From: Bacteroidota bacterium
GTDB taxonomy: Bacteria; Bacteroidota; Ignavibacteria; SZUA-365
Length of the DNA: 42,401 nt
NCBI GenBank assembly: GCA_003246455.1
Contig: QKAF01000103.1
Location: 1 to 42,401 of the forward strand
Reading direction: 5' to 3'
This document shows, one piece after another, positions 1-42,401 of this stretch. Below the pieces are notes generated by a model. That model saw nothing but the letters and a program-made list of their open reading frames with translations, was not told where the DNA came from and searched no databases. Both the position numbers and the translations under genes were made by a program. The stretch's first letter is position 1. Every line of letters begins with the position of its first letter.

Positions 1-257
1 TCCTCGATCGTACGCGCTTTGTAGCCGATGTATGAGCCCGTGACTTTGTGGCGGCCGGGAGGAACGTTGAGAATGACGTAGGCGCCGTTGACGTCCGTGG
101 CCGCGCCTCGGTTGGGTGTGGAGTAGACGATGACATTCGCTCCGATCAGCGGTTCTCCCGTTTCCCGATCGGTCATCTTTCCCCGGATGGTGCCGAATTC
201 CTGCGCGCAGACAACGGCAGGCAACAGCAGCAGCAGCATGAGCACTACAGTCCGCAT
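1..257 (-). CDS. N-terminus of a carboxypeptidase-regulatory-domain / TonB-receptor-like protein (partial)
   Basis: Only the first 85 codons are inside the window; the gene runs off the left edge. The ATG at 257 follows an AAGGGGG ribosome binding site six bases upstream. Residues 1-19 are a signal peptide ending in VVCAQ. From about residue 22 the chain reads as a CarboxypepD_reg-like beta-sandwich: GTIRGKMTDRETGEPLIGAN, then a DVNGAYVILNVPPG segment and a GYK turn. In this group of bacteria this domain usually begins SusC-like or other TonB-dependent outer-membrane receptors, but it also starts other surface proteins. The barrel is not visible, so the receptor assignment is inference from the family. 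A repeat element lies just upstream, between this gene and the glycosyltransferase gene. Confidence 0.75.
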   Translation of the reverse strand, partial: MRTVVLMLLLLLPAVVCAQEFGTIRGKMTDRETGEPLIGANVIVYSTPNRGAATDVNGAYVILNVPPGRHKVTGSYIGYKARTIE

Positions 258-372
258 GGCGTACCCCCTTTGTACGTATGTCCTTGGAGTGGGCTATTAC
301 GTTCACTGGACACGCCGAGGGTGAAACGGTTACAGATCAGTACATGGGTGTCCGGTTCCGTGCGTGGAGTTG

Positions 373-630
373 GAGGCGAGGGAGGAGAAAGGGAGGAAGG
401 ATGCAGAGAACGCAGAGAAGATTTTACCGCTGAGGCGCGCTGAGCGGCACAGAGGATTTTGGGAAATCGCTTTGAATTTTATCCGGGGAAATTCCTCGAC
501 GTCAGCCATCAATGATCCGACGATGAAAGATCCCACCGGCATCACAGATCCTCGGCGCGCCTCTGTGCGCCTCCGCGGTAAAATCTTCTCTGCGGTCTCC
601 CTGACCTCCCTCCCTTTCTCCTCCGACGCC
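373..630. repeat. Paired-arm inverted repeat element A
   Basis: Two arms face each other: a plus-orientation arm at about 373-460 and a reverse-complement arm at about 548-630, separated by 87 bp without repeat identity. Each arm has a G-rich outer edge (GGAGGGAGG-type runs), the core GAGAAGATTTTACCGC, a GGAGGCGCACAGAGGCGCGC-like block, and an inner GAGGATTTT-type end. The outer edge of the right arm touches the stop codon of the glycosyltransferase at 631. A transcript of the region could fold into a stem of roughly 80 bp with mismatches. There are related copies at 2574-2826, 3621-3708 and 8761-9123. Open reading frames across the arms give recurring peptides such as REDFTAEA and are not genes. 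Confidence 0.85.
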
Positions 631-1395
631 TTACTTCTTCAACGCCTTGTACTTCCCTGCCCAGAAATTCCCGCGCACCCGGAGCAGTCCCTTGATGTCG
701 TCGGTGGCGGTTTTGACGATCTTGACGCGGGTATCGAGGTCTTCGATCCATTTGACGGGAACGTCGAAGATGCGGTAGCCGCATTTCTCGCCGATGATGA
801 GGAGTTCGGAATCAAAGAACCAGACATTGTCGTCGATATGCGGAAGCAGCACTTCCACGACCTGGCGCGTGACGGCCTTGAACCCGCACTGCGCGTCGGA
901 GAAGCGGGTGAAGAACAGCGATTTCACCATCAGGTTGTAGGTGCGTGAAATCAGTTCGCGTTTGAAGCTGCGTTCCGTGTTGGCGCCTTTCATGAGACGC
1001 GAGCCGGTACCGATGTCGTAACCCTCGTGCGCGAGCGCGTTCACCATGGGGGGATACGATTCGAGGTTCGTCGAGAGATCGACGTCCATGTAGCTGACGA
1101 TATCCGCATCGGACTCCGTCCACGATTTCTTCAGCGCCCGTCCGCGGCCCTTCTGTTCGAGACGCAGGTACTGCACGCGCGCGTATTCCTCGGTGAGCTT
1201 CCGCGACACTTCCGGAGTGCGGTCGATCGAGGCGTTGTCCGCGATCTCGATCACCCAGTCGTAATCCGCCATGTTTTCGCTGAGAAACGCATGCAGCGCT
1301 GGGATGCTGACCGGGAGAGCTTTTTCTTCGTTGTAGACGGGGATGGTGACGAGCAGTTTCATGTCGGTCCGGTTGATTTGGGACGGGCTGGTCAT
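631..1395 (-). CDS. GT2 family glycosyltransferase (dolichyl-phosphate glucosyl/mannosyltransferase-like)
   Basis: This is a GT-A fold glycosyltransferase that transfers a sugar from a nucleotide sugar, in this subfamily often to a polyprenyl phosphate. In the 254-residue product, IPVYNEE at 18-24 opens the fold, ADNASIDRT follows at 52-60, KGRGRALK at 82-89 and the metal-binding DVD at 104-106. A QCGFKA motif in the second half is typical of the DPM1/ALG5-like group. No membrane segment is evident, so it probably acts on the cytoplasmic face of the membrane. The start is uncertain: ATG at 1395 is the longest ATG start, but the conserved region begins at the second ATG (1362), and neither has a clear ribosome site. 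The gene is divergent from the barrel gene at 1491. Its stop codon is flush with repeat element A. Confidence 0.88.
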   Translation of the reverse strand: MTSPSQINRTDMKLLVTIPVYNEEKALPVSIPALHAFLSENMADYDWVIEIADNASIDRTPEVSRKLTEEYARVQYLRLEQKGRGRALKKSWTESDADIVSYMDVDLSTNLESYPPMVNALAHEGYDIGTGSRLMKGANTERSFKRELISRTYNLMVKSLFFTRFSDAQCGFKAVTRQVVEVLLPHIDDNVWFFDSELLIIGEKCGYRIFDVPVKWIEDLDTRVKIVKTATDDIKGLLRVRGNFWAGKYKALKK

Positions 1396-1490
1396 CAAAA
1401 GTAGGCAGGGGGGGAAGGATTTCCAAGTTTGACAGTCTCATGACAACCGCGTATTGTGGCGGCAGTATCTTCCCGGCAAAGGAGGTTCCC

Positions 1491-2573
1491 ATGCGAATCA
1501 CTGCCATTCTCCTCTGCATGCTGAGTGCCGTCCTCACCGCCGCAGCGCAGGGAATATCGACCGTGCCTTCGCAGGAGACCGGGGGCGTGGACTGGAATCA
1601 CTTCCCCATCGTGATGTACGACACCGACGTCGGCTTCGGCGGCGGATACAAGACCGTCCTGCGCAATGCCCTCGGGTCTCGTGAATCCTTCGACCTGACG
1701 CTGTTCGCTTCCACCAAAGGCGAGCGCTGGGTACGGCTCGCGGCGTCCTGGCCCGATGCCGAGCTGCGCCAGGGCACGGCATACCCGTTCGCCCTGGATG
1801 TCGTACTCGATTACGACAAGATGATATCGAACAGCTTCTTCGGCGTCGGTTACGCGAGCCGCTACGACGACCGTGAGCTGTATACATTCGAACCGCTGGA
1901 GATCACCGCCGCCGTCAGCAGGGGTTTCACTCCGACCCTCGTCGCAACGGCAGCCCTGCGCTTCAAACGCATCTGGTCCTATGGGTTTGAAATCCCCGGC
2001 CGCCTGGCGCCGGACCCGCGCAATGCGAGCACCTGTGACATCGGCTCCGTCGCACTGCAGCTGCGCCATGACACGCGCTCCAGCGTCCTTCAGCCGACCG
2101 CGGGCTGGGTGCTGCAGGCGGACGTCGAGCAGGCGCTTCCCGTGACGGACTTCGCGAAAGAGTGGACGCGCCTGGCCGGCTGGGCACAGTACTACACATC
2201 GATGTGGGACCTCGTTCTCGCCGCGCGCTTCGGCATGCAGGCGCTGATCGGCGACGACATTCCGATTCAGCAGCTTCTCCCCATCGGCGGCAACAACACC
2301 GTGCGCGGCATTCCGAAGGACCGCTTCCTCGACCGTGTCAGCGCCGTCGGCAACCTCGAGTTCCGTTTCCCCGTCTGGGCCGATCTCGGAGCCGTGATCG
2401 GCGTCGACGCCGGCGCCGTCTCCCACGAATTCAGGGACATCGCATCATCGCGCTGGATGGTCACGCCGGTGGCGGGTCTGCGGTACTACCTCCCGACGTT
2501 CGTGGTACGGGGAGATGTGGGCTGGAGCGGGGAGGCGCTGGGGGTGTATTTCAACTTCGGGCAGGTATTTTAG
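1491..2573 (+). CDS. Omp85/BamA-type outer membrane beta-barrel protein without POTRA domains
   Basis: The 360-residue product starts at an ATG preceded by AAAGGAGG at ideal spacing; an upstream in-frame ATG at 1440 has no such site. Residues 1-20 form a signal peptide ending in AAAQ. The rest alternates short polar turns and amphipathic strands. A late segment, IGGNNTVRGIPKDRFLD, matches the substrate-loop region (VRGY/F-type motif) of the surface antigen/Omp85 barrel. The protein ends with a C-terminal phenylalanine, as expected of a substrate of the BAM machinery. There is no room for POTRA domains between the signal peptide and the barrel, so it resembles the short Omp85-like barrels common in Bacteroidota. 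Substrate or partner is unknown. The stop codon is immediately followed by repeat element B. Confidence 0.82.
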   Translation: MRITAILLCMLSAVLTAAAQGISTVPSQETGGVDWNHFPIVMYDTDVGFGGGYKTVLRNALGSRESFDLTLFASTKGERWVRLAASWPDAELRQGTAYPFALDVVLDYDKMISNSFFGVGYASRYDDRELYTFEPLEITAAVSRGFTPTLVATAALRFKRIWSYGFEIPGRLAPDPRNASTCDIGSVALQLRHDTRSSVLQPTAGWVLQADVEQALPVTDFAKEWTRLAGWAQYYTSMWDLVLAARFGMQALIGDDIPIQQLLPIGGNNTVRGIPKDRFLDRVSAVGNLEFRFPVWADLGAVIGVDAGAVSHEFRDIASSRWMVTPVAGLRYYLPTFVVRGDVGWSGEALGVYFNFGQVF

Positions 2574-2826
2574 GCGTGAGAGAGTGAGGGAGGGAGGTCA
2601 GGGAGGACACAGAGAAGATTTCACCGCGGAGGCGCACAGAGGCGCGCGGAGGATTTTAATAGGAAACGCTATATTCCCCATGGAGCAGGTCGGAAGAACA
2701 CCACGTTTACGCCATTCGTATCAGTCAGATGCGAAATCCCGAATAACCTTCTGTGCGCCTCTGCGCGCCCTGTGGTAAAATCTTCTCCGCGCCCTCTGCA
2801 ACCTCCTCTCCCTTACTCCTCCCACT
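2574..2826. repeat. Paired-arm inverted repeat element B
   Basis: The left arm (about 2574-2657) begins on the base after the stop codon of the barrel gene. The right arm (about 2747-2826, opposite orientation) ends 16 bp before the start codon of the next gene. The centre is 89 bp. The left arm has one change in the core (GATTTC for GATTTT); the right arm is the most diverged, with ACCACAGGG in place of ACCGCGGAGG. Total length is 253 bp, close to that of element A. The element lies in the presumed 3' untranslated region of the barrel gene, where a long hairpin could stop transcription or protect the message. Confidence 0.82.
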
Positions 2827-2842
2827 ACTCTGGAGCCTCACT

Positions 2843-3139
2843 ATGCATGTTATCGCCGATTTGATGGTCGTCCCCCTCGGTGTCGGCATTTCCGTTTCGC
2901 CGTACGTTGCGGCATGCGAGAAAATCCTGAAGGACGCCGGGTTGAAGACCAACCTTCATGCCTACGGGACAAACATCGAGGGTGAATGGGACGATCTGTT
3001 CGCAGCCGTCAAACGCTGTCACGAGGTCATTCACGAGATGGGAGCGCCGCGTGTCTCGTCCAGCTTGAAGGTCGGTACCCGCACCGACCGAGTCCAGACA
3101 ATGGACGACAAGATCCGCAGCGTCGAAGAGAAAATGTAG
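2843..3139 (+). CDS. MTH1187 family thiamine-binding-type protein (YqgV-like)
   Basis: The 98-residue protein belongs to the small MTH1187/YkoF-like family. These have a ferredoxin-like fold that oligomerises, and some members bind thiamine or related pyrimidines. Family hallmarks are the opening beta strand ADLMVVPLGVGISVSPYV, the central LHAYGTNIEGEWDDLFAAVKRCHE segment and the SSSLKVGTRTD strand near the C-terminus. Length matches the family (about 100 residues). A GGAG lies eight bases before the ATG. It is likely cytoplasmic and shows no signal peptide. It sits between a repeat element and the convergent GxxExxY gene, whose stop codon is only seven bases away, so it is probably expressed alone. 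No thiamine genes are nearby, and the ligand is not shown by the sequence. Confidence 0.85.
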   Translation: MHVIADLMVVPLGVGISVSPYVAACEKILKDAGLKTNLHAYGTNIEGEWDDLFAAVKRCHEVIHEMGAPRVSSSLKVGTRTDRVQTMDDKIRSVEEKM

Positions 3140-3146
3140 AGCCCGT

Positions 3147-3527
3147 CTACTTCGGAGTGTGTATCACACGCTTGTAGTCGTCTTTCAGATGCCGAGCATT
3201 GAAGTTGAACAGCAGACCATGCGTTTTCCCGCTCAGTCTGAGGTACGTCAGGATCTGTGCCAGGTGCACCGGATGAAGTGCGTCAACAGCTTTCAGCTCC
3301 ACGATCACCCTGTCCTCAACCAGCAAATCGAGCCGGTACGCAGCTTCCAGCTCCACTGCCTTATAGCAGAGCGGAAGCTGCTTCTCCATTTCGACAGCCA
3401 AACCATTCGCTTGCAGTTCATACGCCAGGCAGGTCCTGTACGTCGACTCCAGCAATCCCGGTCCCAACTCCGAATGCACCGTGAATGCGCACCCGATAAT
3501 CCTGTACGTGAGATCATTGATCTGCAT
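3147..3527 (-). CDS. GxxExxY protein (predicted PD-(D/E)XK nuclease-like fold)
   Basis: The 126-residue protein carries the defining motif as GLLESTY at about residues 24-30, preceded by the usual IGCAFTVHSELGPG. A later RLDLLVEDRVIVELKAV segment gives the D...ExK pattern of PD-(D/E)XK nucleases, and HLAQILTYLRLSG follows as in the rest of the family. The function of the family is not established; members occur sporadically and often in several copies per genome. An AGGGAG ribosome site lies six bases before the ATG. The only sequence between this gene and the DUF4175 stop codon is a C-rich tandem repeat and a solitary repeat arm (arm C), so the gene may travel with, or depend on, the repeat family. 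It converges on the MTH1187 gene with seven bases between stops. Confidence 0.9.
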   Translation of the reverse strand: MQINDLTYRIIGCAFTVHSELGPGLLESTYRTCLAYELQANGLAVEMEKQLPLCYKAVELEAAYRLDLLVEDRVIVELKAVDALHPVHLAQILTYLRLSGKTHGLLFNFNARHLKDDYKRVIHTPK

Positions 3528-3574
3528 CTTCGACTCCCTATCGAGATGTTGAACATTTTCAAACTCTCCCTCCT

Positions 3575-3617
3575 CCTCCCTGCCCTTTCCCCTCCAACGC
3601 CTCCCTGCCCTTTCCCC
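3575..3617. repeat. 25-bp C-rich tandem repeat, 1.7 copies
   Basis: An 18-base unit (CCTCCCTGCCCTTTCCCC) occurs at 3575-3592 and again at 3600-3617, giving a 25-bp period with a short TCCAACG spacer. It resembles the outer C-rich edge of the right-hand repeat arms (CCTCCCTTTCTCCTCC...ACGCC), so it may be the debris of one or two truncated arms next to arm C. It lies in the leader region of the GxxExxY gene. Confidence 0.7.
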
Positions 3618-3620
3618 ACA

Positions 3621-3708
3621 ATCCCTCTGCGCGCCTCTGTGCGCCTCCGCGGTAAAATCTTCTCCGTGTCCTCCCTGACCTCCCTCCCTTTCTCCTCCTA
3701 CGCCTCTC
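3621..3708 (-). repeat. Solitary repeat arm C
   Basis: This is a full right-type arm with the intact core (GAGAAGATTTTACCGC on the minus strand) and the outer G-rich edge. It ends exactly at the stop codon of the DUF4175 gene (3709-3711). No opposing arm is found within 300 bp; the nearest plus-orientation arm is that of element B at 2574. On the minus strand it reads from the end of the DUF4175 gene toward the GxxExxY gene, which takes the place of the normal 80-90 bp centre. Confidence 0.8.
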
Positions 3709-6700
3709 TTACTCTCCCGTTACCACGGATTCCAACGCCTCGAAGTACTTCCGTATCAACCCCTCGTAATCCCGGGCGTACCCTTCGTTGACGGCCTTCT
3801 GCAGGTCCGAGCGGATCCCGTCGCGGGGGTCGAGGAGATTCGGATCGATCTGTCCGGGACTCCGCCGCGCGACGTCGTCGCCGGTGCGGGACCGCCGCCG
3901 CTTCTCCCAGTCGCGTTCGCGCATGGAACGGGAGGCGTCGAGCATGCGGGAGAGGATGCGCTCCTGCTTCTGCAGGGTGTTGGGATTGACGTTGTTCTGC
4001 TGCATGTCGCGGACGACTTCCTGCATGTCCTCGGCGATGCGGTCGAGGTCGCCGAGCAGCTTCTTGCCGTCTTCGCTGCGCTTGGCTTCCTCGTTGAGCT
4101 CCTGCAGGGTCTTCTGCACGGCTTTCTGCTGCATCATCAGGCGCTGCATCTGCTCCCGCTCCGATTGCGACTGTCCGCCCTGGGACGGCGAGGGCATGCT
4201 CTGGTTGATATCCATCTGCTGCTGCGCCATCTGCCGCAGCTGCTGCATCATGGAACCGCCCTGGGAACTGCCGGACTTCGACGACTTCTGCATGCTCTGC
4301 GCGATTTTTTTCGCCGCCTCGTTCAGCTCCGACATCGCACCGCCCTGCTGTTCGCCGCCGGCGCGCTGGTCGCGGTTCTGCATGCTCTCCATTGCCTGCT
4401 TCATCTGCTGCATGGCCTTGCCGAGATGCTTGGCCATCTCCTGGTCGACGGCGAAGGTCTTCTTCGCCAGCTCCATCAGCTCGTTGCCGGTCTGGTTCAG
4501 CTGCTCCATGATCTGCTGCTGCTCGCGCATGGCTTCGCGGTACTGCGGTGAATTCTGCGGCAGCTGCTGCACCATGTTCTTCAGTTCCTCCTGCCGCTTC
4601 GACAGCTCCAGCACTTCCTTCAGCGCCTTCTGGAAGGCCTTCTGCACCATCTTCTGCATGTTCTGGTTGAGCTTCTTCTTCACCTGCTCCATCTTCTTCT
4701 GCATCTTGCGCATCTGCTCCGCAGTCTTCTTCTGCTGCTTCGAGGCGTTCTGACACTGGCCGCCTTCGCATTGCCCGGCGGACTGATTCATCTGTTCCTG
4801 CATCTGCGACAGGTTCATTTCCTGCATCGCCTCGCGCATTTCGTCGAGCGGCATTTCCTGCGGAAACTCCTCCATCTTCTGCTGCAGTTCCTTCATCTCG
4901 CGCTGCATCGCCTCGGCCTGCTTCTTCATCTCGCGCTGCTCCTGCGCGAGACGGTCCAGCTCCTGCTGGTTTTTCGGATCGGCGTTCTCGGTACGGTTGG
5001 CGAGATCTTCCTGCTGTTTGGCCATTTCCTCGGCCCGCTTGGTCAGCTCGTCCACCTTCTGCTCGATCTGAATGCGCTTGAGCAGGTCGATGCTCCGCTC
5101 GATGCTCTTACGGAAGTTCTCCTCGTTGAACTGGAAGTTCTCCATCGCCTTCTTCATCTGCTCGGGCGACATCTGCTGCATCATCTCGTTCATCTTCTTC
5201 TGCATCTCGCGCAGCTCGGGCGCGTCGACTTCCTTCATCAGCTGCTGCAGCTCGTCGTATTTCTTCAGCGTCTCCTCGGAGATCATGTTCTGCTTCTCCA
5301 TGTCGCGCTTGAGTTCGCTGAGCTGCTCGTTGACTTTCTTCACGTCCTGCGCCATCTGCTCCTGGCGCTTCATCAGCTCCTCGAGCTTCTTCTGCTGCTG
5401 CCAGTCGAGCTTCTCGGCGTTCTGCTGCTTCATTTCCTGTTGCAGCTTGTTGAGCTCTTTCTGCACGTCCTGCGCGGCTTTCAGCGTGTTCTCGAGATCG
5501 TCGACGGCCTTCTCCTGCTCGGCGTCGGCCTTGGCGAACACTTCGTCGAGCGAGGGCAGGCGGAGGGAGAACACCTGGCTGCGGCCGACCTTCGGACCGT
5601 TGACGTTGTCATTGTCGTAGACTTCTACGTAATAATTGATCACGTCCTCGGGCACGATATTGAGCGAGGTGAGATTCCAGATGAACGGCACTTCCATCTG
5701 TGCGGCGCGCGCGCTCGGGAGCGGAATGACGATGGAGGAATATTCCTCCTGCGCTTTCTCGTAGCGCGATGCGGCGAGACGGTATTTCAGCACGAGCTTC
5801 GAAAAACCGAAGTCGTCGCCGATGCCCATCACCATCGCGAGGCGCATGCTTTCATCGAGATTCGTGTTCATGCCCGGTTCGAGAATGTCCACCGTCGGCG
5901 CCATGTCGGGCACGACCTTCAGCGCGTATTCAATGGGATTGGCGTTCTCGATGCCGCCTTCATCGCGCAGGGCGATGTGATACGAGCCGTCGCGGCGCAG
6001 CACGAAGCCCGCCTTCGCGCGCGTTCCCTCCAGCGTCACCGCCACGTTCTGCGTGTCGGCGAAGGCGAGCACGGCGCTGGCGACGTCCTTGTTCAATGTC
6101 ATGTCGAGGGAAATCCGCGTTCCGGCGAGGGCCGTGACGTCGCCGACGTTGTCGTCGAGATAGCGCGGCGGCAGCTTGGTGTAGGACGGGAAGGTCAGCT
6201 GCACGCGCATCGAGCGGATGAACGGCCGGTCCACCACCTCCACCCGGAAATGCCTGCTGCGGTAGCCCTTCGCTTCGGCGTAATAGTCGAAGGAGCTGCG
6301 GAGGCCTTCCACCACGGCGACATACTGTCCGCTGCTGTCGCGGACGGTGCGCGCCGCGTCGAAATTCTCCTGTCCCTCTTCGCGCATATAGAAAGTCACC
6401 TCCGGCTGCACGCGCGCGGTGGTGCTCGCCGTCAGATTGACGGTCTCTCCTTTCACCGCTTCGGCGTCGCCGGGCGCGACAATGAATTCGAAGGGCGCGG
6501 GAGGAGCGAAATCGGTGCGGAACTGCAGCAGCCGCCACGCGCCGCCGCCCATGGTGCCGGGCAGCATCGCGAAGGCCAGCGCCGCGAAGCCGAGTGCGAA
6601 GAACGCGCTGCGCGTCGCCTTGCGGGCGGGCGCGGTGTCGACCACCGGTTTGAGATCCAGGCGCGTGAACGCATCGGCCACGTCGCTGAAACCGGCGTCC

Positions 6701-7107
6701 ACCAGCGCGGGCGACCATGCCACGTGCCTGTCTCGCCGCATTTCACGGAACACCTGCAGGGCATTGAGCAGCCGGTCGCGGATATCGGGGAAATGCCCGC
6801 CGACTTCGTCTGCCACGGTGTCATCGCTTTTACGGCGCGCGGCGGAGAATCGCGGGGCCAGCGCGGGCGAGAGAAAAATACCGGCACTGATGAGAATGGC
6901 GATGACCGAGGCCGAGAACAGCACGGTACGCGCGTCTATGCCGAGGTAGAATATCCCTTCGATCGCGGTGGCAAGAATCACGACGACTGCTGCGACGGCG
7001 AGTGAACGCATCACGCCGCGCCGCAGGGCAAGGGACTCCTCGCGCCGGCGCACGCCGTGCAGCGCGTCCATGATTCTATTGTAGTTGGTCAGCTTTGTAT
7101 CCTGCAT
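3709..7107 (-). CDS. DUF4175 family membrane-anchored coiled-coil protein
   Basis: This is the largest protein in the window (1132 residues). The N-terminus has two membrane segments at about 34-56 and 61-80, with a third near 170-190. Then come beta-rich modules to about residue 515 with repeated FRVEVVDRPFI- and LTFPSYT-type strands, as in DUF4175 proteins. From about 525 to 1035 it is almost continuous helix of unusual composition, very rich in Gln, Met, Lys and Glu with almost no aromatic residues. It ends in a short basic tail and an amphipathic helix. The family is found in Bacteroidota and relatives; its role is unknown but envelope-associated. The ATG at 7107 has GAAAGG upstream. It lies 95 bp downstream of the DUF4159 gene and is probably co-transcribed with it. 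The stop codon touches repeat arm C. Confidence 0.88.
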   Translation of the reverse strand: MQDTKLTNYNRIMDALHGVRRREESLALRRGVMRSLAVAAVVVILATAIEGIFYLGIDARTVLFSASVIAILISAGIFLSPALAPRFSAARRKSDDTVADEVGGHFPDIRDRLLNALQVFREMRRDRHVAWSPALVDAGFSDVADAFTRLDLKPVVDTAPARKATRSAFFALGFAALAFAMLPGTMGGGAWRLLQFRTDFAPPAPFEFIVAPGDAEAVKGETVNLTASTTARVQPEVTFYMREEGQENFDAARTVRDSSGQYVAVVEGLRSSFDYYAEAKGYRSRHFRVEVVDRPFIRSMRVQLTFPSYTKLPPRYLDDNVGDVTALAGTRISLDMTLNKDVASAVLAFADTQNVAVTLEGTRAKAGFVLRRDGSYHIALRDEGGIENANPIEYALKVVPDMAPTVDILEPGMNTNLDESMRLAMVMGIGDDFGFSKLVLKYRLAASRYEKAQEEYSSIVIPLPSARAAQMEVPFIWNLTSLNIVPEDVINYYVEVYDNDNVNGPKVGRSQVFSLRLPSLDEVFAKADAEQEKAVDDLENTLKAAQDVQKELNKLQQEMKQQNAEKLDWQQQKKLEELMKRQEQMAQDVKKVNEQLSELKRDMEKQNMISEETLKKYDELQQLMKEVDAPELREMQKKMNEMMQQMSPEQMKKAMENFQFNEENFRKSIERSIDLLKRIQIEQKVDELTKRAEEMAKQQEDLANRTENADPKNQQELDRLAQEQREMKKQAEAMQREMKELQQKMEEFPQEMPLDEMREAMQEMNLSQMQEQMNQSAGQCEGGQCQNASKQQKKTAEQMRKMQKKMEQVKKKLNQNMQKMVQKAFQKALKEVLELSKRQEELKNMVQQLPQNSPQYREAMREQQQIMEQLNQTGNELMELAKKTFAVDQEMAKHLGKAMQQMKQAMESMQNRDQRAGGEQQGGAMSELNEAAKKIAQSMQKSSKSGSSQGGSMMQQLRQMAQQQMDINQSMPSPSQGGQSQSEREQMQRLMMQQKAVQKTLQELNEEAKRSEDGKKLLGDLDRIAEDMQEVVRDMQQNNVNPNTLQKQERILSRMLDASRSMRERDWEKRRRSRTGDDVARRSPGQIDPNLLDPRDGIRSDLQKAVNEGYARDYEGLIRKYFEALESVVTGE

Positions 7108-7202
7108 GGTCAGCCTTTCTCACTCAATGTCCTCTCGTCGGAGAGGACGGGCCTTCATCTGTTTCTTCGCCATCGCGAAAGCGCGCGGCTTCCGCTCGTC
7201 TC

Positions 7203-7913
7203 CTAATGCGTCAACGCCCAGACGATGATGTTCATTCCCATCTGCAGCGCTTTCTGCCGCACGTTCTCCGGATCCTTGTGAATGTCGGGATCCGCCCAGC
7301 CGTCGGCGAGATTGCTTTCGTAGGTATAGAACAGCACCAGGCGGCCTTCGTGGAAAATTCCGAAGCCCTGCGGCGCCTTTCCGTCGTGTTCGTGGATCTT
7401 CGGCAGTCCGTTTGGGAACTGGAAATGCGCGTGGTAGATGCCGTGGTCGAAAGGCAGTTCCACCAGTTCGCGGTCGGGAAACACTTTCTTGATCTCGCGG
7501 CGGAAGGCCTTGTCGAAGCCGTAGTCGTCGTCGACATAGAGAAAGCCGCCGTTTTCGAGATAGTTGCGCAGGTTTTCCGCCTCGCGATCGGAAAGGCGGA
7601 TGTTTCCGTGTCCGGTCATGAATACGAACGGATACGAGAACAGCTTCTCACTACCGACTTCCACGAAAACCTCCGTCCGCACGTCGACGTCGATGCTGCT
7701 GTGTTCCTTGAGAAAGCGCAGCATATTGAGTTCCGATGACGGATCGTTATACCAGTCGCCCCCGCCGTCGTATTTCGCGCGCGCGATGACGAATTTGCTG
7801 CCCAGGCGCTCGGGCACCTGCGCGGCGGCGGACGACGGGGCGAGGAGTCCCGGCGTCAGAAGCAGCGCCAGAGCGGCGATGCGGAGTGTATGTCGCAATT
7901 TCCATTCATGCAT
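7203..7913 (-). CDS. DUF4159 domain secreted protein
   Basis: The 236-residue product begins at the ATG at 7913, giving a signal peptide (basic MHEWKLRHTLR, then a hydrophobic stretch, ending near SSAAAQ). The remainder is one DUF4159 domain: KFVIARAKYDGGGDWYNDPSS at the start, FVFMTGHGNIRLSD and LRNYLENGGFLYVDDDYGFD in the middle, then FPNGLPKIHEHDG and LVLFYTYESNLADGW near the end. The domain has a glutamine-amidotransferase-like fold, and the family's activity is unknown. The upstream 36 bp could be read in frame only from a non-ATG codon and adds no signal features. In related bacteria DUF4159 proteins sit with DUF4175, MoxR and BatA-like genes; here only DUF4175 follows, which supports a shared periplasmic role. 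Confidence 0.87.
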   Translation of the reverse strand: MHEWKLRHTLRIAALALLLTPGLLAPSSAAAQVPERLGSKFVIARAKYDGGGDWYNDPSSELNMLRFLKEHSSIDVDVRTEVFVEVGSEKLFSYPFVFMTGHGNIRLSDREAENLRNYLENGGFLYVDDDYGFDKAFRREIKKVFPDRELVELPFDHGIYHAHFQFPNGLPKIHEHDGKAPQGFGIFHEGRLVLFYTYESNLADGWADPDIHKDPENVRQKALQMGMNIIVWALTH

Positions 7914-8070
7914 AGAAAGAAAGTTACCATGGTGCCGCGTACAGCGCAAGGCGGTTTTCAGGAATCAGTCACGGACCATCTCACGTGACGCATCAGCGAA
8001 GGGGAGCGAGGGCAAGGCAGAATGACGGATTAGGGAAGCGACTTCACGGTCCGTGCCATGCGAGTGCCTG

Positions 8071-8099
8071 TTGCATGTTCATTTTCGGATAGTTACATT
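8071..8099 (+). promoter_or_regulatory. Candidate promoter of the MerR-type regulator
   Basis: TTGCAT at 8071-8076 and TACATT at 8094-8099 are separated by exactly 17 bp and would place a transcription start about 25 bases before the ATG at 8132. The match to the general housekeeping consensus is partial. It lies in the 218-bp divergent region between the DUF4159 gene and the regulator; I see no other clear site there. Confidence 0.4.
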
Positions 8100-8131
8100 C
8101 AGTCTGTTGCGCCACAAACGCCCGGTGCGTC

Positions 8132-8533
8132 ATGAAGGACTTCTCCATCAAAAAGCTCTACTACTCCATCAGCGAGGTCAGCAAGATCACGAACCTGGAG
8201 CAGTACGTCCTCCGCTACTGGGAATCGGAGTTCGACGAGCTCAAACCCGCCAAAAACCGGGCCGGAAACCGCATTTACACGAACAAGGACATCCAGCTCA
8301 TCCTCTTCATCAAGAAACTGCTGCGCGACGAACGCTACACGATCGAAGGCGCGAAGCAGGTGCTCAAGACCTACACCCCCGGCCAGGAACACGACTTCGG
8401 TCGCGAAGAAGAAGAGGAAATCGAGGATCCCGCACAGACCGCGCTCATTTTCGAACCCGAGGGCAAGCTCCGCGAGGATCTCCTCAAGGTCAAGCAATTC
8501 CTCGAAGAACTCCGCGAGCGCATCCGCGGGTAA
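8132..8533 (+). CDS. MerR family transcriptional regulator
   Basis: The 133-residue product starts MKDFSIKKLYYSISEVSKIT, the first helix and turn of a MerR-type winged helix. VLRYWESEFDELKPAKNRAGNRIYTNKDI at about 26-54 is the typical recognition helix and wing (R-Y-W-E, then N-R-x-Y), followed by a LILFIKKLLRDERYTIEGAKQVL dimerisation-linker helix. An acidic stretch at about 91-96 and a C-terminal helix finish it. There are no clustered cysteines, so it is not a metal-sensing MerR; the type resembles the short regulators widely conserved in Chlorobi and Bacteroidota. No strong ribosome site precedes the ATG. It is not obviously tied to a neighbouring operon: DUF4159 is divergent and tRNA-Pro follows. 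Its target and ligand are unknown. Confidence 0.9.
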   Translation: MKDFSIKKLYYSISEVSKITNLEQYVLRYWESEFDELKPAKNRAGNRIYTNKDIQLILFIKKLLRDERYTIEGAKQVLKTYTPGQEHDFGREEEEEIEDPAQTALIFEPEGKLREDLLKVKQFLEELRERIRG

Positions 8534-8611
8534 CGCCGCTCCCCCGATCACACCGCATTCCTGAATTCATCGCGTCGTCGAGAACATTAGGTTTTTCTCG
8601 CCGATCATTCG

Positions 8612-8637
8612 TATATTTGAGTCTGCCCTTCGGGGCA
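8612..8637 (+). promoter_or_regulatory. Candidate tRNA promoter (-7 element) and leader hairpin
   Basis: TATATTTG at 8612-8619 fits the TAnnTTTG -7 element known from Bacteroidota promoters, but no convincing -33 TTTG is present. Just after it, TGCCC (8624-8628), a UUCG loop and GGGCA (8633-8637) form a compact stable hairpin directly before the tRNA. It could be a leader removed during tRNA processing. Confidence 0.35.
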
Positions 8638-8643
8638 CAGGTC

Positions 8644-8720
<77 letters not shown>

Positions 8721-8725
8721 GAGAA

Positions 8726-8758
8726 ACGAGCATCGATGCAAGTCGGTGCTCGTTTTTT
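8726..8758 (+). terminator. Rho-independent terminator of tRNA-Pro
   Basis: ACGAGCATCGA (8726-8736) pairs with TCGGTGCTCGT (8743-8753) across a six-base loop, with one G-T pair, and is followed by six T residues (8753-8758). It starts only five bases after the CCA end. Repeat element D begins two bases after the T run. Confidence 0.85.
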
Positions 8759-8760
8759 AT

Positions 8761-9123
8761 AGGCGTAGGAGGAGGGAGGGAGCAGAGGAGTAAGGGAGGG
8801 AGGGCAAGGAGGACGCCGAGAAGATTTTACCGCAGAGGCGCGCGGAGGCGCGCCGAGGATTTTGAAGAACGCGTCATCCCGAGTAGCGGCGATCCGCCGG
8901 AGGCGGATGACGCGTATCGAGGGACCGTGCCTCGATACGGTCGCTGCCGCGACCTACTCGGCATGACGAAAAGTATACACACACAACGTTTGTCAACATT
9001 GCCCGGGATGTAATCGAACGCCTTTCCCCAAACCCCTCCGCGCGCCTCTGTGCGCCTCCGCGGTAAAATCTTCTCTGTGTGCTCTGCTCCCTCCCTCCCT
9101 TTCTCCTCTGCGGCCTCCCTCCC
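8761..9123. repeat. Paired-arm inverted repeat element D
   Basis: The left arm (about 8761-8863) starts two bases after the tRNA terminator's T run. The right arm (about 9035-9123, opposite orientation) ends at the stop codon of the RNase HIII gene. Both contain the GAGAAGATTTTACCGC core. The element spans 363 bp because a different 97-bp inverted repeat (8872-8968) sits in its centre; without it the length is 266 bp, like elements A and B. It fills the whole gap between two convergent transcription units, and apart from the nested repeat I see nothing else in this gap. Confidence 0.85.
8872..8968. repeat. Nested palindromic repeat inside element D
   Basis: The ends are inverted copies: CGTCATCCCGAGTAGCGGCG at 8872 onward and, near the right end, CCGCGACCTACTCGGCATGACG. 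An inner hairpin is formed by CGTATCGAGG and CCTCGATACG around 8911-8939, and GATCCGCC/GGCGGAT (8890-8908) forms a side arm. The design of a closed terminal repeat with internal hairpins resembles small dispersed palindromic repeats of the kind found in many genomes. No second copy is present in this window. Confidence 0.75.
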
Positions 9124-10056
9124 CTACATTCTCCCCCGAATCTTCTCCGTCGTCTTGAAATGCAGCTTGGCGTATTTCTTCAGCGCGCCGGTGCCTTCGC
9201 TGCCGATGATGTGGCGGGTGGCCTCGAGGATGCCGCGCTCGTCAGAGGCGCCGAGGGGGAGCCGGCAACCGGCCGCGTCTTCGAGCTGGGCGATGCGCCG
9301 GGTGAATTCCCAGCGCGCGAGGATGGACGCCGCGGCGACGGCCGGATCGGCTTCCGCGCGGACGTGCTGATGCACCGTGATGCCGCGTCCGCGGGTCTGC
9401 AGCGCCCGGCGGATGACCGCATCGTCGGCGAACTTGTCGCAGATGGCATGCTTCACATTCTCATGTTTTTCGAGCAGATCCTCGATGCAGCGCGCGTGCA
9501 TCCATGCGAGGATGCGCTGGCTGTTCTTGCCGAACGAGGTTCCGGCCATGAAATCGTTGTATTTCTCCGGCATCACGGTCACGATCGCGTAGCTGCCTTC
9601 GCAGATGCGGCGGATTTCCGCCGCGGCGCTGTTGATGCGCGCGGCGACGAGTTCCTTGCTGTCGCGGAGCACGAGCGGACGCAGCTTCGCCAGTGTCTCA
9701 TCCGTCACCAGAACCCCCGCCGCGGTGATCGGACCGAAATAATCGCCTTTCCCCGATTCGTCCACCCCGATCCACGTATGCACTTCCGCATGAAGGAACG
9801 CGCTTCTGAGCGGTGCGTCGCCGTGCAGCTGCATTTCCACCAGTTCCCGCAGCGGCGAGGCCTTGCCCTGGATTTTCGGCGTGAGCGATCCCTTGGCGTT
9901 GAAGTACACGAGCACCTTCACCGATCCCGGACCTTCCCCCACCGCGGCTTCCACGTTCCATTGCTTGTGAACGGTTTCGCCGACCGGGAGTCCCGCCCCG
10001 GTGCAACGCATCGTTATTTCGTCGAGCAGCTGTTCCGCTTTCTGCTGTGCCGTCAA
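9124..10056 (-). CDS. rnhC: Ribonuclease HIII
   Basis: RNase HIII degrades the RNA strand of RNA-DNA hybrids, removing primers and R-loops. The 310-residue product starts at a TTG preceded by AGGAGAG, which beats the GTG at 10122 and the ATG at 10011; 310 residues is the normal family length. Residues 1-80 form the TBP-like substrate-binding domain characteristic of HIII. The catalytic domain follows, with VDESGKGDYFGP (acidic pair at 99-100), LRDSKEL near 130-136, CDKFADD with an aspartate near 207, and RAEADPAVAAASILAR near 233-248. This enzyme is cytoplasmic. The gene is divergent from the M23 peptidase gene, and its stop codon is flush with repeat element D. Confidence 0.95.
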   Translation of the reverse strand: MTAQQKAEQLLDEITMRCTGAGLPVGETVHKQWNVEAAVGEGPGSVKVLVYFNAKGSLTPKIQGKASPLRELVEMQLHGDAPLRSAFLHAEVHTWIGVDESGKGDYFGPITAAGVLVTDETLAKLRPLVLRDSKELVAARINSAAAEIRRICEGSYAIVTVMPEKYNDFMAGTSFGKNSQRILAWMHARCIEDLLEKHENVKHAICDKFADDAVIRRALQTRGRGITVHQHVRAEADPAVAAASILARWEFTRRIAQLEDAAGCRLPLGASDERGILEATRHIIGSEGTGALKKYAKLHFKTTEKIRGRM

Positions 10057-10152
10057 AAGACTCTCCTGTTTTCTTCCATTTTCCGGAGAACAAGATACGT
10101 CCGCGCGGCCGGAGATGCACACGGCGCACTGCCCGATGGCGGCCGGGGACCA

Positions 10153-10182
10153 TTGACACGCATTTCACGCGGAACGTATCTT
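10153..10182 (+). promoter_or_regulatory. Candidate promoter giving a leaderless M23 peptidase message
   Basis: TTGACA at 10153-10158, an exact -35 consensus, and TATCTT at 10177-10182 are separated by 18 bp. The expected start point, about seven bases further on, falls on or next to the ATG at 10188. No ribosome binding site precedes that ATG, consistent with a leaderless transcript. TATCTTTT also partly fits the Bacteroidota -7 element. Confidence 0.5.
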
Positions 10183-10187
10183 TTCGA

Positions 10188-11546
10188 ATGCAGATTTCAC
10201 TCGCGAACCTTTCGAACCGACATAAAATTTTCGTCCTTGCCGTCGTCGGCGCGGTGGTGATCGCCATCGTTCTGGCCGTCGTCCTCACGCCGGGCGCCGA
10301 GACGCCGCCCCCGCGTGCGAAAGTCGCACCGGGACCTGTCATGCCACAGCTGGTGGCGGAACCCGAGACCGAGGGACTCATCGAACTGCGCGGAGAGGTG
10401 CGGCCGAACATGCCGTTCATCACCGCCATGCTCAGTGCGGGCATCGACCGCGCGGTCGCGGATACGATTCAGAAGCATCTCGAAAGCGTGGCGTTCGATT
10501 TCCGCAAATGCCGTCCGGGACAGCATTTCACCGCGCAGGTGGATTCCGCCGGAACTCTGCGTGCGTTCCGCTACGACACCGACCGCCTGCACAGCTACTG
10601 GATCCTTCCCGACGACGACGGTGCGCTGGAAGCGCGGACCTGGGAAACGCCAGTGCGGAAGGATCTGCTTTCCATAGAAGGCAGCGTGCGCACGTCGGTG
10701 TATCATACCATCATGAGCATGGGGGAGACCCCGCAGCTCGTTTCGGATTATGCCGACGTCCTGGGCTACGACATCGACTTCATTTTCGATCCGCGTGTCG
10801 GCGACCGCTTCCGCGTCCTGGTCGAACGGCATACGCTCGACGGGGAGATCGTGGGCTACGGTCCCATCCTCGCCGCGGAGTATGACGGCAAACTGACCGG
10901 GAAGGTCGTCGGCTACAAATTCGACCTCTCGGGCAGGGACAGCACCGGCTACTTCGCCCCCGACGGAGAAAACCTCCAGAAGGCCTTCATGCGCTCTCCC
11001 CTCAGCATTCTCCGCGTCACGAGCAGCTTCGGCATGCGCACGCATCCGATCTCCGGCCGCAGGAAAATGCACACGGGCATCGACTACGGCGCGCCGACGG
11101 GAACCCCCGTGTGGTCGATCGGCGCAGGCACGGTGATCCACGCCGGCCCCAAGGGCGGCTACGGCAATACGATCGAAATCCGGCATACCGCCAGTGTCGT
11201 CACCCGTTACGGACACCTTTCGAAGATCTTCGTGCGCCGCGGCCAGTCGGTGCGGCAGCATCAGACCATCGGCGCGGTGGGCAGCACCGGGTACTCGACC
11301 GGTCCCCACCTGCATTTCGAGTACCTGGTCAACGGCGTCTTCACACCGCCGCGGCGGGTGAAAAATCCCTCGCTCAAGCGTCTGCCGAAAGAGCGCATGC
11401 CCGAATTCGAGCAGCACATGGCGGAGGTCGACAGTCTCTGGGAGGTCACGCCGCGTTTCGGCGGACGTCCCGTGCGCAACGCCATCGCGGGTGCGAGCAG
11501 TCCGGTCGAACAGCGGACCGGGACGGTCAAACCGAACGCGGGCTGA
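10188..11546 (+). CDS. M23 family metalloendopeptidase, membrane anchored (MepM/YebA-like)
   Basis: This probable peptidoglycan endopeptidase (452 residues) cuts cross-links during wall growth. Residues about 14-36 are a single membrane anchor following a basic N-terminus. A proline-rich linker follows, then an OapA-like/degenerate LysM region whose GVRFR-type folds (RPGQHFTAQVD and RVGDRFRVLVE) are typical of MepM-like enzymes. The LytM domain has H295 and D299 in HTGIDYGA and the HLH motif at 374-376 (GPHLHFEY); these are the zinc ligands and catalytic histidine, so the enzyme should be active. The domain lies in the periplasm. The ATG at 10188 is the only one consistent with the anchor and seems to be used without a leader. 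A short proline- and threonine-containing tail follows. It is divergent from rnhC. Confidence 0.92.
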   Translation: MQISLANLSNRHKIFVLAVVGAVVIAIVLAVVLTPGAETPPPRAKVAPGPVMPQLVAEPETEGLIELRGEVRPNMPFITAMLSAGIDRAVADTIQKHLESVAFDFRKCRPGQHFTAQVDSAGTLRAFRYDTDRLHSYWILPDDDGALEARTWETPVRKDLLSIEGSVRTSVYHTIMSMGETPQLVSDYADVLGYDIDFIFDPRVGDRFRVLVERHTLDGEIVGYGPILAAEYDGKLTGKVVGYKFDLSGRDSTGYFAPDGENLQKAFMRSPLSILRVTSSFGMRTHPISGRRKMHTGIDYGAPTGTPVWSIGAGTVIHAGPKGGYGNTIEIRHTASVVTRYGHLSKIFVRRGQSVRQHQTIGAVGSTGYSTGPHLHFEYLVNGVFTPPRRVKNPSLKRLPKERMPEFEQHMAEVDSLWEVTPRFGGRPVRNAIAGASSPVEQRTGTVKPNAG

Positions 11547-11673
11547 TGCCTGCATCCGCACCGAGGCCGGACGGTGTTTCACGACGACCGGAGGCCGGCG
11601 GTATGCCACGATAACTTTTCCCTCGCGATCCCGTATGTCGGGACATTCTTTCTCATCATTCCGAGGACGACGC

Positions 11674-13617
11674 ATGAAAACCTTCGTCACCGCTCTCGCG
11701 TTCATTCTTGCCCTCCCCTGCTTCACTCCGTGCACGGCGCAGGTCCTGCCCGGCGACAACCTCGAGGTAACCGGCGTTCCGCCCGTTCCCCAGGCCCTCG
11801 TCGAGCGGACCAGCCAGTACCAGAACGTCCGCTCCGCGGGAGTGCTTGACTGGGATCCTGCCGGCGGCATGTACATCGCCACCCGCTTCGGCAACACCGC
11901 GCAGGTGCATCACGTGGCCATGCCCGGCGGCGCGCGCCGTCAGCTCACGTTTTTCGATGAACCGGTCTCCAGCGCATCGCCCGATCCGCGGGACGGAAAA
12001 TCGGGCTTCGTGTTCTCCCGCGACGCGGGTGGCGGGGAATTTTACCAGCTGTACTATTTCGACAGGAACAGCGGTCAGAGCAGGCTGCTGACCGACGGGA
12101 AGAGCCGCAATTCCGGCGCGAGATGGACGAACAGCGGCGACGTGATCGCCTTCTCCAGCAACCGCCGCAACGGGACCGACACCGACGTGTGGCTCATGAA
12201 TCCCGACGCGCCGTCGGATGCCCGCACGCTTACGGAGCAGGAGGGGTCGTGGTATCCGACCGAATGGTCTCCCGACGGCACGCAGCTGGTGGTGACGCGC
12301 TACGTATCCGCGAACGACTCGCGTCCGTATATCGTCAATCGCGCGAGCGGAGAAATGACGCCGCTGTTCGAGGAAGGAAAAGCCGTATCCTACGGCGGTT
12401 TCGAATGGGCGCCCGACGGGAAGACACTCTACTACACGTCCGACGAGGACGGCGAATTCAGCCAGCTGCATTCCTTCGACGTCGCGACGGGAAAGCGTGT
12501 CAACATGACGCCGGACCTGCGCTGGGATATCGAAGGCCTGTCGCTTTCCGATGACGGAGGCTATCTCGCCTACACGACCAACGAAGACGGCGCCAGCGCG
12601 CTGTTCCTGTACCGGCTTCCCGGTTTCACCCCGGTGAAACATGACGCGATTCCTGTGGGACTCATCGGCGGTCTCGATTTCAGTCCCGATAATAGGCAGC
12701 TCGCCGTGAACATCAACGCGGCCGATAATCCCACCGACGCCTGGGTGCTCGATCTCGCCTCGGGCAAACTCACCCGCTGGACGTTCAGCGAAGTCGGCGG
12801 ACTCAACACCGACGCGTTCGTCACCCCGACGCTCATTCACTACCCGACCTTTGACAAGGCGGATGCCGGCACACAGCGGCAGATTCCCGCGTTCGTGTAC
12901 ATGCCGAAAAACGTGAAGGGGAAAATCCCGGTCATCATCAGCATTCATGGCGGTCCCGAGGGACAGTCGCGTCCGTATTTCTCTTCGAACACGCAGTACT
13001 GGGTCAACGAACTCGGCTGCGCGGTGGTGTTCCCGAACGTGCGCGGCTCCACCGGCTACGGCAAGACATGGCTGGCGCTCGACAACGGCTTCAACCGCGA
13101 GCAGTCGGTACAGGACATCGGCGCGCTGCTCGACTGGATCGCGCAGCAGCCGGAGCTGGACAAGGACCGCGTCGCCGTGTTCGGCGGTTCCTACGGCGGC
13201 TACATGGTGCTGGCGTCGCTGACCAACTACCCGGACCGCATCAAATGCGGGGTCGACGTCGTGGGCATCTCCAACTTCGTGACCTTCCTCGAAAACACGC
13301 AGAGCTACCGCCGCGACCTGCGCCGCGTGGAATACGGCGACGAGCGCGATCCGGCCATGCGGGAGTTTCAGATGAAAATTTCCCCGACGAGCAACGCGCA
13401 CAAGATTCGCAGCGCGCTGTTCGTCGCGCAGGGAGAAAACGATCCGCGTGTGCCGGCCAGTGAAGCACGGCAAATCGTCAAGTCCGTGCAGGACAACGGC
13501 ATCCCCGTGTGGACGATGTTCGCCAAGGACGAAGGTCACGGCTTCGCGAAGAAGAACAACCGCGACTACTTCATGTGGGCGACGATCCTGTTTTTTGAAG
13601 CGCAGCTGCTGAAATAG
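11674..13617 (+). CDS. S9 family prolyl oligopeptidase / acylaminoacyl-peptidase, secreted
   Basis: The 647-residue exported serine peptidase has a signal peptide at 1-23 (MKTFVTALAFILALPCFTPC, then TAQ) and a long N-terminal WD40/TolB-like propeller with recurring WSPDGTQL-, WAPDGKTLYYTSD- and FSPDNRQLAV-type blades. The alpha/beta-hydrolase domain begins near residue 400. The catalytic triad is clear: S506 in GGSYGGY, D590 in ENDPRVP and H622 in DEGHGFA. HGGPEGQ forms the oxyanion region. The enzyme should remove short peptides or acylated residues in the periplasm. The ATG at 11674 has GAGG upstream and is chosen over the 11491 in-frame start because it opens the signal peptide. It follows the M23 gene by 127 bp and may belong to the same unit. 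Confidence 0.93.
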   Translation: MKTFVTALAFILALPCFTPCTAQVLPGDNLEVTGVPPVPQALVERTSQYQNVRSAGVLDWDPAGGMYIATRFGNTAQVHHVAMPGGARRQLTFFDEPVSSASPDPRDGKSGFVFSRDAGGGEFYQLYYFDRNSGQSRLLTDGKSRNSGARWTNSGDVIAFSSNRRNGTDTDVWLMNPDAPSDARTLTEQEGSWYPTEWSPDGTQLVVTRYVSANDSRPYIVNRASGEMTPLFEEGKAVSYGGFEWAPDGKTLYYTSDEDGEFSQLHSFDVATGKRVNMTPDLRWDIEGLSLSDDGGYLAYTTNEDGASALFLYRLPGFTPVKHDAIPVGLIGGLDFSPDNRQLAVNINAADNPTDAWVLDLASGKLTRWTFSEVGGLNTDAFVTPTLIHYPTFDKADAGTQRQIPAFVYMPKNVKGKIPVIISIHGGPEGQSRPYFSSNTQYWVNELGCAVVFPNVRGSTGYGKTWLALDNGFNREQSVQDIGALLDWIAQQPELDKDRVAVFGGSYGGYMVLASLTNYPDRIKCGVDVVGISNFVTFLENTQSYRRDLRRVEYGDERDPAMREFQMKISPTSNAHKIRSALFVAQGENDPRVPASEARQIVKSVQDNGIPVWTMFAKDEGHGFAKKNNRDYFMWATILFFEAQLLK

Positions 13618-13650
13618 GACCGCGCGTACAGGAAGCATCGCCGTCATCCG

Positions 13651-14004
13651 ATGTCACAGCCAGAGAGACATATCGTTTCCGCCAACCGCGTGATCGTCAC
13701 GCAGTTCGATCTCGACGTCGATACCGGCGACGACTCCGCACTGCTGCGCGCGGACGATATCCGCAGCGCGCTCATGACGCGCATCGCCGCGCTACTCAGC
13801 CGCGACCCCGAACGGCTGATGCACATCCTGTACCGTGTGGACGTGGAGGAGCGGAAGGTGCAGCGCATCTTCCGCGAACTCCCGCCCGCGGAGATGGCGG
13901 CGGCGCTGGCCGACCTGATCATCGAGCGACAGATCGCCAAGGCCGCCACGCGTGCACGTTATTCCGATCAATCCGACAATGCGTCGGAGCAAGCGGGGAT
14001 GTAG
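13651..14004 (+). CDS. Conserved hypothetical protein, 117 aa
   Basis: I do not recognise a named family. The protein has no signal peptide or membrane segment. It starts MSQPERHIVSANRVIVTQFD and has a central block, LLSRDPERLMHILYRVDVEERKVQRIF, followed by PPAEMAAALADLIIERQIAK. This pattern (a short strand, then a helix with LMHILYRVDV) resembles small proteins repeatedly annotated as hypothetical in Chlorobi and Bacteroidota. The sequence suggests a small helical cytoplasmic protein. It follows the S9 peptidase by 33 bp and could be the last gene of that unit, since two strong hairpins come directly after it. Codon use is like the neighbours, so the reading frame is credible despite its size. 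Confidence 0.75.
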   Translation: MSQPERHIVSANRVIVTQFDLDVDTGDDSALLRADDIRSALMTRIAALLSRDPERLMHILYRVDVEERKVQRIFRELPPAEMAAALADLIIERQIAKAATRARYSDQSDNASEQAGM

Positions 14005-14019
14005 AAACGGCACAAACAT

Positions 14020-14095
14020 GCAGGGGCGCTGCATGCTGCGCCCCTGCACATCGCATATATACGAAAGGCCCCCGCATTTCTGCGAGGGCCTTTCG
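14020..14095. terminator. Two hairpins between convergent genes
   Basis: GCAGGGGCGC (14020-14029) pairs with GCGCCCCTGC (14038-14047). A second hairpin pairs CGAAAGGCCCCCGCA (14062-14076) with TGCGAGGGCCTTTCG (14081-14095), with one mismatch. The second, with A-rich and T-rich stem ends, is the usual form of a bidirectional terminator and separates the 117-residue gene from the PDZ gene on the minus strand. Confidence 0.6.
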
Positions 14096-14116
14096 CGGTA
14101 TGGAGGATTGTGAACC

Positions 14117-15289
14117 TCAGATTTTCTTCGTGCGGATCTCGATTTTATTGTCGTTGACCTCGACATCCATGTGTTCCCGGAGATCTTCCATGTGGTCGCG
14201 GAGTTCTTCCATGTGCTCCTCGAGCACATCCTGCAGATCTTCGAGTTCCAGCTCCCGGCCGTTGATCATGATGTGCATCTGGCGCACGCCATCTTCCATG
14301 TCTTCAATGTCTTCGGGATCGAGGTCGACACGAATATCGAACGCGTCACTGTCGAGTCCGTCGCCTTCCATGAAATCCTCGCCGTCTTCCATGTCTTCAC
14401 CGTTCGAGTAAAAGTGGAACATCTGTGGCGACGCGCCGCCGCCGATACCGTGTCTGAAAATACTGCGGCCCTCGTCCTCATCGTCTTTCGCGATAAGTTC
14501 GAGCGTCATTTCCTTGCCCTTGCGGAGAATATCCACCGGAATCTTCTCGCCTTCATCGAAGGCATCGAGCACGCTGCGGAAATCTCCGACATCCTCGATC
14601 GTCTTCTTCCCCGCGTGTATGATGACGTCGCCCGCCTTGAAGCCGGCTTTTTCACCTTCACTGTCTTTTTTCACCGACTTGATCAGCACGCCCTGGCCGT
14701 TGGGGGCCCCGAAGTACTCGCCGAGCTGACCGTCCAGCGTTTCGATTTTCATTCCGTAGCTGCCGCCATCCATCACCCACGACATCATCGGCGCGAGCGC
14801 CGACATCGGTGAGCGGGGCGCCCGCGGGGCGCGGGGCGCGCGCGGGGTGCGAATGGATTTCGAAATCATGATTTTTCTTTCCTTCCCGGCGCCGAGAACG
14901 ACATCGAGATCCATTTTCTTCCCGTCGCGCAGCACGGTAACCGTGGCCTTGTCGCCCTCCTTCATTTTCCTGAGAGCCCCCGTCAGGTCGCTCGCCCTTT
15001 CGAGCGTGACGTTATTGAGCGCGAGAAGCTGGTCTCCTTCCATGATCCCGGCTTTCTCGGCCGGACTGTCGTCGACCACATCCTCGACGAAAACGCCTTT
15101 CTCTTCCGTGACCTTCTCCCCTTCCTTGATTTTCTTCACCGTGCTTTTAATCATCACGCCCAGCCACGCGCCGGGCTTTTCCTGCTGCACGGCCGCGCTG
15201 CCGCCTGTCGACAGGATTTCCGAATCCGCGACGGTCCAGGTCACTGCGAGCAGCAGCAGGATCGGTATCAGAAGCCATAGTTTTTTCAT
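14117..15289 (-). CDS. Exported protein with two PDZ domains and acidic helical tail
   Basis: The 390-residue product has an N-terminal signal or anchor (MKKLWLLIPILLLLAVTW). PDZ domain 1 covers about 40-130 (AWLGVMIKST, DDSPAEKAGIMEGDQLLALN) and PDZ domain 2 about 180-270 (GVLIKSVKKDSEGEKAGFKAGDVIIHAG). The linker contains a RAPRAPRAPRSP repeat from a GC-only tandem stretch. From about 290 on, the tail is strongly acidic and ends in heptads (HMEELRDHMEDLREHMD). There is no protease domain, so it is a PDZ-only relative of the HtrA group, perhaps a scaffold or substrate sensor in the periplasm. GGAG precedes the ATG. It is divergent from the ECF sigma factor gene, with a 361-bp gap, and is a candidate regulon member. 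Confidence 0.85.
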   Translation of the reverse strand: MKKLWLLIPILLLLAVTWTVADSEILSTGGSAAVQQEKPGAWLGVMIKSTVKKIKEGEKVTEEKGVFVEDVVDDSPAEKAGIMEGDQLLALNNVTLERASDLTGALRKMKEGDKATVTVLRDGKKMDLDVVLGAGKERKIMISKSIRTPRAPRAPRAPRSPMSALAPMMSWVMDGGSYGMKIETLDGQLGEYFGAPNGQGVLIKSVKKDSEGEKAGFKAGDVIIHAGKKTIEDVGDFRSVLDAFDEGEKIPVDILRKGKEMTLELIAKDDEDEGRSIFRHGIGGGASPQMFHFYSNGEDMEDGEDFMEGDGLDSDAFDIRVDLDPEDIEDMEDGVRQMHIMINGRELELEDLQDVLEEHMEELRDHMEDLREHMDVEVNDNKIEIRTKKI

Positions 15290-15650
15290 GACGGGTCTCC
15301 AGCATATGAAAAGCGAATACGATATTCCGCACTGTCGGGATTAGACGTAACTGCCGCGCGAATGTTCCAGCATGAAATTTCCGTAATCAGTACATTGTCC
15401 TGAAATACGGTACGCACTCATCATTAATGCTGCCCTTTCAGGCGGAAGATGCTTCCGGGCGGCACAGCACGAACCCCGGCCTGAAGTCCCGGGTCGAAAA
15501 TTCGCCGTGGCGAACGCTGACATTCAGCGCTTTCAGCGCCTGGCCATCAGTTATCCGCTATTGGCTATCAGCCATCAGCATTTGCCATCAGACATTTATC
15601 ATTCCTGCAACCCTTTCGTGGCTCGCGGCGTCTTATGCGCCGGAGACACC
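15290..15650. other. 361-bp divergent regulatory gap between PDZ gene and ECF sigma gene
   Basis: No gene is supported here. The part nearest the sigma gene contains CATCAG at 15545, 15573 and 15586 and TATCAG at 15566, within about 50 bp, in an otherwise unremarkable stretch. GCGAACGCTGACATTCAGCG around 15509 is a weak inverted repeat. These could be operator or sigma recognition sites but none matches a known consensus that I can confirm. Confidence 0.3.
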
Positions 15651-16262
15651 ATGCACGCAGGCAACGTCCATATCGCAATCGCAGCAGAAGCCATGCCCGC
15701 TACGCCTTTTCCCATGAACGACAGGCTGATTGACCGGTGTGCCGACGGAGACATCCTCGCATTCCGCGAGCTGTACGACCGCTGGAGAACGCCGCTCTAT
15801 TCGCTTGCCTACCGTTTTCACGGCAACCGCGAGGATGCGGAAGACAGCCTGCAGGATGCGTTCGTCCACATGTACCGGAGCATCGGGTCGTTTCGCCGCG
15901 AGGCGAAATTCGAGACCTGGATGTACCGCATCGTGATGAACGCCTGCATCAGCGCCAAGCGCCCCCGGCGCGCCGCGGAGCGCGGTGTCGATTTCCGCGA
16001 CGAGGCGCGGCATCCCGCGGCCGAGGATCCCGGCACGGACGTCGCCATGCAGAACATTCTCGAGGCGGAGATCGGCAGGCTTCCTGATCTCCAGCGGGCG
16101 GTGTTCCTCCTGTACGCCGCGGAAAACATGACGCATCCCGAAATCGCCGAGGTGCTGCGCATCGGCGTCGGCACTTCGAAATCCTATTATCACCGCGCAC
16201 GCACGACGCTGCAGCAGCGGCTGGCGCAGCGCGGCATTCATACAACGGAGACAGAGCAATGA
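15651..16262 (+). CDS. ECF-type RNA polymerase sigma factor (sigma-70 family)
   Basis: The 203-residue protein directs RNA polymerase to a dedicated set of promoters. Region 2 lies at about 26-95 (DRCADGDILAFRELYDRW, AYRFHGNREDAEDSLQDAF and ETWMYRIVMNAC). A short linker with an arginine cluster follows, then region 4 at about 140-190 (LPDLQRAVFLLYAAENMTHPEIAEVLRIGVGTSKSYYHRAR), a helix-turn-helix that reads the -35 element. ATG 15651 is chosen because CCGGAG lies at proper distance; ATGs at 15693 and 15714 are alternatives and would remove a non-conserved 14-21 residue leader. The stop overlaps the next gene as ATGA, so the two are translationally coupled. ECF factors normally control their own operon. 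Confidence 0.93.
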   Translation: MHAGNVHIAIAAEAMPATPFPMNDRLIDRCADGDILAFRELYDRWRTPLYSLAYRFHGNREDAEDSLQDAFVHMYRSIGSFRREAKFETWMYRIVMNACISAKRPRRAAERGVDFRDEARHPAAEDPGTDVAMQNILEAEIGRLPDLQRAVFLLYAAENMTHPEIAEVLRIGVGTSKSYYHRARTTLQQRLAQRGIHTTETEQ

Positions 16263-16837
16263 CAGCGCAATTCAAGGAACCGGACGATCTGGAGCGCATG
16301 GCGCGCGATCTTCCTCCGCGCGAGGCTCCGGAGTCGCTCTGGCCCCGAATCGAACAGTCCCTGCGAGAGGAACAGCGGCACGCGGCCGAGCGGCCTGAAG
16401 GTCTCATCGAGCGCATCGCCCGTGCCTTCCACGTGCCGGCGGTGACGCTCGCACTGTATGCCGTGATCCTGCTTGTCGGCGCGGGCATGAGCTGGTACCT
16501 CCTGCGCGAATACACGCAGCGCGGCGAAACCGTGGTCGCCTCCCAGAGCAGCGACGATATGATGCGCGACGCCCAGAGCGACATCGAGCAGGCCATGTTC
16601 TACTACGAACGCGCCATCGGCAAGCTCACCGTGCTGGCCGAACGCAACGAAGGCAAGCTCGACCCGCAGTTCGTCGCGCTGCAGAAAGACAAGATCGCGC
16701 TCCTGCGTTCGTCGATCGACGAATGCAAGGCGGCGCTCGCGAAAAACGGAACGCATCCCGAAGTGCAGCATTACCTGCTCCTCGCCTACAACGATCTGCA
16801 GAGCACGCTTCAGCAGATGGTCAATCGCGCAAATTGA
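16259..16837 (+). CDS. Putative anti-sigma factor, single membrane span
   Basis: The 192-residue protein overlaps the sigma gene by four bases (ATGA), the usual arrangement for a sigma/anti-sigma pair. Residues 1-50 are cytoplasmic, helical and charged and would hold the sigma factor (DLERMARDLPPREAPESLW). A single membrane helix covers about 60-82. The C-terminal part is long helix (MMRDAQSDIEQAMFYYERAI, AALAKNGTHPEVQHYLLLAY) in the periplasm, probably a sensor. There is no zinc-binding HxxxCxxC motif, so it does not belong to the ZAS group. The anti-sigma role is inferred from position and topology, not from a family match. A gap of 16 bp to the DUF4097 gene indicates a single operon. Confidence 0.72.
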   Translation: MTAQFKEPDDLERMARDLPPREAPESLWPRIEQSLREEQRHAAERPEGLIERIARAFHVPAVTLALYAVILLVGAGMSWYLLREYTQRGETVVASQSSDDMMRDAQSDIEQAMFYYERAIGKLTVLAERNEGKLDPQFVALQKDKIALLRSSIDECKAALAKNGTHPEVQHYLLLAYNDLQSTLQQMVNRAN

Positions 16838-16853
16838 GTCAAGGAGAAACATC

Positions 16854-17795
16854 ATGAATACGAGAATAAAACACTTCCTGCGCGGCTCGACCCTGCTCAT
16901 GGCCGTCCTGCTGCTGACCGCGCTCACGGCGACGGCGCAGAAATACGAACGGACGGTGAAGGAGAGCTTCCAGACGAACGGAAGTCCGTCGGTGGTGATC
17001 GAGTCGCGATTCGGCGACGTGCACGTGTCGTCCGTCAGCGGAAAAACCGTCACCGCCGTCGTGAAAGTCACCGCGCACGATCATTCCGAAGAAGCGGCGA
17101 AAAAACTCGCCGAGTCGACGCGCGTCGACATGAAAGGCAGCAGCGGTTCGGTCGTCGTGCGCGTGGCGCTGCCCGAAAACATCAAGGGGGACGATCGCGG
17201 CGTCGAGATCGACGTGACCGTCACGCTTCCCGAGGCTTCCAAACTCGATCTGCATTCGAAGTTTGGCGGCATCGACATCACCGGCGTGCGCGGCGGGGTC
17301 ACGGCCGAAAGCGATTTCGGCGAGGTCACGATCAAGGAATGCGCCAATGTCGACCTCACCTCCTCCTTCGGCGAAGTCAGCCTCGGCGGCATCACCGGCA
17401 CGATGGTCGTCGAGTCGAAAATGGGCGAGGTGAAAGCCTACGGCGTGCCGGGCGGCAGGATATCCAGTTCCTACGGAGGAATCGACATCAACCGGCCGTC
17501 GGGCCCGCTGGAAATCCTCTCTTCCATGGGAGAAATCACGGTCAAGGGCTGCCGCGGCGGGAAGATCGCCTCCAGCTACGGCGAAATCACCCTGGTGATG
17601 GACAAGTCCTTCTCCGGACGGATAGAAGCCGAATCGTCATTCGGGGATATCGACTCGGATTTCGACCTGCAGTCCAAGGACAAGAAGAAATCGTACGGTC
17701 CCACCAGCCAGAAAAAATCCGGCACCGTCGGTTCGGGCAGTGACCGGCTGTTCGTGAAAAGCAGCTTCGGCGACATTTCCATCGAAAAGGACTGA
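16854..17795 (+). CDS. DUF4097 family beta-strand repeat protein, exported
   Basis: The 313-residue product has a signal peptide (about 1-29: MNTRIKHFLRGSTLLMAVLL..., ending in ATAQ). The remainder is a right-handed beta-helix-like DUF4097 domain with repeats of about 17-24 residues centred on FGDV/FGGID/FGEVTI/MGEVKAYG/YGGIDINR/MGEITVKG/YGEITLVM/FGDIDSDF. Length matches the family. The final SSFGDISIEKD is one more repeat. The ATG at 16854 follows AAGGAG with good spacing. Such proteins often sit directly after sigma/anti-sigma pairs in Bacteroidota relatives and are thought to be envelope or surface structures, but the function is unknown. A terminator follows at 17845. Confidence 0.86.
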   Translation: MNTRIKHFLRGSTLLMAVLLLTALTATAQKYERTVKESFQTNGSPSVVIESRFGDVHVSSVSGKTVTAVVKVTAHDHSEEAAKKLAESTRVDMKGSSGSVVVRVALPENIKGDDRGVEIDVTVTLPEASKLDLHSKFGGIDITGVRGGVTAESDFGEVTIKECANVDLTSSFGEVSLGGITGTMVVESKMGEVKAYGVPGGRISSSYGGIDINRPSGPLEILSSMGEITVKGCRGGKIASSYGEITLVMDKSFSGRIEAESSFGDIDSDFDLQSKDKKKSYGPTSQKKSGTVGSGSDRLFVKSSFGDISIEKD

Positions 17796-17844
17796 TTCCC
17801 CCCGTTTCAGCCGGGAATGACCGGACAACCCGATCTTTTTTCAG

Positions 17845-17879
17845 AGAGGGGCGCATCTTTTGGCGCCCCTCTTCGTATT
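17845..17879 (+). terminator. Terminator of the sigma factor operon
   Basis: AGAGGGGCGC (17845-17854) pairs with GCGCCCCTCT (17863-17872) across an 8-base loop, followed by the T-rich TCGTATTT. It separates the sigma/anti-sigma/DUF4097 unit from the aspartyl-protease-like gene. Confidence 0.75.
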
Positions 17880-17945
17880 TGATGGAATGGACGGTATTTC
17901 CATCCACTCGGCCTGAATTCTCATTGTATTATCCCGGAGAATCCC

Positions 17946-18860
17946 ATGAAACGTGTTCTGCTTCTGTTCGCGCTCATCATGACATTGTGCGCGCAGAATA
18001 TTTTTGCCCAGTCCGTATACGGCGAGATGTCCCTCGATTACCAGGACGGCTACCTGTTTGCCAAAACCAGCATGCCCGACGGGGGAACGACGTGGTTCGC
18101 CGTGGATCTCGCGGCACAGTCGACGGCGGTGACGAAAGCGTTCGCCGGCGACCTGAAAATCCGTAAGGAACAGACCAGCAACGATCCGCTCGACCGCGGC
18201 ACCGCGCACTATGCGCTGGGCGCCTACGGTTTCCACAGCGAGATCGTCGGCCGCACGACGATGTCGGCGCTCGCGATCGGAGGACTCAGCTTCCAGGACG
18301 CGGACGTCCTCGTGATGAGCACGGCACCGCAGGTGGCCGGTCGCACCATCGCCGGCGTCCTCGGTGCGGACCTCCTGCGCCGCGCGGAGATCGCGGTGTT
18401 CCGTTACGGAAGCAATCCGGCGCTCGTGCTGAAAAGCCGGAGCAACAAGACGGTCAAGGGCACGCTCGAAATGCCGATGAAGCTGGTCAACAACGCCATC
18501 TTCGTCGAAGGCACGCTCAACGGCCAGAAAGTCGACTACCTTCTCGACACGGGCTCGCCCGAGTCGTACCTGCCGCTGAAGACGCTTCGCCTCACGGGCG
18601 CGGCGGCGCTCCCCAACAGTACCCGCGAAATCACGACCCTCGACGGCGAGAAGGCCCGGGTCCGCGGCGCGAACGTCGAGTCGTTCAGCCTCGGCGGAGA
18701 GGAGTTCCGCGAACTGCCCTTCAACATCGGGGAACTCCCGGTCTTCAGCCGGCTTCCCGAAACCGTCACGCCCGTACTGCTGGGCAACACGTTCTTCACG
18801 ACGATGGAGTTCGTGGAAATCAATTTCGAGGGGAACTCGGTCCGACTGAAGAAGCAATGA
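17946..18860 (+). CDS. Secreted aspartyl-protease-like protein with one intact DTG
   Basis: The 304-residue product has a signal peptide at 1-22 (MKRVLLLFALIMTLCAQNIF, then AQ). It folds as two aspartic-protease lobes. Lobe 1 (about 24-150) keeps the fold features (FAVDLAAQST and IAGVLGADLLRR) but has DLA where DTG would be. Lobe 2 has a normal DTGS at 201-204 (YLLDTGSPESYLPLKTL) and the VLLGNTFF strand that closes the lobe. Enzymes of this fold need two aspartates, supplied by two lobes or by dimerisation. Here one lobe is degenerate, so activity would need a dimer or be lost. It is preceded by a terminator and followed by another, hence probably a single-gene unit. GGAGAATCCC precedes the ATG. 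Confidence 0.75.
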   Translation: MKRVLLLFALIMTLCAQNIFAQSVYGEMSLDYQDGYLFAKTSMPDGGTTWFAVDLAAQSTAVTKAFAGDLKIRKEQTSNDPLDRGTAHYALGAYGFHSEIVGRTTMSALAIGGLSFQDADVLVMSTAPQVAGRTIAGVLGADLLRRAEIAVFRYGSNPALVLKSRSNKTVKGTLEMPMKLVNNAIFVEGTLNGQKVDYLLDTGSPESYLPLKTLRLTGAAALPNSTREITTLDGEKARVRGANVESFSLGGEEFRELPFNIGELPVFSRLPETVTPVLLGNTFFTTMEFVEINFEGNSVRLKKQ

Positions 18861-18894
18861 CATCACCAGTCTGAGAGACCCTTTTTCCAGTCGG

Positions 18895-18933
18895 CAGCCG
18901 GGCGGTCCCACCAAGGGATCGCCCGCTGTTTTT
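18895..18933 (+). terminator. Terminator after the aspartyl-protease-like gene
   Basis: CAG plus CGGGCGGTCCC (18895-18909) pairs with GGGATCGCCCGCTG (18915-18928), with one bulged C and one G-T pair, and is followed by five T residues. The stem is GC-rich and well placed 35 bp after the stop codon. Confidence 0.8.
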
Positions 18934-19104
18934 GTGCTTTCCGCTCCCCGCCTTTTGCCCGAACCCGACAACTGTGTATTTTTAACGTTACGACCTGACA
19001 CCGGCATTTTCTCCTGGTGCGGCTCCGAACACCCAGACCCCTCAGGGAGGTCCGTTCCCGCCGCCCGATGCGCGGTACCCGCCACACTCACGAGGATTCA
19101 GTCA

Positions 19105-20187
19105 ATGAAAGCACCTTCCGTCGGATTGATTCTCGGTTCACTCCTTATCCTGGCCGCCTGCGGCGGACGCCATGACCGCGGCGCGGCACGCGATGCGGCG
19201 TCGAAATATCCGGTCATCACCGAGGCGTACATGACCGAACACAGCGAAGCGGAAATGCTCGACTCCCCTGTTTTCTGGCACGGCCGGGATGGGGAATCCT
19301 GGATCATCGCCGCCTGCAAGGCAACGGACCGGCTGCGGGTGTTTGACGCGGCGACCGGCACGCTCCTCCGCTCCGTCGGTGTCAGCGGAAGCGGACCCGG
19401 ACAGTTTTCGCGTCCCAACGCCATCGCCGTCATCGACGACCTCGCGATCGTCGTCGAACGCGACAATCACCGCCTGCAGGTGTTCCGCCTGCCCGAGTGG
19501 ACCGTGCTCGGCAGCTTCGGCGATTCGGCGCTGATCAAACCGTACGGCATCGCGGCCCGGCGCGACAGCAGCGGCATTCTCCTGTACGTGACGGATAATT
19601 ACGAAACGCCCGACGACCGGACCCCGCCCGACGAAGAGCTCGGCGCGCGCGTGAAGGTCTTCCGCCTGACTGCCGGCGAACGCGAAGCCGCCGGGGAATT
19701 CCTGTCTGCCTTCGGTGACACCAGCGGCGACGGCGTGCTCCACATCGTCGAGTCGATCTGTCTCGACACGCTGCGCAACCGCATTCTCCTCACCGATGAA
19801 GACGGGGACGCCAACGACGTGAAAATCTACGATCTCGCGGGCACCTTCAGCGGCGCCACTCTCGGCGGCGGCGTCTTCCGCTTCCAGCCCGAAGGGATCG
19901 TGCTCGTCGAGTGCGACGATGCGAGCGGCTACTATATATGCGTCGATCAGGACGTTGCCGACAACACTTTCCGGATATTCGACCGCGCGTCGCTCGAATA
20001 CCTTGGGGCGTTCCGCGGCGCAGCGACCAACAACTCCGACGGCATCGCGTTCACCCCGTCGGCAATCGGCGGTTACGCGGGAGGTCTTTTTGTCGCCGTG
20101 CATGCCGACGGCAGTCTCGCCGCGTTCGACTGGAAGAACCTCGCCGAAACCCTCGCCCTGCCCTACCGCTGCGGGACGGAGCAATGA
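19105..20187 (+). CDS. Phytase-like beta-propeller lipoprotein
   Basis: The 360-residue product carries a lipoprotein signal: after SLLILAAC, C21 is the lipidated cysteine, so the mature protein is membrane-anchored. The body is a propeller of the 3-phytase (beta-propeller phytase) type. Family features include SPVFWHG, ATDRLRVFD, DNHRLQVFRLPEW, RILLTDEDGDANDVKIYD, the PEGIVLVECDDASGYYICVD acidic region, NSDGIAFTP and GGLFVAVHADGS near the end. Beta-propeller phytases use calcium to release phosphate from phytate. Several of the aspartates and glutamates needed are present, but I cannot align them with certainty, so enzyme activity is probable, not proven. The stop overlaps the MscS start (ATGA), linking the two. 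GAGG lies nine bases before the ATG. Confidence 0.78.
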   Translation: MKAPSVGLILGSLLILAACGGRHDRGAARDAASKYPVITEAYMTEHSEAEMLDSPVFWHGRDGESWIIAACKATDRLRVFDAATGTLLRSVGVSGSGPGQFSRPNAIAVIDDLAIVVERDNHRLQVFRLPEWTVLGSFGDSALIKPYGIAARRDSSGILLYVTDNYETPDDRTPPDEELGARVKVFRLTAGEREAAGEFLSAFGDTSGDGVLHIVESICLDTLRNRILLTDEDGDANDVKIYDLAGTFSGATLGGGVFRFQPEGIVLVECDDASGYYICVDQDVADNTFRIFDRASLEYLGAFRGAATNNSDGIAFTPSAIGGYAGGLFVAVHADGSLAAFDWKNLAETLALPYRCGTEQ

Positions 20188-21119
20188 TCACCGCCGCACT
20201 CGCGCCGTTCTTCGACCGGCTCATCGAGTGGGTGGAGAAGAGCATCGGGCTGCCGCTGCAGGTGCAGCAGAACATCGTCAAGTCCGCCGCAGTCATCCTG
20301 GTGCTCTGGCTGATCCGGATGGCCGTACTGAAGTTCGTGCAGAGAAAGACAAAGGACGTGCGCACCCGCTATCAGTGGCAGAAGAGTTCCGCCTACGTGT
20401 CTGTCGGAATCGCGCTGCTGGTCGTCGGCCGTATCTGGTTCGAGGGATTCGATTCGCTGACGACATACCTGGGACTTGTGTCCGCGGGTATCGCAATCGC
20501 GTTGAAAGACGTGCTGACGTCGTTCGCAGGATGGATTTTCATCCTCTGGCGGCGTCCGTTCGAGGTCGGGGATCGAATCCAGATCGGCGCGCATGCCGGC
20601 GATGTCATCGACATCCGGATTTTCCAGTTCACCCTGAACGAGATCGGCAACTGGGTCGATGCGGATCAGAGCACGGGCCGCGTCATTCATATTCCGAACG
20701 GCCTCGTGTTCAGCTCTCCCCAGATCAACTATACGCGGGGGTTCCAGTACCTCTGGGACGAGATTCCCGTGCTGGTCACGTTCGAAAGCGACTGGAAGAA
20801 GGCAAAGGAGATTCTCACGCGCATCGTCAATGAACGGACGGAGATCCTCACCGACCAGGCGGAACGCGGCGTGCTCGAGGCCAGCAAGAAGTTCATGATC
20901 TTCTACTCCACCCTTTCCCCGACCGTATATACCTCGGTGAAGGACAGCGGCGTGAATCTCACCATGCGCTATCTCGTGGAACCGCGGAAGCGGCGGGCGC
21001 GCCGGGAGGTGCTGTGGGAGGAAATCCTTTCCGCTTTCGCCGCGGAAACGGACATCGAGCTGGCATACCCGACGACGCGGTTCTACCGGGGACCGGATTC
21101 ACCGCCCGCGACCGTTTGA
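20184..21119 (+). CDS. MscS family mechanosensitive ion channel
   Basis: The 311-residue product releases solutes when membrane tension rises. Membrane helices lie at about 29-50, 67-88 and in the pore region near 92-122 (TTYLGLVSAGIAIALKDVLTSFAGWIFILW), the conserved pore-lining helix of MscS. It is followed by the beta domain start RRPFEVGDRIQIGAHAGDVIDI and by RVIHIPNGLVFSSPQINYT. A C-terminal alpha/beta domain follows. The length is close to the small MscS type. The ATG overlaps the phytase-like gene's stop codon, so translation is coupled. The pairing of a phosphatase-type lipoprotein with an MscS channel is not an established functional unit. Confidence 0.93.
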   Translation: MITAALAPFFDRLIEWVEKSIGLPLQVQQNIVKSAAVILVLWLIRMAVLKFVQRKTKDVRTRYQWQKSSAYVSVGIALLVVGRIWFEGFDSLTTYLGLVSAGIAIALKDVLTSFAGWIFILWRRPFEVGDRIQIGAHAGDVIDIRIFQFTLNEIGNWVDADQSTGRVIHIPNGLVFSSPQINYTRGFQYLWDEIPVLVTFESDWKKAKEILTRIVNERTEILTDQAERGVLEASKKFMIFYSTLSPTVYTSVKDSGVNLTMRYLVEPRKRRARREVLWEEILSAFAAETDIELAYPTTRFYRGPDSPPATV

Positions 21120-21137
21120 TCTCTCCACGCTGATTCA

Positions 21138-21195
21138 CGGCAGGACAAATCTCCTGCCGAACTCGATACGAAAGACCCCGGGCTTGTGCCCGGGG
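21138..21195. terminator. Hairpins between convergent MscS and GH13 genes
   Basis: CGGCAGGA (21138-21145) pairs with TCCTGCCG (21152-21159). A second perfect hairpin pairs CCCCGGGC (21176-21183) with GCCCGGGG (21188-21195) over a TTGT loop. Neither has a strong T run, so termination is a probable, not certain, function. Confidence 0.45.
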
Positions 21196-21235
21196 CCGGA
21201 AAACGTGTCGCTCGCGGGGCGAGCTCTTCAGGGAA

Positions 21236-21301
21236 CGTTTCCGCGCGAAGTGCGGAAACGCGCAAGTTTTCAATCCGTGGAAATCCGTGAAATCCGTGGT
21301 T
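21236..21301. repeat. Hairpin and threefold ATCCGTG direct repeat
   Basis: A hairpin pairs CGTTTCCGC (21236-21244) with GCGGAAACG (21252-21260). Then AATCCGTG occurs three times (21272, 21282, 21291) at about 10-base spacing, ending just before the GH13 stop codon at 21308. Motifs of this form (in reverse, CACGGATTTCACGGATT) are common dispersed repeats of unknown function in bacterial genomes. Like the paired arms, it sits directly at a gene's 3' end. Confidence 0.6.
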
Positions 21302-21307
21302 GTTCTT

Positions 21308-23263
21308 CTACGGGGTGAATTCTTCGATTTCGACCTTCGGGGTGCGGAGCTCGCAAACGACGGCCTGACCGGGCTGGAGCTCGAAAAGAAATCCTTCCTG
21401 TTCGTTCTTCCCGATTTCCTGACCGCCGATTTCATCCGTGAGGATATCGTACTGCGCGTCGAGCCAGACGACCGCGGAGACGCTCTCCGCGCAATCGGTA
21501 TTGGCGACGACGGCGAAGGCGCTCTGCCCGTCGTGCGACTGACGGACATAGCAGAGGACGCGGGAATCGGTCGTCTCGAAAACTTTGATCGTCTGCTTCG
21601 AGGTTGCGATCACCAGGTCATGCCATTGCGCGCGGACGTCGTTGACGCGCGCGACCAGCCCGCTCATTTCTTCCGGGTTGCTCCAGCAAAGCGCGGATTC
21701 GCTGAACAGCGGGAGTGACGGGGAGGGCAGTTCGGCGATTTCCTCGGGCGTGAAACCGAGGCCGGTGTTGACCGGGAACGTCTCGCCCAGTTCATACCCC
21801 TGATGCAGGAATTCGACGGCGGGAAGAAAAGCGTTGACCACCATCGTCAGCCGTGAGAAGTTCATTCCCCCGCTGCGGTGCGCGGCGCGCGGGGTGTTGT
21901 GCGTTTCGGGCGTGGCGAAAAACGGCACGGGCACATCCTGCGCCTCGAGCATTTTCAGGAACTCGAGCAGTTTATGCGGAAGGTGTTCGTCGCTCCAGAG
22001 ATAGCCGACCGTCGCGTTGTATCCTTCCTGCCTGCTCCGGACGGAGATCGCGAAATTCTCTTCCCAGAATGCGAAATCCGGATTCACTTTCCGCGCACGC
22101 TCGACGATGCTCTGCTTGAGCCGTTTGGGCAGCGCATGCCCCATGTCGATCATGACGCCGTCGATGCCGAAATTCTTCTGGTAATGCGGAATGACGTTGA
22201 TAATGGTGTTCCACAGACCGCGGTTTTCATTGTCGACCGTCGCCAGCCGCGTATCGTACATGCGTATCGTGTTGTACGCCATGTAGTCGAAGCTTGAATG
22301 CTCGTACAGCTTCAGGTACGTGACGTCATTCCACGGCGGCTGCACGTCGTCGGGCGGCCAGTCGGCAAAGGCGCCCGGGATGCGGACCCGAACCCCGTCC
22401 TCCATAATCCCGATGTAGCGGTCTCCTTCCTGGGTGATTTCCATCGGCATGTCGCGGAACAGATTGCGATACGCCATGCTCGGCGGCGGAAGGCTGCTCA
22501 GGTCGTTCCGCTTGATGCGCTGGCCTATCACCTGCAGCTCTTCCGCGGTGAACTTCGGATTGCCGAATCCGTCCGGATGCTCCTCGCTGCGGTCAGGCAC
22601 GCTGGCGTCGATCCAGTAGAACCAGTTCGGGTGATCCGTCACCCATTCCGAGTCCTTGCTCGCCGTCCGGAACACGAATTCCATCACCACCCGCATGCCG
22701 AGACGATGCGCCGCCTCGACGAAGGCCGCGAATTCCGCCTCGACGCCGAGCTCATGGAACGGTTCGCAGAGGCGCTCGTCGAGCTTGTAGGGATTCTTGA
22801 TCGCGTACGGCGAACCGAGACTGCCCTTGTTCCCGTCGGAACCGATCGCGGTGATCGGGAGCAGGTGAATCGTGTTCACCCCCATCATCTTCAGGTAAGG
22901 CAGAAGCGTGATCGATTTCAGGAAGGTGCCGGTCTCGCGCAGACCGCCGGGAAGATCGCCCAGTTCGATCCGGCCGTTTCCGTCGTGATCCCAGGCCGCG
23001 GTGAGACGGGTAAACATGTTGTAGACCACCGCATGACGCGTCCATTCCCCGCTATTCCCCTGCGTTTCCGGCGTCAGGTCTTCATGCGCGAGCACCGCGT
23101 CGATTCCTCCGAGGAAAAACGACGCTGCCTCGGTGCTGCGGACGCGCTCGTCACCCGGTTCCCGCGGATCGATCCACAGCGCAGGTACAAGATATTCCGC
23201 TCCGATACCCTTTTCGGCGCATTCCGCGATTTTATCGCGCAGATTCTGTAATGCGTTGATCAT
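21308..23263 (-). CDS. GH13 alpha-amylase-family protein resembling GlgE maltosyltransferases
   Basis: The 651-residue cytoplasmic protein has an alpha-amylase TIM barrel. Region II has the nucleophile candidate D373 (GIDGVMIDMGHALP) and region III the acid candidates E401/E402 (FAFWEENF). Region I reads VVMEFVFRT at 192-200 rather than the usual DxxxNH, and with the later SEWVTDHPNWF it resembles GlgE, where this block is QCSPDHPW. Region IV reads TPETHNTPR (451-459) instead of NHD. This pattern suggests a transferase or a branch of GH13_3 rather than an ordinary amylase. Early residues 38-58 (DERVRSTEAASFFLGG) are unlike secreted amylases, and there is no signal peptide. The ATG at 23263 has AGGGCAGAG upstream. 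It lies 89 bp downstream of the phosphofructokinase gene, with a terminator between them. Confidence 0.82.
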   Translation of the reverse strand: MINALQNLRDKIAECAEKGIGAEYLVPALWIDPREPGDERVRSTEAASFFLGGIDAVLAHEDLTPETQGNSGEWTRHAVVYNMFTRLTAAWDHDGNGRIELGDLPGGLRETGTFLKSITLLPYLKMMGVNTIHLLPITAIGSDGNKGSLGSPYAIKNPYKLDERLCEPFHELGVEAEFAAFVEAAHRLGMRVVMEFVFRTASKDSEWVTDHPNWFYWIDASVPDRSEEHPDGFGNPKFTAEELQVIGQRIKRNDLSSLPPPSMAYRNLFRDMPMEITQEGDRYIGIMEDGVRVRIPGAFADWPPDDVQPPWNDVTYLKLYEHSSFDYMAYNTIRMYDTRLATVDNENRGLWNTIINVIPHYQKNFGIDGVMIDMGHALPKRLKQSIVERARKVNPDFAFWEENFAISVRSRQEGYNATVGYLWSDEHLPHKLLEFLKMLEAQDVPVPFFATPETHNTPRAAHRSGGMNFSRLTMVVNAFLPAVEFLHQGYELGETFPVNTGLGFTPEEIAELPSPSLPLFSESALCWSNPEEMSGLVARVNDVRAQWHDLVIATSKQTIKVFETTDSRVLCYVRQSHDGQSAFAVVANTDCAESVSAVVWLDAQYDILTDEIGGQEIGKNEQEGFLFELQPGQAVVCELRTPKVEIEEFTP

Positions 23264-23305
23264 AGCTCTGCCCTGCCGATATCATTCAGTCGTACGTTCC
23301 CGGGA

Positions 23306-23344
23306 AAAATACTGAGAGCTGTCCCGGACGGAATCCGGGACAGC
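23306..23344 (-). terminator. Terminator of the phosphofructokinase gene
   Basis: On the minus strand GCTGTCCCGGA and TCCGGGACAGC (23318-23328 and 23334-23344 in plus coordinates) form a perfect 11-bp stem, followed in transcript direction by a T-rich tail (the AAAAA at 23306-23310 on the plus strand). It begins nine bases after the phosphofructokinase stop. Confidence 0.85.
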
Positions 23345-23352
23345 CTGCCTCC

Positions 23353-24399
23353 TCAGTCAGCGAAGTATTCCGCGACCTTGTACAGGTCGGGATCGAGTTC
23401 CTTGATGGCGCCCGATATATCATTGATGTCGATGTCGGTGATCCTGTTGCCCTGCAGCGAAACCATGCGGCCGAATTTCCCTTCGTTGACCAGTTCCGCC
23501 GCGTGTACGCCGTAGCGCGTACCCAGGACGCGGTCGAAGGCGGTCGGGGTGCCGCCGCGCTGGATGTGCCCCAGCACGGTATGCCGGGTTTCGAAACCGA
23601 GACGATCCTCGATTTCCTCCGCCAGCACCTTGGCGACGCCGCCGAGCATGACATGGCCGAACGCGTCTTTCTTCATGCTCTTGAGCACGTAGCTGCCGTC
23701 CTCGTCGTACTCGCCTTCCGTCGCGACTTTCGCGCCTTCGGACACCACGACGATGCTGAAACCCTTGCCGGTGTCGTGACGGCGCTTGATGCGCGCGCAT
23801 ACGTCCTCGACGCTGAACGGGTGCTCCGGAACGAGGATGACGTCACCGCCGCCTGCGACGCCCGCATACCAGGTGATCCACCCGGCATGGCGTCCCATCA
23901 CCTCGACGACCAGCACGCGGTTGTGACTTTCCGCGGTGGTGTGCAGGCGGTCGATCGCTTCCATCGCCACGTTCACCGCCGTGTCGAAGCCGAAGGTGAA
24001 GTCCGTTCCCATCAGATCGTTATCGATGGTTTTGGGCACGCCCACGAGCTTCACCCCTGCCTTCGCCAGTTTCACGGCGACCCCGAGCGTGTCCTCGCCG
24101 CCGATCGGTATCAGCGCGTCGATGCCGGTTTTCTCGACGTTCTCGAGAATGGTCTGTTCGCCGTTCTCCACCTTGTAGGGATTCGTGCGCGAAGTGCCAA
24201 GGATCGTCCCGCCGCGATGCAGGATGCCGCTCACGCTCTCCCGGTCGAGCGGGATCGTGATGTTCTCCAGCAGACCTTTCCACCCGTAGCGGAAGCCGAC
24301 GGTCTCATGTCCGAGTTTCAGTGACACACGCACGATGGCGCGGATAACAGGATTCAGGCCCGGGCAGTCTCCACCACCCGTAAGCACCCCAATTTTCAT
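23353..24399 (-). CDS. pfkA: 6-phosphofructokinase, pyrophosphate-type motifs
   Basis: The 348-residue glycolytic enzyme phosphorylates fructose 6-phosphate. GVLTGGGDCPGLNPVIR (4-20) is the phosphate loop. GGEDT at 100-104 and PKTIDND at 122-128 replace the ATP-type GGDGS and PGTIDND, the combination seen in pyrophosphate-dependent or mixed-substrate PFKs such as those of actinobacteria. VMGRHAGW (167-174) and LGHIQRGGTPTAFDR (about 280-294) bind sugar phosphate. The ATG at 24399 follows AGAGGG and matches the family start; the 30 extra residues of the upstream frame lack similarity. It is followed by its own terminator. The donor, PPi or ATP, cannot be proven from sequence; the aspartate at residue 103 is the main indication of PPi use. 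Confidence 0.9.
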   Translation of the reverse strand: MKIGVLTGGGDCPGLNPVIRAIVRVSLKLGHETVGFRYGWKGLLENITIPLDRESVSGILHRGGTILGTSRTNPYKVENGEQTILENVEKTGIDALIPIGGEDTLGVAVKLAKAGVKLVGVPKTIDNDLMGTDFTFGFDTAVNVAMEAIDRLHTTAESHNRVLVVEVMGRHAGWITWYAGVAGGGDVILVPEHPFSVEDVCARIKRRHDTGKGFSIVVVSEGAKVATEGEYDEDGSYVLKSMKKDAFGHVMLGGVAKVLAEEIEDRLGFETRHTVLGHIQRGGTPTAFDRVLGTRYGVHAAELVNEGKFGRMVSLQGNRITDIDINDISGAIKELDPDLYKVAEYFAD

Positions 24400-24580
24400 A
24401 GATAACCCTCTGATGAAAAATGATTCGTGTACAAACGGATATGGGAAACATACGCAATGCGCGGGACAATCGGTAGGGGGCCGCGGCACGGCCGCATATC
24501 CCCGGGCCCGGGACCCGCGGCGCCCCCCTTGCGCGCGCCGGACAGCTTTTCCGGCATCGCATCATTCCGTAACTTATGAG

Positions 24581-25408
24581 ATGGCTACTGCGAATCAGGA
24601 CACATACCTTCAGACCGCCATCCACGCCGCGCGAGAGGCGGGAGCGATCCTCCGGCATCATCTCGGCGACCTGCGGGAAATCGAGGTGAAGAACGAACAG
24701 CAGTTCAATCTCGTCACGGAAGCGGATCGCAATTCCGAACGCCGCATCGTCGAGATTCTCCTCGCCGCCTTTCCCGATCACGGCATTCTCGGCGAGGAAG
24801 GCGGGGTGCGCAATCCCGGCGCCTCGCACAAATGGATCATCGATCCGCTGGACGGCACGACCAACTATACGCACGCCTTCCCGATCTTCAGCATCTCCAT
24901 CGCACTCGAGATCGAGGGGACGGTGGAAGTCGGTGTGATATTCGATCCCATGCGCGACGAGATGTTCCACGCCGAACGGACGCGCGGTGCATTTCTCAAC
25001 GGCAGGCGGATGCACGTTTCCGACACCGCGAGCATCGAGAAGTCCATGCTGGTGACGGGCTTCCCGTACAACATCCGGGAGAACCCGGATTACTGCTACG
25101 AGCGCTTCATCGGATTCCTGAAAGAAGCCCAGGCCATCCGCCGCCTCGGCAGCGCGGCCTTGGACTGCGCCTATGTGGCGGCCGGCCGCCTCGACGGCTT
25201 CTGGGAAGTATCGCTGCAGCCGTGGGACAAAGCCGCGGGGCACCTGCTGATCGAGGAGGCCGGGGGCAGCGTTTCTGATTTCAGCGGCGCGCCGCACGAT
25301 ATTTATCAGCTGCCCTTTCTCGGCAGCAACGGACGCATCCACGCAGACATGCTGCGCGTGCTCGAGGATGCGAAATCACTTGTCATCTCGATGAAAGCGC
25401 GGACCTGA
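24581..25408 (+). CDS. Inositol monophosphatase family protein
   Basis: The 275-residue enzyme belongs to the lithium-sensitive sugar-phosphatase family (inositol-1-phosphatase, and in some members fructose bisphosphatase or histidinol-phosphatase). Metal-binding motifs are present: GEEGG at 71-75, DPLDGTTN at 88-95 and D216 in QPWDKAAG. Length matches the family, with no signal peptide, so it is cytoplasmic. ATG 24581 is the start because the family begins there; 82 upstream codons are not similar. There is no clear ribosome site (TTATGAG precedes). It is divergent from the phosphofructokinase gene and 42 bp upstream of the PfkB kinase. The substrate is not determined; inositol phosphate is only one option. 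Confidence 0.9.
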   Translation: MATANQDTYLQTAIHAAREAGAILRHHLGDLREIEVKNEQQFNLVTEADRNSERRIVEILLAAFPDHGILGEEGGVRNPGASHKWIIDPLDGTTNYTHAFPIFSISIALEIEGTVEVGVIFDPMRDEMFHAERTRGAFLNGRRMHVSDTASIEKSMLVTGFPYNIRENPDYCYERFIGFLKEAQAIRRLGSAALDCAYVAAGRLDGFWEVSLQPWDKAAGHLLIEEAGGSVSDFSGAPHDIYQLPFLGSNGRIHADMLRVLEDAKSLVISMKART

Positions 25409-25450
25409 CACTGCGTCGGTCCGCCATTCAAACGAATCAGGAGAAAGTTC

Positions 25451-26356
25451 ATGAGCGTACTTGTCGTCGGGTCCGTCGCCCTCGATTACCTGGAAACCCC
25501 GTACGGAAAAATGGAGCAGGCCCTCGGCGGCTCCGCCACTTTCTGCTCCGTCTCCGCCAGCTACCTCACCGAGGACGTGCGCTGCGTGGGCATCGTCGGC
25601 AGCGATTTTCCGGAGGAACACATCCGCTTTCTCACCTCCCGCAAAATCAACCTGCTGGGACTCGTGCGCGAGAGCGAAGGCAAGACCTTCAGCTGGGGCG
25701 GGCGCTACCACGACGACATGAACACGCGTGACACGCTGTACACCGAGCTCGGCGTCTTCGAGCATTTTCACCCGGTCATTCCCGACGAATGGAAAAAAAG
25801 CGAGTTCGTGCTGCTCGGCAATATTCACCCTTCCCTGCAGATGGAAGTGCTCGACCAGATCGAGGAACCGCGTCTCGTGGTCTGCGACACGATGAACCTG
25901 TGGATCGACATCAGCAAGAAGGAACTCAAGGCCGTCCTCAAGAAAGTGAACGTGCTCATCCTCAACGACGAGGAGGCGCGCATGCTCACCGGCGAACGCA
26001 ACCTGATCGCGGCCGGACAGAAGATGCTCCGCATGGGGCCGCAGGTCGTCGTGATCAAGAAAGGCGAGCACGGCGCGGTGCTGATGTCGAAGGACAGCTA
26101 TTTCTCCGCTCCCGCCTTCCCGCTCGAAGGCATCAAGGATCCGACAGGCGCGGGCGACACCTTCGCCGGCGGCTTCATCGGATGGCTCGCGCGCACGAAT
26201 GACATCAGCGTGGCGAACATGCGGAAAGCCGTCGTGTACGGCAGCGCGCTGGCGTCGTTCTGCGTCGAGGAATTCAGCATCGACGGCATCCGCGCGCTGG
26301 ACGCCGACAAGCTCGCGGAACGGTTCGCGACCTTCCGCACGATTTCGAACTTCTGA
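25451..26356 (+). CDS. PfkB family sugar or nucleoside kinase
   Basis: The 301-residue kinase has the PfkB fold: VVGSVALDYLETPYG at the start (with GS-x-x-x-D, the substrate end), ALGGSATFCSVSASYLT (GG motif), and DPTGAGDTFAGGF at 230-242 with the catalytic base D236. NDEEARMLTGE (near 175-185) is a second signature. AGGAGAAAG lies before the ATG. The gene directly precedes mtnA (51 bp) and follows the IMPase gene. Known family substrates include ribose, fructose, adenosine and 5-deoxyribose; the pairing with MtnA suggests a ribose-type substrate but this is inference. Confidence 0.9.
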   Translation: MSVLVVGSVALDYLETPYGKMEQALGGSATFCSVSASYLTEDVRCVGIVGSDFPEEHIRFLTSRKINLLGLVRESEGKTFSWGGRYHDDMNTRDTLYTELGVFEHFHPVIPDEWKKSEFVLLGNIHPSLQMEVLDQIEEPRLVVCDTMNLWIDISKKELKAVLKKVNVLILNDEEARMLTGERNLIAAGQKMLRMGPQVVVIKKGEHGAVLMSKDSYFSAPAFPLEGIKDPTGAGDTFAGGFIGWLARTNDISVANMRKAVVYGSALASFCVEEFSIDGIRALDADKLAERFATFRTISNF

Positions 26357-26407
26357 CACATCCGCAGGCGGACGTCCTGCCATCGACCAACGATCACGGC
26401 TGGCAGA

Positions 26408-27454
26408 ATGAATGACAACATTGCGGTCATCGAACTGACCGCGGCGACACTCCGTTTCCTCGATCAGACCCGGCTTCCGGCCGAAGCGGTAATGGTCGAA
26501 ACCACCGACCACCGCGTCATGCTCGACGCGATCCGGCGCCTGCAGGTGCGCGGGGCACCTCTGATCGGTATCGCCGCGGCGTACGGCGTCACGATTGCCG
26601 CGCGCGAGCGGCTGAGCGAAACCGGCGGCGACGATGCGTCCTTCCAAAGCGCCCTGCTCACGGTCTGCGATGCGTTCGCCGCGACGAGACCGACCGCCGT
26701 GAACCTGTTCTGGGCCCTCGCCCGCATGCGCGAGATCATCGCGCGTCCCCTTTCCCCCGAAATGCTGACGACCGAACTCGAACGCGAGGCGCGCGCCATA
26801 CATGCCGACGACGCACTGCGCTGCGGCGCCATCGGCCGCCACGGCGCGGAAATCATTCCCGCCGGCGCCGGTGTCATCACCCACTGCAACTCCGGCGCGC
26901 TGGCCACCGGCGGCGACGGAACGGCGTTCGCCGTGCTGCTCGAAGCCCACCGCCAGGGAAAAAACATCCATGTGTACGCCGATGAAACGCGGCCGCTGCT
27001 CCAGGGCGCGCGCCTGACAATGTGGGAGCTGCAGCGGAACCGGATCCCCGCGACCCTCATCACCGACAGCACGGCAGCGATGCTGATGCGGCAGGGACGG
27101 GTGCTGGTCGCGATCACCGGCGCCGACCGCATCGCCGCGAACGGCGACGCGGCAAACAAGATCGGCACGTACGGGCTCGCCGTCGCCGCCCGGCATCACG
27201 GCATTCCTTTCTACATCGCCGCCCCGTTCTCGACGGTCGATCTTTCGCTCCCCACCGGGGAGTCGATTCCCATCGAAGAGCGGAGCGGCGAGGAGATCAC
27301 GCGCATCCGGGACATCGCCCTCGCACCGGACGGATCAGACACCTATGCGCCGGCTTTCGACGTCACTCCCGCGGAACTGATCACGGGCATCGTCACGGAG
27401 AGGGGAATAATTACCCCGCCGTACACTGAAACTCTTCGCTCCCTGCACCCGTAG
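26408..27454 (+). CDS. mtnA: S-methyl-5-thioribose-1-phosphate isomerase
   Basis: The 348-residue enzyme converts 5-methylthioribose 1-phosphate to methylthioribulose 1-phosphate in the methionine salvage pathway. It shows the family motifs RRLQVRGAPLIGIAAAYGV near 44-62, C160 in THCNSGALATGGDGTA, YADETRPLLQGARLT near 190-204, and D240 in TGADRIAANGDAANKIGTY; C160 and D240 are the catalytic pair. The length equals the family norm. The start ATG 26408 has only weak ribosome-site match (CGGCTGGCAG). It is followed by recO after 13 bp, so these genes are probably one unit. Other salvage genes (mtnB, C, D, K) are not in the window, so the pathway may be partial or scattered; paralogues also act on 5-deoxyribose 1-phosphate. 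Confidence 0.95.
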   Translation: MNDNIAVIELTAATLRFLDQTRLPAEAVMVETTDHRVMLDAIRRLQVRGAPLIGIAAAYGVTIAARERLSETGGDDASFQSALLTVCDAFAATRPTAVNLFWALARMREIIARPLSPEMLTTELEREARAIHADDALRCGAIGRHGAEIIPAGAGVITHCNSGALATGGDGTAFAVLLEAHRQGKNIHVYADETRPLLQGARLTMWELQRNRIPATLITDSTAAMLMRQGRVLVAITGADRIAANGDAANKIGTYGLAVAARHHGIPFYIAAPFSTVDLSLPTGESIPIEERSGEEITRIRDIALAPDGSDTYAPAFDVTPAELITGIVTERGIITPPYTETLRSLHP

Positions 27455-27467
27455 GGGAGGATTGCCC

Positions 27468-28235
27468 ATGATTGTCAAGACGGATGCCATCGTGTTACGC
27501 AGCATGAAGTACGGGGAAACCAGCAAGATCCTGACGCTGTATACGCGCGAATTCGGGCGTATGAGCGTTATCGTGAAAGGCGCGCGGGGCGCGAAATCCA
27601 AATTCGGCGCCGCGCTCGACGTAATGAGTCACAGCAGCGTCGTCATGTACAAAAAGGAACAGCGCGAACTGCAGCTCCTCACGCAGGCCGATCTGATCGA
27701 CCAGTACCGCCGCATCATCGACCATCCCGATCGTCTCATGTACGGATTCGCACTGCTCGAATTCCTTTCCTCCACCGTCAACGGCGAGGAGGCGCACGAG
27801 GAACTCTACGCCGTGCTCGAGCATTCTCTCGCCGCGCTGAATGCCGCCGATGCGCGTCCGGCGGCCGTCCTCCTCCACTACCTTCTGCGGCTGATCCATG
27901 CGCTCGGCCTGGGCATCGACGTGCGGCACTGCGTGCGATGCCGCGCGGATTTCAGCGAAGAATCGACCCTGCAGCGGCACGCCGCCTTTTCCGAGACGCA
28001 CGGCGGTTTCACCTGCGCCCAGTGTCCGCCGGCGCCCGACAGCCTGCGAACCTCGGTGGAGACTGTCGGCATCCTACGTTGGCTGGACACCCACGCCGTC
28101 GATCAGAGCTCTCGGCTGGCCGTGTCCGAGCGCGCGGCGAAAGAAGGGCTGCAGCTCCTGCAGCGACACCTCTCGTCGCATGTCCCGGAGATGCGAAAGG
28201 TCAAATCGGCGTCCATGCTTGACTTGTTTTCGTGA
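27468..28235 (+). CDS. recO: DNA repair protein RecO
   Basis: RecO helps load RecA onto SSB-coated single-stranded DNA. The 255-residue product starts with the OB-fold domain (MIVKTDAIVLRSMKYGETSKIL and TLYTREFGRMSVIVKGARG). A helical region follows, then a zinc site with C-x-x-C pairs (CVRC at about 149-152 and CAQC near 178-181), as in many RecO proteins. GGGGAGG seven bases before ATG 27468 sets the start over the TTG two codons earlier. It lies 13 bp after mtnA, a common arrangement being co-transcription rather than functional linkage. Confidence 0.94.
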   Translation: MIVKTDAIVLRSMKYGETSKILTLYTREFGRMSVIVKGARGAKSKFGAALDVMSHSSVVMYKKEQRELQLLTQADLIDQYRRIIDHPDRLMYGFALLEFLSSTVNGEEAHEELYAVLEHSLAALNAADARPAAVLLHYLLRLIHALGLGIDVRHCVRCRADFSEESTLQRHAAFSETHGGFTCAQCPPAPDSLRTSVETVGILRWLDTHAVDQSSRLAVSERAAKEGLQLLQRHLSSHVPEMRKVKSASMLDLFS

Positions 28236-28371
28236 GCTTTGCGATATTTGATGTTAGCCCCTTGTCTCACAATGGCATTTTTATGACACGATTGTTGTTA
28301 CCGTTGTAGAGTATTTGTTCCGGCGGCTCGACCGCCATTCACTAAGTTACTCTGATCAGGAGGTACACATC

Positions 28372-29892
28372 ATGTCAAAGCGTGCAGTTCTCACCGCGAT
28401 CGTGTTCGTGAGCGTGGGAATCCTCTCCGGCGCCGTGCTTGTCAGCAGCTTCACCGGGGCCGGCCTATTCGCAGACTCCCGCATTTCCTTCAATACAGAA
28501 GCTCCGTTTACTCCATCGGCGAGCGTCGCCGAACTCAACAATACATTCAGCGATGTCGCGGGCCGCGTCAATCCTCAGGTCGTTTACATCATGGTGAAGG
28601 CCGAGACGAAGCAGTCGGAAGAGAATCCGCACTGGTTTTTCAATATCCCGCAGCAGAACGAAGACAATATCCAGCAGGGATCCGGTTCCGGAATCATTCT
28701 GACGAAGGACGGGTATATTCTGACCAATCGCCATGTCGTGGAAAACGCGATCAAGGACGGCATCAAGGTGACGCTCTTCGATAACCGCGAGTTCGACGCC
28801 CGGGTGGTCGGTGAGGATGAATACACCGATATCGCCGTCATCAAGATCGACGCCGACGATCTCTCCCCGGCTTCGCTCGGAAACTCCGACGACGTGAAAG
28901 TCGGTGAATGGGTGATGGCCGTGGGGAACCCGCTCGGGTTCACTTCCACCGTCACTGCCGGCATCGTTTCCGCCATCAGCCGCAACATCGGCATCATGCG
29001 CGACCGCCAGGGCCTGGGCATCGAGAATTTCATCCAGACCGACGCCGCCGTCAATCCCGGAAACAGCGGCGGGGCGCTGGTGAATCTCGAGGGACAGGTC
29101 ATCGGCGTCAATACCGCTATCGCGGGCGGCCGCAGCGGCACCTACGTCGGCTACAGCTTCGCCGTGCCCATCAACCTTGCGAAGGCCGTTGCCAAATCGC
29201 TGATGAAGGACGGGAAATACGAGCGCGGCTACATCGGAATCCGCATCAAGGATATCAATGCCAAGTTTGCCGAAGCGCTGGGGATGGACGTCTACAAGGG
29301 CGTGTTCGTCGAAAGTCTCGTGCCTGACGGCGCAGGCAAGGCCGCCGGTCTCAAGGACGGCGACGCGATCGTCGAAGTCGACGGCAAGCCGGTCGAAAGT
29401 TCGAACCAGCTGCAGGCCCGCGTCGGCATGAAGCATCCGGGAGAAACCGTCTCGCTGAAAATCTGGCGCGACGGGAAGTACCTCACGAAGACCGTGACGC
29501 TGAAGGCCCAGGAAGTGGACGATGAACTCGCGGACGCGGGAGACTCGAAGGACATCGAGGAGAAATCCATCGACATGTCGAAGCCGATGACCTTCGAGAA
29601 GGCCGGATTCTCCGTCAAGCCGATCACGGACGAGGCCAAGCAGTCCCTCGACATCGATAAGGGCGTCCTCGTCGACAATGTGAAGCGAAACTCCCCCGCA
29701 GACGATGCCACCCTGAGGAAGGGCCTGGTCATCTTCGAAGCCGTGAGGAAAGGTCAGCGCGTCGAAATCAACTCCGTGGCCGATTTCAAGAAATTCGCCA
29801 AGTCTCTCGATGACGGCGAGTCGGTCCTGCTGCGCGTCAAGTATTCCAGCAAGGACGTGACCTTCCTGCCGATCAAGGCTCCGCTGGAGTAA
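28372..29892 (+). CDS. htrA: HtrA/DegP family serine protease with two PDZ domains
   Basis: The 506-residue periplasmic protease degrades or refolds damaged envelope proteins. Residues 1-25 are a signal or anchor. The trypsin-like domain has H121 in NRHVV, D153 in YTDIAVIKI and S232 in NPGNSGGAL, so the catalytic triad is complete. PDZ domain 1 runs from about 280-375 (GYIGIRIKDINAKFAEALG, DGAGKAAGLKDGDAIVEVDG), and PDZ domain 2 from about 405-500 (GFSVKPITDEAKQSLDIDKG). The AGGAGG nine bases before the ATG is an excellent ribosome site. The 136-bp upstream gap has no certain promoter. It is followed by a strong terminator shared with the convergent PAP2 gene. Confidence 0.95.
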   Translation: MSKRAVLTAIVFVSVGILSGAVLVSSFTGAGLFADSRISFNTEAPFTPSASVAELNNTFSDVAGRVNPQVVYIMVKAETKQSEENPHWFFNIPQQNEDNIQQGSGSGIILTKDGYILTNRHVVENAIKDGIKVTLFDNREFDARVVGEDEYTDIAVIKIDADDLSPASLGNSDDVKVGEWVMAVGNPLGFTSTVTAGIVSAISRNIGIMRDRQGLGIENFIQTDAAVNPGNSGGALVNLEGQVIGVNTAIAGGRSGTYVGYSFAVPINLAKAVAKSLMKDGKYERGYIGIRIKDINAKFAEALGMDVYKGVFVESLVPDGAGKAAGLKDGDAIVEVDGKPVESSNQLQARVGMKHPGETVSLKIWRDGKYLTKTVTLKAQEVDDELADAGDSKDIEEKSIDMSKPMTFEKAGFSVKPITDEAKQSLDIDKGVLVDNVKRNSPADDATLRKGLVIFEAVRKGQRVEINSVADFKKFAKSLDDGESVLLRVKYSSKDVTFLPIKAPLE

Positions 29893-29940
29893 TGAATCCG
29901 GAGAATGAGCCGACAGGCTCGTCTCCAAGGCAACCCGAAC

Positions 29941-29972
29941 AAGAAAGGGCATCCCCAGGGATGCCCTTTCTT
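29941..29972. terminator. Bidirectional terminator between htrA and PAP2 genes
   Basis: AAGAAAGGGCATCC (29941-29954) pairs perfectly with GGATGCCCTTTCTT (29959-29972) over a CCAG loop. The A-rich start and T-rich end make it functional in both directions, fitting the convergent gene arrangement. Confidence 0.85.
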
Positions 29973-30045
29973 CGTTACTGGCGTTTACGGAAGCTGTCGT
30001 CCGCCGTCGGACCAGCCTGACGGCCGGAGACTCGCCGCAGCGCGC

Positions 30046-30663
30046 TCATTCTCCGTTTCGGATATTCCGCAGTGTATAAAAGACGATGACCGCTAGGAAC
30101 ATTCCCCCCGCCACATCGAGCAGGTAGTGCTGCCGCACGAGCAGCGTGGATGCGGCGATGGCGATGGCGACGACGACGAGGACGATGCTGACCGGGGCCG
30201 GACCGCGTTCATGAAGCGCGAGCAGGGCGATCAGCGTGGGGTTCGCCACATGCAGCGACGGAAACGCATTCCATCGGGCATCGAGTCCGAACATGAAGCT
30301 GAGCACCGGGGAGGCGTCCGCCGGCAGCGCGGTCCGTTCAGGACCCATGGTCGGCAGCAGCGCGAAGAACGCGAACGCGAGCAGGTTCATCGCGATGAAG
30401 TTCACGTATGCTTGGTTCAGAAAGGCCGCGCTTCGGCGAACGGCGAACAGCGCAAGCACGATGACATAGGCGATCAGGTACACGAATACCATTTCGGGAA
30501 CAAACGGCCACACCGCGTCGATCGGCAGGGCCGGATCGAATACCGCTCCCCGCTGCGCGCCGATCCACCCCGTGAAGTAATACAGCGGCACCCACAACGC
30601 GTAGCATCCGGCCATGATGAGCAGGTAGCGCGGTGCGGAGTATGTCTCTGGGAAGAAACGCAT
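30046..30663 (-). CDS. PAP2 superfamily membrane phosphatase
   Basis: The 205-residue integral membrane protein has about five or six hydrophobic helices. The active-site motifs of the phosphatidic-acid-phosphatase superfamily are present: FPSLHVANP (about 134-142, with the conserved S and H) and TLLVRQHYLLDVAGG (about 172-186, with R-x-H and D). The first KxxxxxxRP motif is not obvious; this is the pattern of the inositolphosphotransferase/Aur1-like branch. Probable substrates are lipid phosphates or phospholipid head groups, acting on the outer face of the inner membrane. It converges on htrA and is divergent from the PorV-like gene 142 bp away. I see no clear promoter in that 142-bp gap. 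Confidence 0.85.
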   Translation of the reverse strand: MRFFPETYSAPRYLLIMAGCYALWVPLYYFTGWIGAQRGAVFDPALPIDAVWPFVPEMVFVYLIAYVIVLALFAVRRSAAFLNQAYVNFIAMNLLAFAFFALLPTMGPERTALPADASPVLSFMFGLDARWNAFPSLHVANPTLIALLALHERGPAPVSIVLVVVAIAIAASTLLVRQHYLLDVAGGMFLAVIVFYTLRNIRNGE

Positions 30664-30805
30664 ACCGGAAAATACGCAAACCCCGGCGGAATCAGCGAAC
30701 GCGACCGGTCCGCCCCCTCCCGCCCCTTCCGCCCCTTCCTATTCGCCTTGCATCACGATTTTCCATTCACCATATTTTCACCTCCAAAACGAACCCGGGG
30801 TCCCT

Positions 30806-31834
30806 ATGCGTATCACAGCAGTTGCAGCGGCGATTTTTCTGGCCGTGGCGGTCATTCCGCAAATCCACGCGCAGACCGAGATTGCGAAATACGGCGGCGA
30901 GTTCATGGCCACCGGCTATGGAGGACGCGCGCTCGCGATGGGCGGTGCAAGCGTCGCGGTTGCAGGCGATGTCACTGCCGCGTACTGGAATCCCGCGGGA
31001 CTCATGCGCATGACGTATCCCGAGATCGGTCTGATGCACGAGGCACGTTTCGGCGGCCTTCTCAGCTACAATTACGGGGGCGTCGCATGGCCCTTCGGCC
31101 CGCGCTACACGCTCGCCCTGTCGGTCACACGCATGGGGGTGGACGATATTCCCGATACCCGCAGCGCACTGATCGACCTCAACGGCAACGGCCAGATCGA
31201 TCCGAATGAACGGCTCGATCCGAGCAAGGTGACCACGTTCAGTTCCGCCGATTGGGTTGCCTACCTCACCTACGCCTTCCGCGCGAACAACGATTTTTCG
31301 CTGGGCGTCAATCTCAAGCTCATCAACCGCGACCTCCTCGATGCGACCGCCATGGGCGTCGGATTCGATATCGGCGCCCTGTACCGCGTGACCGACGAGT
31401 TTTCACTCGGCGCCACCGTTCAGGACGTCACCACCACCCTCATGGCCTGGGATACCGGGCTGAACGAACTCGTCTCGCCGACGCTCAAGCTGGGCGGAGG
31501 CTACGCGCTGCAGGCCCTCGGCGGCACCATCACCCCGGCCCTCGACTTCGACATCATGTTCGAAAACCGCCGCTTCGCGTCCGCCTTCAACGTCGGCGCG
31601 GTGAGCATCAATCCTCGCGCGGGCCTGGAATACCGCTACAAGGACGTTTTCGCCCTCCGCGGCGGATACAGCGATACGCAGGATCTCACCTTCGGCGCGG
31701 GAATTCATCTGCCGAAATTGTATCTTGACTATGCCTACGGTCAGAACGACCTGTTCTCGGAATTCATTGACGCCTCGCACCGCATATCCCTGCGCATCGT
31801 GCTCGAGGAGACCAAATTCGCACGAACAGAGTAA
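30806..31834 (+). CDS. PorV/PorQ-like (UPF0164) outer membrane protein
   Basis: The 342-residue product has a signal peptide at 1-22 ending in HAQ and then the family opening GYGGRALAMGGASVAVAGDVTAAYWNPAGL, the signature of the UPF0164/PorV-type FadL-like barrels. The remainder is a 14-strand-like barrel with repeated SLGVNLK-, FSLGATVQD- and YALRGGYS-type strands; IVLEE ends the last strand. PorV is the outer-membrane shuttle of the type IX secretion system; other members are general barrels. No other type IX gene is present here, so the role is open. It begins a tight run (6, 3 and 45 bp gaps) with the DUF1684, lipoprotein and tadA genes. A GGGG lies six bases before the ATG. Confidence 0.82.
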   Translation: MRITAVAAAIFLAVAVIPQIHAQTEIAKYGGEFMATGYGGRALAMGGASVAVAGDVTAAYWNPAGLMRMTYPEIGLMHEARFGGLLSYNYGGVAWPFGPRYTLALSVTRMGVDDIPDTRSALIDLNGNGQIDPNERLDPSKVTTFSSADWVAYLTYAFRANNDFSLGVNLKLINRDLLDATAMGVGFDIGALYRVTDEFSLGATVQDVTTTLMAWDTGLNELVSPTLKLGGGYALQALGGTITPALDFDIMFENRRFASAFNVGAVSINPRAGLEYRYKDVFALRGGYSDTQDLTFGAGIHLPKLYLDYAYGQNDLFSEFIDASHRISLRIVLEETKFARTE

Positions 31835-31840
31835 ACACGC

Positions 31841-32515
31841 ATGAAACGATTCGTTCCCTTCGTAAACCGTGAGCAGTCCCTCGCGGTTTTTCTTTTCGCG
31901 ACCCTTCTGCTCCTCGCCGCCTGCGGCCAGCCGGATAAAAAAACGGACGCAGCTGCCGACGAGGGTACATCCGACATCTACACCCTCGAGGTGAAAAAGG
32001 ATCGTCTGGAGAAGGACAAATACCTGCTCACCGCGCCGAACACGCCGATCAAGGCATCGGACATGGAGCTGTTCGCCGGGCTTTCCTACTTTCCGGTCGA
32101 TAAATCCTATGCCTTCGAAACGGTGCTGCGCCGCCTGCCGGTGCCGGAGGAAGTGACGATCGCGACGTCGAAAGACCGTCCGCGCATCATGCTGCACATC
32201 GGCGAACTGCCCTTCACTGTCGGCGGACAGCCCTGCGCGCTGCAGGTGTATGCGCCGAAGGACACCACCGACGGCAGCTACTGGTTCATCCCGTTCATCG
32301 ACACGACGAACGGCCACGAAACCTACGACGGCGGCCGCTACATTGATATCGACGAGGTCGCCTCCGACACGGTATTCCTCGATTTCAACTACGCGTACAA
32401 TCCCTACTGCTCATACAACGAGCGCTACGACTGTCCGATTCCGCCAACGGACAATGTGCTGCCGATCGCCATCCGCGCCGGAGAACGCAACTATCCGCTG
32501 CATCACGAGAAATAG
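31841..32515 (+). CDS. DUF1684 domain lipoprotein
   Basis: The 224-residue product has a lipoprotein signal with LLLLAAC (lipidated cysteine near residue 28). The mature part is a DUF1684 domain, recognised by GELPFTVGGQPCALQVYAP, SYWFIPFIDTTNGHETYDGGRY and especially YAYNPYCSYNERYDCPIPPTDNVLPI close to the C-terminus, the family's most conserved segment, which ends with RAGER. The role of the domain is unknown. It starts six bases after the PorV-like gene and is followed at three bases by another lipoprotein gene, so the three are an operon. The mature protein is probably periplasmic or outer-membrane anchored. Confidence 0.9.
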   Translation: MKRFVPFVNREQSLAVFLFATLLLLAACGQPDKKTDAAADEGTSDIYTLEVKKDRLEKDKYLLTAPNTPIKASDMELFAGLSYFPVDKSYAFETVLRRLPVPEEVTIATSKDRPRIMLHIGELPFTVGGQPCALQVYAPKDTTDGSYWFIPFIDTTNGHETYDGGRYIDIDEVASDTVFLDFNYAYNPYCSYNERYDCPIPPTDNVLPIAIRAGERNYPLHHEK

Positions 32516-32518
32516 CAG

Positions 32519-33142
32519 ATGAAAACGCTTTTTCCCGCATCGCTCATCGTTCTCCTTGCCTTCGCCGCCTGCGGCGGCGGCGGACCCGCGACGGTTCGTG
32601 AGGACGCCGCGTTTCCGAAGTATCGCTACGCGGCCGTCGGCGAACTCTCGCGCGAATACCTCGCGACCGCGGACGGCATGCTTCGCGTGCGCCGTCCCGA
32701 GGGCTGGCTCCGCACTTCCGATCCCCGGAACGCGCCGTCGATTCTTCTCTGGCTGGTACGCGAGGATTACTCGGCGTCGCTTTCCTTCTCCGCCATCAAG
32801 ATGGACCCCGGCCTCTACCAGACGCTGCGCGGCGAAAACCTTACCGCCGTCGCGAAAGTGAGCCTGAGTCTGAAGGAGCGGAACGCCGACGATTCCCTGA
32901 CCGTGGTTCAGCCCGTCGAACTGTTCAAAATCGGCGGACGCATCTGCGCGGCCTATGAATACCGGGTTGCGGCGGCGGAACCGGTGATCCGCATCGTGGT
33001 GTTCGATACCGGGGCGCGCTTCATGGAATGCGCGCTGTACCCGGCGGCCGTCACGGTGACGCCGGCGGAAAACCGCCGCCTCTTCGAGCTCCAGCAGGCC
33101 GTCCTCTCCTCGATGCTCATGGACGCGGACGGGTCCGAATAG
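32519..33142 (+). CDS. Hypothetical lipoprotein
   Basis: The 207-residue product has a lipoprotein signal (LIVLLAFAAC, lipidated cysteine at about residue 18, followed by GGGG). The mature part begins with a short charged linker, then beta-rich sequence with WLRTSDPRN, LWLVREDYSASLSFSAIK and AYEYRVAAAEPVIRIVVFD. I do not recognise a family; the pattern vaguely resembles small PsbP/MOG1-like sandwich lipoproteins. There are three bases between the DUF1684 stop and this start, with no independent ribosome site, so translation is coupled. Codon use is like that of the neighbours. Confidence 0.75.
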   Translation: MKTLFPASLIVLLAFAACGGGGPATVREDAAFPKYRYAAVGELSREYLATADGMLRVRRPEGWLRTSDPRNAPSILLWLVREDYSASLSFSAIKMDPGLYQTLRGENLTAVAKVSLSLKERNADDSLTVVQPVELFKIGGRICAAYEYRVAAAEPVIRIVVFDTGARFMECALYPAAVTVTPAENRRLFELQQAVLSSMLMDADGSE

Positions 33143-33187
33143 GACGCCGCCCCGCAGCAGCAATCCCCCGGAACAGCATTCGCACGC

Positions 33188-33661
33188 ATGGAAGACGACA
33201 TCCTTACACAGACCGAACACGAGCGCTGGATGGACCTCGCCCTGCGCCAGGCGGAACGCGCATACGAGGAAGGGGAAGTCCCGGTCGGCGCGATCGTCGT
33301 CAAGGACGGGAAGGTGATCGGCAAGGGATACAATCAGAACGAGCAGCTGAAGGATCCGACGGCCCACGCGGAGATCATCGCGATCACCGCGGCGGCAAAC
33401 GCCCTCGGCGACAAGCGTCTCGACGGCTGTACGCTCTACGTGACGCTCGAGCCTTGCGCGATGTGCGCGGGGGCGATCGTGCTCGCGCGCATCCCTGTTC
33501 TCGTCTTCGGCGCCTACGACGCGAAGGCCGGCGCGTGCGGCACGCTGATGAACATCGTCGAGGACCGGCGTCTCAATCATGCTGTGCATGTCATTCCCGG
33601 CGTGCGGGACGACAAGTCCACCGCGCTGCTGCGTTCGTTCTTCGGCTCCCTCCGAAACTGA
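33188..33661 (+). CDS. tadA: tRNA-specific adenosine deaminase
   Basis: TadA deaminates A34 to inosine in tRNA-Arg(ACG), allowing decoding of CGN codons. The 157-residue product shows the zinc-dependent cytidine-deaminase fold: HAEI (zinc histidine and proton-shuttle glutamate) and [14 protein letters not shown] (two zinc cysteines), with [17 protein letters not shown] as the leading strand. The length is normal. It is 45 bp after the lipoprotein gene and ends with a terminator, so it is probably the last gene of that run. The gene is normally essential. Confidence 0.95.
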
Positions 33662-33686
33662 TCCCGAAATCGGCACTGCATATGGA

Positions 33687-33709
33687 AAAGGCGCAACTCT
33701 TGCGCCTTT
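33687..33709 (+). terminator. Terminator after tadA
   Basis: AAAGGCGCAA (33687-33696) pairs with TTGCGCCTTT (33700-33709) across a CTC loop. The T-rich sequence CCTGCTGTTT follows. It also lies 53 bp before the next gene's ATG. Confidence 0.75.
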
Positions 33710-33761
33710 CCTGCTGTTTGGACATTATTCAGTGTCATTTTCTTCTACAACGCGACAACGC

Positions 33762-36700
33762 ATGCACCTCAAACGCGCACGCTTCCATTTTATCCTCACG
33801 GTGTTCCTGCTTCCGCTGCTCCTGACGCCTGCGCACGCACAGAGGATTGTCGACGGCGAATATCGATTCGGGACACTGGATCTCGAATCGGGGCTTTCGC
33901 AGGGAATGATATTCTGCATGCTGCAGGACAGCAAGGGCCTGATGTGGTTCGGAACCAAGGAGGGGCTGAACCGTTACGACGGGTACTCTTTCACCGTGTA
34001 CCGGAACATCCCCGGCGACTCCACGTCGCTTTCGGACAACCAGGTGTACAGCCTCGCCGAGGACGCCAGGGGCCGTCTGTGGATCGGAACGCGTACGCAG
34101 GGACTCGAGATGTTCGATCCGGTCACCGAACAGTTCACCCCGATCTACTCCGAACTGGACGGCCCGGAATCCCTCCTCGGCCTCGGGATACAGCATCTCG
34201 TGATCGACAGCCATGGCTACCTGTGGATCGGCGGCTGGCGCCAGCTGCTCGCGCGTGTCGATACCAGGAAGTCGAGCCCCGAGGACATTCGGCGTTCATG
34301 GAAGGGATACACCGAGGACCTGCGGTTTCTTTCCTCGAGTTCCTTCAAGATGATGCACGGTCCTTCCGGGGAAGTGGCCGTGCTCGGCGACAAGTCGATG
34401 TGGCGCTTCAACAGCAGAGCCGGAAGATTCGAGCGCATGCTTCACTGGCGCTCGATGGGCCTTCGGGTGGGAGAACCGGGAAATGAAATCGTCACCGCTT
34501 CCCTGGACCAGTTCGGCATACTGTGGCTCTCCCTGCAGCTCAGAGGACATTTCTCCCTGCTTCCTATCCGCCTTTCGACCGGCAAAATTCTCGATACGCT
34601 TCAATTCGAATATGGCGGCGCGGAACTCGTCTGCCGCGAAATGACGGTCGGACCCGACAGCATCATGTACGTTGCGGGATCCTACTATTTCATGCGGTAT
34701 GATCCCGGAACCAGAACGTATACCGTGACACCGCCGAGTCCCGACCAGACCGGCAGCCTTCGCGGCGGAGTATCCACGATGGTGTTCGACCGCAGCGGCA
34801 ACCTGTGGATCGGCACGACCGGTCTCGGCATCCATACCTTCAATCCACGCACGCTGGCCTTCCACGCGAGCGCGGTTCCGCTGAAGGAGTTCCTTTTCGG
34901 GAAGGCGCTCGCGGCGATGAAAAAACACCTCGCGGGCAGGTTCAAGCGCGAAGACAACTTCATGCAGGAAGCATATCCGATCCGTGCGCCGGACGGAGGC
35001 GTATGGTGCACGACACCGAACTTCGGACTTCTCCATTACGATCCGGTCACCGGGAAAGTCAGTCAGTTCGGCGTCAACCGCTACGACCCGTACAGCTTCC
35101 TGATGGTCCGGATCACGAGTCCGTTCATCGACAGCCGGGGCCGAATCTGGATCGGCAATTCGCAGGGGATCAGCCGCCTCGTCGACACCCCCGAGCAGTG
35201 GCAGCACTACTTCTTCGAGGAAGACGGACCGGACCCCCTGCGGCGCCAGGACAAGGTCACCTGCATTCATGAGGACACGGACGGGACGCTGTGGATGGGC
35301 ACCCTCAGCAGCGGGGTCGCACATTTCGATCCGTCAAGCGGCAGATTCACCCTGTTTCCCTATGACCTGAGCAACCGCTACAGTATCAGCGCGGACCATG
35401 TCCTGAGCATTGCGGCGGATCCCGAGCGCCCGGAGCGGTATCTGTGGATAGGTACCGACGGGGGAGGACTGAACCGCTTCGACAAGAAAGGCAGCAAATT
35501 CGAGCGCTTCGGACTGGCGGACGGGCTGCCCAATATGGTCATCTACGGGATTATCCCGGATTCATCAGGACAGCTGTGGATGAGTACGAACAACGGCATC
35601 AGCTGCCTGAAGCCGTCGACCATGCGCTTCACCAACTTCAATATCCGCGACGGACTCCAGGACAATGAATTCAACCGCAGGGAGTACTACCATATTCCGC
35701 CGCTGTTGTATTTCGGGGGTGTGAAGGGGCACAACAGCTTCAATCCCGTGGATATCAAACGGAACACCGCCGTTCCCGCGGTGGTCATCACCGGACTGCG
35801 CATTTTCAACCGCCCGCTGTCCACGGTCACCGACCATGATATCCTCCCGGCTTCGGTACCGTATACGAAGGCGATCACTCTGAATTACGATCAGAACATG
35901 CTGACGATCGAGTTCGCCGCGCTTGATTACACGGACCCGCACATGAACATGTACCGGTACCGCATGGAAGGTCTCGACAAGAAGTGGATCGAGGCAGGAA
36001 ACAGCCGATCGGCGACGTATACCTATCTCGATCCCGGCCAGTACACCTTCCGGGTACTCGGGAGCAACAACCACGGCGTGTGGAACGAGACGGGCGCCAC
36101 TCTGCGCATCACCATCCTCCCCCCGTGGTGGCGTACGGTCTGGGCGTACGTGATCTACGTCCTCGTCCTCGGATTGACGATCTTCCTTGTCGACCGCTCA
36201 CAGCGGCGCCGCGTCATCGCGCGTGAACGGGAGCGTGCGCAGACGCGCGAAGCGGAACTGCGCGCGGAGGCTGCGGAGTTCGAGGCGCGCGCGGTACGGG
36301 CGGAGAATGAAAGAAATGAGCAGGAACTGCGTGTCGCCGCGACGATACAGAAACGCATCATACCGCAGACCCTGCCGGAACTCCCGGGCTACGAAATCGC
36401 CGGCATCAACCTGCCTGCGCACGAAATCGGCGGCGACTACTACGACTGCATCCCCATCAGCGACGACCGCTACGCCCTCGTGATCGCGGACGTCACCGGG
36501 AAAGGGGTGCCTGCCTCGCTGCTCGTCAGCAGTCTTCATGCGTCACTGCTCGTGCATCTCGACAACGACCTGTCGCTGGAGGACCTGGCCCGCCGGCTCA
36601 ACGCGATGATGTACCGGACGACCACCCCGAGTTCCTTCGTCACATTCATCCTGGCCATCCTGCACCCGCCGAGCGGAACCATCGAAATGATCAACGCCGG

Positions 36701-37073
36701 GCACAATCCCGCGATCGTTCGAATGAGCGACGGCACGCTCGAGGTCATGGAAGAGCACGGACTTCCGCTCGGATGCAGCGTGGAGATCGTGCAGTACGTG
36801 CGCGAGGTCCGCGTGCTGATGCCGGGGGAAGGACTGCTGTTCTACACCGACGGCATACCGGAAGCGATGGACGACGCGCAGAATCCGTTCGGTCAGGAAG
36901 CGCTCGAGGCCTTCCTCGCCGACAGTAACGGAAACGACCCTGCCACGCTGATCACCGGGCTCGTCGACCGGCTCGCGTCGCACCGCGGCGCAGCGGAACA
37001 GAGCGACGACATCACCATGCTGTATATCAGGAGATCAGCCGATACGAACGGCGCTTCAGAGGAAACCGCCTGA
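33762..37073 (+). CDS. Two-component-type beta-propeller sensor fused to a SpoIIE (PP2C) phosphatase
   Basis: The 1103-residue protein starts with a signal peptide (about 1-26, ending AHAQ). The periplasmic part carries Reg_prop propeller repeats such as GLMWFGTKEGLNRYDG, GRLWIGTRTQGLEMFD, GYLWIGG, GNLWIGTTG and GQLWMSTNNG, giving about 14 blades in two propellers, then a Y_Y_Y domain near 690-780 (YRYRMEGLDKKWIEAG). A single membrane helix lies at about 789-812 with a coiled coil after it. The cytoplasmic SpoIIE domain, 850-1095, has the metal motifs GGDYYD (about 890), VIADVTGKG and QSDDIT. It would dephosphorylate an anti-anti-sigma-type partner, which is not nearby. The hybrid histidine kinase that usually follows this sensor is replaced here by a phosphatase. 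Confidence 0.92.
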   Translation: MHLKRARFHFILTVFLLPLLLTPAHAQRIVDGEYRFGTLDLESGLSQGMIFCMLQDSKGLMWFGTKEGLNRYDGYSFTVYRNIPGDSTSLSDNQVYSLAEDARGRLWIGTRTQGLEMFDPVTEQFTPIYSELDGPESLLGLGIQHLVIDSHGYLWIGGWRQLLARVDTRKSSPEDIRRSWKGYTEDLRFLSSSSFKMMHGPSGEVAVLGDKSMWRFNSRAGRFERMLHWRSMGLRVGEPGNEIVTASLDQFGILWLSLQLRGHFSLLPIRLSTGKILDTLQFEYGGAELVCREMTVGPDSIMYVAGSYYFMRYDPGTRTYTVTPPSPDQTGSLRGGVSTMVFDRSGNLWIGTTGLGIHTFNPRTLAFHASAVPLKEFLFGKALAAMKKHLAGRFKREDNFMQEAYPIRAPDGGVWCTTPNFGLLHYDPVTGKVSQFGVNRYDPYSFLMVRITSPFIDSRGRIWIGNSQGISRLVDTPEQWQHYFFEEDGPDPLRRQDKVTCIHEDTDGTLWMGTLSSGVAHFDPSSGRFTLFPYDLSNRYSISADHVLSIAADPERPERYLWIGTDGGGLNRFDKKGSKFERFGLADGLPNMVIYGIIPDSSGQLWMSTNNGISCLKPSTMRFTNFNIRDGLQDNEFNRREYYHIPPLLYFGGVKGHNSFNPVDIKRNTAVPAVVITGLRIFNRPLSTVTDHDILPASVPYTKAITLNYDQNMLTIEFAALDYTDPHMNMYRYRMEGLDKKWIEAGNSRSATYTYLDPGQYTFRVLGSNNHGVWNETGATLRITILPPWWRTVWAYVIYVLVLGLTIFLVDRSQRRRVIARERERAQTREAELRAEAAEFEARAVRAENERNEQELRVAATIQKRIIPQTLPELPGYEIAGINLPAHEIGGDYYDCIPISDDRYALVIADVTGKGVPASLLVSSLHASLLVHLDNDLSLEDLARRLNAMMYRTTTPSSFVTFILAILHPPSGTIEMINAGHNPAIVRMSDGTLEVMEEHGLPLGCSVEIVQYVREVRVLMPGEGLLFYTDGIPEAMDDAQNPFGQEALEAFLADSNGNDPATLITGLVDRLASHRGAAEQSDDITMLYIRRSADTNGASEETA

Positions 37074-37080
37074 TGCCGCT

Positions 37081-37109
37081 TTGCATTTGACGCATTTTCC
37101 GGTTAGGTT
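37081..37109 (+). promoter_or_regulatory. Candidate promoter for the B12-uptake unit
   Basis: TTGCAT (37081-37086) and TAGGTT (37104-37109) are 17 bp apart, the same -35 hexamer and spacing as the candidate promoter of the MerR gene at 8071. It would start transcription about 15 bp upstream of the riboswitch's first stem. The -10 match is poor, so this is tentative. Confidence 0.3.
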
Positions 37110-37130
37110 GAAAACAGTTCTTTGGAAACC

Positions 37131-37303
37131 GTCATGGTTCCCCCTCGAGGGGATGAAAACGGGAATGCCGTGGAAATCGGCAACTGCCCCGCAACTGTGA
37201 GCAGCGTAAAGCGTGCATGAATGCCACTGGAGAAATCCGGGAAGGTATGTACGCAGTTCGGCCTGAAACCGGACGCGCTGCGAGTCAGGAGACCTGCCAT
37301 GAC
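37131..37303 (+). ncRNA. Cobalamin (B12) riboswitch
   Basis: Conserved parts of the adenosylcobalamin aptamer occur in order: GGTTCCCC (37136-37143), GGGAATGCCGTGGAAATCGG (37161-37180), the CTGCCCCGCAACTGTGA segment, the B12-box-type GCCACTG at 37223-37229, and GAGTCAGGAGACCTGCC near 37282-37298. GTCATGG (37131-37137) pairs with CCATGAC (37297-37303), closing the outer stem. It lies upstream of a TonB receptor and a terminator, as for transport-controlling B12 riboswitches, so cobalamin should switch off the downstream genes. Confidence 0.95.
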
Positions 37304-37360
37304 ATCAGCACAGGCCTTCGCGGGTGAGGTTCCTGATGACGTGCGCGCCATCGCTCCCTT

Positions 37361-37390
37361 ACCCCCGCTGTCAACGACAGGGGGTTTTTT
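37361..37390 (+). terminator. Riboswitch expression platform: rho-independent terminator
   Basis: CCCC-C-G-CTGTC (37362-37372) pairs with GACAGGGGG-type bases (37376-37384) with a bulge, followed by six T residues (37385-37390). It lies 58 bp after the aptamer and 43 bp before the receptor start codon, the expected position for a transcription-terminating switch. Confidence 0.8.
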
Positions 37391-37432
37391 GTTCGCGTTT
37401 CCCCGCAGGGTCTGATAACGGATATCAAGCTC

Positions 37433-39400
37433 TTGCGGTATTTTATTTTCATACTCTTCGTCCTTCTGCCCGCCTTCACCGGAAGCGGACAGCGCCGCCT
37501 CGCCGAGGATGACACCCTGTTCTTCGCCCTGAAGGAAGAGGCGACGGTGACTGCGACCCGCATTCCGACCGCGCTGCGCGACGCGCCCGCGGCCACGGAC
37601 ATCTTCACCGCGCCGGCGATCACCGCGCTCCCCGCCCGAACGCTTTCCGACCTGCTCTCCCTCTCGGCCGGGAGCAGCGTCCGTGATTACGGCGGCAGCG
37701 GCAGCCTGCAGCTCGCCTCGCTGCGCGGACTCGGCGCCGAATACACACTCGTGCTCCTCAACGGCATGCGCCTCAACGGCGCGCAGAACGCCCTTGTCGA
37801 CGTGGGGCAATTCACGCTCGAATCCGCGGACCGCATCGAAATCGTCCGCGGCGGACTCGCCGCGCTCTACGGCAGCAACGCCCTCGGCGGCGTGGTCAAT
37901 ATCGTGACCGCACGCGAACGCGCTCCGCTGACCGCGTCCGTCGGCCTGGGTTCTTTCGGATGGAAGCGCATATCCCTGGCCGTCGGCGACGGCGGCAGCA
38001 GCGGGCGCATCTTCGCCGACGCCCGCTATGAAGAAAGTGACAACGATTACTCCTTCACCCCTTCGTGGGGCGGTGACGATATCCTGCGCATGAACGCGGC
38101 GATGTACCGCCGTTCCGTCAGCGCGGGCGGCACCCTGTTTCTGCCCGACGCCAGCCTGACTCTGTTCGCGGACCTCCTCTCCCTCGATGTCGGTGTTCCG
38201 GGCGCGGTGTTTTCCGCGGCACAGGGACATGCGCGGCAAAAGGATCTGCAGGGGATGTTCTCGCTTCAGCTCGACGCACAGCTTGCCACACGCCGCCAGC
38301 TCCGCGCCGCGCTCGGTGTGCGTGGCGGACGGCAGGAGTACCGTGATCCGGACTACTCCATCAACGGCACGCCGCTCGCGAGCAGATACGATCAGTCGCA
38401 GGTCTTCGCCAATGCCCTGCTCGAACAGGAGTTCGCGACGGGGCATCGCGTTCTCGGTGGCCTGGAAGCATCCTTCGATCAGCTGCAGAGCGCCGATGTC
38501 CGTTCCCGTCCCCGACGGGTCCAGGTCGCCGCGTTCACATCCGCAGACTTCCGTTTCCATCCCTGGGGGCTGCCCCTGCGGCTGTATCCCGCGCTGCGGT
38601 ACGATCTGATCTCGGATGCGGAGCCGGCGAATGACGCGGGAACCGGCGTCCCCGCAGGGACGGATCTCCACGCGTTCATGCCGTCGCTCGGACTTCATGC
38701 CGGTCTGCTGCCGGGCATTCTCGCACTGCGCGGGCGCATCGCCCGTGCGTTCAGCATGCCGACCTTCAACCAGCTGTACTGGCGCGAAGGCGGAAACGCG
38801 GCGCTGAAGCCGGAATACTCCACCGCGTTCGATGCCGGAATCGTGTATACCGCCGGCGGCGGCGTTTCAACCGCGGAACTGACCTGGTTTCACCACGACA
38901 TCACCGACAAGATCGTCTGGGCGCCTTCCTCCGGCCTGTACTGGACGCCGCGGAACGTACAGCACGTGCTATCCACCGGCATCGAGGCATCGTGGCAGCT
39001 GCAGTGGGATCGATTCTCGATGCGGATGAACGGGCAGTGGATGTCCGCCCGCAAGGCCAACGCATCCTTCCCCGGCGACGCGACGCAGGACAAGCGGCTG
39101 ATCTACGTCCCGGAATGGAGCGGCTCCGTCAGCCTTCTCGCCGCACCCGCCGAATGGCTCACCGTGTCGCTGACCGAACGCGTGCTCGGCCCGCGCTTCT
39201 ACAACGAAATCAATACCGCCGAACTGCCCGCGCACGCGATTACCGACGCGGCTCTGCGGCTGTCGCTCCCGCTCGCCGGGGTACGGACGGTCTGGAAACT
39301 GGAAGTGCTCAATCTGCTCGGGGAGGAATACGAAGTCATCGCGTTTTACCCCATGCCCGGGCGGAGCTGGCGGTTCACACTTTCAACTGCCCTGGAATGA
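37433..39400 (+). CDS. btuB: TonB-dependent outer membrane receptor, BtuB-like
   Basis: The 655-residue product is under a B12 riboswitch, so the substrate is most likely cobalamin or a related corrinoid. The start is TTG at 37433, because no in-frame ATG exists near the signal peptide (RYFIFILFVLLPAFTGSGQ) and the TTG directly opens it. EEATVTATR at about 35-43 is the TonB box. The plug domain follows with TLSDLLSLSAG, SLRGLGAEYTLVLLNGMRLNG, RIEIVRGGLAALYGSNALGGVVNIV (to about 160). The C-terminal barrel ends FTLSTALE. The lipoprotein gene after it is 64 bp away and probably part of the same unit. Confidence 0.88.
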   Translation: MRYFIFILFVLLPAFTGSGQRRLAEDDTLFFALKEEATVTATRIPTALRDAPAATDIFTAPAITALPARTLSDLLSLSAGSSVRDYGGSGSLQLASLRGLGAEYTLVLLNGMRLNGAQNALVDVGQFTLESADRIEIVRGGLAALYGSNALGGVVNIVTARERAPLTASVGLGSFGWKRISLAVGDGGSSGRIFADARYEESDNDYSFTPSWGGDDILRMNAAMYRRSVSAGGTLFLPDASLTLFADLLSLDVGVPGAVFSAAQGHARQKDLQGMFSLQLDAQLATRRQLRAALGVRGGRQEYRDPDYSINGTPLASRYDQSQVFANALLEQEFATGHRVLGGLEASFDQLQSADVRSRPRRVQVAAFTSADFRFHPWGLPLRLYPALRYDLISDAEPANDAGTGVPAGTDLHAFMPSLGLHAGLLPGILALRGRIARAFSMPTFNQLYWREGGNAALKPEYSTAFDAGIVYTAGGGVSTAELTWFHHDITDKIVWAPSSGLYWTPRNVQHVLSTGIEASWQLQWDRFSMRMNGQWMSARKANASFPGDATQDKRLIYVPEWSGSVSLLAAPAEWLTVSLTERVLGPRFYNEINTAELPAHAITDAALRLSLPLAGVRTVWKLEVLNLLGEEYEVIAFYPMPGRSWRFTLSTALE

Positions 39401-39464
39401 CCTGACGCGGGCCGTCACAGCCAACTACATGAACAGTTCACCACTCATCCATAACGGGATTTCC

Positions 39465-40508
39465 ATGAATCGATTTTTCCTGGCCGCACTCGGCCTCATG
39501 CTCATGCTCTCCGCCTGTTCCGAGGATAACGGAACGAATCCCCCGATCACGCCCCAGGCACCGCGGGGACTGTACATCCTCAACGAGGGAAACTTCCAGC
39601 GCGGGAATGCCTCGCTGAGCCTGTACATACCGGATTCGAATGTCGTTCTCAACGACCTCTTCATGTCCGTCAACGGCCGTCCCCTCGGCGACGTGGGTAA
39701 CAGCATCACCGTGCGCGACGGTCTGGCATACCTGGTGATCAATAATTCCCACAAGATCGAAGTCATCGACGTCGAAACGCACAAGAGCGTGCGGACGATC
39801 TCGAGCCCGGCGGGCGCGAGTCCGCGGCAGATCGCCTTCGCGGCGAACGGGCTCGGGTTCATCTCGAACCTGCTCGATAACAGCGTTTCGGTGTACAATC
39901 CCGCCACGGGCGCGCTCGAGGGAAAAATCGCGGTCGGCGGCAACCCCGACGGCATCGCGGCCGCCGGCAGCATGGTCGTGACCGCCAACAGCGGCTTCGG
40001 CAGCGGCAACACCGTCTCGCTTATCGATGCCGATACGCGGGCGGTGGTCAAGACCCTGACCGTCGGCGATTACCCGACCAGCGTGCTCGCGCTCAGCGAC
40101 TACGCCGCCGCGGTGATCTGCACCGGCGATTACGGCGACTTCAACGATCCGAACGACGACACGCCGGGCATGCTGTACGTCATCGATCTGCAGATGCGCC
40201 GCGTCGCGGATTCCCTCGAACTGGGCGGACACCCGCAGCGCCTGGTGCGCGACTCGGACGGCCATCTGTACACGATCCAGGCCGACGGCGTCACCCGCAT
40301 CCACCTCGCGTCGAAAACCGTGACGAACACGTTCATCCCCGGTTTCTACTACAACATTCTGGTGGACACGGCGGACCGGAAACTGTATCTCACGAATCCC
40401 ATCGATTATGTCCAGGCGGGGAAACTCGAGATCTACGGGCTGACGGGCGACAGGGAGCGCGCGCTCGACGTCGGGATCATTCCCGGAGCGATGGCGATGA
40501 CGAAATAG
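39465..40508 (+). CDS. Beta-propeller lipoprotein (YncE-like), candidate BtuG-type cobalamin-binding partner
   Basis: The 347-residue product has a lipoprotein signal (LMLMLSAC, lipidated cysteine near residue 18, then SEDNGTNPP). The body is a seven-bladed propeller of the YncE/DUF5074 type: GLYILNEGNFQ, NSHKIEVIDVETHKSVRTI, LDNSVSVYNPATGALEGKI, GNTVSLIDADTRAVVKTL, and the last blades ADGVTRIHLASKTVTNTF and KLYLTNPIDY. The gene follows the riboswitch-controlled receptor. In Bacteroides the surface propeller lipoprotein BtuG binds B12 with the receptor BtuB; the position and the fold match here, but cobalamin binding is inference. ATG 39465 starts the signal peptide; the in-frame ATG at 39429 would lengthen it without improvement. 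A terminator follows. Confidence 0.82.
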   Translation: MNRFFLAALGLMLMLSACSEDNGTNPPITPQAPRGLYILNEGNFQRGNASLSLYIPDSNVVLNDLFMSVNGRPLGDVGNSITVRDGLAYLVINNSHKIEVIDVETHKSVRTISSPAGASPRQIAFAANGLGFISNLLDNSVSVYNPATGALEGKIAVGGNPDGIAAAGSMVVTANSGFGSGNTVSLIDADTRAVVKTLTVGDYPTSVLALSDYAAAVICTGDYGDFNDPNDDTPGMLYVIDLQMRRVADSLELGGHPQRLVRDSDGHLYTIQADGVTRIHLASKTVTNTFIPGFYYNILVDTADRKLYLTNPIDYVQAGKLEIYGLTGDRERALDVGIIPGAMAMTK

Positions 40509-40554
40509 TCGGCAGGGTCACGCGGGGATTGCTTCCCGTCGCGAACGAACACCG

Positions 40555-40584
40555 CGCTCCCTCGTCTTCCGGGGGAGCGTTTTT
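40555..40584 (+). terminator. Terminator after the propeller lipoprotein gene
   Basis: CGCTCCC (40555-40561) pairs with GGGAGCG (40573-40579) across an 11-base loop, followed by five T residues (40580-40584). It ends two bases before the stop codon of the convergent penicillin-binding protein gene. Confidence 0.8.
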
Positions 40585-40585
40585 A

Positions 40586-42401
40586 TTACCATCCGAAGAG
40601 CCAGCCGCCGTGTTCGTCGCATTCGACGGGCAGCAGGTTGAGATTGACGGGGTAGAGGGCGACATCGGGACAGGACTCGGTGGCGAGCAGACCGGTTTCC
40701 CGGCAGAGCGGACGAAATTCGACGCTCGCGGGCTGCAGGAACGCGGAGTCGGGGGGCGCGAAACGGGCAATCCGCGCCATCGTGCGTCCCCAGATCGGGG
40801 CACACATCGTCCCTCCATACCGGTACACCCCGCCGAGCTTTCTCGCGGCGTTGTCGAAGCCCACCCACACGGCGAGCGACAGCGACGGCGTGAATCCGAC
40901 GAACCACGCGTCGGTGGAGTTCTGTGTCGTCCCGGTTTTCCCTGCCGCCGGACCCGCGTAGTACTTCCGCACCGCGGTCGCGGTCCCGCTGTCCACCACG
41001 GCCCGCATGGCATCGGTGATGATGAAGGCGGTCGCCGAATCGAGCACGGTCAGGGTGTCGGGACGTGCGCGGAAAAGGACGCGCCTGTTCTGATCTTCGA
41101 TCCGGGTGATGAAGAAGGGACGCGCGCGGTGTCCCATGGCCGCCAGGGTGCCGTACCCGGTCACCATGTCGAGCGGAGACACCTCCCCGGTGCCGAGCGC
41201 GAGCGAGGGATACTCCGGAAGCTCGCTTTCGACGCCGAGACGATGGGCGAATGCGATCACCCGCGAGGGTTCCGTCATCTCCACCATGGCATGCGCGGCA
41301 ACGAGATTCAGCGAATGCTGGAGGCCGTAACGCATCGGGACAGCGGCACCGCTGCTCGTATCGGAGTCGTTCATCGGACGCCATTCCCAGGCCATGCCCG
41401 AGTCGACGACGATCGGCGCGTCGAGTATCGGCGTCGCGAGTGTATATCCCTGTTCGAGCAGCGATGCGTAAAGGAACGGCTTGAACGACGACCCCGGCTG
41501 GCGATGGATCTGCGTCGCGTGATTGAGTCCGCGGCCGGGAGACGACGGATTGCCGCCGATCAGGCCGCGCACGGCGCCGCTGCGGGGGTCAGTGAGCACG
41601 GCGCCGACCTGCACCTCGCGCATTTTCTCCGGCAGGTCCTTCCACTGCGTTTCCACGGCCTCTTCCAGCGCGGTCTGCATGCGACTGTCGAGCGTGGTGT
41701 AAATCCGAAGCTGGTCGTGCGGGAGCGATAGACCCTTCGCGGAAAGCAGCGCCTCCGCCTCGCGCCGCACCCACTCCGCGTAATGCCGCGCAATCGCAGG
41801 ACGCGGGTTCAGGCCGAGGTTCTGACGGCGGTAGCGCTGGAACTCATTCTTGCTGATGCGTCCGACCTCGACGAGATTGTGCATGACCTCGTTCCGCCGG
41901 CGGAGCGCGCGGTCGGGATGTTTGAGCGGGTTGTAGTTTTCCGGGGACTGGAGCAGTCCGACGAGCATGCAGCTCTCGGCAACCGACAGTTCCGCGGGAT
42001 CTTTCTGAAAATACTCCCGCGCCGCGGCCCACACGCCGTAGGTGCCGCCGCCGAAGTAGACGGTGTTGAGATAGAGCAGCAGGAGCTCGTCCTTGCTGAA
42101 TTTCTTTTCGAGTTCACGCGCAAGATCGATTTCCTTCAGTTTGCGCGAGAGGGAACGTTCGTGCGACAGAAAGAGGTTGCGTGCCAGCTGCATCGTCAGC
42201 GTGCTGCCACCCTGCGTATTGCCGGTTATGGTTTCCAGCACGGCGCGTCCGAGTCCCTTCAGGGATACGCCGTCATGGTTGTAGAAATCGCGATCCTCCG
42301 TCGCAAGCAGCGCGCGGATCACCCAGGGCGAAACCGCGCCGGTCGACCGGAGCTCCACCCTCCGTTCCGACCCGAAGTAGTCGAGCACCTTGCCATCCTC
42401 C
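40586..42401 (-). CDS. Class A penicillin-binding protein (bifunctional PBP1A-type), 5' end missing
   Basis: The N-terminus lies beyond the window's right edge; 605 codons are visible. The glycosyltransferase domain GT51 covers the first 180 or so residues: ATEDRDFYNHDGVS with the catalytic glutamate, GGSTLTMQLARNLFL, RKLKEIDLARELEKKFSKDE and YLNTVYFGGGTYGV. The transpeptidase domain follows, with SSFK (PGSSFKPFLYASL), HSLN (third position N) and KTGTT as the three catalytic motifs, so both activities look intact. It polymerises and cross-links peptidoglycan in the periplasm. A PBP1A-type OB insert is not evident. The missing end would contain the cytoplasmic tail and membrane anchor. The gene converges on the B12 lipoprotein gene. 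Confidence 0.95.
   Translation of the reverse strand, partial: EDGKVLDYFGSERRVELRSTGAVSPWVIRALLATEDRDFYNHDGVSLKGLGRAVLETITGNTQGGSTLTMQLARNLFLSHERSLSRKLKEIDLARELEKKFSKDELLLLYLNTVYFGGGTYGVWAAAREYFQKDPAELSVAESCMLVGLLQSPENYNPLKHPDRALRRRNEVMHNLVEVGRISKNEFQRYRRQNLGLNPRPAIARHYAEWVRREAEALLSAKGLSLPHDQLRIYTTLDSRMQTALEEAVETQWKDLPEKMREVQVGAVLTDPRSGAVRGLIGGNPSSPGRGLNHATQIHRQPGSSFKPFLYASLLEQGYTLATPILDAPIVVDSGMAWEWRPMNDSDTSSGAAVPMRYGLQHSLNLVAAHAMVEMTEPSRVIAFAHRLGVESELPEYPSLALGTGEVSPLDMVTGYGTLAAMGHRARPFFITRIEDQNRRVLFRARPDTLTVLDSATAFIITDAMRAVVDSGTATAVRKYYAGPAAGKTGTTQNSTDAWFVGFTPSLSLAVWVGFDNAARKLGGVYRYGGTMCAPIWGRTMARIARFAPPDSAFLQPASVEFRPLCRETGLLATESCPDVALYPVNLNLLPVECDEHGGWLFGW

Follow-up and report, generated by a model that had tools for sequence, protein, structure and literature searches.

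A riboswitch-preceded operon of the BtuB-BtuG type in an uncultured relative of Ignavibacteria and Kryptonia

BtuG homologues have been described as exclusive to Bacteroidetes among 313 human gut strains surveyed (PMC6143338), lipoprotein-capped TonB receptors are described as seemingly exclusive to Bacteroidetes as well (PMC10404256), and the published work seeks the reason for BtuG and for capped receptors in gut crowding (PMC6143338, PMC10404256). The whole stretch of DNA analyzed here, 42,401 nucleotides in length and called the window, carries a cobalamin riboswitch followed by genes for a TonB-dependent receptor and a propeller lipoprotein. The host is uncultured and related to Ignavibacteria and Kryptonia, whereas B. 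thetaiotaomicron, the source of the closest known systems, is a gut Bacteroides. The question raised by the locus is whether receptor and lipoprotein form a pair of the Bacteroides BtuB-BtuG kind, or whether a propeller of another type happens to lie behind a B12 receptor.

Locus layout and riboswitch leader

The features of the locus and its surroundings are listed below.

33579-37073, + strand: gene for an unrelated sensor/phosphatase with Reg_prop, Y_Y_Y and SpoIIE domains, 5' of the aptamer
37118-37315, + strand: cobalamin riboswitch aptamer (RF00174; cmscan, 107.1 bits)
37322-37364, + strand: candidate antiterminator, GGGTGAGG (37322-37329) pairing with CCTTACCC (37357-37364) in the MFE fold
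37362-37390, + strand: intrinsic terminator of the riboswitch, CCCCCGCTGTC-AAC-GACAGGGGG and then T6 (sequence, pattern scan and covariation)
37433-39400, + strand: gene for a btuB-like TonB-dependent receptor, 655 aa, TTG start (Pfam plug and barrel; PDB and Foldseek matches)
39465-40508, + strand: gene for a btuG-like propeller lipoprotein, 347 aa, predicted lipobox LSAC, Cys18 (PF16819; BtuG matches; AF2)
39582-39614, + strand: codons for NEGNFQRGNAS, BtuG residues 40-50 (alignments to the BtuG2 loop Asn54-Thr64)
40554-40580, + strand: terminator-like hairpin 3' of btuG, 11 pairs, 8 of them G-C, then TTTTT (pattern scan)
40586-42388, opposite (-) strand: long open frame, penicillin-binding-protein-like (named by eye)

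The initial annotation had described an aptamer, a terminator, a BtuB-like receptor and a lipidated propeller as consecutive, and all four were found on the + strand. The RNA and the gene order are direct observations. The operon contains two genes only, btuB and then btuG, and judging from the sequence its end is probably the hairpin at 40554-40580.

The RF00174 match covers the full length of the model (positions 1-189 of 189), far exceeds the gathering score of 31.5 bits with an E-value of 5e-26, and is the single match in the whole assembly (4.1 Mb, 98% complete). The leader was compared in an alignment of the window with nine relatives (A4, 10 sequences). In the terminator stem, 87.5% of the cells are paired and three pairs show two-sided changes, while sliding the partner by 1-3 columns as a control left 28-53% of the cells paired. 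The 5' arm of the candidate antiterminator is invariant across the 10 sequences, its 3' arm overlaps the 5' arm of the terminator stem, and 89.6% of its cells are paired. Two-sided (compensatory) changes were looked for in this pairing in the 10 sequences and none was seen, and the antiterminator is therefore graded as plausible only. The energy of the leader MFE fold was no better than that of shuffles (z -0.34), so that fold energy alone counts as no evidence. By analogy to riboswitches of the RF00174 family, the leader fold would block the terminator when cellular cobalamin is low, and btuB and btuG would be transcribed; with cobalamin on the aptamer, the terminator would form and transcription would stop.

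Identity of the receptor and the propeller lipoprotein

The receptor matches the Pfam plug (1.4e-22) and barrel (2e-35) domains. Its start codon is TTG; the nearest relative has an ATG two codons upstream, and the window has AAG at that site. By sequence, the top PDB match is 8blw_A, the BtuB1 of BtuB1G1 (E 4.5e-38), followed by the BtuB2/3 entries 8p98, 8bmx and 8p97 (E about 1e-27), and the match to E. coli BtuB (E 5e-21) is confined to the plug region. When the AF2 model (pLDDT 85.9) was searched with Foldseek, the Bacteroides receptors occupied ranks 1-3, with 8blw_A first (E 3.4e-39) and E. coli BtuB close behind. The enterobacterial BtuB equivalog TIGR01779 gave 152.7 bits, far below its cut-off of 599.7, and the receptor is therefore not classed with that equivalog. 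E. coli BtuB (PDB 1nqe and others) shares the fold of a TonB-dependent B12 receptor and, unlike the Bacteroides-type pair, works without a BtuG lid. Taken by sequence and predicted structure, the receptor of the window belongs to the Bacteroidota type of BtuB, which is the partner type of BtuG.

For the lipoprotein, the ATG at 39465 was preferred over that at 39429. The N-terminus read from 39465 is MNRFFLAALGLMLMLSAC-SEDN, a sequence pattern with a normal signal peptide and the lipobox LSAC-SEDN, in which an acidic stretch of the export-signal type follows Cys18. The protein is accordingly predicted from its sequence to be exported and lipidated at Cys18. It matches PF16819 (DUF5074) with 45.5 bits at a cut-off of 27.2, and its E-values to BtuG2, BtuG3 and the B. 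uniformis homologue (3dsm) range from 1e-35 to 5e-34 (1.2e-35 for BtuG3, 8p97_B). In a Foldseek search with the AF2 model of the lipoprotein (pLDDT 90.9), ranks 1-16 all went to BtuG chains (E-values of 1e-26 to 1e-21), and the next non-BtuG propeller followed at 3e-16, five orders of magnitude behind. With VIA, BtuG1-3 gave Z-scores of 36.8-40.0 and rmsd values of 2.0-2.4 over 305-309 residues, ahead of the archaeal propeller 1l0q (Z 34.4) and of E. coli YncE (Z 28.4).

The initial annotation had taken the propeller for a YncE-type sequence, perhaps a diverged functional equivalent of BtuG. This has to be corrected, as BtuG2 and BtuG3 lead by sequence and BtuG1-3 by structure. YncE (PDB 3vgz) has the seven-bladed propeller fold in common with the lipoprotein, but its match is far weaker than that of BtuG in both respects: the sequence comparison gives an E-value of 0.04, and the YncE equivalog NF052280 reaches 23.8 bits, far below its cut-off of 400. 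A YncE analogue was rejected on these values and the Z-score. A broader version of the same idea would make the protein a generic YVTN/YncE-type propeller that stands behind a B12 receptor by chance and has no contact with corrinoids. Generic models do match, TIGR02276 with 64 bits and PF21783 (YNCE) with 27.6 bits, just over its cut-off of 27.1, and by sequence alone 1l0q (2.5e-18) is level with BtuG1 (5e-18). However, BtuG2 and BtuG3 are ahead by 16 orders of magnitude in sequence, the structural ranking and the YncE values speak for BtuG, and the pairing with btuB and the riboswitch are kept across several phyla (see below). We regard the generic propeller as very unlikely, and a chance neighbourhood of receptor and lipoprotein was likewise considered and rejected. 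BtuK1 (PDB 9s6c) is also a propeller and is annotated as B12-binding; its match to the lipoprotein (E 0.002, Z 29.3) lies well under those of BtuG1-3. Because BtuG leads by sequence and structure with YncE far behind, the lipoprotein is, as far as sequence and model can tell, a true homologue of BtuG and not an equivalent of YncE. The homology of both proteins is directly established.

In BtuG2, the loop Asn54-Thr64 and a loop of blade 5 grip the ligand like pliers (PMC10404256). The first of these reads NEGNFQYSNAT in BtuG2 (chain 8bmx_D) and NEGNFQRGNAS in the window, and the homologues show almost no variation at the positions of Asn54, Gly56 and Asn62 (79/82, 82/82 and 77/82, respectively), a conservation of the ligand loop that is seen directly in the alignment. 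Tyr316 and Tyr335 of BtuG2 are both kept, as Tyr296 and Tyr315. Not kept are the two aromatic residues by which the cavity of BtuG2 is narrowed: Trp272 is replaced by His256, and Trp194 corresponds to Ser176 or the nearby Phe178, the alignment being uncertain there. The non-conservation of both tryptophans, like the low TIGR01779 score of the receptor, counts against reading the locus as a BtuB-BtuG uptake operon.

Distribution and descent of the pair

The lipoprotein has a match at 1e-10 in 35 of 60 relatives, and in the matches from the genus, family and order of the window btuB lies directly upstream of btuG. Riboswitch occurrences in relatives are quoted here from Rfam matches only; a cobalamin riboswitch was found upstream in 17 of 19 loci, in one of them (L051) 3.4 kb upstream of btuB, and the remaining two (L034 and L049) begin too near the contig end for its presence to be judged. 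The arrangement riboswitch-btuB-btuG recurs in the genus, family, order and class of the window as well as in Calditrichota, Kryptonia and Balneolota. Closest to the window are MAGs that carry the titles 'Bacteroidetes bacterium' and 'Ignavibacteria bacterium'. The class of the window includes Kryptonia-like genomes, one of which has a BtuG (L043) that is 81% identical to that of Candidatus Kryptonium. Judged by these neighbours, the window most likely comes from a branch of Bacteroidota, taken broadly, that lies outside Bacteroidia. Within the phylum of the window, 62 of 148 evenly drawn genomes have a match at 1e-20, and the family is therefore common, not universal.

A pattern scan for BtuG only, built on a 12-row alignment (A3) and run on 84,980 species genomes, yielded 405 relatives, and the analysis continued with the best 80. 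The titles among these best 80 of 405 are Bacteroidetes/Bacteroidota, Ignavibacteria, Kryptonia, Calditrichota, Balneolales and Chlorobi, along with one 'Ectothiorhodospiraceae' MAG (G012) that is probably mistitled and that belongs to the order of the window in the genome set. Seventy-five of the best 80 of 405 have 1.5 kb of upstream sequence; BtuB adjoins BtuG in 66 of these 75 loci by script, and inspection added a 67th (L113). The riboswitch was upstream in 9/9 Calditrichota loci with btuB and in 2/2 Balneolota loci tested. At one Thermochlorobacteriaceae locus (L125), it stands immediately 5' of btuG, with no neighbouring btuB. Outside the matched phyla, coverage consisted of controls, plasmids and the pattern scan. 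Full-length plasmid matches occurred only in Bacteroidota genera, with partial propeller matches elsewhere, and viral contigs, when scanned, had no match to the lipoprotein.

Conservation of the pair together with its riboswitch is thus an observation. The initial annotation had named a pairing not kept in relatives as part of what would refute its idea; when gene order was compared, the pairing was seen to be kept. Its further proposal, that the BtuB-BtuG system is wider than gut Bacteroides, is borne out by the operons in the Ignavibacteria, Kryptonia, Calditrichota and Balneola lines.

Whether this breadth reflects old inheritance was approached with trees of both proteins, which are unrooted. 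Calditrichota form one clade in the BtuG tree (98), outside the main group of Bacteroidia, where BtuG3 falls, and one clade in the BtuB tree (100). Patristic distances of BtuB and BtuG are correlated (r 0.858; 0 of 999 permutations), a value that neighbouring genes would also reach by descending together. Horizontal transfer between the phyla, an old transfer included, could also produce a wide distribution, with the function of the operon the same, and it would fit the intermixing of Ignavibacteriota and Bacteroidota labels in the BtuG tree and the clustering of Chlorobi-type sequences with Sphingobacteriaceae. Much of the label mixing, however, is caused by MAGs titled merely 'Bacteroidetes', and the Calditrichota are monophyletic in both trees and not nested in the main Bacteroidia group, as far as unrooted trees can tell. 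We consider transfer possible, if somewhat unlikely, as the explanation. That BtuB-BtuG dates back to an ancestor shared by Bacteroidota and Calditrichota, together with the Kryptonia, Ignavibacteria and Balneola lines, is in our estimate as likely to be true as false; if true, the pair would not be an answer to gut competition, and capped TonB receptors would not be exclusive to Bacteroidetes.

Cobamide uptake and its biological meaning

The genome encodes B12-dependent enzymes, namely methylmalonyl-CoA mutase (MCM), IcmF and a MetH-like protein, along with CarH-like regulators, a PduO-type adenosyltransferase and a BtuC-like permease. CbiC, CbiG_N and CobS had no match in the genome, a 98% complete draft. 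Since the B12 enzymes are present and matches to CbiC, CbiG_N and CobS are absent, the gene content points to an organism that most likely relies on taking up complete cobamides from outside, and the operon is the sole riboswitch-marked cobamide entry of the genome. The pair might instead import cobinamide or some other precursor of corrinoids. Cobinamide is bound by BtuG2, whose ligands probably include many corrinoids (PMC10404256), and the ligand range can therefore not be read from the sequence. Nevertheless, the leader is a cobalamin riboswitch, and because CobS has no match in the genome, the usual nucleotide-loop route from cobinamide to a complete cobamide would be closed, which makes import of a precursor highly improbable.

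The closest known systems are BtuB1G1, BtuB2G2 and BtuB3G3 of B. thetaiotaomicron (PDB 8blw, 8bmx, 8p97, 8p98; PMC10404256, PMC6143338). They have in common with the window a cobalamin riboswitch, adjacent btuB and btuG, a seven-bladed lipidated propeller and a corrinoid-holding loop. The window differs from them in an operon of btuB and btuG only and in the two tryptophans, and its BtuG is about 30% identical to those of B. thetaiotaomicron. By analogy to these systems, we infer corrinoid binding, surface exposure and lid formation: BtuG would be exported, lipidated at Cys18, exposed at the surface and placed as a lid on the BtuB barrel, its central propeller cavity would capture cobamides and pass them to BtuB, and BtuB would import them using TonB energy. 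The mechanism is an ordinary one, and an operon of the BtuBG type is well supported. The homology of both proteins, the gene order and the riboswitch sustain the initial annotation in its main point, a riboswitch-controlled B12 uptake unit of the BtuB-BtuG type, and with high confidence we read the locus as an operon of the Bacteroides kind for cobamide uptake, with two genes under riboswitch control, in which corrinoid binding by BtuG and its action as a lid are taken over from B. thetaiotaomicron.

A literature search, with subscription papers and preprints outside its scope, returned no paper that pairs BtuG with Ignavibacter... or Calditrich.... The worthwhile part of the finding is that the range of BtuB-BtuG capture extends beyond the gut Bacteroides where the system was first found and into Calditrichota. 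Because riboswitch-btuB-btuG operons occur in the Calditrichota, Kryptonia, Ignavibacteria and Balneola lines, gut crowding is insufficient as an explanation of the system, and the operons from these lines offer divergent forms of the pair with which the lid mechanism could be studied structurally.

btuG loci with no adjoining btuB found

In one genome of the Thermochlorobacteriaceae (L125:5579-7074), btuG, the gene for the BtuG-like propeller lipoprotein, immediately follows a cobalamin riboswitch, and no btuB was found next to it. The lipoprotein encoded here may be paired with a receptor encoded at another site. BtuB was likewise not found in the fetched flanks of L126, L134, L137, and L147, Bacteroidales BtuG homologues forming one clade, which differs in this respect from almost every other BtuG locus. 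According to their titles, some of these records come from herbivore gut samples. A MAG contig titled Ectothiorhodospiraceae (Gammaproteobacteria), L072, encodes a BtuG 100% identical to that of G012, a genome of the window's own order, and this record is probably mistitled.

Upstream gene and leader of the window operon

The B12 operon of the window is preceded by a gene that seems to be unrelated to B12:

33579-37073, product of 1164 aa carrying sensor propeller repeats together with Y_Y_Y and SpoIIE-type phosphatase domains

The btuB start codon of the nearest relative is ATG, while the same codon in the window is AAG (region 37424-37435), and the window gene starts with a TTG two codons downstream.

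Immediately 3' of the aptamer, the segment GCCTTCGYGGGTGAGG (37314-37329) is identical in all ten aligned leaders (the window and nine relatives), despite lying almost entirely beyond the Rfam model. It may be a component of the riboswitch, acting as an antiterminator or a loop contact.
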